DNA of 64,000 nt from Malaciobacter marinus (GTDB taxonomy: Bacteria > Campylobacterota > Campylobacteria > Campylobacterales > Arcobacteraceae): NCBI RefSeq assembly GCF_003544855.1, contig NZ_CP032101.1:434001-498000 (forward strand). Reading direction: 5' to 3'. The notes below the pieces were generated by a model. It searched no databases and was not told the DNA's origin. It saw only the letters and a list, made by a program, of their open reading frames with translations. This document shows positions 1 through 64,000 of the stretch, in pieces; within the stretch, counting starts at the first letter, position 1, and each line of letters begins with the position of its first letter. The position numbers and the translations under genes were made by a program.

Positions 1-720
1 TTCATCTTCTAATCTATCATAAGAAAAAGATACTCTTTGTGTATCGTCTAAATCAATACCATACTTTAATAAAAGGTTTTTAATAGTACCCTCTCTTCCT
101 TTCTCTTTGGTTCCATCTCCAGTTTTCCAATTTTCATTTTCAATATGGTCATAATAAATAAAGAAATCAGAGTTATTTGTTATCTTTCCATATGTAGCAA
201 GTGATGCTCCAACACTATCATTACTATTATATTTAGTAGAAACAATTGCTCCAACTTTCTCACCATTTTCTAAAAAGTCTTTTCCATCTTTTGTTTCAAA
301 CTCTATTGAACCTCCTAGTTCTCCATGAACTACAGAGTTTGCACCCACTTCAATATTTACTTTTTTTAGAATATCAGGATTAACTTTTAGAGTACTTTGA
401 TGGTGAAACATATCAACATTAGGCTGTTTTGCACCATCAATAGTAATATTGATATCTTCATCTTTTATTCCTCTAATGATAATTTTATTATTCATTGAGT
501 GACTTCCTCCAACATCAACACCTGGTAATCCTCTTAATAAATCACTTAAGTGGTCAGCTTGCTTAGTTTCAATTGAATCTTTTCCTAAGTTTAAAGAAGA
601 ACTAACAATTTCAGTTTCCCAAACATCAACTGAATTTATCTTATTTGTATCTTTTGCATTTGCATTTAAAGAAAAAATTGCTAAAGAAGCAATTGAACTT
701 AAAAGTATTTTTCTATTCAT
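1..720 (-). CDS. TonB-dependent outer-membrane receptor, N-terminal part (partial)
   Basis: The gene reads leftward from an ATG at 718-720 and runs off the window edge without a stop, leaving 240 residues. Residues 1-22 are a signal peptide (MNRKILLSSIASLAIFSLNA). A TonB plug domain follows, with LSDLLRGLPGVDVGG, an IIIRGI strand and the IEVGANSVVHGELGGSIEFET segment that closes the plug. Receptors of this kind import iron complexes, using energy from TonB. The GVDVGG/NIEVGAN style resembles heme or haemoglobin receptors (HmbR/HutA-like), but the barrel is missing, so the substrate is open. It is divergent from a response regulator gene, with a Fur-like palindrome in the shared intergenic region. 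Confidence 0.85.
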   Translation of the reverse strand, partial: MNRKILLSSIASLAIFSLNANAKDTNKINSVDVWETEIVSSSLNLGKDSIETKQADHLSDLLRGLPGVDVGGSHSMNNKIIIRGIKDEDINITIDGAKQPNVDMFHHQSTLKVNPDILKKVNIEVGANSVVHGELGGSIEFETKDGKDFLENGEKVGAIVSTKYNSNDSVGASLATYGKITNNSDFFIYYDHIENENWKTGDGTKEKGREGTIKNLLLKYGIDLDDTQRVSFSYDRLEDE

Positions 721-805
721 TATATTCCTTATCTCTTGTGTGTAGTTTTAAATTGAAAAATAAAAATTGAATTGTATTCACCTTTTACTTTTAACAAACT
801 TTAAA

Positions 806-822
806 ATGATAGTGAGTATCAT
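806..822. promoter_or_regulatory. Fur-box-like inverted repeat between a receptor and a response regulator gene
   Basis: The 17-mer is ATGATA-GTGAG-TATCAT, a perfect 6-bp inverted repeat that resembles the Fur consensus core TGATAATnATTATCA. It lies 86 bp upstream of the receptor start and 40 bp upstream of the regulator start, so it could repress either or both in iron-replete cells. Binding by Fur is inferred. Confidence 0.5.
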
Positions 823-862
823 AACTAATATAAATCACATTCAAATCACAATTGGAGATTTA

Positions 863-1585
863 ATGAACAAATTAATGGAATTTTTACAAAAAACTGTAGA
901 AATATTAATAGTAGAAGATGAAATGGTATTAGCAATTGATATGGAAAGCTCATTGGAAGAGATGGGATATGAAATATCAGGAATAGAATCAACAGCACAA
1001 GATGCAATAAAACATGTAAATGAAAATAAGCCAGATATTGTAATTATGGATATTAACTTAAAAGGCTACAAAAGTGGATTAGAAGCTGCAAAAGAGATTT
1101 GGCAAACTCATAAAATACCAATTATTTTTTTAACTTCTTATAGTGATGATTTAACAGTTAAAAAGTCTATGGAGAGTGAACCTTATGCATATTTAATAAA
1201 GCCTTGTAGAGAAAAAGATATTGATATTGCTATTAAAACAGCACTTCATAAGCACAACTATTTTTTTAAAAATAAAAATCTAATGAGCGAGCAAATAGTT
1301 ATTGATTTAGCCCAAAACTATAAGTATGATAGAACAAAAAGAGTTTTATCAAAGGGCTTAAATAGTATAAAATTAACAGGAAATGAATTAAAATTTTTTG
1401 ATATTTTAAGTGAAAATCCAAAAGAGTCAGTTAGTTTTGAGCAAATAATTTCATATATCTATAGAGATGAATCAGTATCTGATATGGGAAAACTAAGAAC
1501 ATTAGTATATAGATTAAGAGCAAAGCTTGATGCTGAGGTTTTTGAAAATATTTATGAGTTTGGCTATAGGTTAAAACTTGACTAG
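863..1585 (+). CDS. OmpR-type response regulator
   Basis: 240 residues from the ATG at 863, which has GGAG six bases upstream. An in-frame TTG at 767 would add 32 residues lacking domain character, so it is not used. The receiver domain (about residues 12-135) has the acidic pair EDE (18-20), the phospho-acceptor D63 in IVIMDINL, a T in FLTSY and K in LIKP. The C-terminal 95 residues form a winged helix (LTGNELKFFDILSENPKESVSFEQ...LRTLVYRLRAKL) of the Trans_reg_C type. The coding end overlaps the downstream kinase by 8 bases, so the two form one translationally coupled system. The adjacent receptor genes suggest a role in iron-source sensing, but that is only context. Confidence 0.9.
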   Translation: MNKLMEFLQKTVEILIVEDEMVLAIDMESSLEEMGYEISGIESTAQDAIKHVNENKPDIVIMDINLKGYKSGLEAAKEIWQTHKIPIIFLTSYSDDLTVKKSMESEPYAYLIKPCREKDIDIAIKTALHKHNYFFKNKNLMSEQIVIDLAQNYKYDRTKRVLSKGLNSIKLTGNELKFFDILSENPKESVSFEQIISYIYRDESVSDMGKLRTLVYRLRAKLDAEVFENIYEFGYRLKLD

Positions 1586-3425
1586 CTTTAATACTCTAGC
1601 AAAGTTATCTTTTTCTTCAAAACTTTTTTTATCTTTTACTGCATTAGCTTTAGTTTTATTATCTATTCTTTTTTTACTTATCATACCAAAAATGGAAAAA
1701 GAACAGTATGAACATGAGATAAAACAAGTAGAGCAAACAATTGCTTTAAATACACAACAACTTAATTTAGCAGTTAAATATATTAGAAATGATGGAAAGA
1801 AAAACTATAAAATAATTAGATTAAATATAGAAGCGAAACTTAGAAACTTATCTTTAAAATTAAAAAAATCATCATTTTTACAACAAGAATCTCTTCTTAA
1901 AAAGTTTTCTAAAGAACTGTCTTGTCAAGTAGCTTTAATAGATAATTCAAATAAGCAATCATATCATCTAAATAACATGCTAAACAATGATGGCTATATT
2001 CAATATAAAAATTCAAATCATAAGGTAAATACTTGGAAAAACTATATAAAAAAACATGAAAAAAACTTTTGTCCTTCAATTACTAGTCATATAGTTTATA
2101 GTATGGAGTTTGATGAAAATAGCAATTTACTACTCTCTTGTAATAGTGATTTGTTTTATGACCATGAAAATAATGAAGAGAAAAAGATAAAAAAATATGT
2201 ACAAAAAAGTTTTTCATATACAAATCACTTACATAAAGGAAATACTTTTTTGATGTGGTTAAATATAAAAGATGCTACAAATAATCCTTTATATAATAAA
2301 AAAGATAAGCCTACAAATAATAAATATTGTATTAGTAAGTTATCTGATGTAAAGAGTATAAATACAGGTACATTAAGTGCAAATGATATTTTAAGGGCAA
2401 GTAATGGTGAGCCAATTATTCATATCTTAAATGATAAAAAAGCTTTAACGTGGGTTAGAAGTATTAATAATAATCCTGTAAGAAGATTAATATTTTTAAC
2501 AACAGTTTATGAAGAAGATTTATATAAGGCGATTGATAAGGCCTTTTGGAAGCTTTTTCCTGCTGCACTTATGTCTTTTGTTTTTGCAATACTAATTGGA
2601 TATTTATTGTTTAGAAAATTCTCAAAAAGTTTAGATACCTTAGTAAATACATCAAAACAAGTACAAAGTGGTAATTTGAAGTTTAGATCAAATATAAAAG
2701 GTGAAGACTCAATTGGACAATTAGGTCAAACTTTTGATTTGATGCTTGATTCTATGGAAACTAATATTAAACTTCTTGATTTGAAAGTTGAAGAGAGAAC
2801 GCAAGAGTTAAAAAAATCTCTAGATGAAAAAAATACACTTTTGAAAGAGATTCACCATAGAGTAAAAAATAATTTAGCTTTTACTATTAGTTTAATAAAA
2901 CTTCAAAAACGAAAAGTAAGTGATAAAAATACAAAAGAAGTTCTTACTGATATTCAAGAAAGAGTTTATATTATGGAATTAGTTCATAGAAAACTTTATG
3001 AAAGTAAAGATTTAAACAAAATTCCTTTTAAAAAATATATCAATGAACTTATTTATGATATTAAAAATGCATATTATATTGAACATTTAGATATAAAGCT
3101 TAATATTGATGATATATTTTTAGATATTGAGCATGCATTACCTTGTGGTTTGATAATTAATGAATGTTTAACTAATAGTTTAAAATATGCTTTTGAAGAA
3201 AAATCATCTCATAACTTTTTTGAAATAACTTTTAAAAAGCAAGATTTACAATATGTTCTTGAGATTGCTGACAATGGAAAAGGCTTACCAAAAGATTTTG
3301 ATATTTATAAAAGCAAAAGCTTAGGACTAAGACTTATTGTTTCTATTTCACAAAAACAACTACTAGGAAATATAAGTTATAAAAATAGTGGTGGATTAAA
3401 ATATATAATAAGCTTTGAGAGTTAA
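1578..3425 (+). CDS. Membrane sensor histidine kinase, HisKA_2 type
   Basis: 615 residues starting at a TTG that overlaps the regulator gene. This start keeps transmembrane helix 1 (residues 15-36), which the next ATG (M39) would lose. A large periplasmic region (37-324) follows, then helix 2 (325-345), a HAMP linker (346-400) and a coiled segment. The dimerisation/phospho-acceptor region is KEIHHRVKNNL (H426/H427), typical of the HisKA_2 family and not of classical HisKA. The ATPase part shows N527 in IINECLTNSLKYAF and the DNGKGLP G1 box (565-571). The periplasmic domain has four cysteines and matches no domain I recognise. It partners the regulator just upstream. The stop codon lies in the loop of a terminator-like hairpin. 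Confidence 0.88.
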   Translation: MTSFNTLAKLSFSSKLFLSFTALALVLLSILFLLIIPKMEKEQYEHEIKQVEQTIALNTQQLNLAVKYIRNDGKKNYKIIRLNIEAKLRNLSLKLKKSSFLQQESLLKKFSKELSCQVALIDNSNKQSYHLNNMLNNDGYIQYKNSNHKVNTWKNYIKKHEKNFCPSITSHIVYSMEFDENSNLLLSCNSDLFYDHENNEEKKIKKYVQKSFSYTNHLHKGNTFLMWLNIKDATNNPLYNKKDKPTNNKYCISKLSDVKSINTGTLSANDILRASNGEPIIHILNDKKALTWVRSINNNPVRRLIFLTTVYEEDLYKAIDKAFWKLFPAALMSFVFAILIGYLLFRKFSKSLDTLVNTSKQVQSGNLKFRSNIKGEDSIGQLGQTFDLMLDSMETNIKLLDLKVEERTQELKKSLDEKNTLLKEIHHRVKNNLAFTISLIKLQKRKVSDKNTKEVLTDIQERVYIMELVHRKLYESKDLNKIPFKKYINELIYDIKNAYYIEHLDIKLNIDDIFLDIEHALPCGLIINECLTNSLKYAFEEKSSHNFFEITFKKQDLQYVLEIADNGKGLPKDFDIYKSKSLGLRLIVSISQKQLLGNISYKNSGGLKYIISFES

Positions 3426-3435
3426 CTCTCAAAGC
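3412..3435. terminator. Hairpin between convergent genes, possible bidirectional terminator
   Basis: A perfect 10-bp stem (GCTTTGAGAG / CTCTCAAAGC) has a TTAA loop. The loop contains the kinase stop codon, and AT-rich sequence follows on both sides. It separates the kinase from the convergent DUF4198 gene. The T-run is interrupted, so the strength of termination is uncertain. Confidence 0.6.
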
Positions 3436-3461
3436 ATTATTTAAAAGTTATACAATATATT

Positions 3462-4349
3462 TTATTCTTTTACATTAAAAGTTAAGCTACTAGCAATAAA
3501 TGAATAATTCACCTTGTTATATAACTCTTTTAATGGACCATCTTTTGTTATTGTTGTTTTATGATTGCAAGATACAATCCATTGTCCTGCACTTTGAACT
3601 CTTATTTGTGCTTTTCCATCTACGATAGATGACATTAAAGCAAATCCTTCCTTTTGACCAAAAGTATTGCTAGCAGCTTTGATATAATCCATACTTGAAG
3701 GACTTGCATTTAAAGGTTTTCCCATAAATAAAACCTCAAACTCAACAAAGTCTCCTACTCTTACATTTGAAAGGTCAGTCTTAGGAATGATTTCAAGTCC
3801 TTTGTTTGTAGCTTTTTGTTCTGTCCATTTGTCTAAAGTAAGATAAGATTTTGCATTTGCTTGGTATCTTACAGACATTAATATTTTTTTAATATCTTTG
3901 ACCTCATTTTTTGGTTTTAATTTTAATCTTTGTCTGTTCTTTGAATCTAAGTAACTTGTATAAAAAGTAGGTTTAGAATTGGCTTGAACGGTATAAACCC
4001 CTTTTATACTCTCTTTCTTTAGAGCAATTTTCTGTAAAGCAATATCGGCATCATATAAATCGAAATCTTTAGTTGTTTTACTTGCCTTTGCAGTTTCACT
4101 TGAAGGAATTTTTAATTGTGTTTTTTCTCCTTTTGGATTAATTAAAGAAAAATCTTCTATAACAATTCTTCCGTTGGGTGAGTTAAGTATATCATCAATG
4201 GGAAGTGAGTGTCCCCATCCTAAACTAACTATTGCATGACTTGGTTTATGAGAGAATGACTCAAAAGAGTTAATCCATAAACTATGTGCCAATAAAGTGT
4301 TAACACCTAAAATAACAGTTGCTAAAAAAGCTTTTTTCATTTTTTTCAT
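3462..4349 (-). CDS. DUF4198-like periplasmic protein
   Basis: 295 residues with a signal peptide (MKKMKKAFLATVILGVNTLLA) followed at once by HSLWINSFESF. The first of two nearby ATGs is used because AAAGGAC sits six bases before it. The pattern of an N-terminal mature His/Trp motif (HxLW), a GWGHSLPIDD segment and a C-terminal Ig-like beta region (IRVQSAGQWIVSCNHKTT) fits the DUF4198 family. Members are secreted and often encoded beside TonB receptors or metal transporters; some are annotated as NikM-like. It directly follows a TonB-dependent receptor on the same strand (42-bp gap) and is probably co-transcribed with it, suggesting a periplasmic metal or ligand-binding role for that uptake system. 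Biochemical function is unknown. Confidence 0.7.
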   Translation of the reverse strand: MKKMKKAFLATVILGVNTLLAHSLWINSFESFSHKPSHAIVSLGWGHSLPIDDILNSPNGRIVIEDFSLINPKGEKTQLKIPSSETAKASKTTKDFDLYDADIALQKIALKKESIKGVYTVQANSKPTFYTSYLDSKNRQRLKLKPKNEVKDIKKILMSVRYQANAKSYLTLDKWTEQKATNKGLEIIPKTDLSNVRVGDFVEFEVLFMGKPLNASPSSMDYIKAASNTFGQKEGFALMSSIVDGKAQIRVQSAGQWIVSCNHKTTITKDGPLKELYNKVNYSFIASSLTFNVKE

Positions 4350-4391
4350 TTTTGTCCTTTTCTTTTGTATATAATAATTGATTCATTTTAT

Positions 4392-6437
4392 TTAAAATGT
4401 ATATTTTACTCCAACTCCAAATCTTCTTGGATCATTAAAACCTACACCTCTACCATAAGATACGACATATTCTTCATCTGTAATATTTGTAATATATCCA
4501 TAAATATCCCAATCATTGATTTTATATCCTACTTTTGTGTTTGCAGTAAAACCACCGTCTGTTTCTTCAACTTTACCATTTCTTCTAAACCCTGTTTTTC
4601 CTCTTCCTTTAAATCCTATTCTTCCATAAAGGCCTTTTTGGGCAAAATATGATATTCCTAAAGAAGTTGTAAATTTAGGAGTTCCAGTAATCTTTTGTCC
4701 ATCATAGTTAACACTTGCATCTGTATAATCGTCATATTTTGCTTCAATGAGTCCTACACTTGCTGTTATTTCTAAATTATTGCCTAAATAATATCTTGCA
4801 TCAAATTCTATACCTTGAGAATGGGCTTTTTCTGCATTATCTGTTACAAAAACACCACCGGGTAAAGTACTATATACATGCAAGTCTTCCATTTCCATTC
4901 TAAATATAGCTGCATTTATAGTATAGTCATCTTGTTGATATTTTATTCCAAATTCATAGTTTGTAGATTTTTCAGGTTCAAAAGAGGAATCACTACCATC
5001 ACTTGTAGAATAAAAATTAAAACCACCAGGAATGAATCCTTTTGAAACTGAGGTATATGCCATTAAATTGTTGTTGATACTATAAGACAAAGCAATTTTA
5101 GGCAAGAAAGTATTCCAACTTTTATTATCATCATATTTGTGAAGACTATTAGATGTATCAGTAAAGCTAGTATAAAAATCAGATTTGATATTTTTACTTA
5201 TTCTTTGGTACCTTCCTCCAAGAGTTAATTCAAAATCATTTAGAGGAATCATAACTTGACCAAAAGCTGCATAGGTATTTGTATCAATTATTGAGACTAC
5301 ATTTGCAGTACCTCGGCTACTTGCATTTCCATATGGACCTTGTTCTCTTTTTTCATCATCAAAAAATAGTCCTGTTACCCATTTTATATCTTGATTTTTA
5401 CTCGAGAATTTTAATTCTTGCGACCACGTTTCAACATCTGAAATGATAAGTGAAGCTAAACCATCACTGCTAGTTCCTGATAAAAAATCACTGTCATGTA
5501 CGATATCAATATCAAAATCTTTATGTATGGTTACAGATTCCATTTTCATTTTTTCTAATTCATAATCAAATTTTAGACTTTGAGAATTTGTTTTTCTTGT
5601 AATATAAGAAGGAACATCAAAGCTAACATTTTTATCTCTTTTTAAATCATTTATAGGAATAGTATTATCAATATTTATTCCTCTTCTCCCATACTCTTTG
5701 TCATAATCGTGAGAGATAATAAATTTACTTGATAATTTATCTGTAGGCTTATAGATTGTAAAAGCACTTAATCTTTTTGCTTTTGTTCTATTGGCATCTT
5801 TATTCATACCTGAATATTTATTTGTAAGCCAACCATCATCCGATTTTAAAGAACCATTAATACCCGCATACAGTTTATTATCTATGAGTGCTCCACTTGT
5901 ATTGAAAGCTCCTTTTGTATAACCGTAGTTTCCTGCTTCAGCATTGATACTTCCATGCCATTCATTTTCAGGTTCTTTAGTAATAATATTTATAACTCCT
6001 CCTGTAGAATCTTTTCCATAAAGTGTACCTTGAGGTCCTCGTAAAATTTCCACTTGAGAAACATTTATAAAAGAAGGATTGTAATCATATCTATCATAAT
6101 ATGGAACTCCATCAATATAGATAATAACAGGATTACTAAGAGTAAAGGTTGAACCTGATAAGCCTCTAAAGTTAGTAGACAAACTACCATTTAGAGCTTT
6201 TTCAAAATTCATATTAGGTATTTCATTAACTACACCTTCGATATTAGTTATTCTTTTTTCTTCCAACTCTTCATTACTTATTACTGTAATACTTTGTGGA
6301 ACTTTTTGTATATTTTCTTCTATTTTATTTGCAGTTACAGTAACTTCTTCAAACTTTTGAGGTTCATTTTTAGCTAATAAAAAGCTACTTGCAATTACTG
6401 ATAATAATATACTTTTGACTAGTAGGTCTTTTTTCAT
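4392..6437 (-). CDS. TonB-dependent outer-membrane receptor (siderophore type)
   Basis: 681 residues when started at the ATG at 6437, which is preceded by AAAAGGAAA and begins a good signal peptide (MKKDLLVKSILLSVIASSFLLA). An upstream in-frame start would add 20 unlikely residues. The TonB box is probably EEVTVTA. The plug has VPQSITVISNEELEE, GRGLSGSTFTLSNPVIIYIDGVPYY-like segments and VEILRGPQGTLYGKDSTGGVINIITK. The barrel ends in the expected terminal aromatic (GVKYTF). It is divergent from an AraC/PchR-type activator, the usual arrangement for a siderophore receptor induced by its own ligand, and is followed by the DUF4198 gene. The ligand cannot be read from sequence. Confidence 0.9.
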   Translation of the reverse strand: MKKDLLVKSILLSVIASSFLLAKNEPQKFEEVTVTANKIEENIQKVPQSITVISNEELEEKRITNIEGVVNEIPNMNFEKALNGSLSTNFRGLSGSTFTLSNPVIIYIDGVPYYDRYDYNPSFINVSQVEILRGPQGTLYGKDSTGGVINIITKEPENEWHGSINAEAGNYGYTKGAFNTSGALIDNKLYAGINGSLKSDDGWLTNKYSGMNKDANRTKAKRLSAFTIYKPTDKLSSKFIISHDYDKEYGRRGINIDNTIPINDLKRDKNVSFDVPSYITRKTNSQSLKFDYELEKMKMESVTIHKDFDIDIVHDSDFLSGTSSDGLASLIISDVETWSQELKFSSKNQDIKWVTGLFFDDEKREQGPYGNASSRGTANVVSIIDTNTYAAFGQVMIPLNDFELTLGGRYQRISKNIKSDFYTSFTDTSNSLHKYDDNKSWNTFLPKIALSYSINNNLMAYTSVSKGFIPGGFNFYSTSDGSDSSFEPEKSTNYEFGIKYQQDDYTINAAIFRMEMEDLHVYSTLPGGVFVTDNAEKAHSQGIEFDARYYLGNNLEITASVGLIEAKYDDYTDASVNYDGQKITGTPKFTTSLGISYFAQKGLYGRIGFKGRGKTGFRRNGKVEETDGGFTANTKVGYKINDWDIYGYITNITDEEYVVSYGRGVGFNDPRRFGVGVKYTF

Positions 6438-6580
6438 ATTTGATTTCCTTTTTATAGTAACTAATAGTTTACAGTATTTTATTAATAATAATAACAAAAA
6501 TCAATATTGAAAATATTCTAAGTATATTTTTTTTAATTCTAAAATAGAGTAAACATGAATTTATCTTAAAAATAGTAATA

Positions 6581-6595
6581 TGATAACAATTATTA
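6581..6595. promoter_or_regulatory. Fur-box-like site in front of AraC-type regulator
   Basis: TGATAACAATTATTA matches 13 of 15 positions of a TGATAATnATTATCA core and sits 18 bp upstream of the regulator start, just ahead of its ribosome-binding site. Fur binding is inferred by resemblance to the other sites in this window. Confidence 0.4.
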
Positions 6596-6613
6596 AAATT
6601 ATAAAGGATATTA

Positions 6614-7600
6614 ATGTACAAAAAACTTTGGGGAAGTTTTAAAGGATTCTCAGATGAAAAAGAATTTTTAAACACTGAAAAAAATATCACAGAAGAATTT
6701 GATAAAGAAGGAAAATGTAATTTAAATGAAATTAATTTTAACGACACAGTATTTTTATACAAAAGTGACTATTTATTAAAAAATGAAATTAAACAAGATT
6801 CAACTCATAAAATTGATGGTATTGCTTTTACATTAGGTCTTGAAGGAGAAATGAAGTTAAAAAGCCATATTACAGAAGAACCATTTTCTTCAAAAAAATC
6901 ATATATTAATCTACACTTGATCTCACAAGATTGTATTTATCATGAAATATCAAAAAATAGTTCTTATAAAGCTTTGTCTTTTATTTTAAAAAAAGATTTT
7001 TTACAAAAAATTTTACCAGAAGATAATTTTAAAGAATATGTATTTAATGCTCTTGAAAAAAATAGTTTTAATGAAATATTATATAATTCACTTATGGATA
7101 TTAAAATGTCATTTTTAGCAAATGAAATCTATAAAAGCCCTATGATTGGGAAATTAGATCAATTATATCTTGAGTCAAAAACTTTAGAGGTTATTTACCA
7201 TTGTCTTAATACTTTTTCACAAAGTAAATCTGACAAAGATTTAAGTGGAATAAAATTCTCACAATACGATATAAATGCTTTAAATAAAGCAAAAAAAATT
7301 TTACTTGAAAATATGCATAAACCCCCTAGTATAGAAGAGCTTTCAAAAATTGTAAAACTAAATGATTTTAAATTACAATTTGGATTTAAAATTTTTTTTA
7401 ATCTCACTCCTTATTCTTTTTTATTAGAAGAAAGAATGCAAAAAGCAAAAATACTTTTAAAGGAAAGTGAATATAATATAAATGAAATAGCTTTATTAGT
7501 AGGTTATTCTTATGCACAAAATTTTTCAAATGCTTTTTTAAAAAGATTTGGTATAAGACCTAAAGAAATTATGAAAACTAGAAAGTATTATTATTATTAA
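6614..7600 (+). CDS. AraC/PchR-type transcriptional regulator
   Basis: 328 residues; the ATG has AAAGGAT five bases upstream. The N-terminal 210 residues are a probable ligand-sensing domain. The C-terminal 100 residues carry the double helix-turn-helix: first HTH around PPSIEELSKIVKLNDFKLQFGFKIFF, second around YNINEIALLVGYSYAQNFSNAFLKRFGIRPKE, which is the AraC signature. The DFKLQFGFK form of the first HTH is characteristic of PchR-like regulators that sense ferri-siderophores. The gene is divergent from the receptor at 4392-6437 and is likely its activator. It is distinct in sequence from the two AraC proteins near 17-21 kb. Confidence 0.85.
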   Translation: MYKKLWGSFKGFSDEKEFLNTEKNITEEFDKEGKCNLNEINFNDTVFLYKSDYLLKNEIKQDSTHKIDGIAFTLGLEGEMKLKSHITEEPFSSKKSYINLHLISQDCIYHEISKNSSYKALSFILKKDFLQKILPEDNFKEYVFNALEKNSFNEILYNSLMDIKMSFLANEIYKSPMIGKLDQLYLESKTLEVIYHCLNTFSQSKSDKDLSGIKFSQYDINALNKAKKILLENMHKPPSIEELSKIVKLNDFKLQFGFKIFFNLTPYSFLLEERMQKAKILLKESEYNINEIALLVGYSYAQNFSNAFLKRFGIRPKEIMKTRKYYYY

Positions 7601-7788
7601 GTTAAAGTAGGCTAGACGAACTTATTTTTTTAAGGTATATTTAAATTCTTTTTCTACAGTTTGTGCTTTCGATGATTATTTATATTTTTATGCCTTTAAT
7701 TTTTTCAATAGTCTTGAAAATCTTCGAGTTATAGGCTTTTAAAATAACTACATAAAAGATTGAAACTTTATTTAAAATAATTTCCTAT

Positions 7789-7817
7789 AACAGCTAAGAA
7801 TTAACTTCTTAACTGTT
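7789..7817 (-). terminator. Imperfect hairpin at end of the TonB cluster
   Basis: A 12-bp stem with one C-A mismatch (AACAGCTAAGAA / TTCTTAACTGTT) encloses a 5-base loop and covers the TPR gene stop codon. There is no clean T-run, so it is only a weak terminator candidate. The rest of 7601-7788 is AT-rich and shows no gene. Confidence 0.35.
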
Positions 7818-8973
7818 TTAAAATAGATTTTGCTTTTCTTTTGTGATAAGGGTTATTTACTATTTGTTTTAAGGTTTTAATACTTTGTGATTTATTATCT
7901 AGTTCATAGTAGCACAAAGCTTTAAGTATCTGTTTTTCTCCATCAAGTTTACTATTTCTTTTTGTTCTCATATTTTTGATTATTTTTATACTTTTAGAGT
8001 ATTCTTGTTGAGTATAATAAATATTTGCAAGAATCATTTTAAATCTATTTTTCTTTGCAAACTTAGATTCTTCAAGTTTTTGTATTGCTAAATCAATTTG
8101 TTTTGAGTTTAGATAACTTGAAACAATAATTTCGAAGATTTTTTGATCTTCTTTTATCATTTTTTCATCAACTGCTTTAGTTAAAAGTTCACCAGCTTTT
8201 TTATAAACTTCATTTTGTAGAAGAATATTTATAAAGTATAAAATATTATCTTTTTTTGTAAGAATATTGTTTTTATATGCTAACTCTAAAGTTGAAAGAG
8301 ATTTTTTTAATTGATTCTCTTGTTGATAAAGTGAGGCTAGTTGTACCCAGTATTCTTCTTTTGTATTAAATATTTTCACCATCTTTTTCATAATACTAAT
8401 TGCATTTTTATAATCTTTTAATTCTACATACGAAGAGTAGATTACTTTATACCAAGACTCTTTTATATCTTTTTTTAAAGAGAAATATTTTTTTGAATAT
8501 TTAACACTATTTTTATAATCTTTTTCATAATAATAAGCAAGTATCAAATTTTCATATATATCTTCTTTGTTTATGACTTTACTTTTTAAAAGTTCTTTTG
8601 ACAAAGCTAAGCTTTTTTTGTATTGTTCATTTGAAAGATATACTTTTGAAAGAGAAAATTTAATACTTTGAATACTTTTTTCTTCAAAAGCTTTTAATTT
8701 TATAATCTTTTCATATGCCTTTGCAACTTTCTTATACTCTCCATCATTTATATAAACATTTGCTAATGTTTGTAAAATATATGATTTTTCATAAGAGTTT
8801 TTATCCTCTTTTAAAAGTTTCTCAAGCATAACTTTTGCTTTTTTAAAATCCTCTTTTTGCATAAACTCTTGAGCTTTCATCAAGCTATTGTATGTACTTT
8901 TTGACATACTGCTTTTTGCGTACAATCCACTGCTTAAACAAAGTACTACTACAATTAGTAATTTTTTAATCAT
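7801..8973 (-). CDS. Periplasmic TPR protein of the TonB cluster
   Basis: 390 residues with a signal peptide (MIKKLLIVVVLCLSSGLYA) and tandem tetratricopeptide repeats from about residue 25 to the end, for example EDFKKAKVMLEKLLKEDKNS, GEYKKVAKAYEKIIKLK and QEYSKSIKIIKNM. It overlaps the tonB gene by 4 bases (ATGA), so it is the last gene of a coupled operon. TPR lipoproteins or secreted TPR proteins end the TonB2-type operons of Vibrio and related bacteria, where they are thought to assist the energising complex. A scaffold role in the periplasm is inferred; binding partners are unknown. Confidence 0.8.
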   Translation of the reverse strand: MIKKLLIVVVLCLSSGLYAKSSMSKSTYNSLMKAQEFMQKEDFKKAKVMLEKLLKEDKNSYEKSYILQTLANVYINDGEYKKVAKAYEKIIKLKAFEEKSIQSIKFSLSKVYLSNEQYKKSLALSKELLKSKVINKEDIYENLILAYYYEKDYKNSVKYSKKYFSLKKDIKESWYKVIYSSYVELKDYKNAISIMKKMVKIFNTKEEYWVQLASLYQQENQLKKSLSTLELAYKNNILTKKDNILYFINILLQNEVYKKAGELLTKAVDEKMIKEDQKIFEIIVSSYLNSKQIDLAIQKLEESKFAKKNRFKMILANIYYTQQEYSKSIKIIKNMRTKRNSKLDGEKQILKALCYYELDNKSQSIKTLKQIVNNPYHKRKAKSILKQLRS

Positions 8974-9596
8974 CTTGCCAACCTAAAGTTAAATGTAATT
9001 GTTGCATTTTTAAAAGTTCCAGCAACATCATCTTTTGATGGTTTAAATCTCCATCTTTTCATAGCTTTTATTGCTGCTCTTTCAAATACACCTTCAGGAT
9101 CTGATTTCATAACTTTTACATCTGAAACGAATCCACTTGAATCTATTTTAAACGCAAGTTGTACAAATCCCTCTTGTCTTCTTATCTTAGCTCTTCTTGG
9201 GTACCTTGGATTTACTCTTGTAATTGCTGTTAACATATTTGCATCTAAAAGGTTTGAACCTAACTCAATTTGCGCCCCATTTAAAGAGTTAATTGAAGAT
9301 ATATCAATATTTGGATTAACTGCCAATGGCTTGATCTTCATATTTTTATCAAGTTTTTTGTTTAGATTTGTTTTTAAATCTAATTTTTTTGGTTCTACTT
9401 TTTTTACAGGCTCTTTTGGTTTAACTCTTTTTTTCTTCTCAATATGCGTATCTTTTTTATCTCTTAGATATGTAAGCTGTATAGGATTTGACTCTTTTTT
9501 TACTACATCACTTTGTGTAGTTGTCATTTTTTGCATAAGCAAAAACATACCAACACTAATAAAAAAAGATAAACATATAGCTATGATAACTCTCAT
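8970..9596 (-). CDS. tonB: TonB energy transducer
   Basis: 208 residues. One N-terminal membrane anchor (residues 2-24) is followed by a Lys/Pro/Val-rich spacer (KKRVKPKEPVKKVEPKK). The C-terminal domain (about 125-208) has the TonB_C pattern: VNPRYPRRAKIRRQEGFVQLAFKIDSSGFVSDVKVMKSDP then FERAAIKAMKRWRFKP. It links the proton-motive force harvested by ExbB/ExbD to outer-membrane receptors, of which this window has five. The spacer is short, as in TonB2-type proteins. The gene starts 1 bp after exbD and overlaps the TPR gene. It uses an anchor lacking the classical long Pro-rich arm of E. coli TonB. Confidence 0.9.
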   Translation of the reverse strand: MRVIIAICLSFFISVGMFLLMQKMTTTQSDVVKKESNPIQLTYLRDKKDTHIEKKKRVKPKEPVKKVEPKKLDLKTNLNKKLDKNMKIKPLAVNPNIDISSINSLNGAQIELGSNLLDANMLTAITRVNPRYPRRAKIRRQEGFVQLAFKIDSSGFVSDVKVMKSDPEGVFERAAIKAMKRWRFKPSKDDVAGTFKNATITFNFRLAR

Positions 9597-9597
9597 A

Positions 9598-10002
9598 TCA
9601 ATTCTTTAATGTTGAGATTGAAATATTTGTAATACCTGCAAGTCTTACTTGATCCATAACTTTTACTAAAACACCAGTTCTTGAGTCTTTATCTGATTGA
9701 ACTACAACGCTATTTTGTGAATTAGTAGCTTTTAATCTTTCAATATTTGATCTAACTGCTCTTATGTCAACCATTCTTTTATCAATCCAAATTTCATCAT
9801 TGTTTTTAATTGCAATTAATATATTTGCTTGTGCTTTTTGCTGACTTGTTTTCGCACTTGGTCTATTTACTTCAACCCCAGCTTCTTTAACAAATGATGT
9901 AGTTACAATAAAAAATATAAGCATAATAAATACTACATCAAGCATAGGAGTTAGGTTTATCTCTGTCTCTTCTTTATTATTTTTGTGGGAAAATCTTCTC
10001 AT
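9598..10002 (-). CDS. exbD: ExbD biopolymer transport protein
   Basis: 134 residues. The cytoplasmic start (MRRFSHKNNKEETEINLTPMLDVVFIMLIFFIVTTSF) contains the conserved LTPMLDVVFIMLIFF helix with the proton-carrying Asp (D22). A periplasmic domain of about 90 residues follows. It forms the ion-conducting core with ExbB and starts at the base where exbB ends, so the two are translationally coupled. Length and layout match ExbD of TonB2 systems. Confidence 0.92.
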   Translation of the reverse strand: MRRFSHKNNKEETEINLTPMLDVVFIMLIFFIVTTSFVKEAGVEVNRPSAKTSQQKAQANILIAIKNNDEIWIDKRMVDIRAVRSNIERLKATNSQNSVVVQSDKDSRTGVLVKVMDQVRLAGITNISISTLKN

Positions 10003-10520
10003 TATAAAACCTTTGAAATCTCTAAATATAATTTATCTGTATGGTATTTGATTGATAGTTCTAATTTCTTTTCAAATAGTATTCCACTTAGTGCAACTAC
10101 CATTCCTGCCATTGTTGGAATAGTTGCCATTGAAACACCATTTGCCATAGATTTAACATCACTTGTTCCATTTAATGCCATTACATCAAATACTTCAATC
10201 ATCCCTGTAACAGTTCCTAAAAGTCCCACAAGTGGGCATACTATAATTAAAGTTTTTATAAAACTAAGACCTGTTTTCAATTTTGTATTTGAATCTTCAA
10301 TTATGTATTTTTTTATCTCTTCTTTAAATTTTTGATTCACTTTTGAGTTTTTTAAATCACCTAATAAACTTTTTTTGTATTTTCTATACTCAAAGCTTAT
10401 GTAAATATATCGCTCAACTAGTAGTGCCCATAAAAATAGGGCAATACCAAACACTATATAAAGTACAAAGCCACCTCTTTCAAAGAAGCCAAATAGATTA
10501 TCTATGTATATATCAATCAT
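10002..10520 (-). CDS. exbB: ExbB proton-channel protein (short form)
   Basis: 172 residues with three transmembrane helices (about 15-35, 85-110, 125-150). The MotA/TolQ/ExbB motif is seen in GLSFIKTLIIVCPLVGLLGTVTGMIEVFDVMALNGTSDVKSMANGVSMATIPTMAGMVVALSG. This is the short TonB2-type ExbB lacking a long periplasmic N-terminus. It overlaps the preceding, longer ExbB-like gene by 8 bases and the following exbD by 1 base. It forms the proton channel with ExbD. Confidence 0.9.
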   Translation of the reverse strand: MIDIYIDNLFGFFERGGFVLYIVFGIALFLWALLVERYIYISFEYRKYKKSLLGDLKNSKVNQKFKEEIKKYIIEDSNTKLKTGLSFIKTLIIVCPLVGLLGTVTGMIEVFDVMALNGTSDVKSMANGVSMATIPTMAGMVVALSGILFEKKLELSIKYHTDKLYLEISKVL

Positions 10521-11838
10521 TTTGTTTTAAATTTTTTGCTAACATTCCAATACTTTGCTCTTCTAAAATAGATACAATTGCTTCTGATTTTGAAGAGATG
10601 TATGTATATGCAAAAAGTAAAGGAATTGCTGTAACTAAACCTAAAACTGTTGTAATTAAAGCTGTTGAGATACCTCCAGCCATTAGTTTTGGGTCACCTG
10701 TACCAAATAAAGTGATTGCTTGGAAAGTTGCAATCATACCTGTAACAGTTCCTAGTAATCCAAGTAGTGGAGTTACTGCTGCAAGTAGTTTTACGAAACT
10801 TTGTCCTTTTTTGATATTATTTGTTTCTTTTAATATTGCTTCACCAATTTTAATCTCTAAATCACTTATTGAATCATTTATATTCTTATAAAATATTCCT
10901 GCTATTTTTCCTAAAGAGTTTGAGTCATCATATTTTGAGATATCTTTTCTTTGCTTTCTTATTTTTGTATGAATGATATTTAAAACTATCATTTTATAAA
11001 TTGCAAAAAGTAAACCAAGTCCACCTAATGTAAGAATAATATATCCTACAATTCCACCTTGATTTATTCTATCCATTAGTGTTGGATTATTTCCAAGCAT
11101 TGTAAAAAGTGTACCTTTTGTTGGGTCAATTAAAATATTTTTAATCTCATTTGAACTATTTTCAAACTCTTTTGCACTATCTTTATAGCTTGATGCTGGT
11201 TGAACTGATAATTCAATCAAAGCATTCATATCATCAGAATATGTTAAAAATTCTCCCTTTGAAAAAGCCGAAAACTGACCAACTCTTGTAACTTCTTGAG
11301 TATTTTTTTCTCCATTATGTGCAATAACAGTTGCTTCATATTTTGAAATATTTCCACTTTGAATAATTTCATCTAACATTGTATGCCAAAATGTTGTAAG
11401 TTCATCAATTGTTGGAAGTTTTTTCGAATTAGAGAATTTTGTGAAAACTTCTTTCTTTTGTGGAAACTGTGATGCTGTGAAACTTCTTTTATAACTTGTC
11501 AAAAAGTCAGCTGATGTTTGTCTAACACTTCCAAACATTTCACCTAAATCACCAATTTTAATATTTAGTTCTGACTCTTTTTTAGCCAAGATTTTTTCAT
11601 TTTTCTCAATAATCTTTTTAAGTCTTGCTGTTTCAAGATTCTCTTGTTTTAACTCTCTTTTTGTTTTATTTAATAGCTCTTTTTGTCTATTTTTATTTTC
11701 AATAAAATCTTTTAATCTTTTATTCTCTTGAATTATTTCTTTATTAGAAGATTGTTTAACATTATTTAGTAAAGAGTTTAAATCAAGGGCAAAACTTGAA
11801 TTTATAAGTAATAATACAGTTAATATATATTTAATCAT
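10513..11838 (-). CDS. TtpC-like MotA/TolQ/ExbB protein with coiled-coil periplasmic region
   Basis: 441 residues. A signal peptide (MIKYILTVLLLINSSFA) precedes a coiled-coil periplasmic region (about 25-115) and a further extracytoplasmic domain up to about 255. A three-helix ExbB-like core follows (GGIVGYIILTLGGLGLLFAIYKM; FVKLLAAVTPLLGLLGTVTGMIATFQAITLFGTGDPKLMAGGISTALITTVLGLVTAIPLLFAYTY). This architecture is that of TtpC, the additional component required by the Vibrio TonB2 complex. It overlaps both neighbours by 1 and 8 bases. Assignment to TtpC rests on domain layout and gene order. Confidence 0.82.
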   Translation of the reverse strand: MIKYILTVLLLINSSFALDLNSLLNNVKQSSNKEIIQENKRLKDFIENKNRQKELLNKTKRELKQENLETARLKKIIEKNEKILAKKESELNIKIGDLGEMFGSVRQTSADFLTSYKRSFTASQFPQKKEVFTKFSNSKKLPTIDELTTFWHTMLDEIIQSGNISKYEATVIAHNGEKNTQEVTRVGQFSAFSKGEFLTYSDDMNALIELSVQPASSYKDSAKEFENSSNEIKNILIDPTKGTLFTMLGNNPTLMDRINQGGIVGYIILTLGGLGLLFAIYKMIVLNIIHTKIRKQRKDISKYDDSNSLGKIAGIFYKNINDSISDLEIKIGEAILKETNNIKKGQSFVKLLAAVTPLLGLLGTVTGMIATFQAITLFGTGDPKLMAGGISTALITTVLGLVTAIPLLFAYTYISSKSEAIVSILEEQSIGMLAKNLKQND

Positions 11839-12584
11839 TACATACCTTTCTTAGTTAGAAATGGAAGGTTTAATAAATCAACATTTTGATGTTTTTTAGC
11901 GATTTTAATACCTTTTCTTATATTTGATTTTGCATCACTATTATCTATTTTTACCCAAGATTTAGTTTGCTTATTCCAGTATCCATACTCTTTTAAGTCT
12001 AAACTTTGATAATATAATGCAGTTCTTCCTAATCTTAAAAAGTTATATGTTTTATTATCAATTTTATCTTGATAAGTTTCTATATTATTTGAGTAGTCAT
12101 ACTCAATTTTAAATGCTTCTAAAATAATTCTATATTTCTCTGCTGTTTTAATATCAGATTTATCTAAACTTGTTTTTAATTTTTCTATTCTATTTGTTCT
12201 TTCTTCTAAAAGAAAAGGCATATCCATTTTTACAAGTTGTTCTAAACTCTCTACCATTTTTAGCATAAGTGGAAAAATATTTTTTTGAGTATTTTCTATA
12301 TCAATTAATTGTTGGTCAATATTTTTTAACTCATTTTCTTGTGAACTTAGTATTTTTCTTAGTTGATTGTTGTAGATTCTACTATTTTTAAGTTCGGCAT
12401 TTGTATATTTATATACACTTAATATCTCTTGAGTTTTTTCATCAAGATTGTCTATTTTTTTTTGGTATGTTTTCAATTTATTGTTTGTTTTTTCAATTAT
12501 ATTCATTGATTTATCAATTTCATCAGCCATTATTGATGAAATTGATAAAATTGAAAAAAAGCCAATTTTTAAAAGCCAATTCAT
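11838..12584 (-). CDS. DUF3450-like periplasmic coiled-coil protein
   Basis: 248 residues with a signal peptide (MNWLLKIGFFSILSISSIMA), a long coiled coil (about 22-100) and a C-terminal region with LRLGRTALYYQSLDLKEYGYWNKQTKSW, which is characteristic of DUF3450. It is the first gene of the TonB2-type operon, the same position as in Vibrio and Shewanella clusters. It probably interacts with the TtpC-like protein in the periplasm. A Fur-like site lies 24 bp upstream of its ATG, so the whole energising cluster is probably iron-regulated. Confidence 0.75.
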   Translation of the reverse strand: MNWLLKIGFFSILSISSIMADEIDKSMNIIEKTNNKLKTYQKKIDNLDEKTQEILSVYKYTNAELKNSRIYNNQLRKILSSQENELKNIDQQLIDIENTQKNIFPLMLKMVESLEQLVKMDMPFLLEERTNRIEKLKTSLDKSDIKTAEKYRIILEAFKIEYDYSNNIETYQDKIDNKTYNFLRLGRTALYYQSLDLKEYGYWNKQTKSWVKIDNSDAKSNIRKGIKIAKKHQNVDLLNLPFLTKKGM

Positions 12585-12607
12585 TTATAACCTTTTTATG
12601 TTAATTT

Positions 12608-12622
12608 TGAGAATTATAATCA
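12608..12622 (-). promoter_or_regulatory. Fur-box-like site of the TonB operon
   Basis: TGAGAATTATAATCA differs by one base from the site at 29402-29416 (TGATAATTATAATCA). It lies 24 bp upstream of the first gene of the DUF3450/exbB/exbD/tonB operon. Fur binding is inferred. Confidence 0.55.
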
Positions 12623-12694
12623 ATAATGAATAAAAGTAAACTTATTTATTAATCTTTCATGATAAGAAACAGTTAATTTTATTCATAACCTATA

Positions 12695-12724
12695 AAAACA
12701 AATAGTAATATTACTATTTGTTTT
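12695..12724 (-). terminator. Terminator of the first PepSY operon
   Basis: A perfect 30-bp palindrome is centred between 12709 and 12710 (arm core AACAAATAGTAAT). On the minus strand a run of T follows. It includes the stop codon of the NikL-like gene and closes the operon that starts at 17235. Confidence 0.7.
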
Positions 12725-13214
12725 TTAGTTCTAAAAGAAGTTTATTAGTGTTTTTTATACTAATAAAAATAGTTGCAAGAAGTAGAATAAAAGCGATTAA
12801 AATACTAATAGTAACAGCATTACTAGTTGCAATTGTAGCATCTGTTCTACTTCTTTTTTTTGGTTTTTCTTTACTTTTTTCAGAAACTTTAACTTCTTTA
12901 AAACCATCAGGAGGGGCAATACCATCTTTGATAACAGTATGACCTTCTCCCCCATCTAAAACTATTTGATAAGGAATTTTTGGAATATCAATAGTAAGTT
13001 CATTAGAAGCAGGAAGTCTTTTCTCAAAAAGAATCTCTTTATTGTGTAATGCCTCTAAAACCAATAAAGCACCAGCAGCACTTTGTCCTGTATTAAATAC
13101 TCCTTGAGCAGTAATTGTTCCATCTTCATTATCCATTACACTTAAAACTAGTGAATGTGAATATAAAAATATAGGAGTTAATAAAATTAGTAATAAACTA
13201 GATATTTTTTTCAT
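12714..13214 (-). CDS. NikL-like small periplasmic protein with C-terminal membrane anchor
   Basis: 166 residues: a signal peptide (MKKISSLLLILLTPIFLYS), mature start HSLVLSVMDNEDGTITAQGVFNTG, a beta-rich domain ending VVLDGGEGHTVIKDGIAP-like sequence, a basic linker (KSKEKPKKRSR) and one C-terminal transmembrane helix (136-158). The AH/SH-start, GxFxxGxxAxGA and LDGGxGH pattern recalls NikL/CbiL, the small extracytoplasmic component of nickel/cobalt ECF systems, but no family is certain. It is the last gene of a receptor-DUF3649-PepSY operon and overlaps the PepSY gene by 17 bases. A paralogue lies at 27000-27485 in the same relation to a second PepSY gene, so the two proteins probably act together. 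Confidence 0.65.
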   Translation of the reverse strand: MKKISSLLLILLTPIFLYSHSLVLSVMDNEDGTITAQGVFNTGQSAAGALLVLEALHNKEILFEKRLPASNELTIDIPKIPYQIVLDGGEGHTVIKDGIAPPDGFKEVKVSEKSKEKPKKRSRTDATIATSNAVTISILIAFILLLATIFISIKNTNKLLLELKNK

Positions 13215-14790
13215 CTTTAACCTTTTTATTTAAAATCCAAAATGATTTAGCTTCACTTCTATTAGAAGGAAGTTTTTTAGCAACATAAATTAAAATTGCA
13301 CCAAATAGAATAAGTGAAATATCCACAGTAAGTATATTTTTTAGATTAAAACTTATAAGTTCAAAAAAAGAGAATCCAGAATTTATTGAGTGAATAAATG
13401 CAGAAAGAATAAAAATTACTCCACCAGAGTATAAAAACTCTTTAGAAGCTTGATAAGAGTTGATTCTAAAAAAAGACCAAAAAAGAGTAAAAAGCCAAAC
13501 ATTATAAAAAATGCCTTGTTGCCAAAGTACTCTATGCTCTAAAGAGAAAGGAAGTAGCCATTGAAGTAAAAAAAGCACTCCAGTTGCTGGTATTACACCA
13601 ATCATACTTGCAAGAGTAAATTTTCCTAACCAGTGATAAAATGTAATTTTTTTATCATACTTCTTAGCTTTTTTTTCTAAATATAACATCATCGCAAAAC
13701 CAATTGCAATTGCACATAAAGCCATAATAATTGCAACTATAATTCTTGAAAAGATATCTATTCCAAATAAAAAATGTAAGAAAAATAGACTCTCAGCTAC
13801 AAATACAGGCCAAACTTTATCCATAACTTTTTGATTTTTTATTAGTTTTCCTGATTGGGCATTTAAAGTAACTGTTGGACGATTAAATATTCCTCCATTT
13901 AAAAATGGTTTATAAGGGTTATATCCTACTATTTCTACTTGTGATGATTTGTCATTCCAGTTTTTTAATCTTATTTGTTTAAAAGTAAGGTCAGGATTAA
14001 CTTTTGAAGCTTTTTTTAGTAGCTCTTTTAACTCAAGCATTTTTGTTGGTTCATTTAATTTTTTAATAGGTTTATTCTCTTCAAAGAGTACTTTCCCTAC
14101 AACTTCATCAATTGCTTTTGCTTGCCCTTTTGAAACTATTTTTGACATAGGTCCTGAACTTATTAAACCAACATTCATAACAGCTCCACTTAAAGTAATA
14201 AGTAAAAATGGTAAAAATGCCCAAGTAAATACTTTTACATGTATTTTAGAAAATACTGCTTGTTGATTTTTCCCTTTATTTGCAAATTTAAATAAGTATA
14301 TTAAAATAAGTCCTGTAATAGTTAAAACTAAAGTTCCAACTGCTACAAAGCCAAAAGATAAACGACCTATTAGTTTTAAAGGTTGCCCATAATGTAGCTC
14401 ATTTAAAAAATCAGCAAGATGAGATTTTTCTTTTGTTTCATCCTCTAATCTCTCTTTTGTTGTAGGATTAAAAGCGATTGGCTTTACAAAAGGGTTTGTA
14501 ATTATAACAGCGGGGTCATTCATCCTTCCAGGAAGATTTATTAATATATCATCTTTTGGAAAACTTTCATCTTCTAAAACTTTATTTATCATATAATTAT
14601 AATCTATATTAAAAATATCAGTAGTTTGGATATGTCTTGATGGTTTTTCCCATGTTTTAATATAAGGAAGAAGTATTGCAAAAATACCAAAAAATATCGC
14701 AATATACATAATTATAGAAAAAATTACTCCAGCAGCGATATGAATTCTAAAAAGTCTTTGTTTAAAAAGTTTTGATTTGCTCTCTTGCAT
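13198..14790 (-). CDS. PepSY-associated membrane protein (PiuB-like)
   Basis: 530 residues. The N-terminal helix FRIHIAAGVIFSIIMYIAIFFGIFAIL is followed by a periplasmic PepSY-like region (LNELHYGQPLKLIGRLSFGFVAVG), the KIHVKVFTWAFLPFLLITLSGAVMNVG helix and more C-terminal helices (about seven in all). His residues in HIAAG, LHYGQP, HVKVF and LHFLFGID are placed as in PepSY_TM proteins, which include PiuB and heme-coordinating siderophore reductases such as FoxB/FpvG. Downstream of a siderophore receptor this suggests reduction of ferric siderophore at the inner membrane. It lies 9 bp from the DUF3649-like gene. Reductase activity is inferred from the family. Confidence 0.82.
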   Translation of the reverse strand: MQESKSKLFKQRLFRIHIAAGVIFSIIMYIAIFFGIFAILLPYIKTWEKPSRHIQTTDIFNIDYNYMINKVLEDESFPKDDILINLPGRMNDPAVIITNPFVKPIAFNPTTKERLEDETKEKSHLADFLNELHYGQPLKLIGRLSFGFVAVGTLVLTITGLILIYLFKFANKGKNQQAVFSKIHVKVFTWAFLPFLLITLSGAVMNVGLISSGPMSKIVSKGQAKAIDEVVGKVLFEENKPIKKLNEPTKMLELKELLKKASKVNPDLTFKQIRLKNWNDKSSQVEIVGYNPYKPFLNGGIFNRPTVTLNAQSGKLIKNQKVMDKVWPVFVAESLFFLHFLFGIDIFSRIIVAIIMALCAIAIGFAMMLYLEKKAKKYDKKITFYHWLGKFTLASMIGVIPATGVLFLLQWLLPFSLEHRVLWQQGIFYNVWLFTLFWSFFRINSYQASKEFLYSGGVIFILSAFIHSINSGFSFFELISFNLKNILTVDISLILFGAILIYVAKKLPSNRSEAKSFWILNKKVKDEKNI

Positions 14791-14799
14791 ATAAAATCC

Positions 14800-15102
14800 T
14801 TAATATAATATATAAAGTGCAATTGCACAAATTGTAGTTGGGATTAAGAATCTAAGTAATGCAATAAGTTTTGTATAAGATAGTGCAATCCATGTTGTAG
14901 CGCAAGCCCATGCTAAAGTATTAAACATTATTGAAATTATTGTAGATTCTTGAATTTTAAGTGGGAGAATAAAAGCAAGTAGTGTCATAAATAAATAAGA
15001 AAGAATTAATCCTCCAAATATACTTAAAACAACTCTAAACCAGCCTAATATTTTTCCATTTTCTTCAGGAGTATTTAGTTTTGTATATGTCTTTTTTATC
15101 AT
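14800..15102 (-). CDS. Small membrane protein, DUF3649-like
   Basis: 100 residues with three hydrophobic helices (about 21-48, 52-75, 80-100). The start TKLNTPEENGKILGWFRVVLSIFGGLILSYL and the FNTLAWACATTWIAL segment recur in the paralogue at 29059-29379. Size, helices and position between a TonB receptor and a PepSY protein fit the DUF3649 / iron-uptake membrane protein family. The biochemical role is unknown. It is separated from the receptor gene by 39 bp containing a strong hairpin. Confidence 0.65.
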   Translation of the reverse strand: MIKKTYTKLNTPEENGKILGWFRVVLSIFGGLILSYLFMTLLAFILPLKIQESTIISIMFNTLAWACATTWIALSYTKLIALLRFLIPTTICAIALYILY

Positions 15103-15117
15103 ATATTACCTTTGTTT

Positions 15118-15140
15118 ATTTCCCCAAAATTTGGGGAAAT
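15118..15140 (-). other. Intercistronic hairpin between receptor and inner-membrane genes
   Basis: A perfect 11-bp inverted repeat (ATTTCCCCAAA / TTTGGGGAAAT) surrounds a single central A and begins 2 bp after the receptor stop codon. No T-run follows on the minus strand. It may stabilise the receptor mRNA or partly stop transcription, allowing more receptor than inner-membrane protein. Confidence 0.55.
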
Positions 15141-15141
15141 T

Positions 15142-17235
15142 TTAAAATCTATAGCTAATACTAGCCATAACTGTTCTAGCAGTTCCTGCATAAACTCTTG
15201 TTCCTCTAGCATTACTTGATAAAGCACCATCAACATATTTTTCATCAGTTAAATTTTGAACACTTAAATTTACTCTGTAATTGCCTTTTTTATAACCAAG
15301 TGTTGCATTGTAGATAATTTCTGAGTCAAATTTTATTTTATTTGCATCATCTGCATATCTACTTCCTAAATACCTAGCTCCACCTCCAATATACATATTT
15401 GGAAGATTTAATGAAGTTAAATTATATGTAGTAAATATATTTGCTGTATGTTTTGGTATATTTCTTAATTCATTATCATTGTTATCTTTGTTTTTTGTAT
15501 CTGTATATCCATATGATGCAACAATTGACCAGTTTGAAGTAATTTGTCCTGATAAGTCAAACTCAAAACCTTTACTTTTTTGTACCCCACTTGCAATAGA
15601 GGCTTGGTTTGTTGGATCATTTGGATCACTTAAAGCAATATTCTCTTTTTCTATTTTAAACATTGCAGCAGTAAGATGAAGATTATCATTAAATAGTTTT
15701 TGTTTAACTCCTATTTCATATCCTTTACCCTCTTCAGGGTCAAGAATGTTTCCTTTAATATCATTTGCGCTATTTGGATTAAAAGACTCAGAATAGTTTG
15801 TATAAATAGAAGTTTGAGGTGTGATTTTATAAACTAATCCAAAAGATGGTGTTAAGGCATCACTTCTTTGCCCATTTTGTGGTTTTGATTCACTATATCT
15901 AACACCAGCACTAAAGATTAAATCATCTGTAAGATTTATGCTATCTTGTAAAAATGTTCCCCATGATTTAAAATATGTTTTATCATTTGACATATTCATT
16001 GCACCAGAGTGATCTGATAAATCAGTTAATGATTCATAATCAGGATGAGAAATATCTATATTATATGCAGCAAATGGGTCAAAAAACATATCTAGTTTTG
16101 AATAAGCTTTATTATAATCAATTCCAGCACTAATATTGTTTTTAAAATCTAAGATATTTACTTGTTTATTTAAAGTATATTGTAATACATGCTCTTGAAA
16201 CTCTTGTTTTTGATATGCATATGCTCTTTTTACTGTATTTGTAGCTTCATTGAAACTTTGTGGCATATGAACATTTCCATTATCTCCTATATAATCTATA
16301 TATCTATATCTTAAGTTAGAGTTCCAAGTATCAAAACTACTATCAAAATCAAAACCAACTATTTTTTGAGTCTTTTTAAACTCTTCATCTGGGTTAGAAA
16401 TAGTATTTTTTAAAGGTGCGATAAGTTTACCCTTACTATTAACATAAGTACCAAACGCAGATGCAGAAGTTTCATCTGTATACTCTGCTAAAACAGTTAA
16501 TGTATTATTTTCATCAAAGTCATATGCAATAGAAGGAGCAAGAAAAACTCTATTTGTATCTGTATTTGAGTTAGTATATCCTTCATCATATTTAAGTGTA
16601 GAAACCAATCTATATCTTAATGAACCATCTTCATTTATACTACCTGTTACATCAAGTTTTGGTGTATATGAGTTATTGTCTGTAAGTTCTAAAGATATTT
16701 CAGAAGAAGCCTCTTTTTGTGGTTTTTTACTAACTAAGTTTACTAATCCACCAGGACTTGACTCTCCATATTGTAAAGAGTCAGGTCCTTTTAAAACTTC
16801 AACTCTTTCAAGATTAAATATCTCAGGGTGAGCAATTTTATTAGTGATTTTTAAACTATCAAATAGAATTGGAACACTAGAAAATCCTCTCATCCCAATT
16901 TGAGTAGTTCTTCCATGACTATCACCTTGATAAGTTGTATTTGATGACATTTGTATAATATCTTCAATATTTTGAATTTGTGCATCTTGGATTAAGTCTT
17001 GATTAAATACTTGAATAGATTTTGCACTATTTTCTATATCTATATTTGTTCTATTTAGAGAAGGTTTCTCTTTTGTTAAGTAGTTTGATGTTTCACTTCC
17101 TATAATAGTAACACTATTTAGTTTTTTTGTCTCTTCTTTGTTCGTTTGTTTACTATTTGCAAGCAGGGGTGAACTTGCTAGTAAAATAGTACAAAGAGAT
17201 ATTGACAGCTTTTTTGGTAAACCAAAAGTTTTCAT
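15142..17235 (-). CDS. TonB-dependent siderophore receptor (FhuA-like)
   Basis: 697 residues with a signal peptide ending near LLANS and a probable TonB box LNSVTIIGS. The plug contains NSAKSIQVFNQDLIQD, GRTTQIGMRGFSSVPILFDS and VEVLKGPDSLQYGESSPGGLVNLVSKKP, the pattern of FhuA/FoxA-type hydroxamate receptors. The barrel ends with VMASISYRF. It heads an operon with DUF3649-like, PepSY and NikL-like genes, and an AraC regulator gene lies upstream on the same strand. It is closely related to the receptor at 18446-20521 over its full length (shared YDEGYTNSNT, EYTDETSASAFGT versus EYNKETSPTNFGT, SFGLVYKIT), so the pair arose by duplication. Confidence 0.9.
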   Translation of the reverse strand: MKTFGLPKKLSISLCTILLASSPLLANSKQTNKEETKKLNSVTIIGSETSNYLTKEKPSLNRTNIDIENSAKSIQVFNQDLIQDAQIQNIEDIIQMSSNTTYQGDSHGRTTQIGMRGFSSVPILFDSLKITNKIAHPEIFNLERVEVLKGPDSLQYGESSPGGLVNLVSKKPQKEASSEISLELTDNNSYTPKLDVTGSINEDGSLRYRLVSTLKYDEGYTNSNTDTNRVFLAPSIAYDFDENNTLTVLAEYTDETSASAFGTYVNSKGKLIAPLKNTISNPDEEFKKTQKIVGFDFDSSFDTWNSNLRYRYIDYIGDNGNVHMPQSFNEATNTVKRAYAYQKQEFQEHVLQYTLNKQVNILDFKNNISAGIDYNKAYSKLDMFFDPFAAYNIDISHPDYESLTDLSDHSGAMNMSNDKTYFKSWGTFLQDSINLTDDLIFSAGVRYSESKPQNGQRSDALTPSFGLVYKITPQTSIYTNYSESFNPNSANDIKGNILDPEEGKGYEIGVKQKLFNDNLHLTAAMFKIEKENIALSDPNDPTNQASIASGVQKSKGFEFDLSGQITSNWSIVASYGYTDTKNKDNNDNELRNIPKHTANIFTTYNLTSLNLPNMYIGGGARYLGSRYADDANKIKFDSEIIYNATLGYKKGNYRVNLSVQNLTDEKYVDGALSSNARGTRVYAGTARTVMASISYRF

Positions 17236-17277
17236 TTATGTGTACTCCTCAAATAATTTAGGGAATAATACATAAAA

Positions 17278-17292
17278 TGATTATGATTATCA
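17278..17292 (-). promoter_or_regulatory. Fur-box-like site in front of siderophore receptor
   Basis: TGATTATGATTATCA lies 43 bp upstream of the receptor ATG at 17235 and matches 14 of 15 positions of the perfect site at 22358-22372. Iron repression of the receptor-PepSY operon is inferred. Confidence 0.6.
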
Positions 17293-17339
17293 ATATGTTA
17301 ATATCATAAAAAGGAAAATATTAGCTACAAAAAGGAAAT

Positions 17340-18308
17340 TTAAAAACTATTACTTTTTTTTCTATATTCACTAGGACTTATTTTAAAGTGATTTAAAAAT
17401 AGTTTACTAAAGTGACCTATATGTTTGTATCCCACTTTTAAGCATGTTTCTTTTACACTAAAGTTTTCTTCTAGTAACTCTTTTGCAACTTCTAGTCTTC
17501 TTTTTTGAAGCATTTTATATATAGTTGTGCCATAGTACTGTTTAAAATCTTTTTTTAAATAACACTCATTTGTTGCTGCTTTATTTGCGATATCTTTTAT
17601 GCTTAAAGGTTTTGAATATTGTGAGATAATTATCTGCTTTGCTTTTTTAAGTGATTCTATTTTTTCCATATCAAAATCCTCACTATTGGTACATTTATTA
17701 ATTATTTTATTTATAGTGTAATGTGATAAGTTTAGTGCCATTGATTCAAGATGAAGATTAGATAGACTATTTTCATTGATTGTTTTATTTTCAAAGTAAG
17801 ACAATAACTCAAACTGATAAGAATCAATATATCCACCTTCAATAATAAAGTGATTAACTGCTTTAGTCTCTTGCATTATTTCACTTAAATTTTCTAGTTT
17901 CTTTGCTAGTTGTAGAAAAAGAAGCTCTTTTATTCCAATCGTTATTGCTTTACACTGTCTGTTTTTCTTTAGATGCATCTCTACAGAAAAATCATCTGAG
18001 GAAAGACCAATAAAAAATGAGTTCTTTTTTAGTATAAACTCTTTATTACCTTTGAAAAAATATTTTATATTATTTGATAAATTAAAAATCAATACCGCTC
18101 CTGCAATATTTGAAGAAAGATAAATATTATAATCATCATTTAGTTTGTAATCACATGAAGAACTAGCTATACCATTTCCAAAATCGTGCCAAAGAAAAAC
18201 TCCATTTCCATAATTGTGCTTTATATTTGTCAATAAAGTCTCTCTTGAAAAAGGATTATTGATTTTTTTGCTAATTTCTATTAAATTATTATGATTTACT
18301 TTATTCAT
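17340..18308 (-). CDS. AraC-type regulator, siderophore-receptor associated
   Basis: 322 residues. The N-terminal ~215 residues hold a cupin-like sensing region with few landmarks (FLWHDFGNGIASSSCDY near residues 38-54). The C-terminus has the AraC double HTH: PLSIKDIANKAATNECYLKKDFKQYYGTTIYKMLQKRRLEVAKELL, then FSVKETCLKVGYKHIGHFSKLFLNHFKISPSEYRKK. It lies just upstream of the receptor at 15142-17235 on the same strand, about 100 bp away, and is a close paralogue of the protein at 20625-21599, which stands in the same relation to the other receptor. It probably activates its neighbour when the cognate siderophore is present. Confidence 0.85.
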   Translation of the reverse strand: MNKVNHNNLIEISKKINNPFSRETLLTNIKHNYGNGVFLWHDFGNGIASSSCDYKLNDDYNIYLSSNIAGAVLIFNLSNNIKYFFKGNKEFILKKNSFFIGLSSDDFSVEMHLKKNRQCKAITIGIKELLFLQLAKKLENLSEIMQETKAVNHFIIEGGYIDSYQFELLSYFENKTINENSLSNLHLESMALNLSHYTINKIINKCTNSEDFDMEKIESLKKAKQIIISQYSKPLSIKDIANKAATNECYLKKDFKQYYGTTIYKMLQKRRLEVAKELLEENFSVKETCLKVGYKHIGHFSKLFLNHFKISPSEYRKKSNSF

Positions 18309-18380
18309 TATTTTAAATATCCTTGAAATAAAATAGCTATAGTAGTAAAAAAAAATTAAAATATCTTTAATTATTGATAG

Positions 18381-18395
18381 TGATAATTATAATTA
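18381..18395 (-). promoter_or_regulatory. Fur-box-like site in front of AraC gene
   Basis: TGATAATTATAATTA matches 13 of 15 bases of the site at 29402-29416. It lies 72 bp upstream of the regulator start at 18308. A second partial repeat TTGATAG adjoins it on the left. Confidence 0.4.
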
Positions 18396-18406
18396 GAGGA
18401 TAAAGG

Positions 18407-18440
18407 AAAATAACTCTTAAGCAATGTTAAGAGTTATTTT
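18407..18440 (-). terminator. Terminator after receptor gene
   Basis: A perfect 14-bp stem (AAAATAACTCTTAA / TTAAGAGTTATTTT) has the loop GCAATG and lies 5 bp past the receptor stop at 18446. On the minus strand the 3' arm ends in TTTT. It separates the two AraC-receptor units, so they are independent transcripts. Confidence 0.75.
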
Positions 18441-18445
18441 ATCTT

Positions 18446-20521
18446 TTAAAATTTATAACTTATAGTTGCAAGAACGGCTCTTGGCTCTCCTATATATACT
18501 CGTGTATCACTTGTAGTCCCTGAAGCTGAACCATCTACATACTCTTCATCTGTTAAGTTTTGAACACTAAGATTTGCTTTCCAGTTTCCTTTTTTATAGC
18601 CAATTGTTGCATTATAAACAATAGTTGAGTCTAGTTTTATGCTATTTGCATCATCTGCATATTTACTTCCAATATATCTAGCTCCTGCACCCACATAAAA
18701 ATTTGCTAAGTCAAAAGCTGATAGTTTATATTTTGTAAAAATATTAGCAGTATGTTTTGGAATATTTCTTAAGTTGTTATCATCGTTGTTCTTATCTTTT
18801 GTTTTTGTATATCCATATGAAGCAATCATAGACCAATTTTGTGTAATATCTCCTACTAAATCAATTTCAAATCCATGACTTTCTTGTTTTCCACTTGGAA
18901 CTGACCATCCACTAAGAGATGGAGCATTTGGATCTGCTAATGCAATATTCTCTTTTTCTATTTTAAACACAGCAGTTGTTAAATTTAATTTATCATTAAA
19001 TAGTTTTTGTTTAATTCCAAATTCATAACCTTTTCCTGTTTCAGGATCTAAAACATTTCCACTTTTATCTATGGCGCTATTTGGAGTAAATGATTCAGAG
19101 TAGCTTGTATATAAACTTGTTTTATTTGTAATATGATAAACCAATCCAAAAGATGGAGTAATAGCATCACTTTTTTGTCCCTCTTGAGGTTTAGATTCAC
19201 TATATCTTAGTCCTGCATTAAATATTAGTTTATCTGTAAGATTTATACTATCTTGTAGAAACATTCCCCAAGATTTAACACTTGTTTTTGCTTGTGACAT
19301 ATCTCTTGTTATATTATATGAATCTACAGGATTTATGTGCTGTTCATAAACAGGATTTGAAAGATTTATATTATAAGGATGCATTGCAATATTTGAACTT
19401 CCTTGAGAAGTTGATTTATTATAATCAGCTCCAATGCTAATATTATTTTTTATATTAAGTATTTGAAACTCTTTATTAAAAGTATATTGTAAAGCATGTT
19501 CTTTAAATTCACCTCTTTGATTTGCAGGAAATCTTGTCACTTCATTTGTGGCTTCATTATACATAAGAGGTAAATAAACATTTCCATAATCTCTTATATG
19601 TTTAATATATCTATATTTAAAATTAGAACTCCAAGTGTTGTATTTACTATCAAAATCAAAGCCAAGAACTTTTTGAGTTCTTTCAAACTCTTCATCTGGA
19701 TGAGAAGTGACATTTTTGATTGGTGCTACAAGTTCTCCTTTACTATTTACATTAGTTCCAAAATTTGTAGGAGATGTTTCTTTATTGTATTCACTAATAA
19801 AAGTAAAAGTATTATTATCATTTATATCATATGCTAAACTAGGAGCAATAAATATTTTATTTGTATTTGTATTGCTATTTGTATATCCCTTATCATATTT
19901 ATAAGTAGAAATAAGCTTATAATATAGTGATTTATTTTTATTTAAACTTCCAGTAATATCAATTTTTGGCTTATATGAGGGATTGTCATTTATTTCAAAC
20001 TCTAAATTTGCCATAGACTCTTTTGAGGGTTTTTTCTTAACTAAATTTACAATTCCGCCTGGACTTGATTGTCCATATTGTAAAGAATCAGGTCCTTTTT
20101 GTACTTCAACTGAATCCAAAGCAAATACTTCTGGATTAGGAATTTTATTTGTAACTTTTAATCCATCAATTAAAATAGGAACTGATGAAAATCCTCTCAT
20201 GGAAATATTAGTTGATTTCCCATCTGTATTGCCAGTATAAACAGTATTTGATGATAACTCTATAATATCATCAATATTTTGAAGATTGGCATCTTGAATA
20301 AAAGCCTCATTAAAAACTTGAATAGATTTTGCAGTATCTTCTATATCAATGCCTGTACGATTTAATTTTATTTTTTCTTCACTTTGATAACTTGAAATAG
20401 CATTTTCAATTATATTAACTTCATCTAATTTTGTACTCTCTTGTGCAAAAAGTAATTCACCTGTTAATAAAAAAGAAGAAAGACTTATGCATAAATTCCT
20501 TTTAAGAAATTTTTTATTCAT
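18446..20521 (-). CDS. TonB-dependent siderophore receptor (FhuA-like), paralogue
   Basis: 691 residues with a signal peptide to about LLFAQ and TonB box LDEVNIIEN. The plug has DTAKSIQVFNEAFIQDANLQNIDDIIELSSNTVYTGN, GRGF-like MRGFSSVPILIDG and VEVQKGPDSLQYGQSSPGGIVNLVKKKP. The C-terminus is AVLATISYKF. Collinear similarity to the receptor at 15142-17235 is evident throughout, with most divergence in extracellular-loop regions (for example the GSSNIAMHPYNINLSNPVYEQ segment), as expected when duplicates take different ferric ligands. It lacks the downstream DUF3649/PepSY genes that the sister copy has. Confidence 0.9.
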   Translation of the reverse strand: MNKKFLKRNLCISLSSFLLTGELLFAQESTKLDEVNIIENAISSYQSEEKIKLNRTGIDIEDTAKSIQVFNEAFIQDANLQNIDDIIELSSNTVYTGNTDGKSTNISMRGFSSVPILIDGLKVTNKIPNPEVFALDSVEVQKGPDSLQYGQSSPGGIVNLVKKKPSKESMANLEFEINDNPSYKPKIDITGSLNKNKSLYYKLISTYKYDKGYTNSNTNTNKIFIAPSLAYDINDNNTFTFISEYNKETSPTNFGTNVNSKGELVAPIKNVTSHPDEEFERTQKVLGFDFDSKYNTWSSNFKYRYIKHIRDYGNVYLPLMYNEATNEVTRFPANQRGEFKEHALQYTFNKEFQILNIKNNISIGADYNKSTSQGSSNIAMHPYNINLSNPVYEQHINPVDSYNITRDMSQAKTSVKSWGMFLQDSINLTDKLIFNAGLRYSESKPQEGQKSDAITPSFGLVYHITNKTSLYTSYSESFTPNSAIDKSGNVLDPETGKGYEFGIKQKLFNDKLNLTTAVFKIEKENIALADPNAPSLSGWSVPSGKQESHGFEIDLVGDITQNWSMIASYGYTKTKDKNNDDNNLRNIPKHTANIFTKYKLSAFDLANFYVGAGARYIGSKYADDANSIKLDSTIVYNATIGYKKGNWKANLSVQNLTDEEYVDGSASGTTSDTRVYIGEPRAVLATISYKF

Positions 20522-20562
20522 ATAATACTCCTAAAATTTTTATTTTTGGATATTATATAAAA

Positions 20563-20577
20563 CAATACTAATTATCA
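20563..20577 (-). promoter_or_regulatory. Weak Fur-box-like site in front of receptor
   Basis: Read on the minus strand it is TGATAATTAGTATTG, with a good left half (TGATAATTA) and a poor right half. It lies 42 bp upstream of the receptor ATG, the same distance as in the sister operon. Confidence 0.35.
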
Positions 20578-20624
20578 ATATCTAAAAAACACTATAAGGA
20601 AAAATATCTTGTATAATAAGGAAA

Positions 20625-21599
20625 TCAATAATTATTAAGCTCTTTTCTATAATTATTTGGAGTAATTAAAAAATGATTGAAAAAGAGTTTACTAAAATAG
20701 CTAGTATTATTATATCCTACTTTTAAAGCAACTTCTTTTACACTAAAATTTTCTTTTAAAAGTCTTTTTGCAACTTCTAATCGTCTTTCTTGAATCATTT
20801 GTAGGATTGTCATTCCATAATATTCTTTAAAATCTTTTTTTAAATAACACTCATTTATTGCAGATTTATAAGCTATATTTTTTATAGATAATTTAGAGTT
20901 ATAATCTTTCATAATTATCTCTTTTGCTCGCTCTAAAGAGGATATTCTATCTTTTTTTAAGCTTATTGAAGATTTATCATTTAAAGATTTAGAAATTTTT
21001 TCAATTGTATGATGAAGTAAGTTTGTAATTTTTGATTCTAAATATATACTTTTTAAACTATCCTCAAAATAGTTTTCATCTTTAAAATCATTGGATAATT
21101 CAGATTGGAGTGCATCAATTTGCAAATTTCCTAGAACATAATAGCTTTGTTTAAATGCAAGTTCCATGTATTTTTTAATATTTTCAATTTTATATGCAAT
21201 TTTTAAAAATAGGTCACTTTTTGTTCCTATGAAAATAGAAATAAAAGCTTGATTTTTTTTCAAAGGAATTTCACAATAAAACTCATTTGAAGCTAGTTCT
21301 AAAAAAAAGTGATTTTTTCTTAAAATATGCTCTTTTTCATCTTTATATGCAAAATTAATATTTGAACCAAGATTAAAGATTAAACATGCTCCTGGAACTT
21401 GTGATTTTTCATATAATAATAAATCTTTATTAGGAGTAATTTTTCTAACAAAAAGCGCAATACCATTTCCCATATCATAAAAGATAGTAAAACCTTCTCC
21501 ATACTCTTTTTTTATTTTTGCAAAAGATGTCTCTCTTGAAAAAGGATTTTGAATCTTCTTTTCTATATCTATTAAATCGTAGTAGTTTACTTTTTCCAT
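20625..21599 (-). CDS. AraC-type regulator, paralogue
   Basis: 324 residues. The layout equals that of the protein at 17340-18308: an N-terminal sensor region beginning NPFSRETSFAKIKKEYGEGFTIFYDMGNGIA, then the double HTH LSIKNIAYKSAINECYLKKDFKEYYGMTILQMIQERRLEVAKRLL and FSVKEVALKVGYNNTSYFSKLFFNHFLITPNNYRKE. It is placed about 100 bp upstream of its receptor gene, like its paralogue. Likely function: ligand-dependent activation of the receptor at 18446-20521. Confidence 0.85.
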   Translation of the reverse strand: MEKVNYYDLIDIEKKIQNPFSRETSFAKIKKEYGEGFTIFYDMGNGIALFVRKITPNKDLLLYEKSQVPGACLIFNLGSNINFAYKDEKEHILRKNHFFLELASNEFYCEIPLKKNQAFISIFIGTKSDLFLKIAYKIENIKKYMELAFKQSYYVLGNLQIDALQSELSNDFKDENYFEDSLKSIYLESKITNLLHHTIEKISKSLNDKSSISLKKDRISSLERAKEIIMKDYNSKLSIKNIAYKSAINECYLKKDFKEYYGMTILQMIQERRLEVAKRLLKENFSVKEVALKVGYNNTSYFSKLFFNHFLITPNNYRKELNNY

Positions 21600-21625
21600 T
21601 ATTTATTATTATCCTTATTTCATTT

Positions 21626-21640
21626 TGATAATAATAATTA
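21626..21640 (-). promoter_or_regulatory. Fur-box-like site in front of AraC gene
   Basis: TGATAATAATAATTA, 26 bp upstream of the regulator start at 21599. The left half is perfect for TGATAAT; the right half is degenerate. Confidence 0.35.
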
Positions 21641-21659
21641 AAATATGATTAATAGATAT

Positions 21660-22229
21660 TTAATTAAACAGAGTAATTAAGTGTTTGAATAAAGAGTTTT
21701 TGTCTTCGTTGTATCTAATTATTGACTCTTTAATATGCAATTTAAAGTTATTTTTATTAATACCCCTAAATTTTTTTAATCTTGTGTTTATAAAATCTTC
21801 AAAGCAATTTTGGGTTTTTAAAAAGCCTATAACAATAAATCTTTCTTCTCTTTTATTATATAAAAGCTTTGCACTATTTGCTTTTTTATGTTTTAATAAT
21901 TGCTCTTTTATCTGTTTGTCAATCTTTGTACAATTTTCTTCAACTGATATTATTTTCTCTTCATCTTCAAGAAAAAACATAATTTCATTATTAAAATTAA
22001 TATATTTTAGCAAACAGCAGTTTTTACAAGTGATTTTTTTCTCATTAGAAATCAAATGAAAACGTATTTTTTTATAGTAGCTATTTACTGTTTGTCTACT
22101 AATATCTAGCTTTTTTGCTGTTTGACTTGCAGTTAAATCTTGGGTAAAGCAAAGAGATAACTTCTCAAGTTTTGAAGAAGTAAGTTTAGAGTTTTTAATT
22201 TTATATTTTATTAAATCTATATTTGACAT
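21660..22229 (-). CDS. IS1595-transposase-derived HTH protein, probably domesticated
   Basis: 189 residues. The N-terminal part (25-60, LCFTQDLTASQTAKKLDISRQTVNSYYKKIRFHL) is the DNA-binding HTH of IS1595/IS1016-like transposases. The C-terminal part (138-178, KTQNCFEDFINTRLKKFRGINKNNFKLHIKESIIRYN) matches their 'N-x-x-E-x-F...LKKFRGI...FxLHLKExxxRFN' end. Between them only about 75 residues remain, with a CKNCC motif (68-72), and the usual VDE and D-W/C-W catalytic stretches are not recognisable. The reading frame is intact, no terminal inverted repeats were seen, and it is divergent from a siderophore receptor. This suggests loss of transposition and retention as a DNA-binding regulator. 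A simple decaying relic is the alternative. Confidence 0.6.
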   Translation of the reverse strand: MSNIDLIKYKIKNSKLTSSKLEKLSLCFTQDLTASQTAKKLDISRQTVNSYYKKIRFHLISNEKKITCKNCCLLKYINFNNEIMFFLEDEEKIISVEENCTKIDKQIKEQLLKHKKANSAKLLYNKREERFIVIGFLKTQNCFEDFINTRLKKFRGINKNNFKLHIKESIIRYNEDKNSLFKHLITLFN

Positions 22230-22357
22230 AAAATAATTATATTTAAAATAAATGTGTAAAAAATGTGAAATATTTTTTCTAAAATTATCTTGTCATGATA
22301 AAAACTTTACTAAAGCCTTTGTAAGGAAAAAAAAGAAATAATTCCACATATTAATTC

Positions 22358-22372
22358 TGATAATGATTATCA
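22358..22372 (+). promoter_or_regulatory. Fur box of siderophore receptor
   Basis: TGATAATGATTATCA is a perfect 7-1-7 inverted repeat and the canonical Fur core. It lies 18 bp upstream of the receptor ATG, so Fur bound here would block transcription start or elongation. It is the best such site in the window. Confidence 0.75.
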
Positions 22373-22390
22373 CACACAAGGGGAAAATTA

Positions 22391-24496
22391 ATGAAATCAT
22401 TTAATAAAAAGATATTAACACTATCTTTATTTGCAGCTTTTGCATTGCAATCAAATCTAGTTGCAAAAGATGGAAAATCTTTAGGTACAGTTGATGTAGT
22501 CTCTTCAAATGACACAGAAACTACAAAATCATATACAGTGGATTCTATGAGAACATCTTCAAAACTAAATCTTTCTATAAAAGATACACCTCAATCAGTA
22601 TCTGTAATGACTACACAACAAATGAAAGATCAAAATATAACATCATTTCAAGATTTGATGGAAAATGTTTCAGGGGTAACAGTAAATAGATGGGATGAAA
22701 GAATCTATCCTTATGCTAGGGGATTTAAAATTGATTATTATAAAGTAGATGGAATGCCTTCTCATGCTACTATTGCAGATAATGATTTTGATTTATCTAT
22801 GTTTGATAGAGTGGAAATTGTTAAAGGTGCTAATGGCTTAACAACTGGTGCTGGAAATCCTGCTTTAAGTTTAAATTTTGTAAGAAAACATGCAACAAGT
22901 AAAGAGTTTAACGGCAATATTTCATTATCTGGTGGTTCATGGGATGCATATAGTGCAACAGCAGATATATCAACTCCTTTAAATAAAAAAGGAAATATAA
23001 GAGCTAGAATTGTAGCAAAACATGAAGATAAAAAATCATTTATGGATGGATATGATAAACAAAATGACTTTTTTTATGGTGTTGTAGATATGGATTTAAG
23101 TGATACTACATTTTTATCACTAGGTGCAAGTTATCAAAAACTTGATAGAAGTGGTATTAGATGGGGTGGTTTACCAGCTTTTTATAATGACAATAGCAAA
23201 ACAAATTTTGATAGAAAAGATGCAGTAACTGAAGATTGGACATATTGGGATAGTAAAACAAAAAGTTATTTTTTAGATTTTAAACAGTTTTTATATAAAG
23301 ATATTGCATTTAATCTATCTTATTCTCATAAAAAAGTTTATAGTGATACATCACTTTTATACTTTGGCGGTAGAGTAGATAAAAATACAGGTTTAGGAGT
23401 AGAATATACTCCTCTTGCTTACTCAAATGACCAATATGATAAAGAAGATAATTTAGATGCTTATATTACTGCTCCTTTTGAACTAGGTGGCTTAGACCAT
23501 GAAATTATATTAGGATATATGTATAATAAAAAAAGACTTGTAAGTAATAAGTGGGGATATCCTTCATTAGCAGGTGCAGTTTTAGATTTTAATAATATAA
23601 ATATTGCAAAACCAAATCTTGATTATTCAAATAGTGGAACTCCTGATAAAACTGTACAAACAGGTATCTATTTAGTTGGAAAATTCTCTTTACTTGATTC
23701 TTTAAAATTAATTACAGGAGCAAGAGTTTCTGATTGGGAGTATGTAAATGAAAAAGGAGAAGGAAATAGAGAGTTTACAAATGAAGTAACTCCATATATT
23801 GGTTTAGTTTATGATATTGATAATAATCATTCAATTTATACAAGTTACACAGATATTTTTAATCCGCAAGATAAACGAAGTGCAAGTGGTAATTATTTAG
23901 ACCCAGTTGAGGGTAAAAATTATGAAATTGGTGTAAAAGGTGAATATTTTGATGGTAGATTAAATGCATCTTTATCTATTTTTAGAATTGAGCAAGATAA
24001 TGTAGCAAAAAAATTGCCTGGAGTAAAAGTTATAGGAACAAAAAAAGATGCATATGAAATTGCAGAAGGTGTTACAAGTAAAGGTTTTGAGTTTGACATT
24101 GCAGGAGCAATAACAGAAGATTGGAGCATAAATTTTGGATTAGCTAATTTTGAAGCTAAAGAGGCAAATGGAGATAAATATGCAACTAATATATCAAGAA
24201 CAACAGCAAATTTATTTACAAAATATAAGTTAAATGATTTAAGTTTTGGTGCAGGATTAAATTATAAAAGTAAACAAGAAAATAAGAGTAAATATGGGAC
24301 TATTACACAAGATGCTTATATAATTGCTAATGCAATGGCAAATTATAAAATAAATAAAAATCTAAATTTACAACTAAATGTAAATAATATATTTGATAAA
24401 GAATATTATTCAGGGATAGGTGAGAATGGTTCTGCAAATAGTATGACTTATGGTACACCAAGAAATGCTACACTAACTTTACAATACTCATTTTAA
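22391..24496 (+). CDS. TonB-dependent siderophore receptor (FpvA/FoxA-like)
   Basis: 701 residues; the ATG has AAGGGGA eight bases upstream. The signal peptide is MKSFNKKILTLSLFAAFALQSNLVA, followed by a TonB box LGTVDVVSS. The plug reads IKDTPQSVSVMTTQQMKDQNITSFQDLMENVSGVTVNRWDERIYPYARGFKIDYYKVDGMPS and VEIVKGANGLTTGAGNPALSLNFVRK, the style of FpvA/FecA-type receptors, but without their N-terminal signalling domain. The barrel ends TLTLQYSF. It lies between the transposase-derived protein (divergent) and a two-component system on the same strand, and a perfect Fur box precedes it. Confidence 0.9.
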   Translation: MKSFNKKILTLSLFAAFALQSNLVAKDGKSLGTVDVVSSNDTETTKSYTVDSMRTSSKLNLSIKDTPQSVSVMTTQQMKDQNITSFQDLMENVSGVTVNRWDERIYPYARGFKIDYYKVDGMPSHATIADNDFDLSMFDRVEIVKGANGLTTGAGNPALSLNFVRKHATSKEFNGNISLSGGSWDAYSATADISTPLNKKGNIRARIVAKHEDKKSFMDGYDKQNDFFYGVVDMDLSDTTFLSLGASYQKLDRSGIRWGGLPAFYNDNSKTNFDRKDAVTEDWTYWDSKTKSYFLDFKQFLYKDIAFNLSYSHKKVYSDTSLLYFGGRVDKNTGLGVEYTPLAYSNDQYDKEDNLDAYITAPFELGGLDHEIILGYMYNKKRLVSNKWGYPSLAGAVLDFNNINIAKPNLDYSNSGTPDKTVQTGIYLVGKFSLLDSLKLITGARVSDWEYVNEKGEGNREFTNEVTPYIGLVYDIDNNHSIYTSYTDIFNPQDKRSASGNYLDPVEGKNYEIGVKGEYFDGRLNASLSIFRIEQDNVAKKLPGVKVIGTKKDAYEIAEGVTSKGFEFDIAGAITEDWSINFGLANFEAKEANGDKYATNISRTTANLFTKYKLNDLSFGAGLNYKSKQENKSKYGTITQDAYIIANAMANYKINKNLNLQLNVNNIFDKEYYSGIGENGSANSMTYGTPRNATLTLQYSF

Positions 24497-24498
24497 TT

Positions 24499-24524
24499 AC
24501 TAAAAAGGACTTTTCCTTTTTAGT
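24499..24524 (+). terminator. Terminator after siderophore receptor
   Basis: A perfect 11-bp stem (ACTAAAAAGGA / TCCTTTTTAGT) has the loop CTTT and begins 3 bp past the receptor stop. It separates the receptor from the two-component genes. Confidence 0.7.
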
Positions 24525-24572
24525 ATACACTACAATTATGATAATAACTATTAATATTTATTGAAAATATTG

Positions 24573-24578
24573 TATAAT
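24573..24578 (+). promoter_or_regulatory. -10 box directly before a response-regulator start, possible leaderless mRNA
   Basis: TATAAT, preceded by TG, ends six bases before the ATG at 24585, and no Shine-Dalgarno sequence is visible. Transcription from this box would begin at or next to the start codon. A Fur-like sequence TGATAATAACTATTA (24539-24553, weak right half) lies just upstream. Confidence 0.45.
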
Positions 24579-24584
24579 TCTTTC

Positions 24585-25271
24585 ATGTTAAAAGAAGAAT
24601 ACAAAAAATTAAAAGTACTATATGTTGAAGATGAAGATTTTATAAGAGCAAATGCTGTCTCATATTTAAAAAGATTTTTCCATGATGTATATGAAGCAAA
24701 TGATGCTTATATGGCTTTAGAACTTATTGAAAAAAAACAACCACACTTAGTAATAACAGATATAAAAATGCCAAAATTAAGTGGTTTAGATATGATAAGA
24801 AGAGTAAGACAAACAGATGAAAAGACTCAATTTATAGTGCTTAGTGCTTTTACTAATAAAGACTATTTACTTGATGCAATAGATTTAGGCTTAGTTAAAT
24901 ACTTATCAAAACCCATAAAACATGATACTATTTTTCCTTTGCTTTTAAAGTGTGCAAAACATAGTTTTGAAAATGAGAATAATAAGAAATTTATAAATGA
25001 AACTACTTATTTTGATAGTTTTGAGAAGCTCTTAAAAGTAGATGAGCAAGAGATAAAACTAACAAAAAGTGAAATGCTTTTTTTAGAACTTCTTTGTGTT
25101 AATTCACCAAAGGTAGTGAGTTATGAAGAAATTCAAGAGTTTGTTTGGGAAGATGAGTTTATGAGCGACAATGCAATTAGACTTTTGGTTCGTGATTTAA
25201 GAAAGAAGCTTCCTTGTAAAGCTATCAAAAATGTATCAAAGATTGGATACAAAATAGAACTTTTTAAATGA
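24585..25271 (+). CDS. OmpR-type response regulator
   Basis: 228 residues from the ATG at 24585; a TTG at 24561 is in frame but the domain begins only at KKLKVLYVEDEDF. Receiver: acidic cluster EDED (15-18), phospho-acceptor D59 in LVITDIKMP, S in VLSAF and K in YLSKPI. The C-terminal Trans_reg_C-like domain has KLTKSEMLFLELLCVNSPKVVSYEEIQEFVW and ...IRLLVRDLRKKLPCKAIKNVSKIGYKI. It overlaps the kinase gene by 4 bases (ATGA). The VEDED...TDIKMPKLSGLD style is common among Arcobacter regulators. Linkage to a siderophore receptor and PepSY genes suggests an iron-related signal, by context only. Confidence 0.88.
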   Translation: MLKEEYKKLKVLYVEDEDFIRANAVSYLKRFFHDVYEANDAYMALELIEKKQPHLVITDIKMPKLSGLDMIRRVRQTDEKTQFIVLSAFTNKDYLLDAIDLGLVKYLSKPIKHDTIFPLLLKCAKHSFENENNKKFINETTYFDSFEKLLKVDEQEIKLTKSEMLFLELLCVNSPKVVSYEEIQEFVWEDEFMSDNAIRLLVRDLRKKLPCKAIKNVSKIGYKIELFK

Positions 25272-26986
25272 AAAAGATTTTTTTTATTTTATTTGTCTTT
25301 TCTTTCTCTTTTGTTTTTGCAGATAAATTTAATTTAATAAAAAGTTTTCAAGTTTCTGAAGATTTTGAAATATTTAAAGAGTTTGGTAAAAATGACTTTT
25401 TAGAGTATAAAAATAAAAAAGTAAAAAAGTTTGCTGTAAAAATAGAGCTTGATAAATCACTTTTAAAAGATAAAGAGTTCTATTTAACAGTGATATCAGA
25501 TTATGAAAATTTACTTTTTTCAAATATATCTTATATAAAAAATAATCATATTTTAATATCAAAATTAGATGAAAATACTCCTAATGAAATAACTTTTTAT
25601 TACTCTTATGATAAACCTAAAAGAGCAGGTTTTAGGATTAAAATTATTAGTGAATTTGAGTATAAAAATATTTTTCCATTTGAGGGAATTTTATATGGAG
25701 TAGCTTATGGAATCATCTTTTGCGCTTTTTTATACTATTTTATAATATATTTTTCAACTAGAAAAAGTTACTTTTTATATTACTCTATAATGCAAATATT
25801 TGTACTAGCATCTTTAATTGGTTTTGTCTATTTTAGCTTTAAACCATACCCTACAAATAATGCTCAAGCAATTGTTGATATTTTTGAAAATATGAGTTTT
25901 ATTTTTACTTTATTATTTGCAAAAGAGATTTTAAAAACAAAAAAGAAGATGCCATATGCAAACTATTTATTATGTTTTTTAATAGGCATAAATATTGTTG
26001 ATATTTTTATAATATTTTTTACTAAATACTCTATTTTATATGAATATATGCCTTTTTATATAATCTTTTTATTACCAACTATTTTAGGTATTATTTCAAT
26101 AATTAACAAAAATGAAAATACTATAATATATACAATTGGTTGGAGTTTTATGACTATTTTTATATATTTGGCTGAAATGGAGTTAATTCCTTTAAGTGGA
26201 ATATATACAATACATATAGTTGCACCAATGGAGTCTTTAATTTTTAGTTTTGCACTAGCTTTTACTTTAAGAGCTATTGTAAATGAAAAGAATGAAAAGG
26301 AAAAATTACTTATTCATAAAAGTAAATTAGCCTCTATGGGTGAGATGATAAACAACATTGCCCATCAATGGAGACAGCCTTTGACTCACTTAAGTTATAT
26401 AAATATGAACCTACAAATGGCATCTTATGATAATCAACTAAATAAAGAATATCTAAATGAAAAAATAGAAGAATCAAATAATCAACTTGAGTTTATGTCA
26501 AATACTATTGAAAGTTTTAGTGATTTTTATAAACCACAAAAACAAAAAGATTATTTTTATATTTCAAGCGCTGTAAAACAAGCAATAAATATTATGTCTG
26601 TTATTTTAGATAAATATGATATTGAAATTTCATTGAAAATAAGAAATGATATGAAAATTTACTCTTACGAAAATGAGTATTCTCAAGTTGTATTAAATCT
26701 AATAACAAATGCAAAAGATATTTTACTGCAAAGGGAAATCATAAATCCAAAAATCAAAATAACTATTGATACAAATTTAAATAGAAGTGTTACAACTGTT
26801 TGTGATAATGCAAAAGGAGTTGATAATAAAAATATTCAAAAAGTATTTGAACCATATTTTACTACTAAAGAAAAAGGAAGTGGAATAGGGCTATATATGT
26901 CAAAAACAATAATCAACTCTCACTTTAAAGGAGATTTGAAAGTAACAAACACCAAAGAAGGTGCTTGTTTTTTTATTGAAGTTTGA
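25268..26986 (+). CDS. 7TMR-DISM sensor histidine kinase
   Basis: 572 residues: a signal peptide (MKKIFFILFVFSFSFVFA), an extracytoplasmic beta domain (about 20-135, 7TMR-DISMED2-like), seven predicted helices (about 138-340), then the transmitter. The phospho-acceptor is H366 in SMGEMINNIAHQWRQPLTHL, the ATPase N box is VVLNLITNAKDIL (475-487) and the G boxes are VCDNAKGV and GSGIGLYMSK. 7TMR-DISM proteins sense small extracellular ligands through the N-terminal domain. It is translationally coupled to the regulator upstream. A GC-richer hairpin with seven T lies just before its stop (26946-26974). Confidence 0.88.
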   Translation: MKKIFFILFVFSFSFVFADKFNLIKSFQVSEDFEIFKEFGKNDFLEYKNKKVKKFAVKIELDKSLLKDKEFYLTVISDYENLLFSNISYIKNNHILISKLDENTPNEITFYYSYDKPKRAGFRIKIISEFEYKNIFPFEGILYGVAYGIIFCAFLYYFIIYFSTRKSYFLYYSIMQIFVLASLIGFVYFSFKPYPTNNAQAIVDIFENMSFIFTLLFAKEILKTKKKMPYANYLLCFLIGINIVDIFIIFFTKYSILYEYMPFYIIFLLPTILGIISIINKNENTIIYTIGWSFMTIFIYLAEMELIPLSGIYTIHIVAPMESLIFSFALAFTLRAIVNEKNEKEKLLIHKSKLASMGEMINNIAHQWRQPLTHLSYINMNLQMASYDNQLNKEYLNEKIEESNNQLEFMSNTIESFSDFYKPQKQKDYFYISSAVKQAINIMSVILDKYDIEISLKIRNDMKIYSYENEYSQVVLNLITNAKDILLQREIINPKIKITIDTNLNRSVTTVCDNAKGVDNKNIQKVFEPYFTTKEKGSGIGLYMSKTIINSHFKGDLKVTNTKEGACFFIEV

Positions 26987-26999
26987 TTTGTTTTTAAAC

Positions 27000-27485
27000 T
27001 TATTTTTTTAATTGTGCCATTAGTGTTTTTGTATTTCTTGCACTAAAATATAAAGCTAAAGCTATAAATAAAAAGCCAAGTGATAAAAGTATGATTAAAG
27101 GCATTCCTAGTTCATTACTTCTTTGTCTTGGTTGTGAAAGCTTTTTCTTAGCCTCTTTTGAAGCTTTTATACTAAAGCCCTCAAGTGGAGCAATTCCATC
27201 TTTTACAATTTGATGTCCAGGTCCTCCATCTAAAACTACTTGATACTCTTCTTTTGGAATATCAATAGTTATTTCACTCTCATCAGGAAGTCTTTTTTTA
27301 AATAAAATTTCTCCTGTTGCTAATGATTCAAGTCTTATCATCGCACCTGCTGCTTTTTGTCCATTACTAAATTCACCTATAACTGTGATTGTATTGTCAT
27401 CATTATTAAATACATTCATTAAAAGTGTGTGTGCACTTAGGTTTACTGCTAAAAAAAGTGCTAAAAAAATATATCTTAATTTCAT
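27000..27485 (-). CDS. NikL-like small periplasmic protein with membrane anchor, paralogue
   Basis: 161 residues: a signal peptide (MKLRYIFLALFLAVNLSA), mature start HTLLMNVFNNDDNTITVIGEFSNGQKAAGAMIRLES, a QVVLDGGPGHQIVKDGIAP motif, a basic linker (KEAKKKLSQPRQRS) and a C-terminal helix (about 127-149). It is a clear paralogue of the protein at 12714-13214: the same order of motifs with about half the residues identical by eye. It is the last gene of the DUF3649-PepSY-NikL-like set, 9 bp after the PepSY gene. Resemblance to NikL/CbiL is by motif only. Confidence 0.65.
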   Translation of the reverse strand: MKLRYIFLALFLAVNLSAHTLLMNVFNNDDNTITVIGEFSNGQKAAGAMIRLESLATGEILFKKRLPDESEITIDIPKEEYQVVLDGGPGHQIVKDGIAPLEGFSIKASKEAKKKLSQPRQRSNELGMPLIILLSLGFLFIALALYFSARNTKTLMAQLKK

Positions 27486-27494
27486 TGTTTTCCT

Positions 27495-29057
27495 TTAAAC
27501 TTTTGCTTTAAAAAAGCTTTTTGCTTCATTTCTATTATTTGGTAGTTTGTAAGCTAATAACATAAGTAATAAACCAAATAAAAACAGTCCTAAATCAACA
27601 TTTAAAATAGTATTCATTTTAAGAGCATATAATTCAATTGGATTAAATCCACTATTGTAAAAATGTAATATTGGAGTTAGCATAAAAAATAAAGCTCCTA
27701 TAAAAAAGAACTCTTTTGTTGCTTGGTATGAATTAATTCTATAAAATGACCATGTAAATGTTGCAAGCCAAAAGACAAAAAATAAGCCCTTTTGCCAAAT
27801 AAGTCTATCTTGCATATCAAATGGTAAAATCCATTGAAGTAAAAATATAAAGCCAGTTGCTGGAATAACACCTATCATAACTGCAAGTGATAATTTCCCA
27901 AACCAATGGTAAAATGGAACTTTATTTTCAAATCTTTTTGCTCGTTTTTCAAGCCAAAGCATTACACCAAATCCAATTGCAACTGCACAAATAGCCATAA
28001 GTGTTGCCATAAGAATTCTAGTAAATACATCAACTCCAAAAAGTAAATGTAAGAAATACATGCTATCTACAAATAGTTTAGACCAATGGGAATCTAAAAC
28101 TTTTATATTTTGTATTAAGCTTCCATCTACTCCACTTAATATAACAGTTGGATCATTGTAAATACCATTTAAAAATGGCATTTTGGGATTGTATCCCTCA
28201 AGTTCAACTTGTGCACTTGAATCTTTCCAATTTATAAGCTTTATTTTGTGAAAGTTGACATTTGGATTTATTTCTTGTGCTTTTTTTATTAGTTCATTAA
28301 TTGGAAGCATTTCAACAGTATCATTTTTCTTTTCAATTTTCTCTTTTTCTGGGTTAAGAACAGGTCTTATTAGTCTTCCTATTTGAAAAGTTTCACCTTT
28401 TGAACTTATATATGCCATAGGCGCTGAGCCTACAAATCCTATGTTCATTAAAGCACCTGTTAATGTAACTATAATAAAAGGAGCAAATATCCATGTGAAA
28501 ATTTTTCTATGCCATTTAGAAAATTTACTTTGTTGATTTTTTCCTTTGTTTTTATATTTTATTAAATAGACTTGAATTAGTCCACCAATAATTAAAAACA
28601 TTACTCCAACTGCAACAAATCCAAATAGTAAATAACCAAAAGTTTTCAATGGTCTTCCATAATGCATACTATTTAAAAACCACGCAAGTTCAGAAATATC
28701 TTTTTCATCTTCTATTTTTTCCATACTATTTGGATTAAATACAACAGCTTGAGTAAACATATGTCTTATTTTAAGTGCAGGATCACCTCTGTATCCTGGT
28801 AGTTGAATAATTATATTATTTCTTGGAAATTCTGGGTCTGAAATTACTGGATCAATCATGGCAGAATAATTTATATTTTTAATATCAGCTGCTTCAAAAT
28901 GTCTTGATGGTTTTTCCCATGTTTGAATGTATGGTAAAAAAATTGCAAAAATTCCAAAAAAGACAGCTACATACATAAATAATGAAAAAGTAATCCCAGC
29001 TGCTACATGAACCCTTTGTAGTCTTTGTTTTAATAGTTTTGTTGGATTATGACTCAT
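27495..29057 (-). CDS. PepSY-associated membrane protein (PiuB-like), paralogue
   Basis: 520 residues, collinear with the protein at 13198-14790: LQRVHVAAGITFSLFMYVAVFFGIFAIFLPYIQTWEKPSRH, LNSMHYGRPLKTFGYLLFGFVAVG, KWHRKIFTWIFAPFIIVTLTGALMNIG, MYFLHLLFGVDVFTRILMA and a C-terminal helical block. The conserved His positions in these helices suggest heme coordination, as in PepSY_TM siderophore reductases. It is one base from the DUF3649-like gene and 9 bp from the NikL-like gene. This second set has no receptor in its own operon; the receptor at 22391-24496 is the nearest possible partner. Confidence 0.82.
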   Translation of the reverse strand: MSHNPTKLLKQRLQRVHVAAGITFSLFMYVAVFFGIFAIFLPYIQTWEKPSRHFEAADIKNINYSAMIDPVISDPEFPRNNIIIQLPGYRGDPALKIRHMFTQAVVFNPNSMEKIEDEKDISELAWFLNSMHYGRPLKTFGYLLFGFVAVGVMFLIIGGLIQVYLIKYKNKGKNQQSKFSKWHRKIFTWIFAPFIIVTLTGALMNIGFVGSAPMAYISSKGETFQIGRLIRPVLNPEKEKIEKKNDTVEMLPINELIKKAQEINPNVNFHKIKLINWKDSSAQVELEGYNPKMPFLNGIYNDPTVILSGVDGSLIQNIKVLDSHWSKLFVDSMYFLHLLFGVDVFTRILMATLMAICAVAIGFGVMLWLEKRAKRFENKVPFYHWFGKLSLAVMIGVIPATGFIFLLQWILPFDMQDRLIWQKGLFFVFWLATFTWSFYRINSYQATKEFFFIGALFFMLTPILHFYNSGFNPIELYALKMNTILNVDLGLFLFGLLLMLLAYKLPNNRNEAKSFFKAKV

Positions 29058-29058
29058 G

Positions 29059-29379
29059 TTAATTTCCTAAAATAAAAATTGCAATAGCAATACAGAAAAT
29101 AGTTGAGGGAATAAAAGTTTTGTATAAAGCTATCATCTTAGTTGAAGATACAGATATCCATAAAGCTGCAATTGCCCAAGCTAATGTATTAAACATCAAT
29201 GGAATAATAATTGATTCTCCAGCAGTTCCAGGAAGTATGAAAACAAGTAAGGTCATAGCTAGATATGCAACTAGCAGACCACCAAAAATAGCGCAAATAG
29301 TCCTAAAAAGTCCGATTTTTTTTCCACTTTGTTCAGGAGTATTTAATTTTTTAAATATAGAATTTACTTTACAATTCAA
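29059..29379 (-). CDS. Small membrane protein, DUF3649-like, paralogue
   Basis: 106 residues if started at the TTG at 29379, which has AAAGG about eight bases upstream. A GTG at 29388 would place the Shine-Dalgarno on the start itself. It contains KKLNTPEQSGKKIGLFRTICAIFGGLLVAYLAMTLLVFILPG and FNTLAWAIAALWISVSSTKMIALYKTFIPSTIF, matching the protein at 14800-15102 almost motif for motif. Three membrane helices are predicted. It is the first gene of the second PepSY set, preceded by a good Fur-like box. Confidence 0.62.
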   Translation of the reverse strand: MNCKVNSIFKKLNTPEQSGKKIGLFRTICAIFGGLLVAYLAMTLLVFILPGTAGESIIIPLMFNTLAWAIAALWISVSSTKMIALYKTFIPSTIFCIAIAIFILGN

Positions 29380-29401
29380 AAATATCACCTTTATTTAATT
29401 T

Positions 29402-29416
29402 TGATAATTATAATCA
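29402..29416 (-). promoter_or_regulatory. Fur-box-like site of second PepSY operon
   Basis: TGATAATTATAATCA lies 22 bp upstream of the DUF3649-like start and is nearly identical to the site in front of the TonB operon at 12608-12622. Iron regulation is inferred. Confidence 0.6.
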
Positions 29417-29534
29417 TTAAATCATGAATAAAGACTTAATAAAATTTGTAACATGATAAGAATAAGTAAATAGCAAAGCAATCACATAGAAAGATTTAGA
29501 TATAATGGCAAAAATTTTATGGTGAAAGATAGAT

Positions 29535-30779
29535 ATGATAGATATAAAATTACTGCAAAAAGATTTTGAAACTACTGCAAATGCCTTAAAAAGAAAAGGT
29601 GTAGATGCAAAACTACTTGATAGTTTAAAAACAATTTCACAAGATGCTAAAGCAAAAAGACAAAGCATGGAAGATGTAACTGCAGAGCAAAATAAATTAT
29701 CAAAAGAGTTTGGAAGATATAAAAAAGAAGGACTTGATATAGCACCATTACAAAAAAGTATTGGTGAACTTAAAGCTAAAAAACAAGACTTAGAAGATGA
29801 GGTTAGAATTTTAGAAGAGAAACTAACTTCAATCGCACTTGGTGTTCCAAATTTTCCAGATGAGAATGTTCCAGATGGTGAAAATGAAGATGAAAATGTT
29901 GTATTAGAAACAATAGGTGAAAAACCATCATTTAGTTTTGAACCAAAAGAACATTGGGATTTAGGTGAAAAAAATGGATGGCTAGATTTTGAAAGAGGCG
30001 TTAAGTTAGCTAAATCTAGATTTTCAGCTATGAAAGGAGTTGCTGCAAGATTAGAAAGAGCATTGATTAATTATATGCTTGATTTTAATAGACAAAGAGG
30101 TTTTGAAGAGTGGTATGTTCCATTTATGGCAAACTCAAATACTTTGCAAGGAACAGGACAACTTCCAAAATTTGAAGATGATTTGTTTAAAATTGAGGGT
30201 GAGGATTTATATCTTATTCCAACAGCAGAAGTAAGTCTTACTAATCTTTATAGTGATGAAATAGTTGCAGTTGATGAATTACCTTTAATGCTAACTTCTT
30301 ATACTCCTTGTTTTAGAAAAGAAGCAGGAAGTGCAGGGCGAGATACAAGAGGATTGATTAGACAACACCAATTTGATAAAGTTGAAATGGTTGCAATTAC
30401 TAAACAAGAAGAATCAGAAGAAATATTTGAAAAAATGGTTGCTTGTGCTAGTGATTTATTAACTTCACTTGGACTTTCTCATCAAAAAGTTATGCTTTGT
30501 ACTGGTGATTTAGGATTTAGTGCAGCAAAAACAATTGATTTAGAAGTTTGGCTTCCTGGACAAAATAAGTATAGAGAAATATCTTCAATCTCAAATACTA
30601 AAGAGTTTCAAGCAAGACGAGCAAAAATTAGATATAAAGAGAATAAAAAGAATATTTTAGCGCATACATTAAATGGTTCTTCTTTAGCAGTTGGAAGAAC
30701 ACTTGTAGCTATAATGGAAAACTATCAACAAGAAGATGGTTCTATAAAAATACCTGACGTACTTAAAAAGTATATGTAA
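29535..30779 (+). CDS. serS: Seryl-tRNA synthetase
   Basis: 414 residues, the normal length. The start [29 protein letters not shown] leads into the N-terminal coiled-coil arm (about 28-105) that binds tRNA-Ser. The class II core has motif 2 ([25 protein letters not shown]) and motif 3 ([20 protein letters not shown]), plus TAEV and [15 protein letters not shown]. It charges tRNA-Ser in the cytoplasm. GGTGAAAGAT precedes the ATG. It is a housekeeping gene marking the end of the iron island. Confidence 0.97.
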
Positions 30780-30785
30780 GAAATA

Positions 30786-30818
30786 AAAAAATAAGAAACT
30801 AAAAGCTTCTTATTTTTT
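30786..30818. terminator. Bidirectional terminator after serS
   Basis: A perfect 12-bp stem (AAAAAATAAGAA / TTCTTATTTTTT) has a 9-base loop and starts 6 bp past the serS stop. The A-run before and T-run after the stem allow termination on both strands, so it can also end the minus-strand RNA predicted at 31005-30786. Confidence 0.75.
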
Positions 30819-31005
30819 AAACAAAATTCGCAATTCTAATAATATATTCACATTTATTTATCAATAATTTGACAAGTATAAATTAATTCTTTGTTTAGTT
30901 CAAAGTTAGGAATGAGAATGACTAAACTAAAGAATTAAAAGACAAAAGAAGTTTCATAAGACTTATTATGTAGGGAAGGAGACATATTATAAGTAAAACT
31001 TCTTT
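30786..31005 (-). ncRNA. Predicted Crp/Fnr-controlled small RNA with anti-Shine-Dalgarno loop
   Basis: No open reading frame of note lies here, but two strong hairpins do. Read on the minus strand, the first (31005-30945) starts at the predicted transcription start: an outer stem AAAGAAGTTT / AAACTTCTTT and an inner stem ACTTATAATATGT / ACATAATAAGT present the 10-base loop CTCCTTCCCT. The second (30936-30883) has a 17-bp stem with one bulged base and a 21-base pyrimidine-rich loop containing TCATTCC. Termination would occur at the serS bidirectional hairpin, giving about 220 nt, or earlier. A Crp/Fnr box and TATAAT with nrf-like spacing precede it. Existence, ends and targets are predictions. 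The plus strand would fold as well, with a purine loop AGGGAAGGAG, but no comparable promoter was found for it. Confidence 0.6.
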
Positions 31006-31011
31006 GACTGT

Positions 31012-31053
31012 ATTATATAACTTTATACAAATTATATACTTGATTTATATCAA
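31012..31053 (-). promoter_or_regulatory. Crp/Fnr box and -10 element of the predicted small RNA
   Basis: The palindrome TTGATTTATATCAA (31040-31053) is a perfect TTGAT-N4-ATCAA site. On the minus strand TATAAT lies at 31017-31012. Box centre to -10 centre is 32 bp, placing the site at -41.5 from a start at about 31005, the class II activation geometry. Confidence 0.65.
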
Positions 31054-31113
31054 AAAAGAGTAAACTTTTAGTAAATTTTTTACTAAAATATCAATATAAG
31101 ATAAGAAATTTAG

Positions 31114-31150
31114 AAAAAATCACTATAAATAACTTTTATAGTGATTTTTT
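31114..31150. terminator. Terminator of the nrf-ccsBA operon
   Basis: A perfect 15-bp stem (AAAAAATCACTATAA / TTATAGTGATTTTTT) has a 7-base loop. The right arm includes the ccsBA stop codon and last codons. On the minus strand the left arm supplies a run of six T. Another AT-only hairpin lies at 31066-31088. Confidence 0.75.
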
Positions 31151-34100
31151 GTTTCTAAAAGCTAATAATATGATTATTAAAATTATAATAGCACTTATAG
31201 GAACAAATGAAGGAATAGGTACAGGATCACCTGCTGCATAAGAGTGCTTTCCACTTAAATAGTAGTTTACTCCAAAATATGTCATAATAATTGAAGCATA
31301 ACTTACAAGTGTTAATACAGCAAATAAAAACTCTGTTAAAATACCTTTTATATACCGTAGATGAATGATTACAGCATAAATTAAAATAGATACTAAAGTC
31401 CAAGTCTCTTTTGGATCCCAACCCCAATATCTCCCCCAAGATTCATTTGCCCAAATACCTCCTAAAAAGTTTCCTATTACTAATAAAACTAAACCTATAA
31501 TTAAAGACATTTCATTTATTCTATTTGCTTCTTTTATACTTAAAAGAATAGAAAAGAAATTTTCATTCTCTTTATTTTTATTTATTAAAGCAAAAAGAAT
31601 TAAAGCTATAAATCCAAGTAAAGCACTTAATCCTAAAAAGCCATAACTTGCAGTAATCACACTAACATGAATAGTCAGCCAATATGACTTTAATACAGGT
31701 GCTAAAGTCGTGATTTGTGGTTCCATCCAACTTAAGTGTGCAACAAATAGTGTAATTGCACTTAATATTCCTGTCGTAGCTAATGCAAGATTTGATTGTT
31801 TTGAAAAGAATATTCCTGATAATATTATTGCCCATGCAATATAAATCATAGATTCATAACCATTTGACCATGGTGCATGACCTGCAACATACCATCTAAG
31901 TGCAAGTCCAAAAGTATGAACTACAAAGCCTAAAATAAGAAATATTAAAACTATTTTTGTAAGTTTACTAATATTAAGGTTTTGTTTAAATATATTTATA
32001 AAAACAGTTATTAAAAGAGTAAGACCTAAGATTAAATAATAAGGAGTCAATCTTTCAAATATATTATATTTATTAAACATTAGTTCTGCTTTTATTTTCC
32101 ATTGTGTTGGTATTATATGTGTTGCATATTTCTTTTGAAACTTTTTTATATTTTGTAGTTTTTCATTAACTTTATTCCAAGAAAGATTATTTTCATTTGC
32201 TTTTTTTAATGTAATAAAGTAGTCTTGCATAAGCTCTTTTATTTTTATAGCTTGCTCTTTTGACATACTAATATCTGAAGTATTATCTAAAACTCTTAGT
32301 GCAATAGAAGGAGCAATCCATCTGTTTTTTTTATCATATGCTATTGGAAAGGCTTTGAAAAAATCCCCAATAAATAGTGAGTATGCAATATTTAATCTTT
32401 CATCAACTTTGATTAACTCTTTGTCAAGTTTTGTTCTACTTATGGGTTTTTTTGCATTTGCATTTTCTAAAATATTTTGTAACTTATATTTCCCATCTTT
32501 TGTATATATATCATTAAAACTTATAGCTTTTTTATTTTTGTCAATTTTTAAAATCTCTTTTAATTTATCATTTTTTATTTTTATAAACTCTATATTTTGC
32601 CAAACTTTTGGATATAGCATCATGCTTAAGAAAAATTGGTTTTCATCAAGATTAAATATCTTATCTTTTCTTGCAATTTTGTTTACTATTTCAATAGCTA
32701 ATGAATTAACAGGCTTTATTCTTCCTTGATAATCTTGAATCAAAAAACTTCCAAAATAGTCTGAGTGTATTTTATCTATATTTTTAATACTATTAATTAT
32801 CTCTTCATTGATTGAGTTTTTTGCAAATGTTGGAGTATTAAAAGAAAATAACATAAAAAGTACAAAAAGTGCTGATTTAAAACCATTTTTTAAATAATAG
32901 CTTTTTTTAATATCTTCAATATTAAATTTTTTGTTGCTTAATTTTCTAAATCTTCCATTCTTACTAAAAAGATTTAAAAATAGACCTGTAAAAAGTAAAA
33001 AGTAGCCAATATATGTTGGAGTTTTCCCTGGGTCTTTATTTACTGATAAGATTGTAGCGCTTTCATCTTGTTTGTATGAAGATTGAAAAAATCTGTAACC
33101 TTTATAATCTAATGTATTATTCATATATATTCTATAAAATTTATTCTCTTTTAAATCTTTATCAACTATTTCAATATCACTTAAGTATGTTGATGGTGAG
33201 TTTGACCCTGGATATCTATTTAATTGAAAATCCAATAGTTTTATACTAAAAGGTAAGGTAATAGGTTTAGCACCCCATTGTAGTTCAAAGTCAAGCCCTT
33301 GAAAAGTAGTTTTAGTAATATAACCTCTATTTGAACCACCTTTTCCATATAAAGCTACTTTTTTACTACTATTATTTGTTATTAAATCAACTAAAACAGC
33401 ATTTACTTGAGCATCTTTTTTTACTTGATTTTTAGAAGCACTTACAACTTTTAAAGCACCTTTTGAACTTGCTTGTTTAATCATAAATTGTGTTTGTCCA
33501 ACTTTATAAACTCTTGATTGCCCTAAAATAATCTCTTTATTTGCGTCTATTACTCCATCTTTTTTATTTTCAATTGAGTACCAAGCAGTAGAGATATTTG
33601 CTTTATATAAAATTTGTCCATTATCTTTTGTATTTATTGTAACAAGTGGTTTTTTATAATTTTTAAACTCTTTATTTAATGAGAAATCTAAAAATTGTGT
33701 TTTTTTTACTTCACTATTTTTTAAATCAATACTTTTTACTCCATTAAATGTTGATACAACTATATTTACCATTGGAATTCCATCTTTATCATCAACAATT
33801 GCTTCAATAGCATTTGGTACAAACTTGTCAAATTTAACTTTGATATCTTTATTTTTTAAATCAAAAGTATGTGAAAAATCAGTTTGATTAAGTTTTGTCA
33901 TTAAAACTTTTTTTTCAAAATTTAGTTCATTGTTTTTATTAGTAGCTTTTATTTGAATATATTCATCTGTAGTATAAATAATATTTTGTTCTCTTCCCTC
34001 ATCAATTGTCATAATTGCTTCATATCCCAAATATCTAGTAAGTGCAGAACCTACAAATATAAATATAAAAGATATATGAATTAAAAGAATGAAAAATTTC

Positions 34101-34321
34101 TTTTTTTGATACATTTTGAACCAATAAATATTAAAGATAACACCAATAGTTAATAAAAGCATTATTGCTTCAAACCAAGTTTGTCCATATATAAATGATT
34201 TTGCTCCAAGAGGTCCAAAGTCATTTTCTACAAAAGTAGCAACTGCACATGCAAGAGCAAAAAATAGCATAAGTACAGTCATAACTTCTATACTAAAAAA
34301 ATTTTTAAGGGTTTTTTTCAT
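31136..34321 (-). CDS. ccsBA: Fused cytochrome c synthase CcsBA (NrfI-type)
   Basis: 1061 residues. The N-terminal ~450 residues are ResB-like (CcsB): helices near 15-35, 45-62 and 70-90, a large periplasmic region, then YRGFRFFQSSY-like sequence (YKGYRFFQSSYKQDES) and a helix near 435. The C-terminal ~300 residues are CcsA: HTFGLALRWYVAGHAPWSNGYESMIYIAW and the tryptophan-rich WANESWGRYWGWDPKETW heme-handling motif, with His in LTIHVSV and AVIIHLRYIKG. It attaches heme to cytochromes c at the outer face of the inner membrane. It follows nrfA, as nrfI does in Wolinella, where that synthase is needed for the CX2CK heme of NrfA. Whether this is the only Ccs of the cell cannot be told. Confidence 0.92.
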   Translation of the reverse strand: MKKTLKNFFSIEVMTVLMLFFALACAVATFVENDFGPLGAKSFIYGQTWFEAIMLLLTIGVIFNIYWFKMYQKKKFFILLIHISFIFIFVGSALTRYLGYEAIMTIDEGREQNIIYTTDEYIQIKATNKNNELNFEKKVLMTKLNQTDFSHTFDLKNKDIKVKFDKFVPNAIEAIVDDKDGIPMVNIVVSTFNGVKSIDLKNSEVKKTQFLDFSLNKEFKNYKKPLVTINTKDNGQILYKANISTAWYSIENKKDGVIDANKEIILGQSRVYKVGQTQFMIKQASSKGALKVVSASKNQVKKDAQVNAVLVDLITNNSSKKVALYGKGGSNRGYITKTTFQGLDFELQWGAKPITLPFSIKLLDFQLNRYPGSNSPSTYLSDIEIVDKDLKENKFYRIYMNNTLDYKGYRFFQSSYKQDESATILSVNKDPGKTPTYIGYFLLFTGLFLNLFSKNGRFRKLSNKKFNIEDIKKSYYLKNGFKSALFVLFMLFSFNTPTFAKNSINEEIINSIKNIDKIHSDYFGSFLIQDYQGRIKPVNSLAIEIVNKIARKDKIFNLDENQFFLSMMLYPKVWQNIEFIKIKNDKLKEILKIDKNKKAISFNDIYTKDGKYKLQNILENANAKKPISRTKLDKELIKVDERLNIAYSLFIGDFFKAFPIAYDKKNRWIAPSIALRVLDNTSDISMSKEQAIKIKELMQDYFITLKKANENNLSWNKVNEKLQNIKKFQKKYATHIIPTQWKIKAELMFNKYNIFERLTPYYLILGLTLLITVFINIFKQNLNISKLTKIVLIFLILGFVVHTFGLALRWYVAGHAPWSNGYESMIYIAWAIILSGIFFSKQSNLALATTGILSAITLFVAHLSWMEPQITTLAPVLKSYWLTIHVSVITASYGFLGLSALLGFIALILFALINKNKENENFFSILLSIKEANRINEMSLIIGLVLLVIGNFLGGIWANESWGRYWGWDPKETWTLVSILIYAVIIHLRYIKGILTEFLFAVLTLVSYASIIMTYFGVNYYLSGKHSYAAGDPVPIPSFVPISAIIILIIILLAFRNKKSL

Positions 34322-34351
34322 TTTATTAATCCATAAAGTATTTAAATTTTA

Positions 34352-34434
34352 TAAGTAACACAAAGAAGAAAATTATATTTGTGTTACTTACAAAAATTAG
34401 AGTTTATTATAAAAAGAGGAAGATTCCTCTTTTT
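34352..34434 (-). terminator. Two intercistronic hairpins between nrfA and ccsBA
   Basis: Directly after the nrfA stop, AAAAAGAGGAA (34411-34421) pairs with TTCCTCTTTTT (34424-34434), a terminator-like stem ending in T on the minus strand. Further on, TAAGTAACACAAA (34352-34364) pairs perfectly with 34378-34390 around a 13-base loop. They probably let only part of nrfHA transcription enter ccsBA. Confidence 0.65.
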
Positions 34435-34436
34435 AT

Positions 34437-35927
34437 TTAATAAGAAGTTTTATGTTCTACTTCTTTTGTAGATTCTGGGTTGTAAAGACCTTTTTTCTCA
34501 GCCTCTTTTTTCCATTTTGGTACTAAGTTTTTGTTGAATTCTTTTTTATCTTCAACAAGTTTCTTAAATGGAAGACCAATAATTTTTTGAGCATCTTCTT
34601 TTGTTTTATACTCAGGTGCTTTATAATCAGCAGCTCCATGTTTAGCTAATATTTTAGCTAATTTTATTCTAGCTTGTCCAGCTTTATCTATAGCAGTTGC
34701 TAATACTCTTAATGTCTCTTCTGGTGCGTGGAAGAATGCAGGGTGTGAAGCAACAGCATAATCCCATCTCCATTGAGCATGTCTAATATCTTTTAATACA
34801 GGTGCCATCTCTTCTTTAGTAGCTCCAACTTCCCAAGCTTTACCAGCTTCTAAGTGTGCAGCAGAGATTTGAACCATAGCTTTTTTATGAAGTTCATTTT
34901 TTCTTTCTCTTTTTTTATTGATATTAGAAAGTAATTCTTCTTCACTAACTCTATGACAATTCATACAAGTTTTACTCATATTATCTAATGGATTTCCAAT
35001 ATTGTGATCTGTATATTTTATTCCACCTTCTTGAGTATATGGCATGTGACAATCTGCACAAGAAACATTATTTCTTCCATGGGCACCTGTTTTCCACATT
35101 TCATATCCTGGGTGTTGAGCTTTTAACATTGGAGTTTTTGAAATTTTATGTGTCCAATCAGAGAACTCAATTTCATCATAATATTTTTCCATATCATCAA
35201 CTGTAAAACCATTTTTCCATGGTAGTGTAACAACTGCAGCTTTTTTACCACTAGCTGTTTTCTTTTTACTAAAGTAGTACTCTACGTGACATTGAGCACA
35301 AACTAATGTTCTCATATCTTGTTGAGTAGCATCTTTCATTTGTAAAGTACCTTCACTTGCTAATCCTCTATCAAGATACTTTCTATTTACTTGTAACTCC
35401 ATTGTTTTAGGGTTGTGACAATCCATACATCCAATTGGATTTATAACCTCAGAACCATATTTTGCCCATTTGCCTGTAAAGTACTCTTCTTCACCTTGTT
35501 CATCCATCAATCTTGGAACATCTGGTGATTTACAAGTCCAACATGCAGTTGGCATTGGTCCTGTTTTTTCATCAACAGGCGCACCTGTTCTTAGTGTGTT
35601 TCTGTTATCTTCAATTGCATAAAAGTGTCCTCTTGGAGCATTATAGTCTTTTGCAAAACCATATCCAGCCCATAATACTACAAGTTCAGGATACTCTTTT
35701 AACATATCGTGAATATCATCAGAGTTTTTAGTTTGTTTCCAAGAATCAAACTGTCTTGGATAGTATTTTCTAAACTCTTCGTTTTTTGTTTCCCATCTTT
35801 TTTCCACTTGCGGAACACTATTAATCTGTTTTTGTTCATCTTTCTTTTCATTAATTGATGCAACTAAGACAGACATTAGTCCAATTGCTATTAAAGAAAT
35901 AGCAAGAAGAATTTTGTATTTTTTCAT
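34437..35927 (-). CDS. nrfA: Ammonia-forming cytochrome c nitrite reductase
   Basis: 496 residues with an N-terminal signal/anchor (residues 4-24). Five heme sites are visible: CWTCK (129-133), the atypical lysine-ligated catalytic heme, then CMDCH (167), CAQCH (210), CADCH (290) and CMNCH (321). This is the pentaheme NrfA that reduces nitrite to ammonium with six electrons in the periplasm. Catalytic-side features such as the Tyr/Lys/His region around KAQHPGYEMWKTGAHG are present. It lies 12 bp after nrfH, its membrane electron donor. Confidence 0.96.
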   Translation of the reverse strand: MKKYKILLAISLIAIGLMSVLVASINEKKDEQKQINSVPQVEKRWETKNEEFRKYYPRQFDSWKQTKNSDDIHDMLKEYPELVVLWAGYGFAKDYNAPRGHFYAIEDNRNTLRTGAPVDEKTGPMPTACWTCKSPDVPRLMDEQGEEEYFTGKWAKYGSEVINPIGCMDCHNPKTMELQVNRKYLDRGLASEGTLQMKDATQQDMRTLVCAQCHVEYYFSKKKTASGKKAAVVTLPWKNGFTVDDMEKYYDEIEFSDWTHKISKTPMLKAQHPGYEMWKTGAHGRNNVSCADCHMPYTQEGGIKYTDHNIGNPLDNMSKTCMNCHRVSEEELLSNINKKRERKNELHKKAMVQISAAHLEAGKAWEVGATKEEMAPVLKDIRHAQWRWDYAVASHPAFFHAPEETLRVLATAIDKAGQARIKLAKILAKHGAADYKAPEYKTKEDAQKIIGLPFKKLVEDKKEFNKNLVPKWKKEAEKKGLYNPESTKEVEHKTSY

Positions 35928-35939
35928 GACAACTTACCT

Positions 35940-36479
35940 CTATTTCATTTTTTCTTTAACTCCAAGATTATATGGAGTAGATATTAAACTACGAACTTTA
36001 CCATGTGGCACATATTTGTGACACTCCCAACATTTCCGACCAGTTTCTAAACTTCCGTCTTTACCGCTATGATATTTGTCAGCGTTTAGCTTCAATGTTG
36101 CACTTTCACTTGTGTGACATCGAATACAGTTAGCTTGTACACGGCTTGCTCCATCATCACTTATTTGAATATTATTCTCATAAGTGTTTAATGTGAACGC
36201 AACTGAATGATTCCATCCATCTATTGCTTTTGATTTGTATTTAGCTACAACATCACCAACAGGTAAATGGCAATCAACACATTTTGCCACATTTCTATGT
36301 GAACTTCTTTGCCAAGTTGCATAGGCTGAATTCATTGTATGACAATTAATACAGGCCTTTGGATCACTTGATAAATATGACAACATGTTAGATGCATATA
36401 CTGTGTAAACAAAAAGCGAAGCGGCAATGAGAAGACTTAAAACTGTTCCATAAACAACAATTTTTTTGTTCTTTTCCAT
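35940..36479 (-). CDS. nrfH: NrfH tetraheme quinol dehydrogenase subunit
   Basis: 179 residues: one N-terminal membrane helix (7-29) and four CXXCH hemes: CINCH (43-47), CVDCH (67-71), CIRCH (118-122) and CWECH (150-154). The NapC/NirT family member NrfH oxidises menaquinol and passes electrons to NrfA. The ribosome-binding site is TTAAAGGA. It is the first gene of the operon, with a Crp/Fnr-type promoter whose -10 box begins 26 bp upstream of the start codon. Leader length from the predicted start is about 19 nt. Confidence 0.95.
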   Translation of the reverse strand: MEKNKKIVVYGTVLSLLIAASLFVYTVYASNMLSYLSSDPKACINCHTMNSAYATWQRSSHRNVAKCVDCHLPVGDVVAKYKSKAIDGWNHSVAFTLNTYENNIQISDDGASRVQANCIRCHTSESATLKLNADKYHSGKDGSLETGRKCWECHKYVPHGKVRSLISTPYNLGVKEKMK

Positions 36480-36504
36480 CCTAAATCCTTTAAGTTACCC
36501 TGAA

Positions 36505-36546
36505 ATTATAAAATTAATTAAAGGTAAGTATCTTGACTTAAATCAA
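36505..36546 (-). promoter_or_regulatory. Crp/Fnr-type promoter of nrfH
   Basis: The box TTGACTTAAATCAA (36533-36546; arms CTTGA/TCAAG when extended) is centred 32 bp from the centre of TATAAT (minus strand, 36510-36505). This gives -41.5 relative to a start near 36498. The same spacing is found in front of napA and the predicted small RNA. Confidence 0.75.
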
Positions 36547-36547
36547 G

Positions 36548-36795
36548 AAATTATAATTTAAGTGAATATTCATTCAAAAATGATAATTTGATTTTATGTA
36601 TAAATTATTTATATAAAATATGTAGCTTTTGTAAAGTATCTGTGAAATAGTACTTGTAGATGAAAAAATATTAGTTTATCTTATAATAAGCTTGTTGTTT
36701 TAAACTGTAAAAGGTGTATCTGTAAATTTACAAATTTCTTAAATATAAAAATTAAATTTAGCTTTAAAGTAATGAATTTGTTTATAAAAAATAGT
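36548..36795. other. AT-rich intergenic stretch without a gene
   Basis: No convincing reading frame or RNA was seen between the nrf promoter and the small secreted-protein gene. Two short palindromes stand out, TGAATATTCA (36563-36572) and TGTAAATTTACA (36721-36732), neither with a known match. Confidence 0.5.
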
Positions 36796-37185
36796 TTATT
36801 TTACAAAAACTTTAAAATCATATGTCTTATTATCAATCTTTACATTTATATAACCACTTGAAACATTAAAATGTTGATATGTTAAAACTTCACCAATTTT
36901 GATTTTTCTTTTATTATAAATAGATTTTGATTTTTGAAAATAACCCTTTGAATTTCCTATATAAACTTCAGGTTTTGTATGGTAAAACTTTCCAATTACA
37001 ACTATTTTTGTAAAACAAGTACCATTATAATCAGCTTTTGTTTTTCTTGTATGTTGTACATTTTCTCCATTACCATTTTCATCAAAAATTCCAATTGCAT
37101 GGGCATTTTTGATATTTGTTGATGAAGCATAAAGATTTAGAGATAAACAAAGTAAAATTACTTTAAAAAAAATCAACTTTTTCAT
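36796..37185 (-). CDS. Small secreted protein of unknown function
   Basis: 129 residues with a signal peptide (MKKLIFFKVILLCLSLNLYA). The mature part is lysine- and tyrosine-rich, has a single cysteine (NGTCFTKIVVIGKFYHTKPEVYIG) and appears all-beta. I do not recognise the family. It lies 42 bp downstream of the PAS gene at the end of the nap operon on the same strand and could be co-transcribed with it, but nothing links it to nitrate reduction beyond position. Confidence 0.55.
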   Translation of the reverse strand: MKKLIFFKVILLCLSLNLYASSTNIKNAHAIGIFDENGNGENVQHTRKTKADYNGTCFTKIVVIGKFYHTKPEVYIGNSKGYFQKSKSIYNKRKIKIGEVLTYQHFNVSSGYINVKIDNKTYDFKVFVK

Positions 37186-37227
37186 ATGTAATTTTACTAT
37201 ATAAGTGTGAAAATATTGTGTAGTTTT

Positions 37228-37671
37228 TTAAATATATGAAACAACTCTTGTTTTTTCATTGTTTTCTTTTTTTATATTGTCATATAATTTTTGGTATTTT
37301 AATTTATCTTTAAATGATATTGGAGTTCTTATTGATTTGTATTCTACAATTTTACCATCTTTTTTTACAACATTTATTTGAGCATGAACCCAATAAAAAC
37401 CTTTATCTTTTCGTAGGTTTTTTATAACTCCACTCCATGATTGATTTTTTTCTAAGCTACTCCATAACTCTTCAAAAACTTTTTTAGGCATATCAGGATG
37501 TCTTACACAATTATGAGGTTTACCTATAAGTTCATCTACTTCATAACCACTAATTTGTGTAAAAGTATCATTGGCATAAGTGATATTACCTTTTAAATCA
37601 GTTCTTGAAACTATTAATTCATCTTTTGGAACAATTGTTTCTATTAGAAATTCACTTTGCTTATATTGCAT
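37228..37671 (-). CDS. Aer/CetB-like PAS domain protein
   Basis: 147 residues, essentially one PAS domain: SRTDLKGNITYANDTFTQISGYEVDELIGKPHNCVRHPDMPKKVFEELWSSLEKNQSWSGVIKNLRKDKGFYWVHAQINVV. The NxVRHPDMP motif and the W in GFYWVHA are those of the FAD-binding PAS of Aer and of CetB, the energy-taxis sensor of Campylobacter. There is no transmembrane or output domain, so like CetB it would need a partner transducer. The gene starts one base after napD ends, so it is part of the nap operon. Redox sensing tied to nitrate respiration is inferred. Confidence 0.8.
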   Translation of the reverse strand: MQYKQSEFLIETIVPKDELIVSRTDLKGNITYANDTFTQISGYEVDELIGKPHNCVRHPDMPKKVFEELWSSLEKNQSWSGVIKNLRKDKGFYWVHAQINVVKKDGKIVEYKSIRTPISFKDKLKYQKLYDNIKKENNEKTRVVSYI

Positions 37672-37672
37672 C

Positions 37673-38059
37673 TTATTTTCCTACTTTATCAAAATGTTTA
37701 GCAAATCCTTGAACATTCTTCTTTTTTAAATCACCATTATAAACAATATCTTCAGCTTTTATTGTCTCATCATTTAGCATACTTGGAACAACATCAGAAT
37801 TTTCTAAAACTTCCATATGTTCATTTAACTCTTCTTCACTATAAGCCATTTGCATATCTGCACTAATTACATGGGGAATGTTTTCAATCACTCTTAAATT
37901 TTCAAGTTCTTCTTCAACATTTTTACCCTCAATTGTAACAATAATTCTTCCAAGTTCATCATGTATATGATACTCACATACTTCACAATCTTTTAAATTT
38001 TTCACAACTTCATCTAAATATTTTGGTAATGTTTGTACAACAATACTTGAAATGTTCAT
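37673..38059 (-). CDS. napD: NapD chaperone
   Basis: 128 residues. The ferredoxin-like NapD fold is seen in NISSIVVQTLPKYLDEVVKNLKDCEVCEYHIHDELGRIIVTIEGKNVEEELENLRVIENIPHVISADMQMAYSEEE, with the usual VV-x-L-P start. NapD binds the Tat signal of NapA and holds it until the molybdenum cofactor is inserted. The C-terminal ~40 residues extend beyond classical NapD. It sits at the same position (after napL) as in Wolinella succinogenes. Confidence 0.85.
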   Translation of the reverse strand: MNISSIVVQTLPKYLDEVVKNLKDCEVCEYHIHDELGRIIVTIEGKNVEEELENLRVIENIPHVISADMQMAYSEEELNEHMEVLENSDVVPSMLNDETIKAEDIVYNGDLKKKNVQGFAKHFDKVGK

Positions 38060-39034
38060 TTAAAATCCTTTATTTTCTAATTTATAATAGTTTATTTTAC
38101 TATCATCACTTGATACAAATATTTCATTTTCATTTAAAAAAATAATATTTGTAATAATCATTTTACTTCCTGTTAGTTTGTATAAGTCTGCTTTTGTTAA
38201 GGTATTAAATATTGTTACGTTATTGAACTCATCACTTGAAAAGCCTGCTAACTTTGCACTAGGACTTAAAGCACAACTATATATTAAAAAATCTGCTTCT
38301 TTATAATAAGCATTTTTGTTTGTTGCATTATAAACAACACTTCTTCTATCTTGTCCAGCAGTTATTATTTTATTTTTTTTCCAATCTACTTGATAAACAT
38401 TATCTAGGTTTTGATATTTATAATCTTTAATAAATTTACCATTTGAAGTTTGGTATTCATGTAAAACACCACTCTCATCTGCAATAATTATTTTTGATTT
38501 ATCATCATTTAAAGAAAAATCAGAAAATCTTGATTGAGAAGCTTGTCTTTCATAAACTATTTTTTGATCTTTTAAATCATATAAAAAGAGTTGATTACTT
38601 AATAATGAGTAAAGAATTTTGTCTTTAGAAAGAAATATTGCTTTTGCAATAAATTGTCTTTTTTTATCACTGATTATTGTATGTAACTTTTCATTTTTAT
38701 AAATAAAAATATTTCTTCCACCTTTATTTCCTTGTGAAAGTATTAATAGTTTATCATCAATTACATCAACACTATAAATTTTAGCATTAATAGTATCTCC
38801 TATAAAATCTTTTATTTTAGGAATAGTGATTTGTTTGATTTTTTCTTTTGTATTAATATCAAAGATATCAATGGTGCTATTTGTAGTTGCTACATATAAT
38901 TTTTGCTTTTTTATAAGCATATCTGTAACACCACCACTTGTAGTAAAAGAGTTTGTTGATTTTAGTATATTTATATTAGCTTGTAAACTAAGTACTGAAA
39001 AAACTACTAATAATACTATTTTAAAAGTTTTCAT
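38060..39034 (-). CDS. napL: NapL beta-propeller periplasmic protein
   Basis: 324 residues with a signal peptide (MKTFKIVLLVVFSVLSLQA) and repeated beta-propeller blades of WD40-like type (KLYVATTNSTIDIFDINTKEKIKQI; KIIIADESGVLHEYQTSNGKFIKDY; EIFVSSDDSKINYYKLE). NapL is a Campylobacterota-specific accessory protein of the nap operon whose exact role is unsettled. Identification rests on fold and on gene order napF-napL-napD. It abuts napF (0-bp gap) and napD. Confidence 0.82.
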   Translation of the reverse strand: MKTFKIVLLVVFSVLSLQANINILKSTNSFTTSGGVTDMLIKKQKLYVATTNSTIDIFDINTKEKIKQITIPKIKDFIGDTINAKIYSVDVIDDKLLILSQGNKGGRNIFIYKNEKLHTIISDKKRQFIAKAIFLSKDKILYSLLSNQLFLYDLKDQKIVYERQASQSRFSDFSLNDDKSKIIIADESGVLHEYQTSNGKFIKDYKYQNLDNVYQVDWKKNKIITAGQDRRSVVYNATNKNAYYKEADFLIYSCALSPSAKLAGFSSDEFNNVTIFNTLTKADLYKLTGSKMIITNIIFLNENEIFVSSDDSKINYYKLENKGF

Positions 39035-39511
39035 TTATGCTCCTATTTCGATTGCATCAACAGGACAGTACTTAATGCAAAATCCACAAGAAGTACAATT
39101 ATTATTTATTTCAGGTCTAAACATAGCAACAAAATCTATTGCATCATCTAAACAAGGATCTTTACATGAAAAACACATTGTTTGATTCCATGCAAGACAT
39201 TTTAGTATATTTATTGATATATTAACATCAATATTTTTTTTGTTTTCTATATTTAATACTTCTGTTGGACAAGCATTTGCGCACTCATCACAATAAGTAC
39301 AACCACCATTTGAAAAATCAATTATTGGTGTTTTATCTTCATTTATTGATATAATATTTTCTTCACAAGCTAGAACACAAAAGCCCTCACAATTTATACA
39401 CTCTTTTAAAAAAAGATTTTTGTCTTTATAATAAGGAGGTCTTATTATCTGTTTTTCTTCTTCTTTTTTAATTTTTGATTTTATTGAGTTGAAAAATTCT
39501 CTTCTTTTCAT
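39035..39511 (-). CDS. napF: NapF ferredoxin-type protein
   Basis: 158 residues, cytoplasmic. Cysteine clusters that can bind [4Fe-4S] centres: CINCEGFCVLACEEN, CTYCDECANACPTEV, CLAWNQTMCFSCKDPC and CTSCGFCIKYCPVDAIEIG. It starts MKRREFFNSIKSKIKK. NapF is thought to assist maturation of the iron-sulfur centre of NapA. It lies between napB (44-bp gap) and napL. Confidence 0.88.
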   Translation of the reverse strand: MKRREFFNSIKSKIKKEEEKQIIRPPYYKDKNLFLKECINCEGFCVLACEENIISINEDKTPIIDFSNGGCTYCDECANACPTEVLNIENKKNIDVNISINILKCLAWNQTMCFSCKDPCLDDAIDFVAMFRPEINNNCTSCGFCIKYCPVDAIEIGA

Positions 39512-39555
39512 GTTTTACCTTTTAAAATAGAAGAGAATATCTTCTATTTTAATAT

Positions 39556-40161
39556 TTATTTAACACCTTCATTCATAGTGTCAATTAAATTTGATGACTT
39601 ATTTGCATTTTCTGTTTTAAAATCAGCTTTAAAAGTATTATCAACTAATTGTCCATCTGATTGTGGAGCATGACATTGACTACAATTAAATCTTGCACCA
39701 GCTAGACTATTTAACTTTTTATAATCAGCTAATTTTAAATCACTTGTATTTGTATATACTTTACCATCTTTTTCAATTTTACCATCTTTTAGAAGCTTTG
39801 TCACTGGTCTAAAGTCTGTAAAATGTGATTTTGGAATAGGTGTTGCATTCATTGACTCTGCAATTCCAGGAGTATGGCAAGTTGTACAAGCATTATTATT
39901 AATAGTAATTGGTAACATACCCTCTATATCATGAGGAATCATTGGAGGAGCATTCTCAAATGCTCTTTCATATATCATTCCTGCTCCAGCAGGAGAAGTT
40001 GAATACTTTGTTTTATCTGCTATTGTTGATTTTTCTGTATATATGTCAGTTTTTCTTAAACCTAACGACTCTTCACTAACAGTTTTTTGGCTTGTTGCAC
40101 ATCCAGCAGCAAATAATACAGCTGCTGTTGCTATACCTAAAGTTATACTAGTTAACTTCAT
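39556..40161 (-). CDS. napB: NapB diheme cytochrome c, small subunit of nitrate reductase
   Basis: 201 residues. Heme motifs CTTCH (about 97-101) and CSQCH (about 160-164) are in the usual NapB setting (GMIYERAFENAPPMIPHDIEGMLPITINNNACTTCH). It passes electrons to NapA in the periplasm. The N-terminus MKLTSITLGIATAAVLFAAGCATSQ looks like a lipoprotein signal (AAGC), which would tether it to a membrane, whereas NapB is usually soluble. It overlaps napH by 4 bases. Confidence 0.92.
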   Translation of the reverse strand: MKLTSITLGIATAAVLFAAGCATSQKTVSEESLGLRKTDIYTEKSTIADKTKYSTSPAGAGMIYERAFENAPPMIPHDIEGMLPITINNNACTTCHTPGIAESMNATPIPKSHFTDFRPVTKLLKDGKIEKDGKVYTNTSDLKLADYKKLNSLAGARFNCSQCHAPQSDGQLVDNTFKADFKTENANKSSNLIDTMNEGVK

Positions 40162-40976
40162 TTTGTTTCCTTTTTTAAATTTTTTATTGAAAAGTTAAGA
40201 GCATCATCATCACATACTTCTACACATCTTCCACAGTTTGTACATTCTCCTGATGTTACAGGAATTGAATCTTTTGTTACCATAAATAGTACTTGTGATT
40301 CAGGACAAACTTCTTTACATTTCATGCATGCTGTACAGTTTTCATGATTGTGATGAACTCTTATTAAACTAAATCTTCCAATAAGTGAGTAAAAACCCCC
40401 AATTGGACATATATGACCACACCAGCCATTTTTTAATACAAAAAGATCAAATAAAAATATAATTACAATAGCTGCCCAACCAAATCCTAATCCAAATATT
40501 AAACCTCTATGTACCATTGATACAGGAGAAACAAATTCAAATGCTGCATATCCCATAAAAAATGAGAGTATCAAACTTAAAACTAATACATAATATCTTA
40601 TGTTTCTTGTTGCAGGTTGTCTTTTTAAAATTTTATTAAATCCAAATTTTCTTCTAATATAGTTACTTAAATCAGTAATCATATTTACAGGACAAACCCA
40701 AGAACAAAATGCTCTTCCACCAATAAACATATAAAATACAAATATAATAATAGCTCCTATTAAAACATCACTTGCTATTACTGCACCAGCTGTAAACATC
40801 TGAAGTACTGCATAAGGGTCACTTAAAGGAACTGTGTCTAAAAGTTTTGATGAACTAAGGTTTCCCATAAGAAAGTTAAAGCCCCAAATATTAGCTGCGA
40901 TATACAAAAACATAATAGTAATTTGAGTGATTCTTCTTGCTATTAGGAATTTACTTTTTTTGATTAAATTAATCAT
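40158..40976 (-). CDS. napH: NapH quinol dehydrogenase membrane component
   Basis: 272 residues with four to five helices. CSWVCPVNM and CGHICPIGG are the two CX3CP motifs of NapH. C-terminal [4Fe-4S] motifs are CTACMKCKEVCPESQV and CTNCGRCVEVCDDDAL. With NapG it forms the menaquinol dehydrogenase feeding NapB; no NapC-type tetraheme protein is encoded in this cluster, as in Wolinella. It overlaps napG by 8 bases and napB by 4. Confidence 0.94.
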   Translation of the reverse strand: MINLIKKSKFLIARRITQITIMFLYIAANIWGFNFLMGNLSSSKLLDTVPLSDPYAVLQMFTAGAVIASDVLIGAIIIFVFYMFIGGRAFCSWVCPVNMITDLSNYIRRKFGFNKILKRQPATRNIRYYVLVLSLILSFFMGYAAFEFVSPVSMVHRGLIFGLGFGWAAIVIIFLFDLFVLKNGWCGHICPIGGFYSLIGRFSLIRVHHNHENCTACMKCKEVCPESQVLFMVTKDSIPVTSGECTNCGRCVEVCDDDALNFSIKNLKKETK

Positions 40977-41778
40977 CTAAAATCCCTCCTAAGTCATTTA
41001 AAGAGTCAACTGCTTTTCTTTCACTAATTTTTGTCTTAGTAGTTTCGCTTGTTGCTTTTTCTAATCTTTTTTCATCATTTTTATCCCAGCCTTTGATATA
41101 ATAATCTCCAGCTTTCCCTTTTGCAACCTCATTTGGCAATACAAAAATTGCTGCTTTTTGAGTAACACATGCTTTCTCACATAAACCACAACCTGTGCAT
41201 ACATCTGCATGAACAACTGGTTTTAAAAAAGCGTGTTTCCCTGTTCTTTCATTTTTAGTATATTCAATAGTAATTGCTTCACCTAAAAGTGGACATGCTC
41301 TATAACATGCATCACATTGAATACCCCAAAAAGCTATACAACTGTTATCATCAATTACAGCAACACCCATAGAAGCTTTATTTATATCAAGCTTATTTTT
41401 TGTTGTTACTAGTTTCTCATTTAATGCATCTGTTGGACATACAGGTACACATGGTATATCAGGACACATATAACATGGAATATCTCTAGGAATAAAATAT
41501 GGTGTTCCTAAAGGCATGTTATCTCCTGGTTTTGCTAATTGTAATGTATCATAAGGACATGCTTCAACACACATCCCACACTTAATACATGTTTTAAGAA
41601 AATCATTTTCATCAAGTGCTCCTGGGGGTCTTAATAAAAGTGATGATGCTGTTACTTCATCTACATATGCACTCCATACTAAACCTCCAAGTGCTGTAAG
41701 CCCTAAGGCTCTAGCACCATTTAAAAAAAACTCTCTTCTATTCATCTTTTGATCTTTTCTTGGAATGTTATTGCTCAA
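40969..41778 (-). CDS. napG: NapG ferredoxin-type electron transfer protein
   Basis: 269 residues from a TTG at 41778 with GGGAG about eight bases upstream; the ATG at residue 12 lacks such a site but begins the Tat signal (NRREFFLNGARALGLTALGG). Four [4Fe-4S] motifs: CIKCGMCVEACPYDTL, CYMCPDIPCVPVCPTDAL, CIAFWGIQCDACYRACPLLG and CTGCGLCEKACVTQKAAI. Exported by Tat, it docks on NapH. It follows napA after a 115-bp gap in which no promoter or hairpin stands out. Confidence 0.93.
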   Translation of the reverse strand: MSNNIPRKDQKMNRREFFLNGARALGLTALGGLVWSAYVDEVTASSLLLRPPGALDENDFLKTCIKCGMCVEACPYDTLQLAKPGDNMPLGTPYFIPRDIPCYMCPDIPCVPVCPTDALNEKLVTTKNKLDINKASMGVAVIDDNSCIAFWGIQCDACYRACPLLGEAITIEYTKNERTGKHAFLKPVVHADVCTGCGLCEKACVTQKAAIFVLPNEVAKGKAGDYYIKGWDKNDEKRLEKATSETTKTKISERKAVDSLNDLGGILDD

Positions 41779-41893
41779 GACAATACTCCCTTTTTTGAAT
41801 TGATAATATTAATTGATAATGAACTTCCATGACACAAGTAAAGATTGCTCATTAGATCTGCATTTTCTATCATTATCAACTCAATTTTAATAA

Positions 41894-44698
41894 CTATGCT
41901 TTATATATTTTCACAGCGCATTTTTTAAAATCTGTTTGTTTTGATTGAGGACAAGTATAATCAGCACAAACTTTATTAATAAACACTTTTTCATCAAACC
42001 AAGGTACAAATACAAGTCCTCTTGATGGTCTATTTCTTCCTCTAGTTTCGACTCTTGCTTTAACTTTTCCTCTTCTACTTTCAACCCAACAAAGTCCACC
42101 TTGTTTTACATCATATTTTTTTGCATCTGCTGGATGCATATAACAAAGTGCTTCTGGTACTGCTCTGTATAATTCAGGAACTCTCATTGTCATAGTTCCA
42201 GAGTGCCAATGTTCAAGTACTCTACCTGTGCTTAACCATACTGGATATTGCTCATCTGGCATTTCAGGTGAATCCATATAAGGTCTTGCAAAGATTTTTG
42301 CTTTATTTTTTAAAGGTTTTTTATTTTTGTCTGTTATTCCTTTTAAATCACCTTGTGCTAAAGCTTTTGCTAATTTTCCATAGAAAGCAAAGTCAGTTCC
42401 AGTTTTTCCATATTTTTTAGCATAAGGATCATATTTAGTATTGAATCTCCATTGAGTCTCTTTACCATCAACAACTGGCCATTTTAATCCTCTTACTTTG
42501 TGATAAGTATCAAAATCAGCTAAATCATGTGCATGACCTCTACCAAAATCTGCATACTCTTCAAATAAGTATTTTTGAATAAAGAATCCATATCCTTTAA
42601 ATATTTCGCCATCACTACCAACAACATTTCTGCTATCTCCATATCCTTCAGAGTTATCAAAACCTGCTTGAATTGGATCATTTTTATCTAATTTATAAGA
42701 TTTTGCTTTTTCATTTGCAAATAAAATATCATACATAGATGTATTTTCATCGTATCCCATAGCTTTTGCTTTTGAAATAACATCTGGTAGTTTCTTACCA
42801 TTTCTTAATGTATATTCACCCCATAAATCTTTTACCGTAAATCTTTTTGATAATTCAACCCATTGCCAAGTATCTGACATTGAATCACCTACTGGTAGAA
42901 CTTGTTGTCTCCAATGTTGTGTTCTTCTTTCTGCATTACCATATGCTCCCCATTTTTCATAAATCATAGCAGTTGGTAAAATTAAATCAGATACTTTTGC
43001 AGAAATACCTGGATATCCATCAGAACAAACAATAAAGTTATCCATCTCTCTTGCTGCTTTTATCCAATGACTAGCACTTGCAGTATCTTGATATGGGTTA
43101 CAAACATTTACCCATGCAAATTTTACTACGCCATCTTCAATATCTCTGTGAATTTTCATAATATGTTGATTTCCAACAGGATTTAAAGTTTCACTTGGAA
43201 TTTTCCAAGCTTTTTCACAAATATCTCTATGTTTTTTAACTTTTACCATCATGTCAGCAGGTAATCTATGACAGAAAGTTCCAACTTCTCTTGCAGTTCC
43301 ACAAGCACTTGGTTGTCCTGTTAAACTAAATGCACCAGAACCTGGTTTTGCTTGTTTATTTAATAAAAAGTGAACATTATATGCTAAAGTATTTACCCAA
43401 GTTCCTCTTGTATGTTGGTTCATACCCATAGTCCAAAATGATACTACTTTTCTATTTTTTTGAATATATAAATTAGCTAATTCTTTGATTTTTTTCTTAA
43501 ACTCTTCATCAGTTTCATCAGGATCACCTTTTGATACTTGAGTTACATAATCTGCATCATATGGATCTAGGAATTTTTTATACTCTTCAAAAGAGATTTC
43601 CCAGTGTTTTAAACCAGCTGGTTTATTTATCATATTATCCCCAGCTTTGTATCCATAAGGAGCTAAGGCAGGAGCTTCATCTTCTGAAACTATTTTTGAC
43701 ATTTCTTTAGAAATAGTTTCCATTTCTTTATCAGTATATTTACCTTCTTTGATGGCTTTTTCATCAGATCTTCTCATACCATAACCCATATTTACTGGAC
43801 TTGCAGCAAATACAATATGTTCTTTTACAAAATCCCAATCAATTGATTCAGGGTGATTATATACAATCTCTCTTGCAATATAGTTCCATAAAGCTAAATC
43901 AGAATTTGGTTTAAAGATAATTTCAATGTCTGCTAAATCTGAAGTTCTGTGTCTATAAGTTGAAAGGTTAATAACTTTTACATTATTAGGATCAGATAAT
44001 TTTCTATCAGTTACCCTTGACCATAAAATAGGGTGCATTTCTGCCATATTTGAACCCCAAGAAACAACAGTATCAGTAAGTTCAATGTCATCATAACATC
44101 CAGATGGTTCATCAATACCAAAAGTTTGGTAAAAACCAACAACAGCTGATGCCATACAGTGTCTTGCATTTGGATCAATTGCATTACTTCTAAATCCAGC
44201 TTTCATCATTTTTTGAGCTGCATAACCTTCCATAACTGTATATTGTCCAGAAGCAAATACACCAACACCCTCAGGTCCAGACTCTTTAAGTGCTTTTTTA
44301 ATATGAAATTCCATTTCATCAAAAGCTCTTTCCCAAGAAATAGGAGCAAATTTTCCATTTTTGTCAAATTCACCTTTTGCATTAACTCTTAGTAAAGGTT
44401 GCTTTAATCTATCGGCACCATACATGATTTTTGCATTAAAATAACCTTTAATACAATTTAACCCTCTATTTACAGGTGCTGCTGGATCACCCTTTACTGC
44501 AACAATTTTTCCATTTTTCGTAGCAAGCATAATACCACAACCAGTACCACAGAAACGACAAGCTGCTTTGTCCCATCTCCAGTCACCCTCTAGCTTATTT
44601 GCTGCTGCTTGAACTTCTGTTGGCATACTCATACCAACTGCTGCTGCTGCAGAAGCTGCGGCTGAACTTCTAAGAAAATCTCTTCTTGAAAGCGACAT
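41894..44698 (-). CDS. napA: Periplasmic nitrate reductase catalytic subunit
   Basis: 934 residues from the ATG at 44698, which has AAAGGAG five bases before it; an ATG nine codons upstream has no such site. The Tat signal is [19 protein letters not shown]. The [4Fe-4S] ligands are C47, C50, C54 and C82 (CRFCGTGCG... NCIKG), and the molybdenum ligand is C181 in [10 protein letters not shown]. It reduces nitrate to nitrite in the periplasm using a bis-MGD cofactor. Length fits NapA of Campylobacterota (about 920-940). It is the first gene of napAGHBFLD and has a Crp/Fnr-type promoter. Confidence 0.96.
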
Positions 44699-44729
44699 CT
44701 TATCTCCTTTAAAATTTTGTTTCATAAGA

Positions 44730-44771
44730 ATTGTATCACTTATTTTAAATATAATAATTGACCTTAGTCAA
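44730..44771 (-). promoter_or_regulatory. Crp/Fnr-type promoter of the nap operon
   Basis: TTGACCTTAGTCAA (44758-44771) is a palindrome with perfect TTGAC/GTCAA arms. The minus-strand -10 box TACAAT lies at 44735-44730, centre-to-centre 32 bp from the palindrome, placing the site at -41.5 for a start near 44723, 25 bases from the napA start codon. Confidence 0.75.
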
Positions 44772-44878
44772 ATAATATAAGTTTAAATTAAGATAATTCT
44801 TGTCGGGTTTTAATTGTTTTAAAACTACTTTTTAACATAAAATAAAGTAGAATTAAAAAAACACTTAAGGCGAATGAT

Positions 44879-45445
44879 TTGAATTATTTACCAATATTTT
44901 TAAATATGAAAAATAAAAAGGTATTAGTAATTGGAGGAGGTGAAGTGGCTCATAGAAAGGTCCTTTCACTGTTAAAGTTTACTAAAGATATTATGATTGT
45001 TTCTTCACATATCAAGACTGAACTTAAAATGACAATAAATAAATATAGCTTAATATATCTACAAGACAATTACAATAGTAAATATTTAGAAAAAATTGAT
45101 ATATTAATTGTGGCAGTTGATGATTTAAAATTACAAAAAAATATTTATGAAGAAACAAAAGATAAGAAAATCATGTGTAATTTTTCAGACTTTGAAGAGT
45201 ATTGTGATTTTATTTTACCCTCATATATAAAAAAAGATGATTTAGTTGTATGTGTATCAACAATGGGAAGTGCACCAGCATTTGCTAAAGAGTTTAAAAA
45301 ATATATTGAAAAATTAATTCCTAATGATATTGATTGTTTTTTAAAGCAAATGAAAGATTTAAGAACAACTTTACCAAAGGGAAAAAAGAGAATGGACCTT
45401 TTAAGACAAAAGGCCCAAAAATATATTCAGAATTTTAAACAATAG
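44879..45445 (+). CDS. Met8/CysG-N-like precorrin-2 dehydrogenase / sirohydrochlorin ferrochelatase
   Basis: 188 residues from a TTG with AAGG eight bases upstream; homologues typically begin with the same N-Y-L-P-I-F-L segment. The NAD-binding Rossmann motif is VLVIGGGEVAHRKVLSLLKF (about 14-33), followed by FSDFEEYCDFILPSYIKKDDLVVCVSTMGSAPAFAKEFKKYIEKL, typical of the Met8 domain. It makes siroheme, or an intermediate toward other modified hemes, from precorrin-2. It is divergent from nap, and the two share the 180-bp intergenic region. No CysG methyltransferase domain is fused. Confidence 0.85.
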   Translation: MNYLPIFLNMKNKKVLVIGGGEVAHRKVLSLLKFTKDIMIVSSHIKTELKMTINKYSLIYLQDNYNSKYLEKIDILIVAVDDLKLQKNIYEETKDKKIMCNFSDFEEYCDFILPSYIKKDDLVVCVSTMGSAPAFAKEFKKYIEKLIPNDIDCFLKQMKDLRTTLPKGKKRMDLLRQKAQKYIQNFKQ

Positions 45446-46427
45446 ATTCTTTTGTTTTACAATTTTTAGATAAAGAGTTAAGCTCTTTTTTAAGCTCTTC
45501 TAATTTATGAGTAAAGTTTAATAAATTTTCTTGTGATTCAATTACCATATCTTCACTTTTATATAATTGGCTTGATAAATCTCTTGATTCACTTAATTCA
45601 TCAAGGATTTCATCAAATTCATTTGTCAAATCTTCTAGTTTTTTTGAAGCATTATCTGAATAAGCCATTGCTGCATTTATTTTATTGATAAAGCAATTAA
45701 GTGTATTTGTTGCTTCTACTATCTCTTTTTCTGCTTCAAAATGTATTAAATCAATCGGCTCATTTAATTTGCCTTCTTTTATTTTATTAGATAATTCTAT
45801 AAATTTTTTAGCATTTTCTTCCATACTTTTTAATTGAAAATAACTATAGATAATTAAGTTAATAATTATTAGTGCAAAAAGATATTGAAAATATTTTATA
45901 AATGTTGTTTTTCTTTCTGAATATGTTGTATATAAACTTACAATTTTATCAACTTCATTTAGTAAATTATTGTTAGTAGCATATACAGTATCAACTAAAA
46001 TTTTTAATGTTTTTTCATTTTTCCCATTTCTATTTTGTAATAGTTTTTTAATATCTTCAATATTTTTATAAAAACTAGACCATAAAATCTCTACTTTTGA
46101 TATTTGATTAGAAATAGCAGTAGTTGGTGCTGGTTCTATTTTGATTAAATGATTTCCATCTTTTAAAGAGTTTAAGTTATATATAAATTCTTGAGTTGCA
46201 TTATCAAGTTCTGAAAAACTATGTTGATTATTGTGATAAAGATAAAATACATTTTTTGATATTTTTTGAGTTAGCATCCTTTGTTTACCTGCAATATTTA
46301 TTATTAGAGCATCTTTTTCATTTTTTGCATTTAAATATATTGTTGTTGCTATAACACTTGACATTAAAATAACAAATAATAAACCAATTGTTTTGATTTT
46401 ATTACTTATTGCTGCTGTTTTTTTCAT
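45435..46427 (-). CDS. PilJ/NarX-type sensor domain membrane protein without output domain
   Basis: 330 residues: helix 1 (about 13-32), a periplasmic helical region (33-180) starting LIINIAGKQRMLTQKISKNVFYLYHN, helix 2 (181-200), then cytoplasmic coiled coil (210-325). The INIAGKQRMLTQ segment is the hallmark of the PilJ-type domain, related to the nitrate-binding domain of NarX, in which this helix carries the ligand-binding arginine. No kinase, GGDEF or methyl-accepting domain follows. It overlaps the Crp/Fnr gene by 4 bases. A nitrate/nitrite-sensing role beside the nap operon is plausible but inferred. Confidence 0.72.
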   Translation of the reverse strand: MKKTAAISNKIKTIGLLFVILMSSVIATTIYLNAKNEKDALIINIAGKQRMLTQKISKNVFYLYHNNQHSFSELDNATQEFIYNLNSLKDGNHLIKIEPAPTTAISNQISKVEILWSSFYKNIEDIKKLLQNRNGKNEKTLKILVDTVYATNNNLLNEVDKIVSLYTTYSERKTTFIKYFQYLFALIIINLIIYSYFQLKSMEENAKKFIELSNKIKEGKLNEPIDLIHFEAEKEIVEATNTLNCFINKINAAMAYSDNASKKLEDLTNEFDEILDELSESRDLSSQLYKSEDMVIESQENLLNFTHKLEELKKELNSLSKNCKTKESIV

Positions 46428-47089
46428 ACACCAATTCCTTTGAATATTGATACAAGTTCTTCTTTGTTTAGAATTGTTACTTTACTATTTTGGATACTTA
46501 TTGTTTTATTTCTACTTAATCTTTTTAAAACTCTTGATAAAGTTTCTGGTTGAATATGTAACATAAATGATACTTCTTGTCTTTTTAATTGATTAAACAT
46601 ATCTAAATCTTGAGTTAACATAAATGCAACTTTAGCAGTTGCATCAAATACTAATTCTCTATTTATAATACATTGAAATTGTTGACTTTTTTTTAGTAAA
46701 ACTTCAATTAGCTTTGAAGTTAAAATATTTTTATCTAAAAAGTTTTCTTTAAACTTTTCATAATCAACAACCAATATAGTTGAATTTTGCGTAAATTCAG
46801 CATTTGAAAAACATTGTATTTCTTTACTATCTAATGAAGATAGCTCTGATATCATACTATTTTTATATATGTGATATAAAAAAATCTCGTTTCCAAATTT
46901 GTCAACTTTATATATTTTTATTAAACCATCTACTAGAAACATAAGTTTATTATTTATTTCCGTTTCATAATATAAAATTGAATTCTTAGGATAAGTAGAT
47001 ACATTTGAAAAGCTAGCTAATGTATTTACTTGTTTTTCATTTAGTTCTTCAAAAAATTCAATATTTTTTATAGTATCTTCTAATAACAA
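46424..47089 (-). CDS. Crp/Fnr-family regulator (Nss-like)
   Basis: 221 residues: a cyclic-nucleotide-binding-like beta domain (about 15-120), a dimer helix (120-150) and a winged helix with recognition helix QPETLSRVLKRLSR. E182, S185 and R186 match the E-xx-SR of FNR that contacts TTGA, the half-site found in front of nrf and nap. The N-terminal cysteine cluster of FNR is absent; the only cysteines are C93 and C140. It therefore resembles the Nss/Nsr-type regulators of Wolinella and Campylobacter that respond to nitrogen oxides. It is the first gene of a two-gene operon with the PilJ-like protein. Confidence 0.85.
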   Translation of the reverse strand: MLLEDTIKNIEFFEELNEKQVNTLASFSNVSTYPKNSILYYETEINNKLMFLVDGLIKIYKVDKFGNEIFLYHIYKNSMISELSSLDSKEIQCFSNAEFTQNSTILVVDYEKFKENFLDKNILTSKLIEVLLKKSQQFQCIINRELVFDATAKVAFMLTQDLDMFNQLKRQEVSFMLHIQPETLSRVLKRLSRNKTISIQNSKVTILNKEELVSIFKGIGV

Positions 47090-47187
47090 TAATATCCTTT
47101 TGTAATTTTTTTATTTAAGCAATTCTATATTATCCTATTATAAAATTTGATTAATTATATTATAATATTCATTAATAAGGTTAGAAA

Positions 47188-48105
47188 TTGAGTTTTAAAA
47201 AATATATAAAAGCTGTTGGAACAGGTTTTAAAGGAAATAGAGATTTACAAGAAGATGAGGTTATAGATGCAATAACAAAAATCTTAAATAAAGAGGCAAG
47301 TGATGCGCAAATAGGAGCATTTTTAATAGGATTTAGAGTAAAACTTGAAAGTGATGATGAACTAAAAGCTTGTGTAAAAGCACTGAGAAATTTTATGCAA
47401 TTTTATGAAGTAAAAGACTCAATTGAGCTTGGTTATTCATTTGATGGAAGAGTAAGAAATCCTTTTTTATTCCCTTTATTCAAAGATATATTAAAGCAGT
47501 TTTATGAAAAAAACAGTGATATTAAACCTCTAAATTTAATAATTTCAACAGATAAGTTACAACCAGCAAAGATTGGAATGTGTACAAAAGATTTGGTTTT
47601 AGAGTATGATTTAGGTGAGAATATATATACTTTTAATAGGGCAAATTATTTAAAACAATTAAGTGATTTAACTTCAGTAAGGCATGAATTAGGCCTTAGA
47701 ACTGTTTTTAATACAGTAGAAAAACTTTTAGGAGTTGCAAAAAGTGAATATGCAGTAACTACAGCTTTTCATAAACCATATGTGAAAAAGTATATTGAAG
47801 TTTTTAAAGACTATTTTGAAGATGTAAGCGTAGTAAAAGGAGCTGAGGGTAGTCCTGAGGTCTTTTCAGATGGTAAGTATTGGCAAAAAATAGATGAAAA
47901 AATAGTTGAAACAAGTTTTAATTTAAAAGATTATGGTATTAATTATAATAGAAAATATGAACATATATCTTTAGAAGAGACTAAAAATATAATTAATAAT
48001 CCTGATGAAGAGATTATAAAGCTAAGTAAGTTTAATATTGCATTATATTTACTCTTTTCAAAAAGAGTTAACTCTTTAGATGAAGCTTGGCAGCGATTAA
48101 ATTAA
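47188..48105 (+). CDS. TrpD2/YbiB-like glycosyltransferase-fold protein
   Basis: 305 residues from a TTG with ATAAGG seven bases upstream. It resembles anthranilate phosphoribosyltransferase (helical N-domain LQEDEVIDAITKILNKEASDAQIGAFLIGFRVKLES) but, like the TrpD2/YbiB group, has SFDGRVRNPFLFPLF where TrpD has its glycine-rich PRPP loop. Members of this group bind nucleic acid and do not make tryptophan. It is divergent from one Crp/Fnr gene and 9 bp from the next on its own strand. Its role here is unknown. Confidence 0.75.
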   Translation: MSFKKYIKAVGTGFKGNRDLQEDEVIDAITKILNKEASDAQIGAFLIGFRVKLESDDELKACVKALRNFMQFYEVKDSIELGYSFDGRVRNPFLFPLFKDILKQFYEKNSDIKPLNLIISTDKLQPAKIGMCTKDLVLEYDLGENIYTFNRANYLKQLSDLTSVRHELGLRTVFNTVEKLLGVAKSEYAVTTAFHKPYVKKYIEVFKDYFEDVSVVKGAEGSPEVFSDGKYWQKIDEKIVETSFNLKDYGINYNRKYEHISLEETKNIINNPDEEIIKLSKFNIALYLLFSKRVNSLDEAWQRLN

Positions 48106-48114
48106 GGATGGTAC

Positions 48115-48741
48115 ATGAATTTAAAAGAGCTTTATTTATTTAAAGATTTAGATGAAAAGACGATCAGACAAATAGAAAATATTTCTGTTAAAAGTAATTA
48201 TGTAAAAGATAATATCATCTTTTATGAAGGTGATGAATCAAAATATTTACATTTATTAATAAAAGGTGTAGTTAAACTTTATAAAAGCACAAGTAACAGT
48301 AAAGAGATTGTTATGAAGTATTTTTATGATAATGAACTTATCGCAGAATTAAGTAATTTTGAAAAGATACCTTATCCAGCAAGTGCTGTTGCATATAGTG
48401 AGTGTGAAGTTTTAAAAATTGATTTTGAAAAATTTAGAAAAATTATCTATTCAAATGAAGATTTAATTTTAAAAATACAATCTTCACTTATAAAAAAGAT
48501 AAAAAATTTAGAAAGAATCATCTCTTCACAATTGGTTTTAGATACACATCAAAGAGTTGCAAAATATATAGTTGAGAATCAAGAAGACTTTTTTAATACA
48601 AAAAATATTCTAATTGCTCAAATGCTTAATATAACACCTGAGACTTTATCAAGAGTACTTAGAAATTATAAAGACAAAAGTCTTATTGATATGAAAAATA
48701 AAACTATAAATCAAGAAGAACTTATAACAATTTATAGTTAA
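48115..48741 (+). CDS. Crp/Fnr-family regulator, second copy
   Basis: 208 residues: a beta-roll sensor (20-115), a dimer helix and a winged helix with ITPETLSRVLRNYKDK. E176, S179 and R180 fit TTGA half-site recognition, as in its neighbour at 46424-47089. It has one cysteine only (C97), so no FNR-type iron-sulfur centre. It follows the TrpD2-like gene at 9 bp and is probably co-transcribed with it; moaA follows 66 bp downstream. Together with the other copy it is a candidate activator of nap, nrf and the small RNA. Confidence 0.85.
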   Translation: MNLKELYLFKDLDEKTIRQIENISVKSNYVKDNIIFYEGDESKYLHLLIKGVVKLYKSTSNSKEIVMKYFYDNELIAELSNFEKIPYPASAVAYSECEVLKIDFEKFRKIIYSNEDLILKIQSSLIKKIKNLERIISSQLVLDTHQRVAKYIVENQEDFFNTKNILIAQMLNITPETLSRVLRNYKDKSLIDMKNKTINQEELITIYS

Positions 48742-48807
48742 AATTTTTCTAGAATTAAGCTTTTTTATATTAAGCTTTTAAAATTTTTAAAAAAAAGTGA
48801 GAAAATT

Positions 48808-49776
48808 ATGTTAATAGATGGACATAATAGAGTTGTTGATTATTTAAGAGTATCTGTTACTGAAAGATGTAATTTTAGGTGCCAATACTGTATGCCTGAA
48901 AAACCTTTTTCGTGGGTTCCAAAAGAGAACTTACTTTCATATGAAGATTTATTTAAATTTATAAAAGTTTCAATTGATGAGGGTATAAAAAAAGTTAGAA
49001 TTACAGGTGGTGAACCTCTTTTAAGAGAAGATTTAGACAGCTTTATTAAAATGATATATGATTATAAAAGTGATATAGATTTAGCACTTACAACAAACGC
49101 TTACTTATTACCTAAAGTTGCCCAAAAACTCAAGGATGCTGGACTAAAAAGAATCAATGTTTCACTTGATACTTTAAAGCCAGATGTAGCAGCAAAAATT
49201 GCTCAAAAAGATGTTTTGGCAAAGGTTTTAGAAGGAATAAAAAAAGCAGATGAAGTAGGTTTGAAAATCAAAGTAAATTGTGTTCCTATAAAAGGAATAA
49301 ATGATGATGGAATTATAGAAGTTTTAGAGTTTTGTAAAGAACGAGGATATGTAGTAAGATTTATTGAGTTTATGGAAAATCATTATGCAAAAGATAGTGC
49401 AAAAGGTTTAGACTCAAAAGAGATTAAAGATATAATTTCTAAAAAATATAATTTTAAAATGGTTCCAAGAGACACTAGTTCACCTGCTCAATATTATGAG
49501 TTAGAAGATGGTTATCAATTTGGAATAATTGAACCTCATAAAGATGATTTTTGTGCTTCATGTAATAGAATCAGATTAACAGCTGAGGGATTCTTAATTC
49601 CATGCTTATATTTTGAAGATGCAATGAGTATTAAAGATGCGGTTCAAAATGATGAGATTGATAAAGCAGTTGATATTTTAAAAGAGGTTTTAAGAACAAA
49701 ACCTGAAAAAAACAAATGGTCAGAAGAAGATGGAACTGAAACTTCAACAAGAGCATTTTATGAAACGGGAGGATGA
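48808..49776 (+). CDS. moaA: GTP 3',8-cyclase MoaA
   Basis: 322 residues. The radical-SAM cluster is C21, C25 and C28 in [11 protein letters not shown]. The C-terminal second cluster ligands lie in [19 protein letters not shown], and the protein ends in the expected Gly-Gly. It makes cyclic pyranopterin for the molybdenum cofactor that NapA needs, which explains its place beside nap genes. GTPase-binding residues (TGGEPLLR) are present. Confidence 0.95.
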
Positions 49777-49790
49777 AAATCCTTTTATTT

Positions 49791-49819
49791 AAATAGTAAA
49801 AGTTTTACTTTTACTATTT
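49791..49819. terminator. Bidirectional terminator between moaA and a convergent gene
   Basis: A perfect 12-bp stem (AAATAGTAAAAG / CTTTTACTATTT) has the loop TTTTA. It lies 15 bp past the moaA stop and covers the stop codon of the convergent gene. Confidence 0.7.
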
Positions 49820-50653
49820 ATTTCTTACAATATTTGCTAATTTATTTTTAATAGTAACACCTTTAAACTCTTTTAACATTTTAAGTTCAGGCTTTTTATT
49901 TACATTATAAAACTCTACCATATATCCAATAGGATTTGAACGAAGAGCAATAAAACTATCTTTTAATTGAGTATTTTTTACCATAAATTCATTATTAGTA
50001 TTTTTTTGTACATCATTATAATCTTTATATAAAGACTCTATTTGTAATCTTAATGCCAAAAATTCTTTTTTATTTTTTGATATAACACCTATAATATAAG
50101 ACTTCTCATCTTTTTTAATAAATTTTTGCTCTTTAGCTATATCAATATTTAATTCATCAATAAGTTTTATAAACTTGATATCATCTTTATGCCCTAAATT
50201 ATATTTTAATAAAAAAGTAGCAATTTCTTCAGACTTTTCAAGTCCAAAATCATATAAAAGTCCATCTGTTAAAACAACTTTTTTATCATCATTTAGTGTA
50301 AAAGTAGCAGTGAAATTTGAATAAATATTTCCAGTAAGGTAGTTTATCTCAGTTTTTGTATCTTTAATGTCTTTAATATTTATACTATTTGTTTTATATA
50401 CTTTTTTATTATCATAAACTGTCCAAGATAAAATATCATTTTCAACTTTTAATTCTAATCTTCTTTGAACCAGTAAAACATAAAATATAGATGCAATCTG
50501 AAAAGCCATTAAAAAAAATGCTAAAAACATTAATAGGGTATAAACTCCACCTTTTTGAATATATCCTTGATACATTACAAGTGCAAAAATAGCAAAGGCT
50601 ACAAGCATATAAAGTTTATATATAATCTCTTTTTTATAGGTGATATTTAACAT
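49814..50653 (-). CDS. Membrane protein of unknown function
   Basis: 279 residues with two N-terminal helices (about 12-30 and 35-62), followed by a cytoplasmic beta-rich part (KVENDILSWTVYDNKKVYKTNSINIKDIKD...) resembling bacterial PH-like domains in rhythm, and a charged helical C-terminus. I do not recognise a family. It is a single gene, convergent with moaA and divergent from rpsO. Confidence 0.6.
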   Translation of the reverse strand: MLNITYKKEIIYKLYMLVAFAIFALVMYQGYIQKGGVYTLLMFLAFFLMAFQIASIFYVLLVQRRLELKVENDILSWTVYDNKKVYKTNSINIKDIKDTKTEINYLTGNIYSNFTATFTLNDDKKVVLTDGLLYDFGLEKSEEIATFLLKYNLGHKDDIKFIKLIDELNIDIAKEQKFIKKDEKSYIIGVISKNKKEFLALRLQIESLYKDYNDVQKNTNNEFMVKNTQLKDSFIALRSNPIGYMVEFYNVNKKPELKMLKEFKGVTIKNKLANIVRNK

Positions 50654-50794
50654 AAATTTCCTTTTAAGAAGTAGGGATTTTATTTTTGAAGAAGGTTTAA
50701 TTATAACTTAAACTAGCTTTAATAATAGTTTGATATAATTCGCGTCCACTTAAAATTTGTTTAAGTGAGATTATATACCTATTAGGAGGTCATT

Positions 50795-51067
50795 ATGGCT
50801 TTAGATCAGGACGTAAAAGCAAGTATTATTGCAAAGTTCAAAAAAAATGATAAAGATACAGGTTCTTCAGAAGTACAAATTGCATTATTAACAGAGCAAA
50901 TTAGAGTATTAACTGAGCATTTAAAAATCAACAAACAAGATCACTCATCAAGATTAGGTCTTTTAAAAATGGTTGGTAAAAGAAAAAGACTTTTAAAATA
51001 TTTAAAAAATACAGCTCATGATAGATTCACAGCAGTAGTTACTGAATTAGGAATTAGAGCTAAGTAA
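50795..51067 (+). CDS. rpsO: 30S ribosomal protein S15
   Basis: 90 residues, the normal length. It contains [49 protein letters not shown], the highly conserved S15 core that binds 16S rRNA. A strong AGGAGG ribosome-binding site lies eight bases upstream of the ATG. A single-gene transcript ended by a strong terminator. Confidence 0.98.
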
Positions 51068-51089
51068 GTTTATTTAAACTGAAATCTTT

Positions 51090-51123
51090 AAAGGTTGCAA
51101 GTTTTCTTGCAACCTTTTTTTTT
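51090..51123 (+). terminator. Rho-independent terminator of rpsO
   Basis: A perfect 12-bp stem (AAAGGTTGCAAG / CTTGCAACCTTT) has a TTTT loop followed by nine T in all. It is the cleanest terminator in the window. Confidence 0.92.
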
Positions 51124-51219
51124 AAATTTTTTATAAATACAGAATTTAGTTTTTAAAAAAAATTAATATTAATTTTACTTCTAGTAGAATATGTTTATTA
51201 AAAATTAGTTAGGAAAAGT

Positions 51220-51621
51220 ATGTTATTAACAAAAAAAAGCGAATATGCATTGTTATCTTTAATATCAATTGCAAAAAGTGACAAACCAAAAAATGTTGAT
51301 GTTTTATCAAAAGAGCTTAATATCTCAAAGTCATTTTTAGCAAAAATAATGCAAAATTTAGCAAAGCAAGATATTGTAGTGTCTCACAGAGGTGTAAATG
51401 GTGGATTTGCTTTGAAAAAATCATATGACAAACTTACAATATTGGAAATAACAACAGCAGCAGAAGAGAGAATACCATCTGTATTTGAGTGCTCTCCATC
51501 AGCAAATTCATGCCCATCAGATGTTGCTAATACTTGTACAATTTGGCCTTTACTAAATAATTTACAAAATAAAATAAACGTGTTCTTGAAGGACTTAACC
51601 CTTAAGGACATAGCTTCATGA
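51220..51621 (+). CDS. Rrf2-family iron-sulfur regulator
   Basis: 133 residues: a winged helix (LTKKSEYALLSLISIAKSD... VDVLSKELNISKSFLAKIMQNLAKQDIVVSHRGVNGGFAL) and three cysteines C91, C98 and C106, placed like the [2Fe-2S] ligands of IscR and NsrR, though with wider spacing (CX6CX7C). It may sense iron-sulfur status, nitric oxide or redox state. It is the first gene of an operon with a DHH phosphoesterase (4-base overlap) and a Csd4-type peptidase. Confidence 0.88.
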   Translation: MLLTKKSEYALLSLISIAKSDKPKNVDVLSKELNISKSFLAKIMQNLAKQDIVVSHRGVNGGFALKKSYDKLTILEITTAAEERIPSVFECSPSANSCPSDVANTCTIWPLLNNLQNKINVFLKDLTLKDIAS

Positions 51622-52667
51622 AATTATTTCATATATCCCATACAGATTTAGATGGTTTTTCTTGCCAATTATTAACAAAAGAGTTTTTTAAAAGTGGAGT
51701 TTTTTTAAATGCAAACTACGGACTTGAAGTAAAACTTAGTATAAAAAAAGTTTTAGAACTAATAAACAATCTTGACAAAAGTGAAGAGATATTTCTTTTA
51801 ATAACTGATTTGAATTTAACATATCAAGAATCAAAAGATTTACATAAAGATATAAATAAGTTAAAAGAAGAAGGTTTTAATATAAAACTACAACTTTTAG
51901 ATCACCATGCAACAGGACAAAAAAGCGCAGATACTTATGATTGGTATTTCTTAGATTTAAATAGATGTGCTGCAAAAATAACTTATGATTATATAACACA
52001 AGAGTATGGCGGTTTTAAAGATGATGATAAATGGATTAAACCTTTAATAAATAGTGTAAATGCTATTGATATTTGGTTAGATAATGAGACTTTTAATTTT
52101 GAATTTGGGAAAGTTCTTTTAAGTATGATAAGTCGTGTAAGAGAGATTAACAATGTTTTATTTGCTGATTTAAATAGAGATTTTAGAATTTTTTTATTAA
52201 AAAAAGCAGCCACATATATTACTAAAGAGAATGCAAATATTCAACTTGACAATGATATTCATAAGCTAAAAAAAGAGTTTTTAAATACTAGTGGGATTGA
52301 TGATACAATAGATAATTTAAGTGCAAAGTACCTAGTCTCTTCTTTAGAAAAAATAAAAGATAATTTAACTATTCATTATAAAGAGCATAAAGGATTATTA
52401 ACTTATACTTTAGGTTCTATCTCTATTCCTGCAAATGCTTTTTTAAAAGCAAATCCTGATTATGATTTTTTTATTGATGTTGGAAGAAAAGGAAATGCTA
52501 GTTTTAGAGCAGATGGAAAAGTTGATGTATCATATATTGCTCAAAAACTTGCAAAAGGTGGCGGCCATGTAAATGCAAGTGGAGCAAAGTTTGAGGACTT
52601 TAAAGAAACAATAGATTATCAGCAAGTTAGAAGTTATATTCAAAACAAGCTAAATACATTAAATTGA
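51618..52667 (+). CDS. DHH-family phosphoesterase
   Basis: 349 residues. DHH motifs: SHTDLDGFSCQ (7-17), a central DxN-type aspartate (ITDLN), LDHHATG (about 93-99) and the C-terminal DHHA1-type GGGHVNASGAKF. Such enzymes hydrolyse oligoribonucleotides, cyclic di-AMP fragments or similar phosphodiesters in the cytoplasm with Mn2+. The exact substrate cannot be assigned. It overlaps the Rrf2 gene by ATGA, so translation is coupled. Confidence 0.85.
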   Translation: MKLFHISHTDLDGFSCQLLTKEFFKSGVFLNANYGLEVKLSIKKVLELINNLDKSEEIFLLITDLNLTYQESKDLHKDINKLKEEGFNIKLQLLDHHATGQKSADTYDWYFLDLNRCAAKITYDYITQEYGGFKDDDKWIKPLINSVNAIDIWLDNETFNFEFGKVLLSMISRVREINNVLFADLNRDFRIFLLKKAATYITKENANIQLDNDIHKLKKEFLNTSGIDDTIDNLSAKYLVSSLEKIKDNLTIHYKEHKGLLTYTLGSISIPANAFLKANPDYDFFIDVGRKGNASFRADGKVDVSYIAQKLAKGGGHVNASGAKFEDFKETIDYQQVRSYIQNKLNTLN

Positions 52668-52684
52668 TTAATTAAAGGCTTGTT

Positions 52685-53983
52685 TTGTCAAGATTAATTT
52701 TTTTAATTTTTTTAATTTATAATGTATGTGCTGCTGTAGAGGATTTAAATTTTGATTTATATAAAAAAGAGTCCAAACAAAAAGGTGATACTCTTTTAGT
52801 TATTGGTGGAATACATGGTGATGAGCCAGGTGGGTACTTTGCAAGTTCTATACTTGTAAGTAATTATAAAATAAAAAAAGGTTCTTTATGGCTTGTTCCT
52901 AATTTAAATTTTGAAAGTTTAATTAGAAACAGAAGAGGAATTCATGGTGATATGAACCGAAAGTTTAACTTTGTTAGCAAAGCTGATAAAGACTACAATG
53001 ATATTATAAAAATCAAAAAAATTATCAAAAATGAACAAATTGATTTAATATTGAATTTACATGATGGAAGAGGCTTTTATAGACATAATTGGCAAAATTC
53101 AATATTTAATCCAAGTGCTTGGGGACAAGCATTTATTATCGATCAAGAGCTTTTAAAAAAAGAACATAGATACTTTAACCTTACAAAACTTGCTAAAAAA
53201 GTTAGTGAAAATATAAATGATGAGCTATTAGAAGACTATCATACTTTTAATATTAAAAATACAAAAACAAAAGAAAAAGATGAGCAAATGCAATTATCTT
53301 TAACTTATTTTGCTATTAAAAATAATAAACCTGCTTTTGCTGTTGAAACAAGTAAAAATATTACTAACTTAACTCAAAAAGTAAAATACCAATTAAAAGC
53401 AATTGAGGGATTTATGGACATTATGGGTATAAAGTATGAAAAAAATTTTGATTTGAATAACTTAGAACAACTTAGTACAATTCTAAATAATTTTATGAGT
53501 GTGTCTATTAATGATGTAATAAAGCTTGATTTAAATAATATCAAACCAAATTTATACTATTTTCCTTTAAAACATACTCAAAATAGTTTTGATTTTAAGC
53601 ATCCTTTAGGAGCAAAAATTTATAAAAATGGTATATATTATTTAAAAATTGGAAATAAAACAGTTGCAAAATTACATCCTCAAAGATTTGATTATAAAAA
53701 TGAAATAAAAAATATTTTAATTGAGTTTGATGGAGAAAAAAGAAAAATTAATTTTTCAGATACAATCAAAGTAAAAGAGTATTTTAAAGTAAAAGCAAAT
53801 AATGATTATAGAGTTAATGTTATAGGTTTTTCAAAAGATAATATAATAAATGAGAATAATATAAAGATTACTCTTGATAAATTAGAAAAAAGATTTAGTA
53901 TCTCCAAAGATAATAAAATTTATAAGATTGAAGTCTATAAAGATAAATATTTTCTTGGAATGATACTAGTTGAATTTGATTAA
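52685..53983 (+). CDS. Csd4/Pgp1-type peptidoglycan DL-carboxypeptidase (M99)
   Basis: 432 residues from a TTG with AAAGG upstream; a signal peptide follows (MSRLIFLIFLIYNVCAA). The zinc site is GGIHGDEPGG (H44, E47) with LNLHDGRGFY (H126), and substrate residues in RNRRGIHGDMNR. This is the M99 family of H. pylori Csd4 and C. jejuni Pgp1, which trims muropeptide tripeptides to dipeptides and sets helical or curved cell shape. The C-terminal ~180 residues are the family's extra beta domains. The first zinc ligand is His here, where Csd4 is reported to use Gln. Confidence 0.85.
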   Translation: MSRLIFLIFLIYNVCAAVEDLNFDLYKKESKQKGDTLLVIGGIHGDEPGGYFASSILVSNYKIKKGSLWLVPNLNFESLIRNRRGIHGDMNRKFNFVSKADKDYNDIIKIKKIIKNEQIDLILNLHDGRGFYRHNWQNSIFNPSAWGQAFIIDQELLKKEHRYFNLTKLAKKVSENINDELLEDYHTFNIKNTKTKEKDEQMQLSLTYFAIKNNKPAFAVETSKNITNLTQKVKYQLKAIEGFMDIMGIKYEKNFDLNNLEQLSTILNNFMSVSINDVIKLDLNNIKPNLYYFPLKHTQNSFDFKHPLGAKIYKNGIYYLKIGNKTVAKLHPQRFDYKNEIKNILIEFDGEKRKINFSDTIKVKEYFKVKANNDYRVNVIGFSKDNIINENNIKITLDKLEKRFSISKDNKIYKIEVYKDKYFLGMILVEFD

Positions 53984-53985
53984 AC

Positions 53986-54017
53986 AAGTCTATAAATAGT
54001 TTTATATTTATAGACTT
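53986..54017. terminator. Bidirectional terminator between convergent genes
   Basis: A perfect 12-bp stem (AAGTCTATAAAT / ATTTATAGACTT) has an 8-base loop, located between the Csd4-type gene and the convergent flavoenzyme gene. Confidence 0.6.
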
Positions 54018-54029
54018 AATGTATATATA

Positions 54030-55229
54030 TTAGTTTGTTGTTTTTAATATATGTTCTTCAACTACCCAATTTGCAAAGGGAATTGATGATGTAAAAGCAG
54101 GGCTAACAGCATTTAGTACATGTATTGAATTTTCATCTGATTCAACTACAAAATCTTGTACTAATTCTAAAGTATTTTTATTTAATAATTGTGCTCTAAT
54201 TCCAGGAGTTGACCATGAATCAAAGCCCTTATGATTCATTTTTTTATTTGTAAGAGTCATTGCAAGATTTTTTAGATGAGATAATGAATATTTTTTTATC
54301 TCACTAAAAGCTAAACTTCTAAAACCAAAAGCATTACTTATAAATAGTTTTGATTCATAATATAAAATTTGAATAAACTCTTTTAACTTAAAGTTATCAA
54401 AACCTTTATAATTCTCTCTCCAAAATGCAGGAATAGCAGTAGGTCCAATTTTACTTTCATTATCCACTGTTAAAGTATAATGTACTCCTAAAAAAGGATT
54501 AGCAAGATTTGGTACAGGATAAATATTTGTTTTTAAATTTGAATTATTATTTTTATCTTTTAAATATATGCCTTTAAATGGAATAATTACATAATCTTTT
54601 GAAAATCCAAAATCTTTTGCTATTGTATCAGCATATAAACCTGCGCAGTTTATAACTTTCATAGCTTGAAAATCTCCTTTTGTTGTAGATACTACATTGC
54701 AATTACTTGAGATATATTTACAATCTAAAATAAGCTCTATTTTTAATTCTTGAATAACTTTTGCAAACTCTTTTGTAACTTCTTTTGGATTTACAGTAGC
54801 TGTACTTGGACATAGTAAAGCTTTTTTATATGTTTTAATATTAGGATAAAGTTTACTTAAACTTTTTTCATCTAGCCATTGAAGTTCAACACTATTTGCA
54901 TCACCTCTTCTTTTAAGCTCTTCTAATCCCTCAAGCTCCTTATCATTTGTAGCTACAACCACTTTTTTACATTCATTTATTTTTAAACCTCTTTGTTTAA
55001 CAAACTTTTTTAATGCTTCATTTCCCTCTTTTGTGAACTTAGCTTTTAATGAGTTTGCAGTGTAATAAAAACCTGCATGTAAAACTCCTGAATTTCTACC
55101 TGAACTATGTAATCCTACTTCTTTCTCTTTTTCTAAAAGTAGAATTTTTGAAGAGGGAAACCTTTCTTTTAAATTCTTCGCAATATTTAATCCTATAATA
55201 CCAGCACCAATTATTAAGTAATCATACAT
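54030..55229 (-). CDS. lhgO: FAD-dependent oxidoreductase, L-2-hydroxyglutarate oxidase-like
   Basis: 399 residues. The N-terminal FAD-binding motif is YLIIGAGIIGLNIAKNLKERFP, followed by LLEKEKEVGLHSSGRNSGVLHAGFYYTANSLKAKFTKEG, which is the LhgO signature region (HxSGRNSGVxHxGxYY). The C-terminus has SPAFTSSIPFANWV. LhgO oxidises L-2-hydroxyglutarate to 2-oxoglutarate and feeds electrons to the membrane. It is the last gene after the TAXI-TRAP transporter (23-bp gap), so the transporter probably supplies its substrate. Confidence 0.82.
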   Translation of the reverse strand: MYDYLIIGAGIIGLNIAKNLKERFPSSKILLLEKEKEVGLHSSGRNSGVLHAGFYYTANSLKAKFTKEGNEALKKFVKQRGLKINECKKVVVATNDKELEGLEELKRRGDANSVELQWLDEKSLSKLYPNIKTYKKALLCPSTATVNPKEVTKEFAKVIQELKIELILDCKYISSNCNVVSTTKGDFQAMKVINCAGLYADTIAKDFGFSKDYVIIPFKGIYLKDKNNNSNLKTNIYPVPNLANPFLGVHYTLTVDNESKIGPTAIPAFWRENYKGFDNFKLKEFIQILYYESKLFISNAFGFRSLAFSEIKKYSLSHLKNLAMTLTNKKMNHKGFDSWSTPGIRAQLLNKNTLELVQDFVVESDENSIHVLNAVSPAFTSSIPFANWVVEEHILKTTN

Positions 55230-55252
55230 TTTAAAATCCTATATTTTTTAAA

Positions 55253-57202
55253 TTAATTAGCTTTTGCATATGAGCTTTCTTCTTTAAATAATACTTTATG
55301 CATTATAATTGTCACAGCAAAAATACCAAACCCAACAATATGAGTATTTTGAACTACTCCTAAGTAACTTTGCATGTTAAAAATAGTATCTGGAGTTAAT
55401 AAAAGTATTGCAGCAACTGCAAATACAGCTCTTTCTAATATACTCATTTTTCTATCCCAAAATCCTTCCATTACAATTGAAAAAGACATAATTCCAAATA
55501 ATGCAAAACCAAATACTTCAAACCTTTCTATCCAAGTTCCATTAATTAAGGGTGTGAATGCAAAAAGTAATGGAATAATATACATACCTTTTCCAACTTT
55601 CCAAGATGTCATACCAGTAGCCATTGGAGGTGTTTTAGCAATTGCAGCAGCTGCAAATGCAGCAAGACATACAGGAGGAGTTAAATTTGAGTCTTGTGAT
55701 AACCAAAATATTATTAAATGTGCAGATAATAAATACATAGTAACTTCAGGAATTTGAACTCCTGCATTTACAAGTGCTGCCATTTCTGGACTTAACATTA
55801 ATCCTACTAAAGCAGGTGCAGATAAAACTGATAAAACAACATATGATGCAGTAACAGGTAATCCCATTCCCAAAACTAAAGATGCAATAGCAATTAAAAC
55901 TATAGCAATAAAAAGTGAATTCCCTGACCATTCCATAATTAATTGAGAAAAAGTAATACCAATTCCTGATATATTAATAACACCTACAATAATTCCAACA
56001 GCAATAAGTAAAACACCAGTTACAATCATATTTTTACTACCTAGTGCTAAAGCTTCTAATATATCTTTTATTCCCATTCTTTTATTTTTTGTAAGATATG
56101 AAGCTAAAACTATAGTTACTATTGCTATACCTGCTGAATATGTAGGTGTAAATCCATAGATTAATAAACCAATTAAAGTTGATAAAGGAATTACAAAGTG
56201 AAAGCCCTCTCTTAAAATAGGTAATATTTTAACATTACTATTTTCACCTTTTATTTTATTTTCTTTAGCATGAATATTAATGTAAAATGCTATTGAAGCA
56301 AAATATAAAATTGCAGGCAAAACAGAAACAGAGATAATAGTAATAAATGGAATGTGAGTCATTTGCGCCATAATAAATGCACCAGCACCCATAATTGGAG
56401 GCATAATTTGACCCCCTGTACTAGCTGCTGCTTCAACTGCTGCTGCAAATTTTGATTTAAAACCTGCTTTTTGCATCATAGGAATAGTAATGGAACCTGT
56501 TGAAACAGTATTTGCAACAGCAGAACCTGATATAGTTCCCATTAAAGCCGATGAAATAACTGCTACATGACCAGTACCACCTGTATATTTCCCAGCAACT
56601 GCGTTTGCAACATCAACTATAAAATCACCTGCACCAGATTTTAATAAAAATGCAGCGAATAAAATAAACATAAATACATAAGTTGAAGATATTGTAGCAA
56701 TAGGACCAAATAAGCCCTCATTTGTATAAAACATTCTATAAAGAAATCTTTCTACACTCATACCACCAAAAGCAAAAACACCCTCAAATTGTTGTCCTAA
56801 AAATAATATGTATGCAATACAAAAAACAATTATTCCAGGTATTACATATCCTGTTGATTTTCTAACCATTTCAATTGCTAATAAAATAGTCATACTTGCT
56901 ACAATTATATCACTTGTTCTCATTTGTGAATTAGCAACAGCATAAAGGCTCTCTTCAAAAAACATCATATAAAAGAATGTTAAAAGTGACAATATTGCAA
57001 AAATTAGATTTAAAATTGAAACTTCATTTTTATCTTTACTTGCTTCATAAGTTAAAAAACCAAGAGAAGCTAAAAGTGCAAAGTGTGCAGAGTTAAACCA
57101 TAAATTACTTAATCCTCCCCAAATATTTACACTAAAATGAAATAGTGATATAAATATCGCGTAAATAAAAGTGATTTCTTTAAAATATTTAATTTTTATC
57201 AT
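55253..57202 (-). CDS. Fused TRAP transporter permease (TAXI type)
   Basis: 649 residues with about 16-18 helices, a fusion of the small (DctQ-like) and large (DctM-like) TRAP membrane subunits as found with TAXI binding proteins. Conserved large-subunit segments include GGTGHVAVISSALMGTISGSAVANTVSTGSITIPMMQKAGF, AASTGGQIMPPIMGAGAFIMAQ, LGMGLPVTASYVVL and LTPPVCLAAFAAAAIA. It drives sodium- or proton-coupled uptake of an organic acid. It follows the TAXI gene after 112 bp that contain a long hairpin. Confidence 0.92.
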   Translation of the reverse strand: MIKIKYFKEITFIYAIFISLFHFSVNIWGGLSNLWFNSAHFALLASLGFLTYEASKDKNEVSILNLIFAILSLLTFFYMMFFEESLYAVANSQMRTSDIIVASMTILLAIEMVRKSTGYVIPGIIVFCIAYILFLGQQFEGVFAFGGMSVERFLYRMFYTNEGLFGPIATISSTYVFMFILFAAFLLKSGAGDFIVDVANAVAGKYTGGTGHVAVISSALMGTISGSAVANTVSTGSITIPMMQKAGFKSKFAAAVEAAASTGGQIMPPIMGAGAFIMAQMTHIPFITIISVSVLPAILYFASIAFYINIHAKENKIKGENSNVKILPILREGFHFVIPLSTLIGLLIYGFTPTYSAGIAIVTIVLASYLTKNKRMGIKDILEALALGSKNMIVTGVLLIAVGIIVGVINISGIGITFSQLIMEWSGNSLFIAIVLIAIASLVLGMGLPVTASYVVLSVLSAPALVGLMLSPEMAALVNAGVQIPEVTMYLLSAHLIIFWLSQDSNLTPPVCLAAFAAAAIAKTPPMATGMTSWKVGKGMYIIPLLFAFTPLINGTWIERFEVFGFALFGIMSFSIVMEGFWDRKMSILERAVFAVAAILLLTPDTIFNMQSYLGVVQNTHIVGFGIFAVTIIMHKVLFKEESSYAKAN

Positions 57203-57268
57203 TTTGTTTTCCTATTGTTTTATATATAAACTACATAAATAATTTATAATTACTTATATAATATATAT

Positions 57269-57298
57269 CCAAAAGAAGAATATTTATTCTTATTTTGG
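57269..57298 (-). other. Intercistronic hairpin between TAXI and permease genes
   Basis: An almost perfect 14-bp inverted repeat (CCAAAAGAAGAATA / TATTCTTATTTTGG, one mismatch) lies between the binding protein and the permease. It probably makes the binding protein more abundant than the permease. Confidence 0.5.
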
Positions 57299-57314
57299 TA
57301 AGTAAAATTCTTGA

Positions 57315-58334
57315 TTATTCTAAAATAAGACTTTTAGGAATATCAATTCCTTTTTCTTTATAAAATCTAACTGCACCTGGATGTAAAGGCATAGGAAGAC
57401 CTGATATAGCTTTATTTAAAGACATAGCTTTTGTAGCTTTATGAACAGTATTTAAAAATGGCAAGTTTTCATAAATTGTTTTTGTTAAAAGATATACAGT
57501 CTCTTCTGGTGTATCTTTTGTAACAACTAGTAAATTTGGTTGAGCAATTGTATTGATATCTTTGTCTTGTCCTGGGTATGTTCCTGCTTTAATAGTAAAA
57601 GGAGTCCATACTGGATAATTATCACTTATTTTCTTTAAATCATTTTTATTAAAATCTAATACTTTTATTTTATCATTTCCAATAGACGCAAAAGCATTTG
57701 TAACAGCTGATGTTGGAGGACCAGATGGAGTATTCATACCCTCAATTTTACCATCTTGTAAAGCAGTTGAACTTGGAGTATATCCTAAGTATTGTATATT
57801 CATTTTATTATAGTTTATACCAAGAGATTCCATAATTGTTTCAGCAGAAACTCTAGAACCTGAACTTCTTCCACCAATTGAAAATCTTTCACCATAAAGA
57901 TTTTTTAAATCATTGATATTTCCAGTTTTTGCATACTCTTTTGTTATAGTAAATTGTTCAACATTTTGCCATAACATAGAAATTGATCTTAAATTTTTCT
58001 TTGGATTATTTTTATATTTAGCTTTTCCTTGCCAAGCCATAGAACCAAAAAGACCTTGTAAAATAGCAAAATTCACTTCACCTTTTTCAAGCATATCAAT
58101 ATTTTCACCAGAACCAGCTGATGTAATTGCTGAAAAAGTTAGATTACTACTTTTTGCTAATTTTAATGAAGCAATTGTTGCAATTCCTACACCTACTGGA
58201 TAATAAGTCCCACCTGTACTTGCTGTTGCAATTACATATTTTGATTCATTTTTTGCTGCATTTGCACTTGTTAACATAACTGTAGTTATTGCAGATGAAA
58301 CAAAAAGCTTTTTTAAAAATGACAATTTTGACAT
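57315..58334 (-). CDS. TAXI-family TRAP solute-binding protein
   Basis: 339 residues with a signal peptide (to about TSANA). The TAXI signature is YVIATASTGGTYYPVGVGIATIASL near the mature start, followed by GSGENIDMLEKGEVNFAILQG and FSIGGRSSGSRVSAETIMESLGINYNKMNIQYLGYTPSSTALQDGKIEGMNTPSGPPTSAV. It captures the substrate in the periplasm for the fused permease. Its promoter carries the GTTTC-repeat operator shared with the sensor kinase gene, so it is probably controlled by the two-component system just upstream. Confidence 0.93.
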   Translation of the reverse strand: MSKLSFLKKLFVSSAITTVMLTSANAAKNESKYVIATASTGGTYYPVGVGIATIASLKLAKSSNLTFSAITSAGSGENIDMLEKGEVNFAILQGLFGSMAWQGKAKYKNNPKKNLRSISMLWQNVEQFTITKEYAKTGNINDLKNLYGERFSIGGRSSGSRVSAETIMESLGINYNKMNIQYLGYTPSSTALQDGKIEGMNTPSGPPTSAVTNAFASIGNDKIKVLDFNKNDLKKISDNYPVWTPFTIKAGTYPGQDKDINTIAQPNLLVVTKDTPEETVYLLTKTIYENLPFLNTVHKATKAMSLNKAISGLPMPLHPGAVRFYKEKGIDIPKSLILE

Positions 58335-58378
58335 TTTGTTCTCCTTTTAATTTTTACAAAAAAAGTATAACATATTTT

Positions 58379-58411
58379 GAAACAAAATTGTTTCAAAATT
58401 GTTTCAAATTT
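58379..58411 (-). promoter_or_regulatory. GTTTC-repeat operator in front of the TAXI gene
   Basis: Two direct repeats GTTTCAAA(A/T)TT at 58390 and 58401 are spaced 11 bp apart, one helical turn, preceded by an inverted GAAACAAAATT. The 16-mer GTTTCAAAATTGTTTC (58390-58405) recurs exactly at 61814-61829. A minus-strand -10 candidate TATACT lies at 58369-58364. OmpR-type regulators bind such tandem repeats. Confidence 0.6.
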
Positions 58412-58449
58412 TAAAATTTATGTCAAATTTGTGTATTTTTGGGCTTTTA

Positions 58450-59154
58450 TTACTCTATAATGTAACCAATACCTTTTATTGAACTAATAAAATCATCATC
58501 AGATACCTTATCTTTTACTCTTTTTATAACAGTTCTCATTGTTGCATCTGATGTATTTGTATCATTCCATATGGATTTTTTTAAAAACTCTTTTGTTTTA
58601 ATTTGCTTTATATTTGTTATTAGTGCTTTAAGTAAAAGGGTCTCTTTTTTAGAAAGATGGATTAATTCATCTTTTTTATATAATAGATTTGTTTTTGTAT
58701 TAAAAGAGTAAGTTTTATTTAAATTGATTATTTCACTTAAATTTTCATTTTTTGATTTGTCTTCTAAAACTTTTGATTTTACTTTTTTTAAAATCTCCAT
58801 TACCGTTTTTATTTCTAATGGTTTTACAAAATATGATATTATATTTAATCCTATTGATTTAAATAAATACTCTTCATCTTTATATGCAGATACAATAATA
58901 AATTTTTGTTCATCGTTTAGTTTTGTTATATCTTCTACCATAGTTAAGCCATCTTTATTTGGCATTTTTATATCTGTTAGAACTAAGTCAAAAGATTTTT
59001 CTTCTTCATAATACTTTTTATAAATATTAAGACCCTCTTGCCCATCACAAGCAATTTGAACTTCATCAAAAATTGTATCAAGATAAAAGCTTAATATTTC
59101 TCTTGCATCTTCTTCATCCTCAACTAATAAAACTCTTGTAGTTATCTTATCCAT
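58450..59154 (-). CDS. OmpR-type response regulator of the TRAP locus
   Basis: 234 residues. Receiver: acidic residues EDEED (12-16), phospho-acceptor D61 in LVLTDIKMP, S in IVSAY and K in YFVKPL. The C-terminal winged helix is LSKKETLLLKALITNIKQIKTKEFLKKSIW ... TMRTVIKRVKDKV...SIKGIGYIIE. It starts 15 bp after the kinase gene and precedes the TAXI gene. It is a likely activator of the TAXI-TRAP-LhgO genes and of its own operon through the GTTTC sites. Confidence 0.9.
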   Translation of the reverse strand: MDKITTRVLLVEDEEDAREILSFYLDTIFDEVQIACDGQEGLNIYKKYYEEEKSFDLVLTDIKMPNKDGLTMVEDITKLNDEQKFIIVSAYKDEEYLFKSIGLNIISYFVKPLEIKTVMEILKKVKSKVLEDKSKNENLSEIINLNKTYSFNTKTNLLYKKDELIHLSKKETLLLKALITNIKQIKTKEFLKKSIWNDTNTSDATMRTVIKRVKDKVSDDDFISSIKGIGYIIE

Positions 59155-59169
59155 AATTTATCCTATTAA

Positions 59170-61776
59170 TTAAATATTTAGTGTGATTATAAATTTCACA
59201 CCATCTTTTATATTTTCTACTTCAATTTTACCTTTCATATTTGTTTGTATAATTGATTTTGTCATATAAAGACCTATACCAGTGCCTTGATGCTCAAACT
59301 TTGTTGTAAAATAAGGTTCAAATATTTTATCAATTATTTCATCTTTTATATTATCTCCATTATTTGAAATTTCTATGATTAAACTATTTTGTACTTTTTT
59401 GACAAAAATTGTAATTATTGCTTCAAACTCTTTTTGCTCTTTTTTTAAAAGTAAAGCATCTTTTGCATTATTTAAAATATTTAATAATGCTTGTTTCAAT
59501 TCATTTTCATAGCCTGTTATTATTATATCTTCACAATCAAACTCTATTTTTATATTGTCATTTGAGTATTGATTTTTTATCATATATAGTAGTGTGTTTA
59601 TAGACTCTTTTATAGAAAAATTTGTTTGTGTTTTTGAAGGTTTGTAAAAATTTTTAAAATCATCTATTGTTTCACTCATATACTCTATGTGTTTATTTGC
59701 TTTATTTATAAATTTTTCAAGTTGAGGTTTTGTAATTGATTCATTGTGATAATTATCTCTTAAAAATTGAATAATTAATGATACATTATTTAAAGGTTGT
59801 CTCCATTGATGAGCTATATTTCCAAGCATTTCTCCCATTGCGGCTAATTTACTTTGTTGAATTAAAAGTCTATCTTTATCTCTATTTTTTTTAACTTCAT
59901 CTTCTACTTTTAGTTTTAACTCTTCTTCACTTAATTTTATTTTAGTAATATCATTTATATAGCCATAAAAATATGATATTTCTCCAGAATGATTTTTAAT
60001 CAAGATTACTCTACTTGATATCCATCTTATCTCATTTGCTAAGTTTCTTATTCTACACTCAACTGTAAAGTTTGGTAAATCATTTTTTAATGCAGCATTG
60101 ATTGCTACTTGCATTTTATTTTTATCATCTTCATGAATTAAATTCATAAAATTCATAGATTCTGATTCAAAATCTTTTTTTGTATATCCAAAAGTTTTAA
60201 TACTATTTGAAATATATTTAACCGTTAAATCTTTATCATTATTAAGTTTAAAAATAACAATTTTCCCATCTTCAACTAAATACTCTACATCTAAAAGCTC
60301 TTTTTTCATTCTTTTATTTTTGTCAATATCCATAGACATCATAAGCATTCTATCTAATTCATCTGTGTTGTTAGTGAAAGCTTTTCCTCTTGCTAAAACC
60401 CATTTAAAACCTTCATTTTTTGTTTGAAGTCTATATTCACATATAAAAGTATCATCAACTTTTGCAAAAATTTTATCAAAAAGTTTTTCTACATTTTTTT
60501 TATCTTCATTATGTATTAGTGAAAACCAATCTGAAAATGTTTGTACTTCGTCTTTTTTATAACCAAACATATCAAACCACTTATCTGAAAAATATATTTT
60601 CTTTGTTTTAAAGTCAATATCCCATAAACCATCATTTGAAGCAATAATTGCTAATTCAAATCTTTTTTTCCAGTGTTCTAAAGAGAGTGTTTTATTCTCA
60701 AGTTTATCATTGTATTCTTTAAATATATTATTAATAAAATTAGAAAAAATATAAGTAAATAATACTAAAAATAATGTCGTAGCAATAATTAAGGTAAAAA
60801 TTTGAAAAAATAAATTGTTGTACTCTTTTGTTATTTTTCCTATTTTATCTTTAATCTCTTTTGTTATTTCATTTGTATTATAAAAAGAAGCAATTAAAAA
60901 ATTATATTTGTCGTAAAAAAATGTGTTATTAAATAGATTGCTATATTCGTTATCAATAAAATAGTATTCTAATATATTATAAGAGATATTATTTTTTTTA
61001 TTTTTTAAGAGTACATTTGATTTATGAAATCTTTTTTTACCATGGAAATTGTAAGTATCCTGCATTATTACATCATAAAACCAAATATTATAGTTTTCTT
61101 TTTGTATTGTATTTATTAGTGCTTCTTTTGTAATCTCTTTTATTGAGTTAATTGTAGACAATGAACCAATATAATACTCATATCCATTGATATTTATTTT
61201 ATCAAAAAAACTTAATCTTACAGTTTTTTTTAAATCATCTTTCCAATATTGTAGATTGTTTTGACCTTGTGAATAAATATATTTTAAAGTTACATCTTCA
61301 TGTATTGTTTTATTTGTATTAAAAATAAGTTTTTTAAGATAATAAATAGACTCTTTTCCATATAAAATATTTAGATTATTTTTTGTAAAAACAACAAGTT
61401 CGATATTATTGTTTTTTTCAATTTTCTTTAAATAATCAGTTAGTAATTCAAACTTACTTAATGAGTTTGATTCTAAATATCCTATTGTTTTATAAGTAAC
61501 TTTTTTTAGTAAAATCTCTTCATGTAAAAATATTTCCTTTAATTGCTCTTTTACTTTGATTCTAAATTCATTTAGTTCTTGTTTTTTTTTAAATTCATAG
61601 TTTAAAAAGGCTTTTTGTTTAAGTAAATCTATTTTTGTATTTTTTTTTGTTTCTAAAAGAAAATAAGAGATGATTAAAGATAGTATTGCAAGTAATAAAA
61701 TAAATATTACTGGAATTTGAGAAAAAAGTTTTTGGATATCAGAAAGAGTATATTTTTTATTAGATTTAAATAGCAT
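59170..61776 (-). CDS. Cache/PAS sensor histidine kinase of the TRAP locus
   Basis: 868 residues: helix 1 (about 21-41), a large periplasmic sensor (42-320, Cache-like by length and layout), helix 2 (322-348), a coiled coil, PAS1 (about 366-486, NDGLWDIDFKTKKIYFSDKW), PAS2 (about 500-615, ending in a PAC-type YFYGYINDITK) and the transmitter. H656 lies in SKLAAMGEMLGNIAHQWRQPLNNVS. The ATPase has LLNILNNAKDAL and GTGIGLYMTK. The periplasmic domain would sense an external carboxylate for the co-regulated transporter. It is the first gene of a kinase-regulator pair. Confidence 0.9.
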   Translation of the reverse strand: MLFKSNKKYTLSDIQKLFSQIPVIFILLLAILSLIISYFLLETKKNTKIDLLKQKAFLNYEFKKKQELNEFRIKVKEQLKEIFLHEEILLKKVTYKTIGYLESNSLSKFELLTDYLKKIEKNNNIELVVFTKNNLNILYGKESIYYLKKLIFNTNKTIHEDVTLKYIYSQGQNNLQYWKDDLKKTVRLSFFDKININGYEYYIGSLSTINSIKEITKEALINTIQKENYNIWFYDVIMQDTYNFHGKKRFHKSNVLLKNKKNNISYNILEYYFIDNEYSNLFNNTFFYDKYNFLIASFYNTNEITKEIKDKIGKITKEYNNLFFQIFTLIIATTLFLVLFTYIFSNFINNIFKEYNDKLENKTLSLEHWKKRFELAIIASNDGLWDIDFKTKKIYFSDKWFDMFGYKKDEVQTFSDWFSLIHNEDKKNVEKLFDKIFAKVDDTFICEYRLQTKNEGFKWVLARGKAFTNNTDELDRMLMMSMDIDKNKRMKKELLDVEYLVEDGKIVIFKLNNDKDLTVKYISNSIKTFGYTKKDFESESMNFMNLIHEDDKNKMQVAINAALKNDLPNFTVECRIRNLANEIRWISSRVILIKNHSGEISYFYGYINDITKIKLSEEELKLKVEDEVKKNRDKDRLLIQQSKLAAMGEMLGNIAHQWRQPLNNVSLIIQFLRDNYHNESITKPQLEKFINKANKHIEYMSETIDDFKNFYKPSKTQTNFSIKESINTLLYMIKNQYSNDNIKIEFDCEDIIITGYENELKQALLNILNNAKDALLLKKEQKEFEAIITIFVKKVQNSLIIEISNNGDNIKDEIIDKIFEPYFTTKFEHQGTGIGLYMTKSIIQTNMKGKIEVENIKDGVKFIITLNI

Positions 61777-61813
61777 TTAATCTTAGCCTTATAATTTTTA
61801 TCTATAATTTAAA

Positions 61814-61855
61814 GTTTCAAAATTGTTTCGTAAAACTAAATTATATTGAAACTTT
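61814..61855. promoter_or_regulatory. GTTTC-repeat operator between kinase and AEC transporter genes
   Basis: GTTTCAAAATTGTTTC at 61814-61829 is identical to the TAXI-gene site. An inverted GAAAC lies at 61848-61852. Its position between divergent genes suggests autoregulation of the kinase operon and co-control of the transporter. Confidence 0.55.
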
Positions 61856-61881
61856 TTATAAAGTTAAGTTAAAGGTTGCAC

Positions 61882-62796
61882 ATGATACATATTTTCACAG
61901 CGATTATTCCTATTTTTTCCTTGATTATGATTGGCTACTTTTTAAAAAAGATACAATTTCCCTCAGTGGAGTTTTGGCCACAAGCAGATAAGTTAACATA
62001 TTATGTATTAATGCCATCATTATTGATTTATAAACTTGCAACTGCATCTTTTGAAGGGATTAATAGTATAAATTTTGTTTTAACTGCACTTTTTACTATA
62101 TCTTTAGTTTTGATAATCTTAATTTTAATAAATAAAATATTTAATTTTAAAGGTGACTCTTTTACTTCAATAGTTCAAGGTTCAATTAGATTTAATACTT
62201 ATGTATTTTTAGCTTTAGCTGATTCTGTTTTTGGTGATAAAGGATTGGTTTTAGCTGCTATATTAATGATGTTTGTAATTCCTTTTATTAATATTATTTG
62301 TATATCTATTTTTGCTCTTTATGTAAATGATAGTAAATTAACATTTTTATATTTAATAAAATCTATAATCACTAATCCTTTAATTGTGGCATGTTTTCTA
62401 GGTGGATTTATAAATTTTATGGGAATTGAGCTTTTCTCAAGCTTTGATAAGATATTAGAAATTTTAAGTTCTGCTGCTCTTCCTCTTGGACTTTTATCAG
62501 TTGGTTTTGGTTTAGTTATAAAAGAGATAACTTCATCTAAAGAGGAGATAGTTATTACAAACATAGCCAAACTTGTGTTAACTCCTTTGATTATGTTTGT
62601 TATAGCTGATTTTTTTAAATTAAATGACTTTATGATTTCTATACTCATAATTTTTGCAGTTTTGCCAACAGCTCCATCATCTTTTGTTTTGGCAAGACAA
62701 CTTGGAGGTAATATAAAACTAATGTCATCTATTATTACTGTGCAAACTTTATTATCTGCATTTTTTATTATGCTTGTTTTAAATTATTTTATATAG
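61882..62796 (+). CDS. AEC-family (auxin efflux carrier-like) transporter
   Basis: 304 residues from the ATG at 61882, which has AAAGG six bases before; a TTG two codons earlier touches that site. About ten helices in two halves, with IPIFSLIMIGYFLKK at the start, and the second half PLIVACFLGGFINFMGIELFSSFDKILEILSSAALPLGLLSVGFGL then PTAPSSFVLARQLGGN, typical of AEC proteins such as malate/malonate carriers. The substrate is probably an organic acid. It shares an operator-bearing promoter region with the kinase. Confidence 0.85.
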   Translation: MIHIFTAIIPIFSLIMIGYFLKKIQFPSVEFWPQADKLTYYVLMPSLLIYKLATASFEGINSINFVLTALFTISLVLIILILINKIFNFKGDSFTSIVQGSIRFNTYVFLALADSVFGDKGLVLAAILMMFVIPFINIICISIFALYVNDSKLTFLYLIKSIITNPLIVACFLGGFINFMGIELFSSFDKILEILSSAALPLGLLSVGFGLVIKEITSSKEEIVITNIAKLVLTPLIMFVIADFFKLNDFMISILIIFAVLPTAPSSFVLARQLGGNIKLMSSIITVQTLLSAFFIMLVLNYFI

Positions 62797-62894
62797 TTAT
62801 AATTTAACTGTAAAAATTAACTAAGTTCTATTTAACAATTATAACAATAAGATTTAGTATTAAAGAAAAATCTTTTCTACTAAAGGAGCATTTT

Positions 62895-64000
62895 ATGAAA
62901 AAGACTATGACAACAACTGCGGGAAATCCAATTTCGGATAATCAAAACTCAATAACAGCAGGAGAACGTGGTCCTGTACTTATGCAAGATTATCAGTTAA
63001 TAGAAAAATTAGCCCATCAAAATAGAGAAAGAATTCCTGAACGAGTTGTACATGCAAATGGTAGTGCAGCTTATGGAAAGCTTGTTATTACAGAAGATAT
63101 TTCAAAATATACAAAAGCAAAAGTTTTACAAAAATCAGAAGAGACAAAGCTTTTACTTAGATTTTCTACAGTTGCAGGTGAAAGAGGTGCTGCTGATGCA
63201 GAAAGAGATGTAAGAGGTTTTGCTCTTAAGTTTTATACAAAAGAGGGCAATTGGGATTTAGTAGGAAATAATACACCTGTTTTTTTCGTAAGAGATGCAT
63301 ACAAATTCCCAGATTTTATTCATACTCAAAAAAGACATCCACAAACAAATTTAAGAAGCAATACCGCTGCTTGGGATTTTTGGTCGTTAAGTCCAGAAAG
63401 TTTACACCAAGTAACAATATTGATGTCAAATAGAGGTTTACCAAAATCATATAGACATATAAATGGATATGGTTCACATACATATAGCTTAATAAATGAA
63501 AAAAATGAAAGATTTTGGGTTAAGTTTCACTTTAAAACTATGCAAGGAATAGAAACTATTACAGATAAAGAAGCAGAAGAGATTGTTGGAAAAGATAGAG
63601 AATCAAATCAAAGAGATTTATTTGAAAATATTAATCAAGGAAATTATCCTAAATGGAGTTTTGAAATTCAAATAATGACAGAAGAAGAGGCTTTGGCATG
63701 TTCTTTTAATCCTTTTGATTTAACAAAAGTTTGGCCACATAGTGATTATCCAATGATAAAAGTTGGAGAACTTACACTAAATGAAAATCCAAAAAATTAT
63801 TTCAATGAAGTAGAACAAGCATCTTTCTCACCTTCAAATGTAGTTGCTGGAATAGGTTTTTCACCTGATAAGATGCTTCAAGCTAGAATCTTTTCTTATC
63901 CAGATGCCCATAGATATAGAGTGGGTACTCATTATGAAATGTTACCTGTAAATAGACCAATAGTTGATGTTAAAACTTATCATGCTGATGGTGCTATGAA
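62895..64000 (+). CDS. katA: Monofunctional heme catalase, N-terminal part (partial)
   Basis: The ATG at 62895 has TAAAGGAG eight bases before it. 368 residues lie in the window and the gene runs off the right edge, against about 480 for the family. The catalytic histidine is in [12 protein letters not shown], the distal Asn in the [22 protein letters not shown] block and the proximal heme-ligand Tyr in [15 protein letters not shown]. It breaks down hydrogen peroxide. Length and the [25 protein letters not shown] start fit small-subunit clade 3 catalases. Promoter control (for example by PerR) cannot be assigned from the AT-rich upstream sequence. Confidence 0.95.

Follow-up and report, generated by a model that had tools for sequence, protein, structure and literature searches.

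In Malaciobacter marinus, the convergent genes serS (plus strand, ending at 30779) and ccsBA (minus strand, ending at 31136) enclose a gap of 356 bp that contains no gene. Positions refer to the window, i.e. the whole 64-kb stretch of DNA that was analysed. The gap carries the following features:

31053-31040 (centre 31046.5), minus strand: Crp/Fnr-type operator TTGATATAAATCAA, read directly; invariant in 6/6 genomes
31017-31012 (centre 31014.5), minus strand: -10 element TATAAT; invariant in 6/6 genomes
31005-30945, minus strand: hairpin 1, predicted 5' end of the RNA; same fold in six species
30963..30985, minus strand: invariant 23-nt core ATGTCTCCTTCCCTACATAATAA, which contains the anti-Shine-Dalgarno loop
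30981-30972, minus strand: unpaired loop CUCCUUCCCU of hairpin 1; unpaired probability about 1.0
30937-30885, minus strand: hairpin 2 with a covarying stem of ~16-17 pairs and a pyrimidine-rich loop, conserved loop segment CAUUCCUAA
30825..30851, read on the plus strand: direct repeat ATTCGCA-N13-ATTCACA; 67% invariant columns versus about 30% in the flanks
30786..30818, minus strand: possible terminator common to the RNA and the convergent serS, composed of an AT-rich hairpin and a T run

The operator is a perfect TTGAT-N4-ATCAA box, of which it represents the single occurrence in the 64-kb window. Its centre lies 32 bp from the centre of the TATAAT hexamer, leaving a gap of exactly 22 bp between box and -10 element, and with a start predicted near 31005 the operator is centred at -41.5. 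The box, the minus-strand TATAAT at this distance and the gene-free gap had all been reported in the first-pass annotation of this DNA, and its description holds. Two strong hairpins had likewise been described, the first beginning at 31005 and displaying a loop complementary to AAGGAG, the second with a 17-bp stem and a pyrimidine loop. Indeed, the segment 31005-30786 has a minimum free energy of -44.7 kcal/mol compared to a shuffle mean of -26.2 kcal/mol (z = -4.7, 0/200 shuffles), and both hairpins are recovered. Covariance models of Rfam produced no match above the gathering score anywhere in the window, and the element is conserved in six genomes, in agreement with the earlier proposal of an unannotated small RNA.

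The minus-strand T run of the putative terminator is absent in one genome of the genus (G003), which leaves the 3' end of the RNA uncertain; it may follow hairpin 2 or coincide with the terminator shared with serS. The direct repeat, situated between the RNA and the terminator of serS, takes the form ATTCGCA-N13/14-ATTCRCA across the genus and could represent a further segment of the RNA or a regulator site. A search of roughly 0.85 Mb of the organism's own genome revealed no second copy of this type of site, and a genome-wide regulator site was rejected on this ground.

Within 0.86 Mb of the organism's genome, boxes of the type TTGAY-N4-RTCAA also precede napA, nrfH, hcp and a hemerythrin gene, in each case with exactly 22 bp to a TAYAAT hexamer. 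Two of these promoters and two candidate activators are encoded in the window:

36505..36546, minus strand: nrfH promoter of the same class, box-N22-TATAAT
44730..44771, minus strand: napA promoter of the same class, box-N22-TACAAT
46424..47089, minus strand: Crp/Fnr-family regulator, candidate activator; cNMP_binding and HTH_Crp_2 domains, helix with ETLSR
48115..48741, plus strand: Crp/Fnr-family regulator, candidate activator; cNMP_binding and HTH_Crp_2 domains, helix with ETLSR

With a TTGAY-N4-RTCAA box at -41.5 and the fixed distance to the -10 element, the promoter of the putative RNA is, as judged by its sequence, a class II Crp/Fnr promoter of the type common to nap and nrf. This kinship had been claimed in the first-pass annotation and is substantiated by the identical 22-bp spacing across regulon and genus. 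The pattern box-N22-TANAAT yielded 40 matches in six genomes, compared to one match for a reversed control pattern. The genes located 3' of 30 of these 40 matches are hcp, napA, nrfH, hemerythrin, small cytochrome c and NapC-Hao genes plus few single cases, and the pattern is present at the RNA locus in all six genomes. As it recurs both at the RNA and at the nap, nrf and hcp genes, the predicted RNA appears to be a constant member of the nitrate/nitrite/N-oxide regulon. Both candidate regulators are encoded beside the nap genes and carry ETLSR in their recognition helices, the type that in the Crp/Fnr family reads TTGAY; the genome encodes further Crp/Fnr proteins.

Promoters of this class were also encountered upstream of other conserved elements. 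In the genomes G004 and G005, such a promoter at TTGACTTTGGTCAA lies ahead of a nearly 400-nt leader, which is conserved between both species and precedes genes for a NapC/NirT protein and an octaheme hydroxylamine-oxidoreductase-like protein; this leader is possibly regulatory. In genus g11 (G104, G106, G015, G057, G109, G051, G119, G122), a TTGATATAAATCAA-like box, 22 bp and TANAAT are followed by the conserved element ACTCTnnnnnAGAGCTTG...YGG...CTCCT, which may represent either the leader of a gene or a regulon RNA analogous to the present one.

The first-pass annotation had staked its proposal beforehand on conservation of the hairpins and the loop in relatives with the same gene neighbourhood, and the serS/ccsBA region including the RNA element is retained in all six Malaciobacter genomes compared, which leaves the proposal standing on this point. 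In their alignment, the operator, the -10 element and the 23-nt core are all invariant, whereas only about 30-32% of the columns are invariant in the terminator and the flanks. A run of invariant columns as long as the 23 consecutive ones of the core was obtained in none of 20,000 column permutations. Each of the six sequences alone folds into the identical two hairpins, with CUCCUUCCCU fully unpaired. In hairpin 2, 6 of 14 stem pairs are changed on both sides with retention of pairing, while hairpin 1 keeps its outer stem and varies in its inner stem, again with pairing retained. Over the whole structure, compensating changes affect 7 pairs, a value that was reached in 0/500 shuffles and is far above that of slid controls. 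As the sequences are few and related (n = 6), this covariation supports but does not prove the structure; the invariance of box, -10 element and loop in six species, combined with covariation of hairpin 2, nevertheless points to more than chance.

Searches of 104 genomes of the family with the exact loop, with a covariance model and with the box/-10/CTCC pattern retrieved only the six Malaciobacter members. Weak matches of the covariance model in the family were situated inside or next to protein-coding genes. A loop scan of a wider genome collection detected Malaciobacter halophilus DSM 18005, Arcobacter sp. CECT 8985 and four matches in unrelated taxa, the latter being about the number expected by chance. 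At the sensitivity of these searches, the predicted RNA element is genus-specific. By this comparative evidence, which covers the structured element, its promoter class and its regulon, the locus qualifies as a real, genus-specific RNA gene of the nitrate/N-oxide regulon.

The complete genome gave no match to Hfq (PF17209), although control genomes were positive, and an Hfq-independent mechanism is consequently required. We favor the reading, to which we assign a probability of roughly 65%, that a minus-strand small RNA is activated through the class II Crp/Fnr promoter and uses its anti-Shine-Dalgarno loops to bind ribosome-binding sites in trans without Hfq. What follows on transcription, inducing signal, targets and trans pairing with ribosome-binding sites is inferred. 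A Crp/Fnr-family activator positioned at -41.5 would turn on an RNA that starts near 31005 and has a length of about 120-220 nt. Cells respiring nitrate or nitrite, or exposed to nitrosative stress, would induce this RNA along with nap, nrf, hcp, hemerythrin and related genes. The chain of hairpins would hold the pyrimidine loops open, above all CUCCUUCCCU, so as to imitate the end of 16S rRNA that carries the anti-Shine-Dalgarno sequence. Acting in trans, the loops would then most likely occupy purine-rich ribosome-binding sites on mRNAs and thereby reduce translation; such anti-Shine-Dalgarno pairing appears to be the best mechanism.

The loop CUCCUUCCCU is complementary to the AAGGAG ribosome-binding sites of Malaciobacter marinus, and many genes therefore score in a target search. 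The scan comprised 522 ortholog triples with conserved leaders from three species, corresponding to ~29% of the own genome and ~28% of the genomes of two relatives. The top position was taken by ccoN with -16.7 kcal/mol in all three species, followed by a next best value of -13.4 kcal/mol; ccoP, which was assigned by two CxxCH motifs and its position after ccoN, ranked 4th, and napA ranked 10th. Control loops, in which UCUCCUU was retained and the rest was shuffled (n = 120), reached -16.7 kcal/mol 16 times at ccoN and 50 times when any of the genes was counted. Low-energy targets were equally numerous for these controls, which accordingly provide no independent support for action in trans, and the best score of ccoN is not significant. 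Several genera without the RNA likewise retain the ccoN leader ATTAGTAGGAGGAGATTG, so that a co-evolved target in ccoN is not supported. Pairing with the ribosome-binding site of napA, as suggested in the first-pass annotation, is feasible for the loop; its specificity is not supported, however, as napA is only 10th of the 522 triples, many other ribosome-binding sites pair about as well and the controls with UCUCCUU perform equally. Taken together, the control loops and the ccoN leader in RNA-less genera mean that no target is established, and the predicted pairings with ccoN and ccoP are leads only. Just upstream of ccoN, a paired motif AAGTGAC-N6to8-GTGACTTG is conserved across many genera of the family (L250-L271), which is probably a regulator site of the cbb3 oxidase operon.

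The target statistics give no preference to pairing at ribosome-binding sites, and the invariant core reaches past the loop into the inner stem, where covariation is absent. Both observations would also suit a minus-strand RNA that works by a route other than anti-Shine-Dalgarno pairing, i.e. via a protein that recognizes the invariant loop, via pairing within coding regions or via another RNA. However, an open anti-Shine-Dalgarno loop is the commonest type of seed in C/U-rich small RNAs (PMC10746234, PMC8295292), and we consider these routes unlikely, albeit worth keeping in mind.

Folding does not discriminate between the strands, both of which fold equally well, and the G-U pairs are equally uninformative in this respect. 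Read from the plus strand, the hairpins expose GGA motifs in their loops (UUAGGAAUGAG, UAGGGAAGGAGA), and a weak -10-like TATAAT/AATAAT sequence is present within the conserved repeat block, features that could belong to an RNA titrating CsrA in the manner of CsrB/RsmZ. However, a search of the complete genome for CsrA (PF02599) gave no match, while control genomes were positive, which removes the sponge reading of the plus strand. Moreover, the invariant class II promoter directs the minus strand, which is thus predicted to be the transcribed one. We rejected the CsrA sponge as highly improbable. A short mRNA or leader encoding a small peptide (ATG TCT CCT TCC CTA CAT ...) is just as hard to sustain: the first eight codons from the ATG at 30985 are identical in six species, but the end of the frame differs between species, no ribosome-binding site precedes the ATG, no reading frame is conserved and the third codon positions of the core never change, as expected for an RNA rather than a protein. 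The peptide was rejected on these sequence grounds. That the region holds no RNA gene and is nothing more than remnants of the terminators and promoters of serS and ccsBA is scarcely credible. Both genes do have bidirectional terminator hairpins here, but these are distinct from hairpins 1 and 2, and all six species have box, -10 element and loop unchanged, versus only ~31-32% invariant columns for terminator and flanks.

The minus-strand small RNA favored here is best compared with RNAs that share its loops or its type of promoter. In NfeR1 of Sinorhizobium meliloti, a member of the alpha-r14 family, an ultraconserved anti-Shine-Dalgarno motif is presented in unpaired loops on variable stems; NfeR1 pairs at translation start regions, is tied to nitrogen physiology and is controlled by LsrB and NtrC (PMC10746234). 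The display of open anti-Shine-Dalgarno loops on hairpins is common to both RNAs. However, the alphaproteobacterial NfeR1 has three hairpins, each with the identical loop motif CCUCCUCCC that characterizes alpha-r14, whereas the Malaciobacter RNA has two different loops of the CUCCUUCCCU and CAUUCCUAA type and a Crp/Fnr promoter instead of control by LsrB/NtrC; a sequence relation was not found. FnrS of enterobacteria (PMC8139620) and AniS of Neisseria (PMC4423775) are activated by FNR-family regulators under oxygen limitation and constitute the repressive side of a respiration regulon. The Malaciobacter RNA resembles them in its FNR-family-type promoter and its place in a respiration regulon. 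Their hosts possess Hfq, on which AniS reportedly depends (PMC4423775), whereas no Hfq was detected in Malaciobacter marinus, and Rfam reveals no relation. RepG of Helicobacter pylori is a further small RNA of the Campylobacterota that works through a C/U-rich hairpin loop; it is encoded between hp1043 and hp1044 and recognizes a G-repeat within the leader of tlpB (PMC8295292). In RepG the C/U-rich loop belongs to the terminator. The main one of the Malaciobacter RNA is in the 5' hairpin, and its hairpin 2 may or may not act as a terminator; loop, locus and promoter differ from those of RepG. In Campylobacter jejuni of the same phylum, nitrosative-stress genes are likewise under Crp/Fnr-family control, by the regulator NssR (Elvers et al. 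2005, cited in PMC8139620). The literature searched contained neither a small RNA of the NssR regulon nor an FNR-type small RNA in a nitrate/N-oxide regulon of Campylobacterota. Judged by sequence, the predicted RNA gene belongs to none of the families compared and is a previously undescribed candidate.

Most known small RNAs under FNR-type control come from Hfq-using bacteria. The interest of the present candidate resides in its occurrence in a genome with neither Hfq nor CsrA detected, and with a defined promoter, predicted start, loop and regulon it offers a compact and directly testable case. In its most far-reaching and rather doubtful form, the proposal would be that this genus-specific, Hfq-free riboregulator extends the nitrate/N-oxide regulon to the post-transcriptional level and lowers translation of ccoN/ccoP and other aerobic energy genes. 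If true, one Crp/Fnr signal would build nitrate respiration and at the same time throttle oxygen respiration through the cbb3 oxidase.
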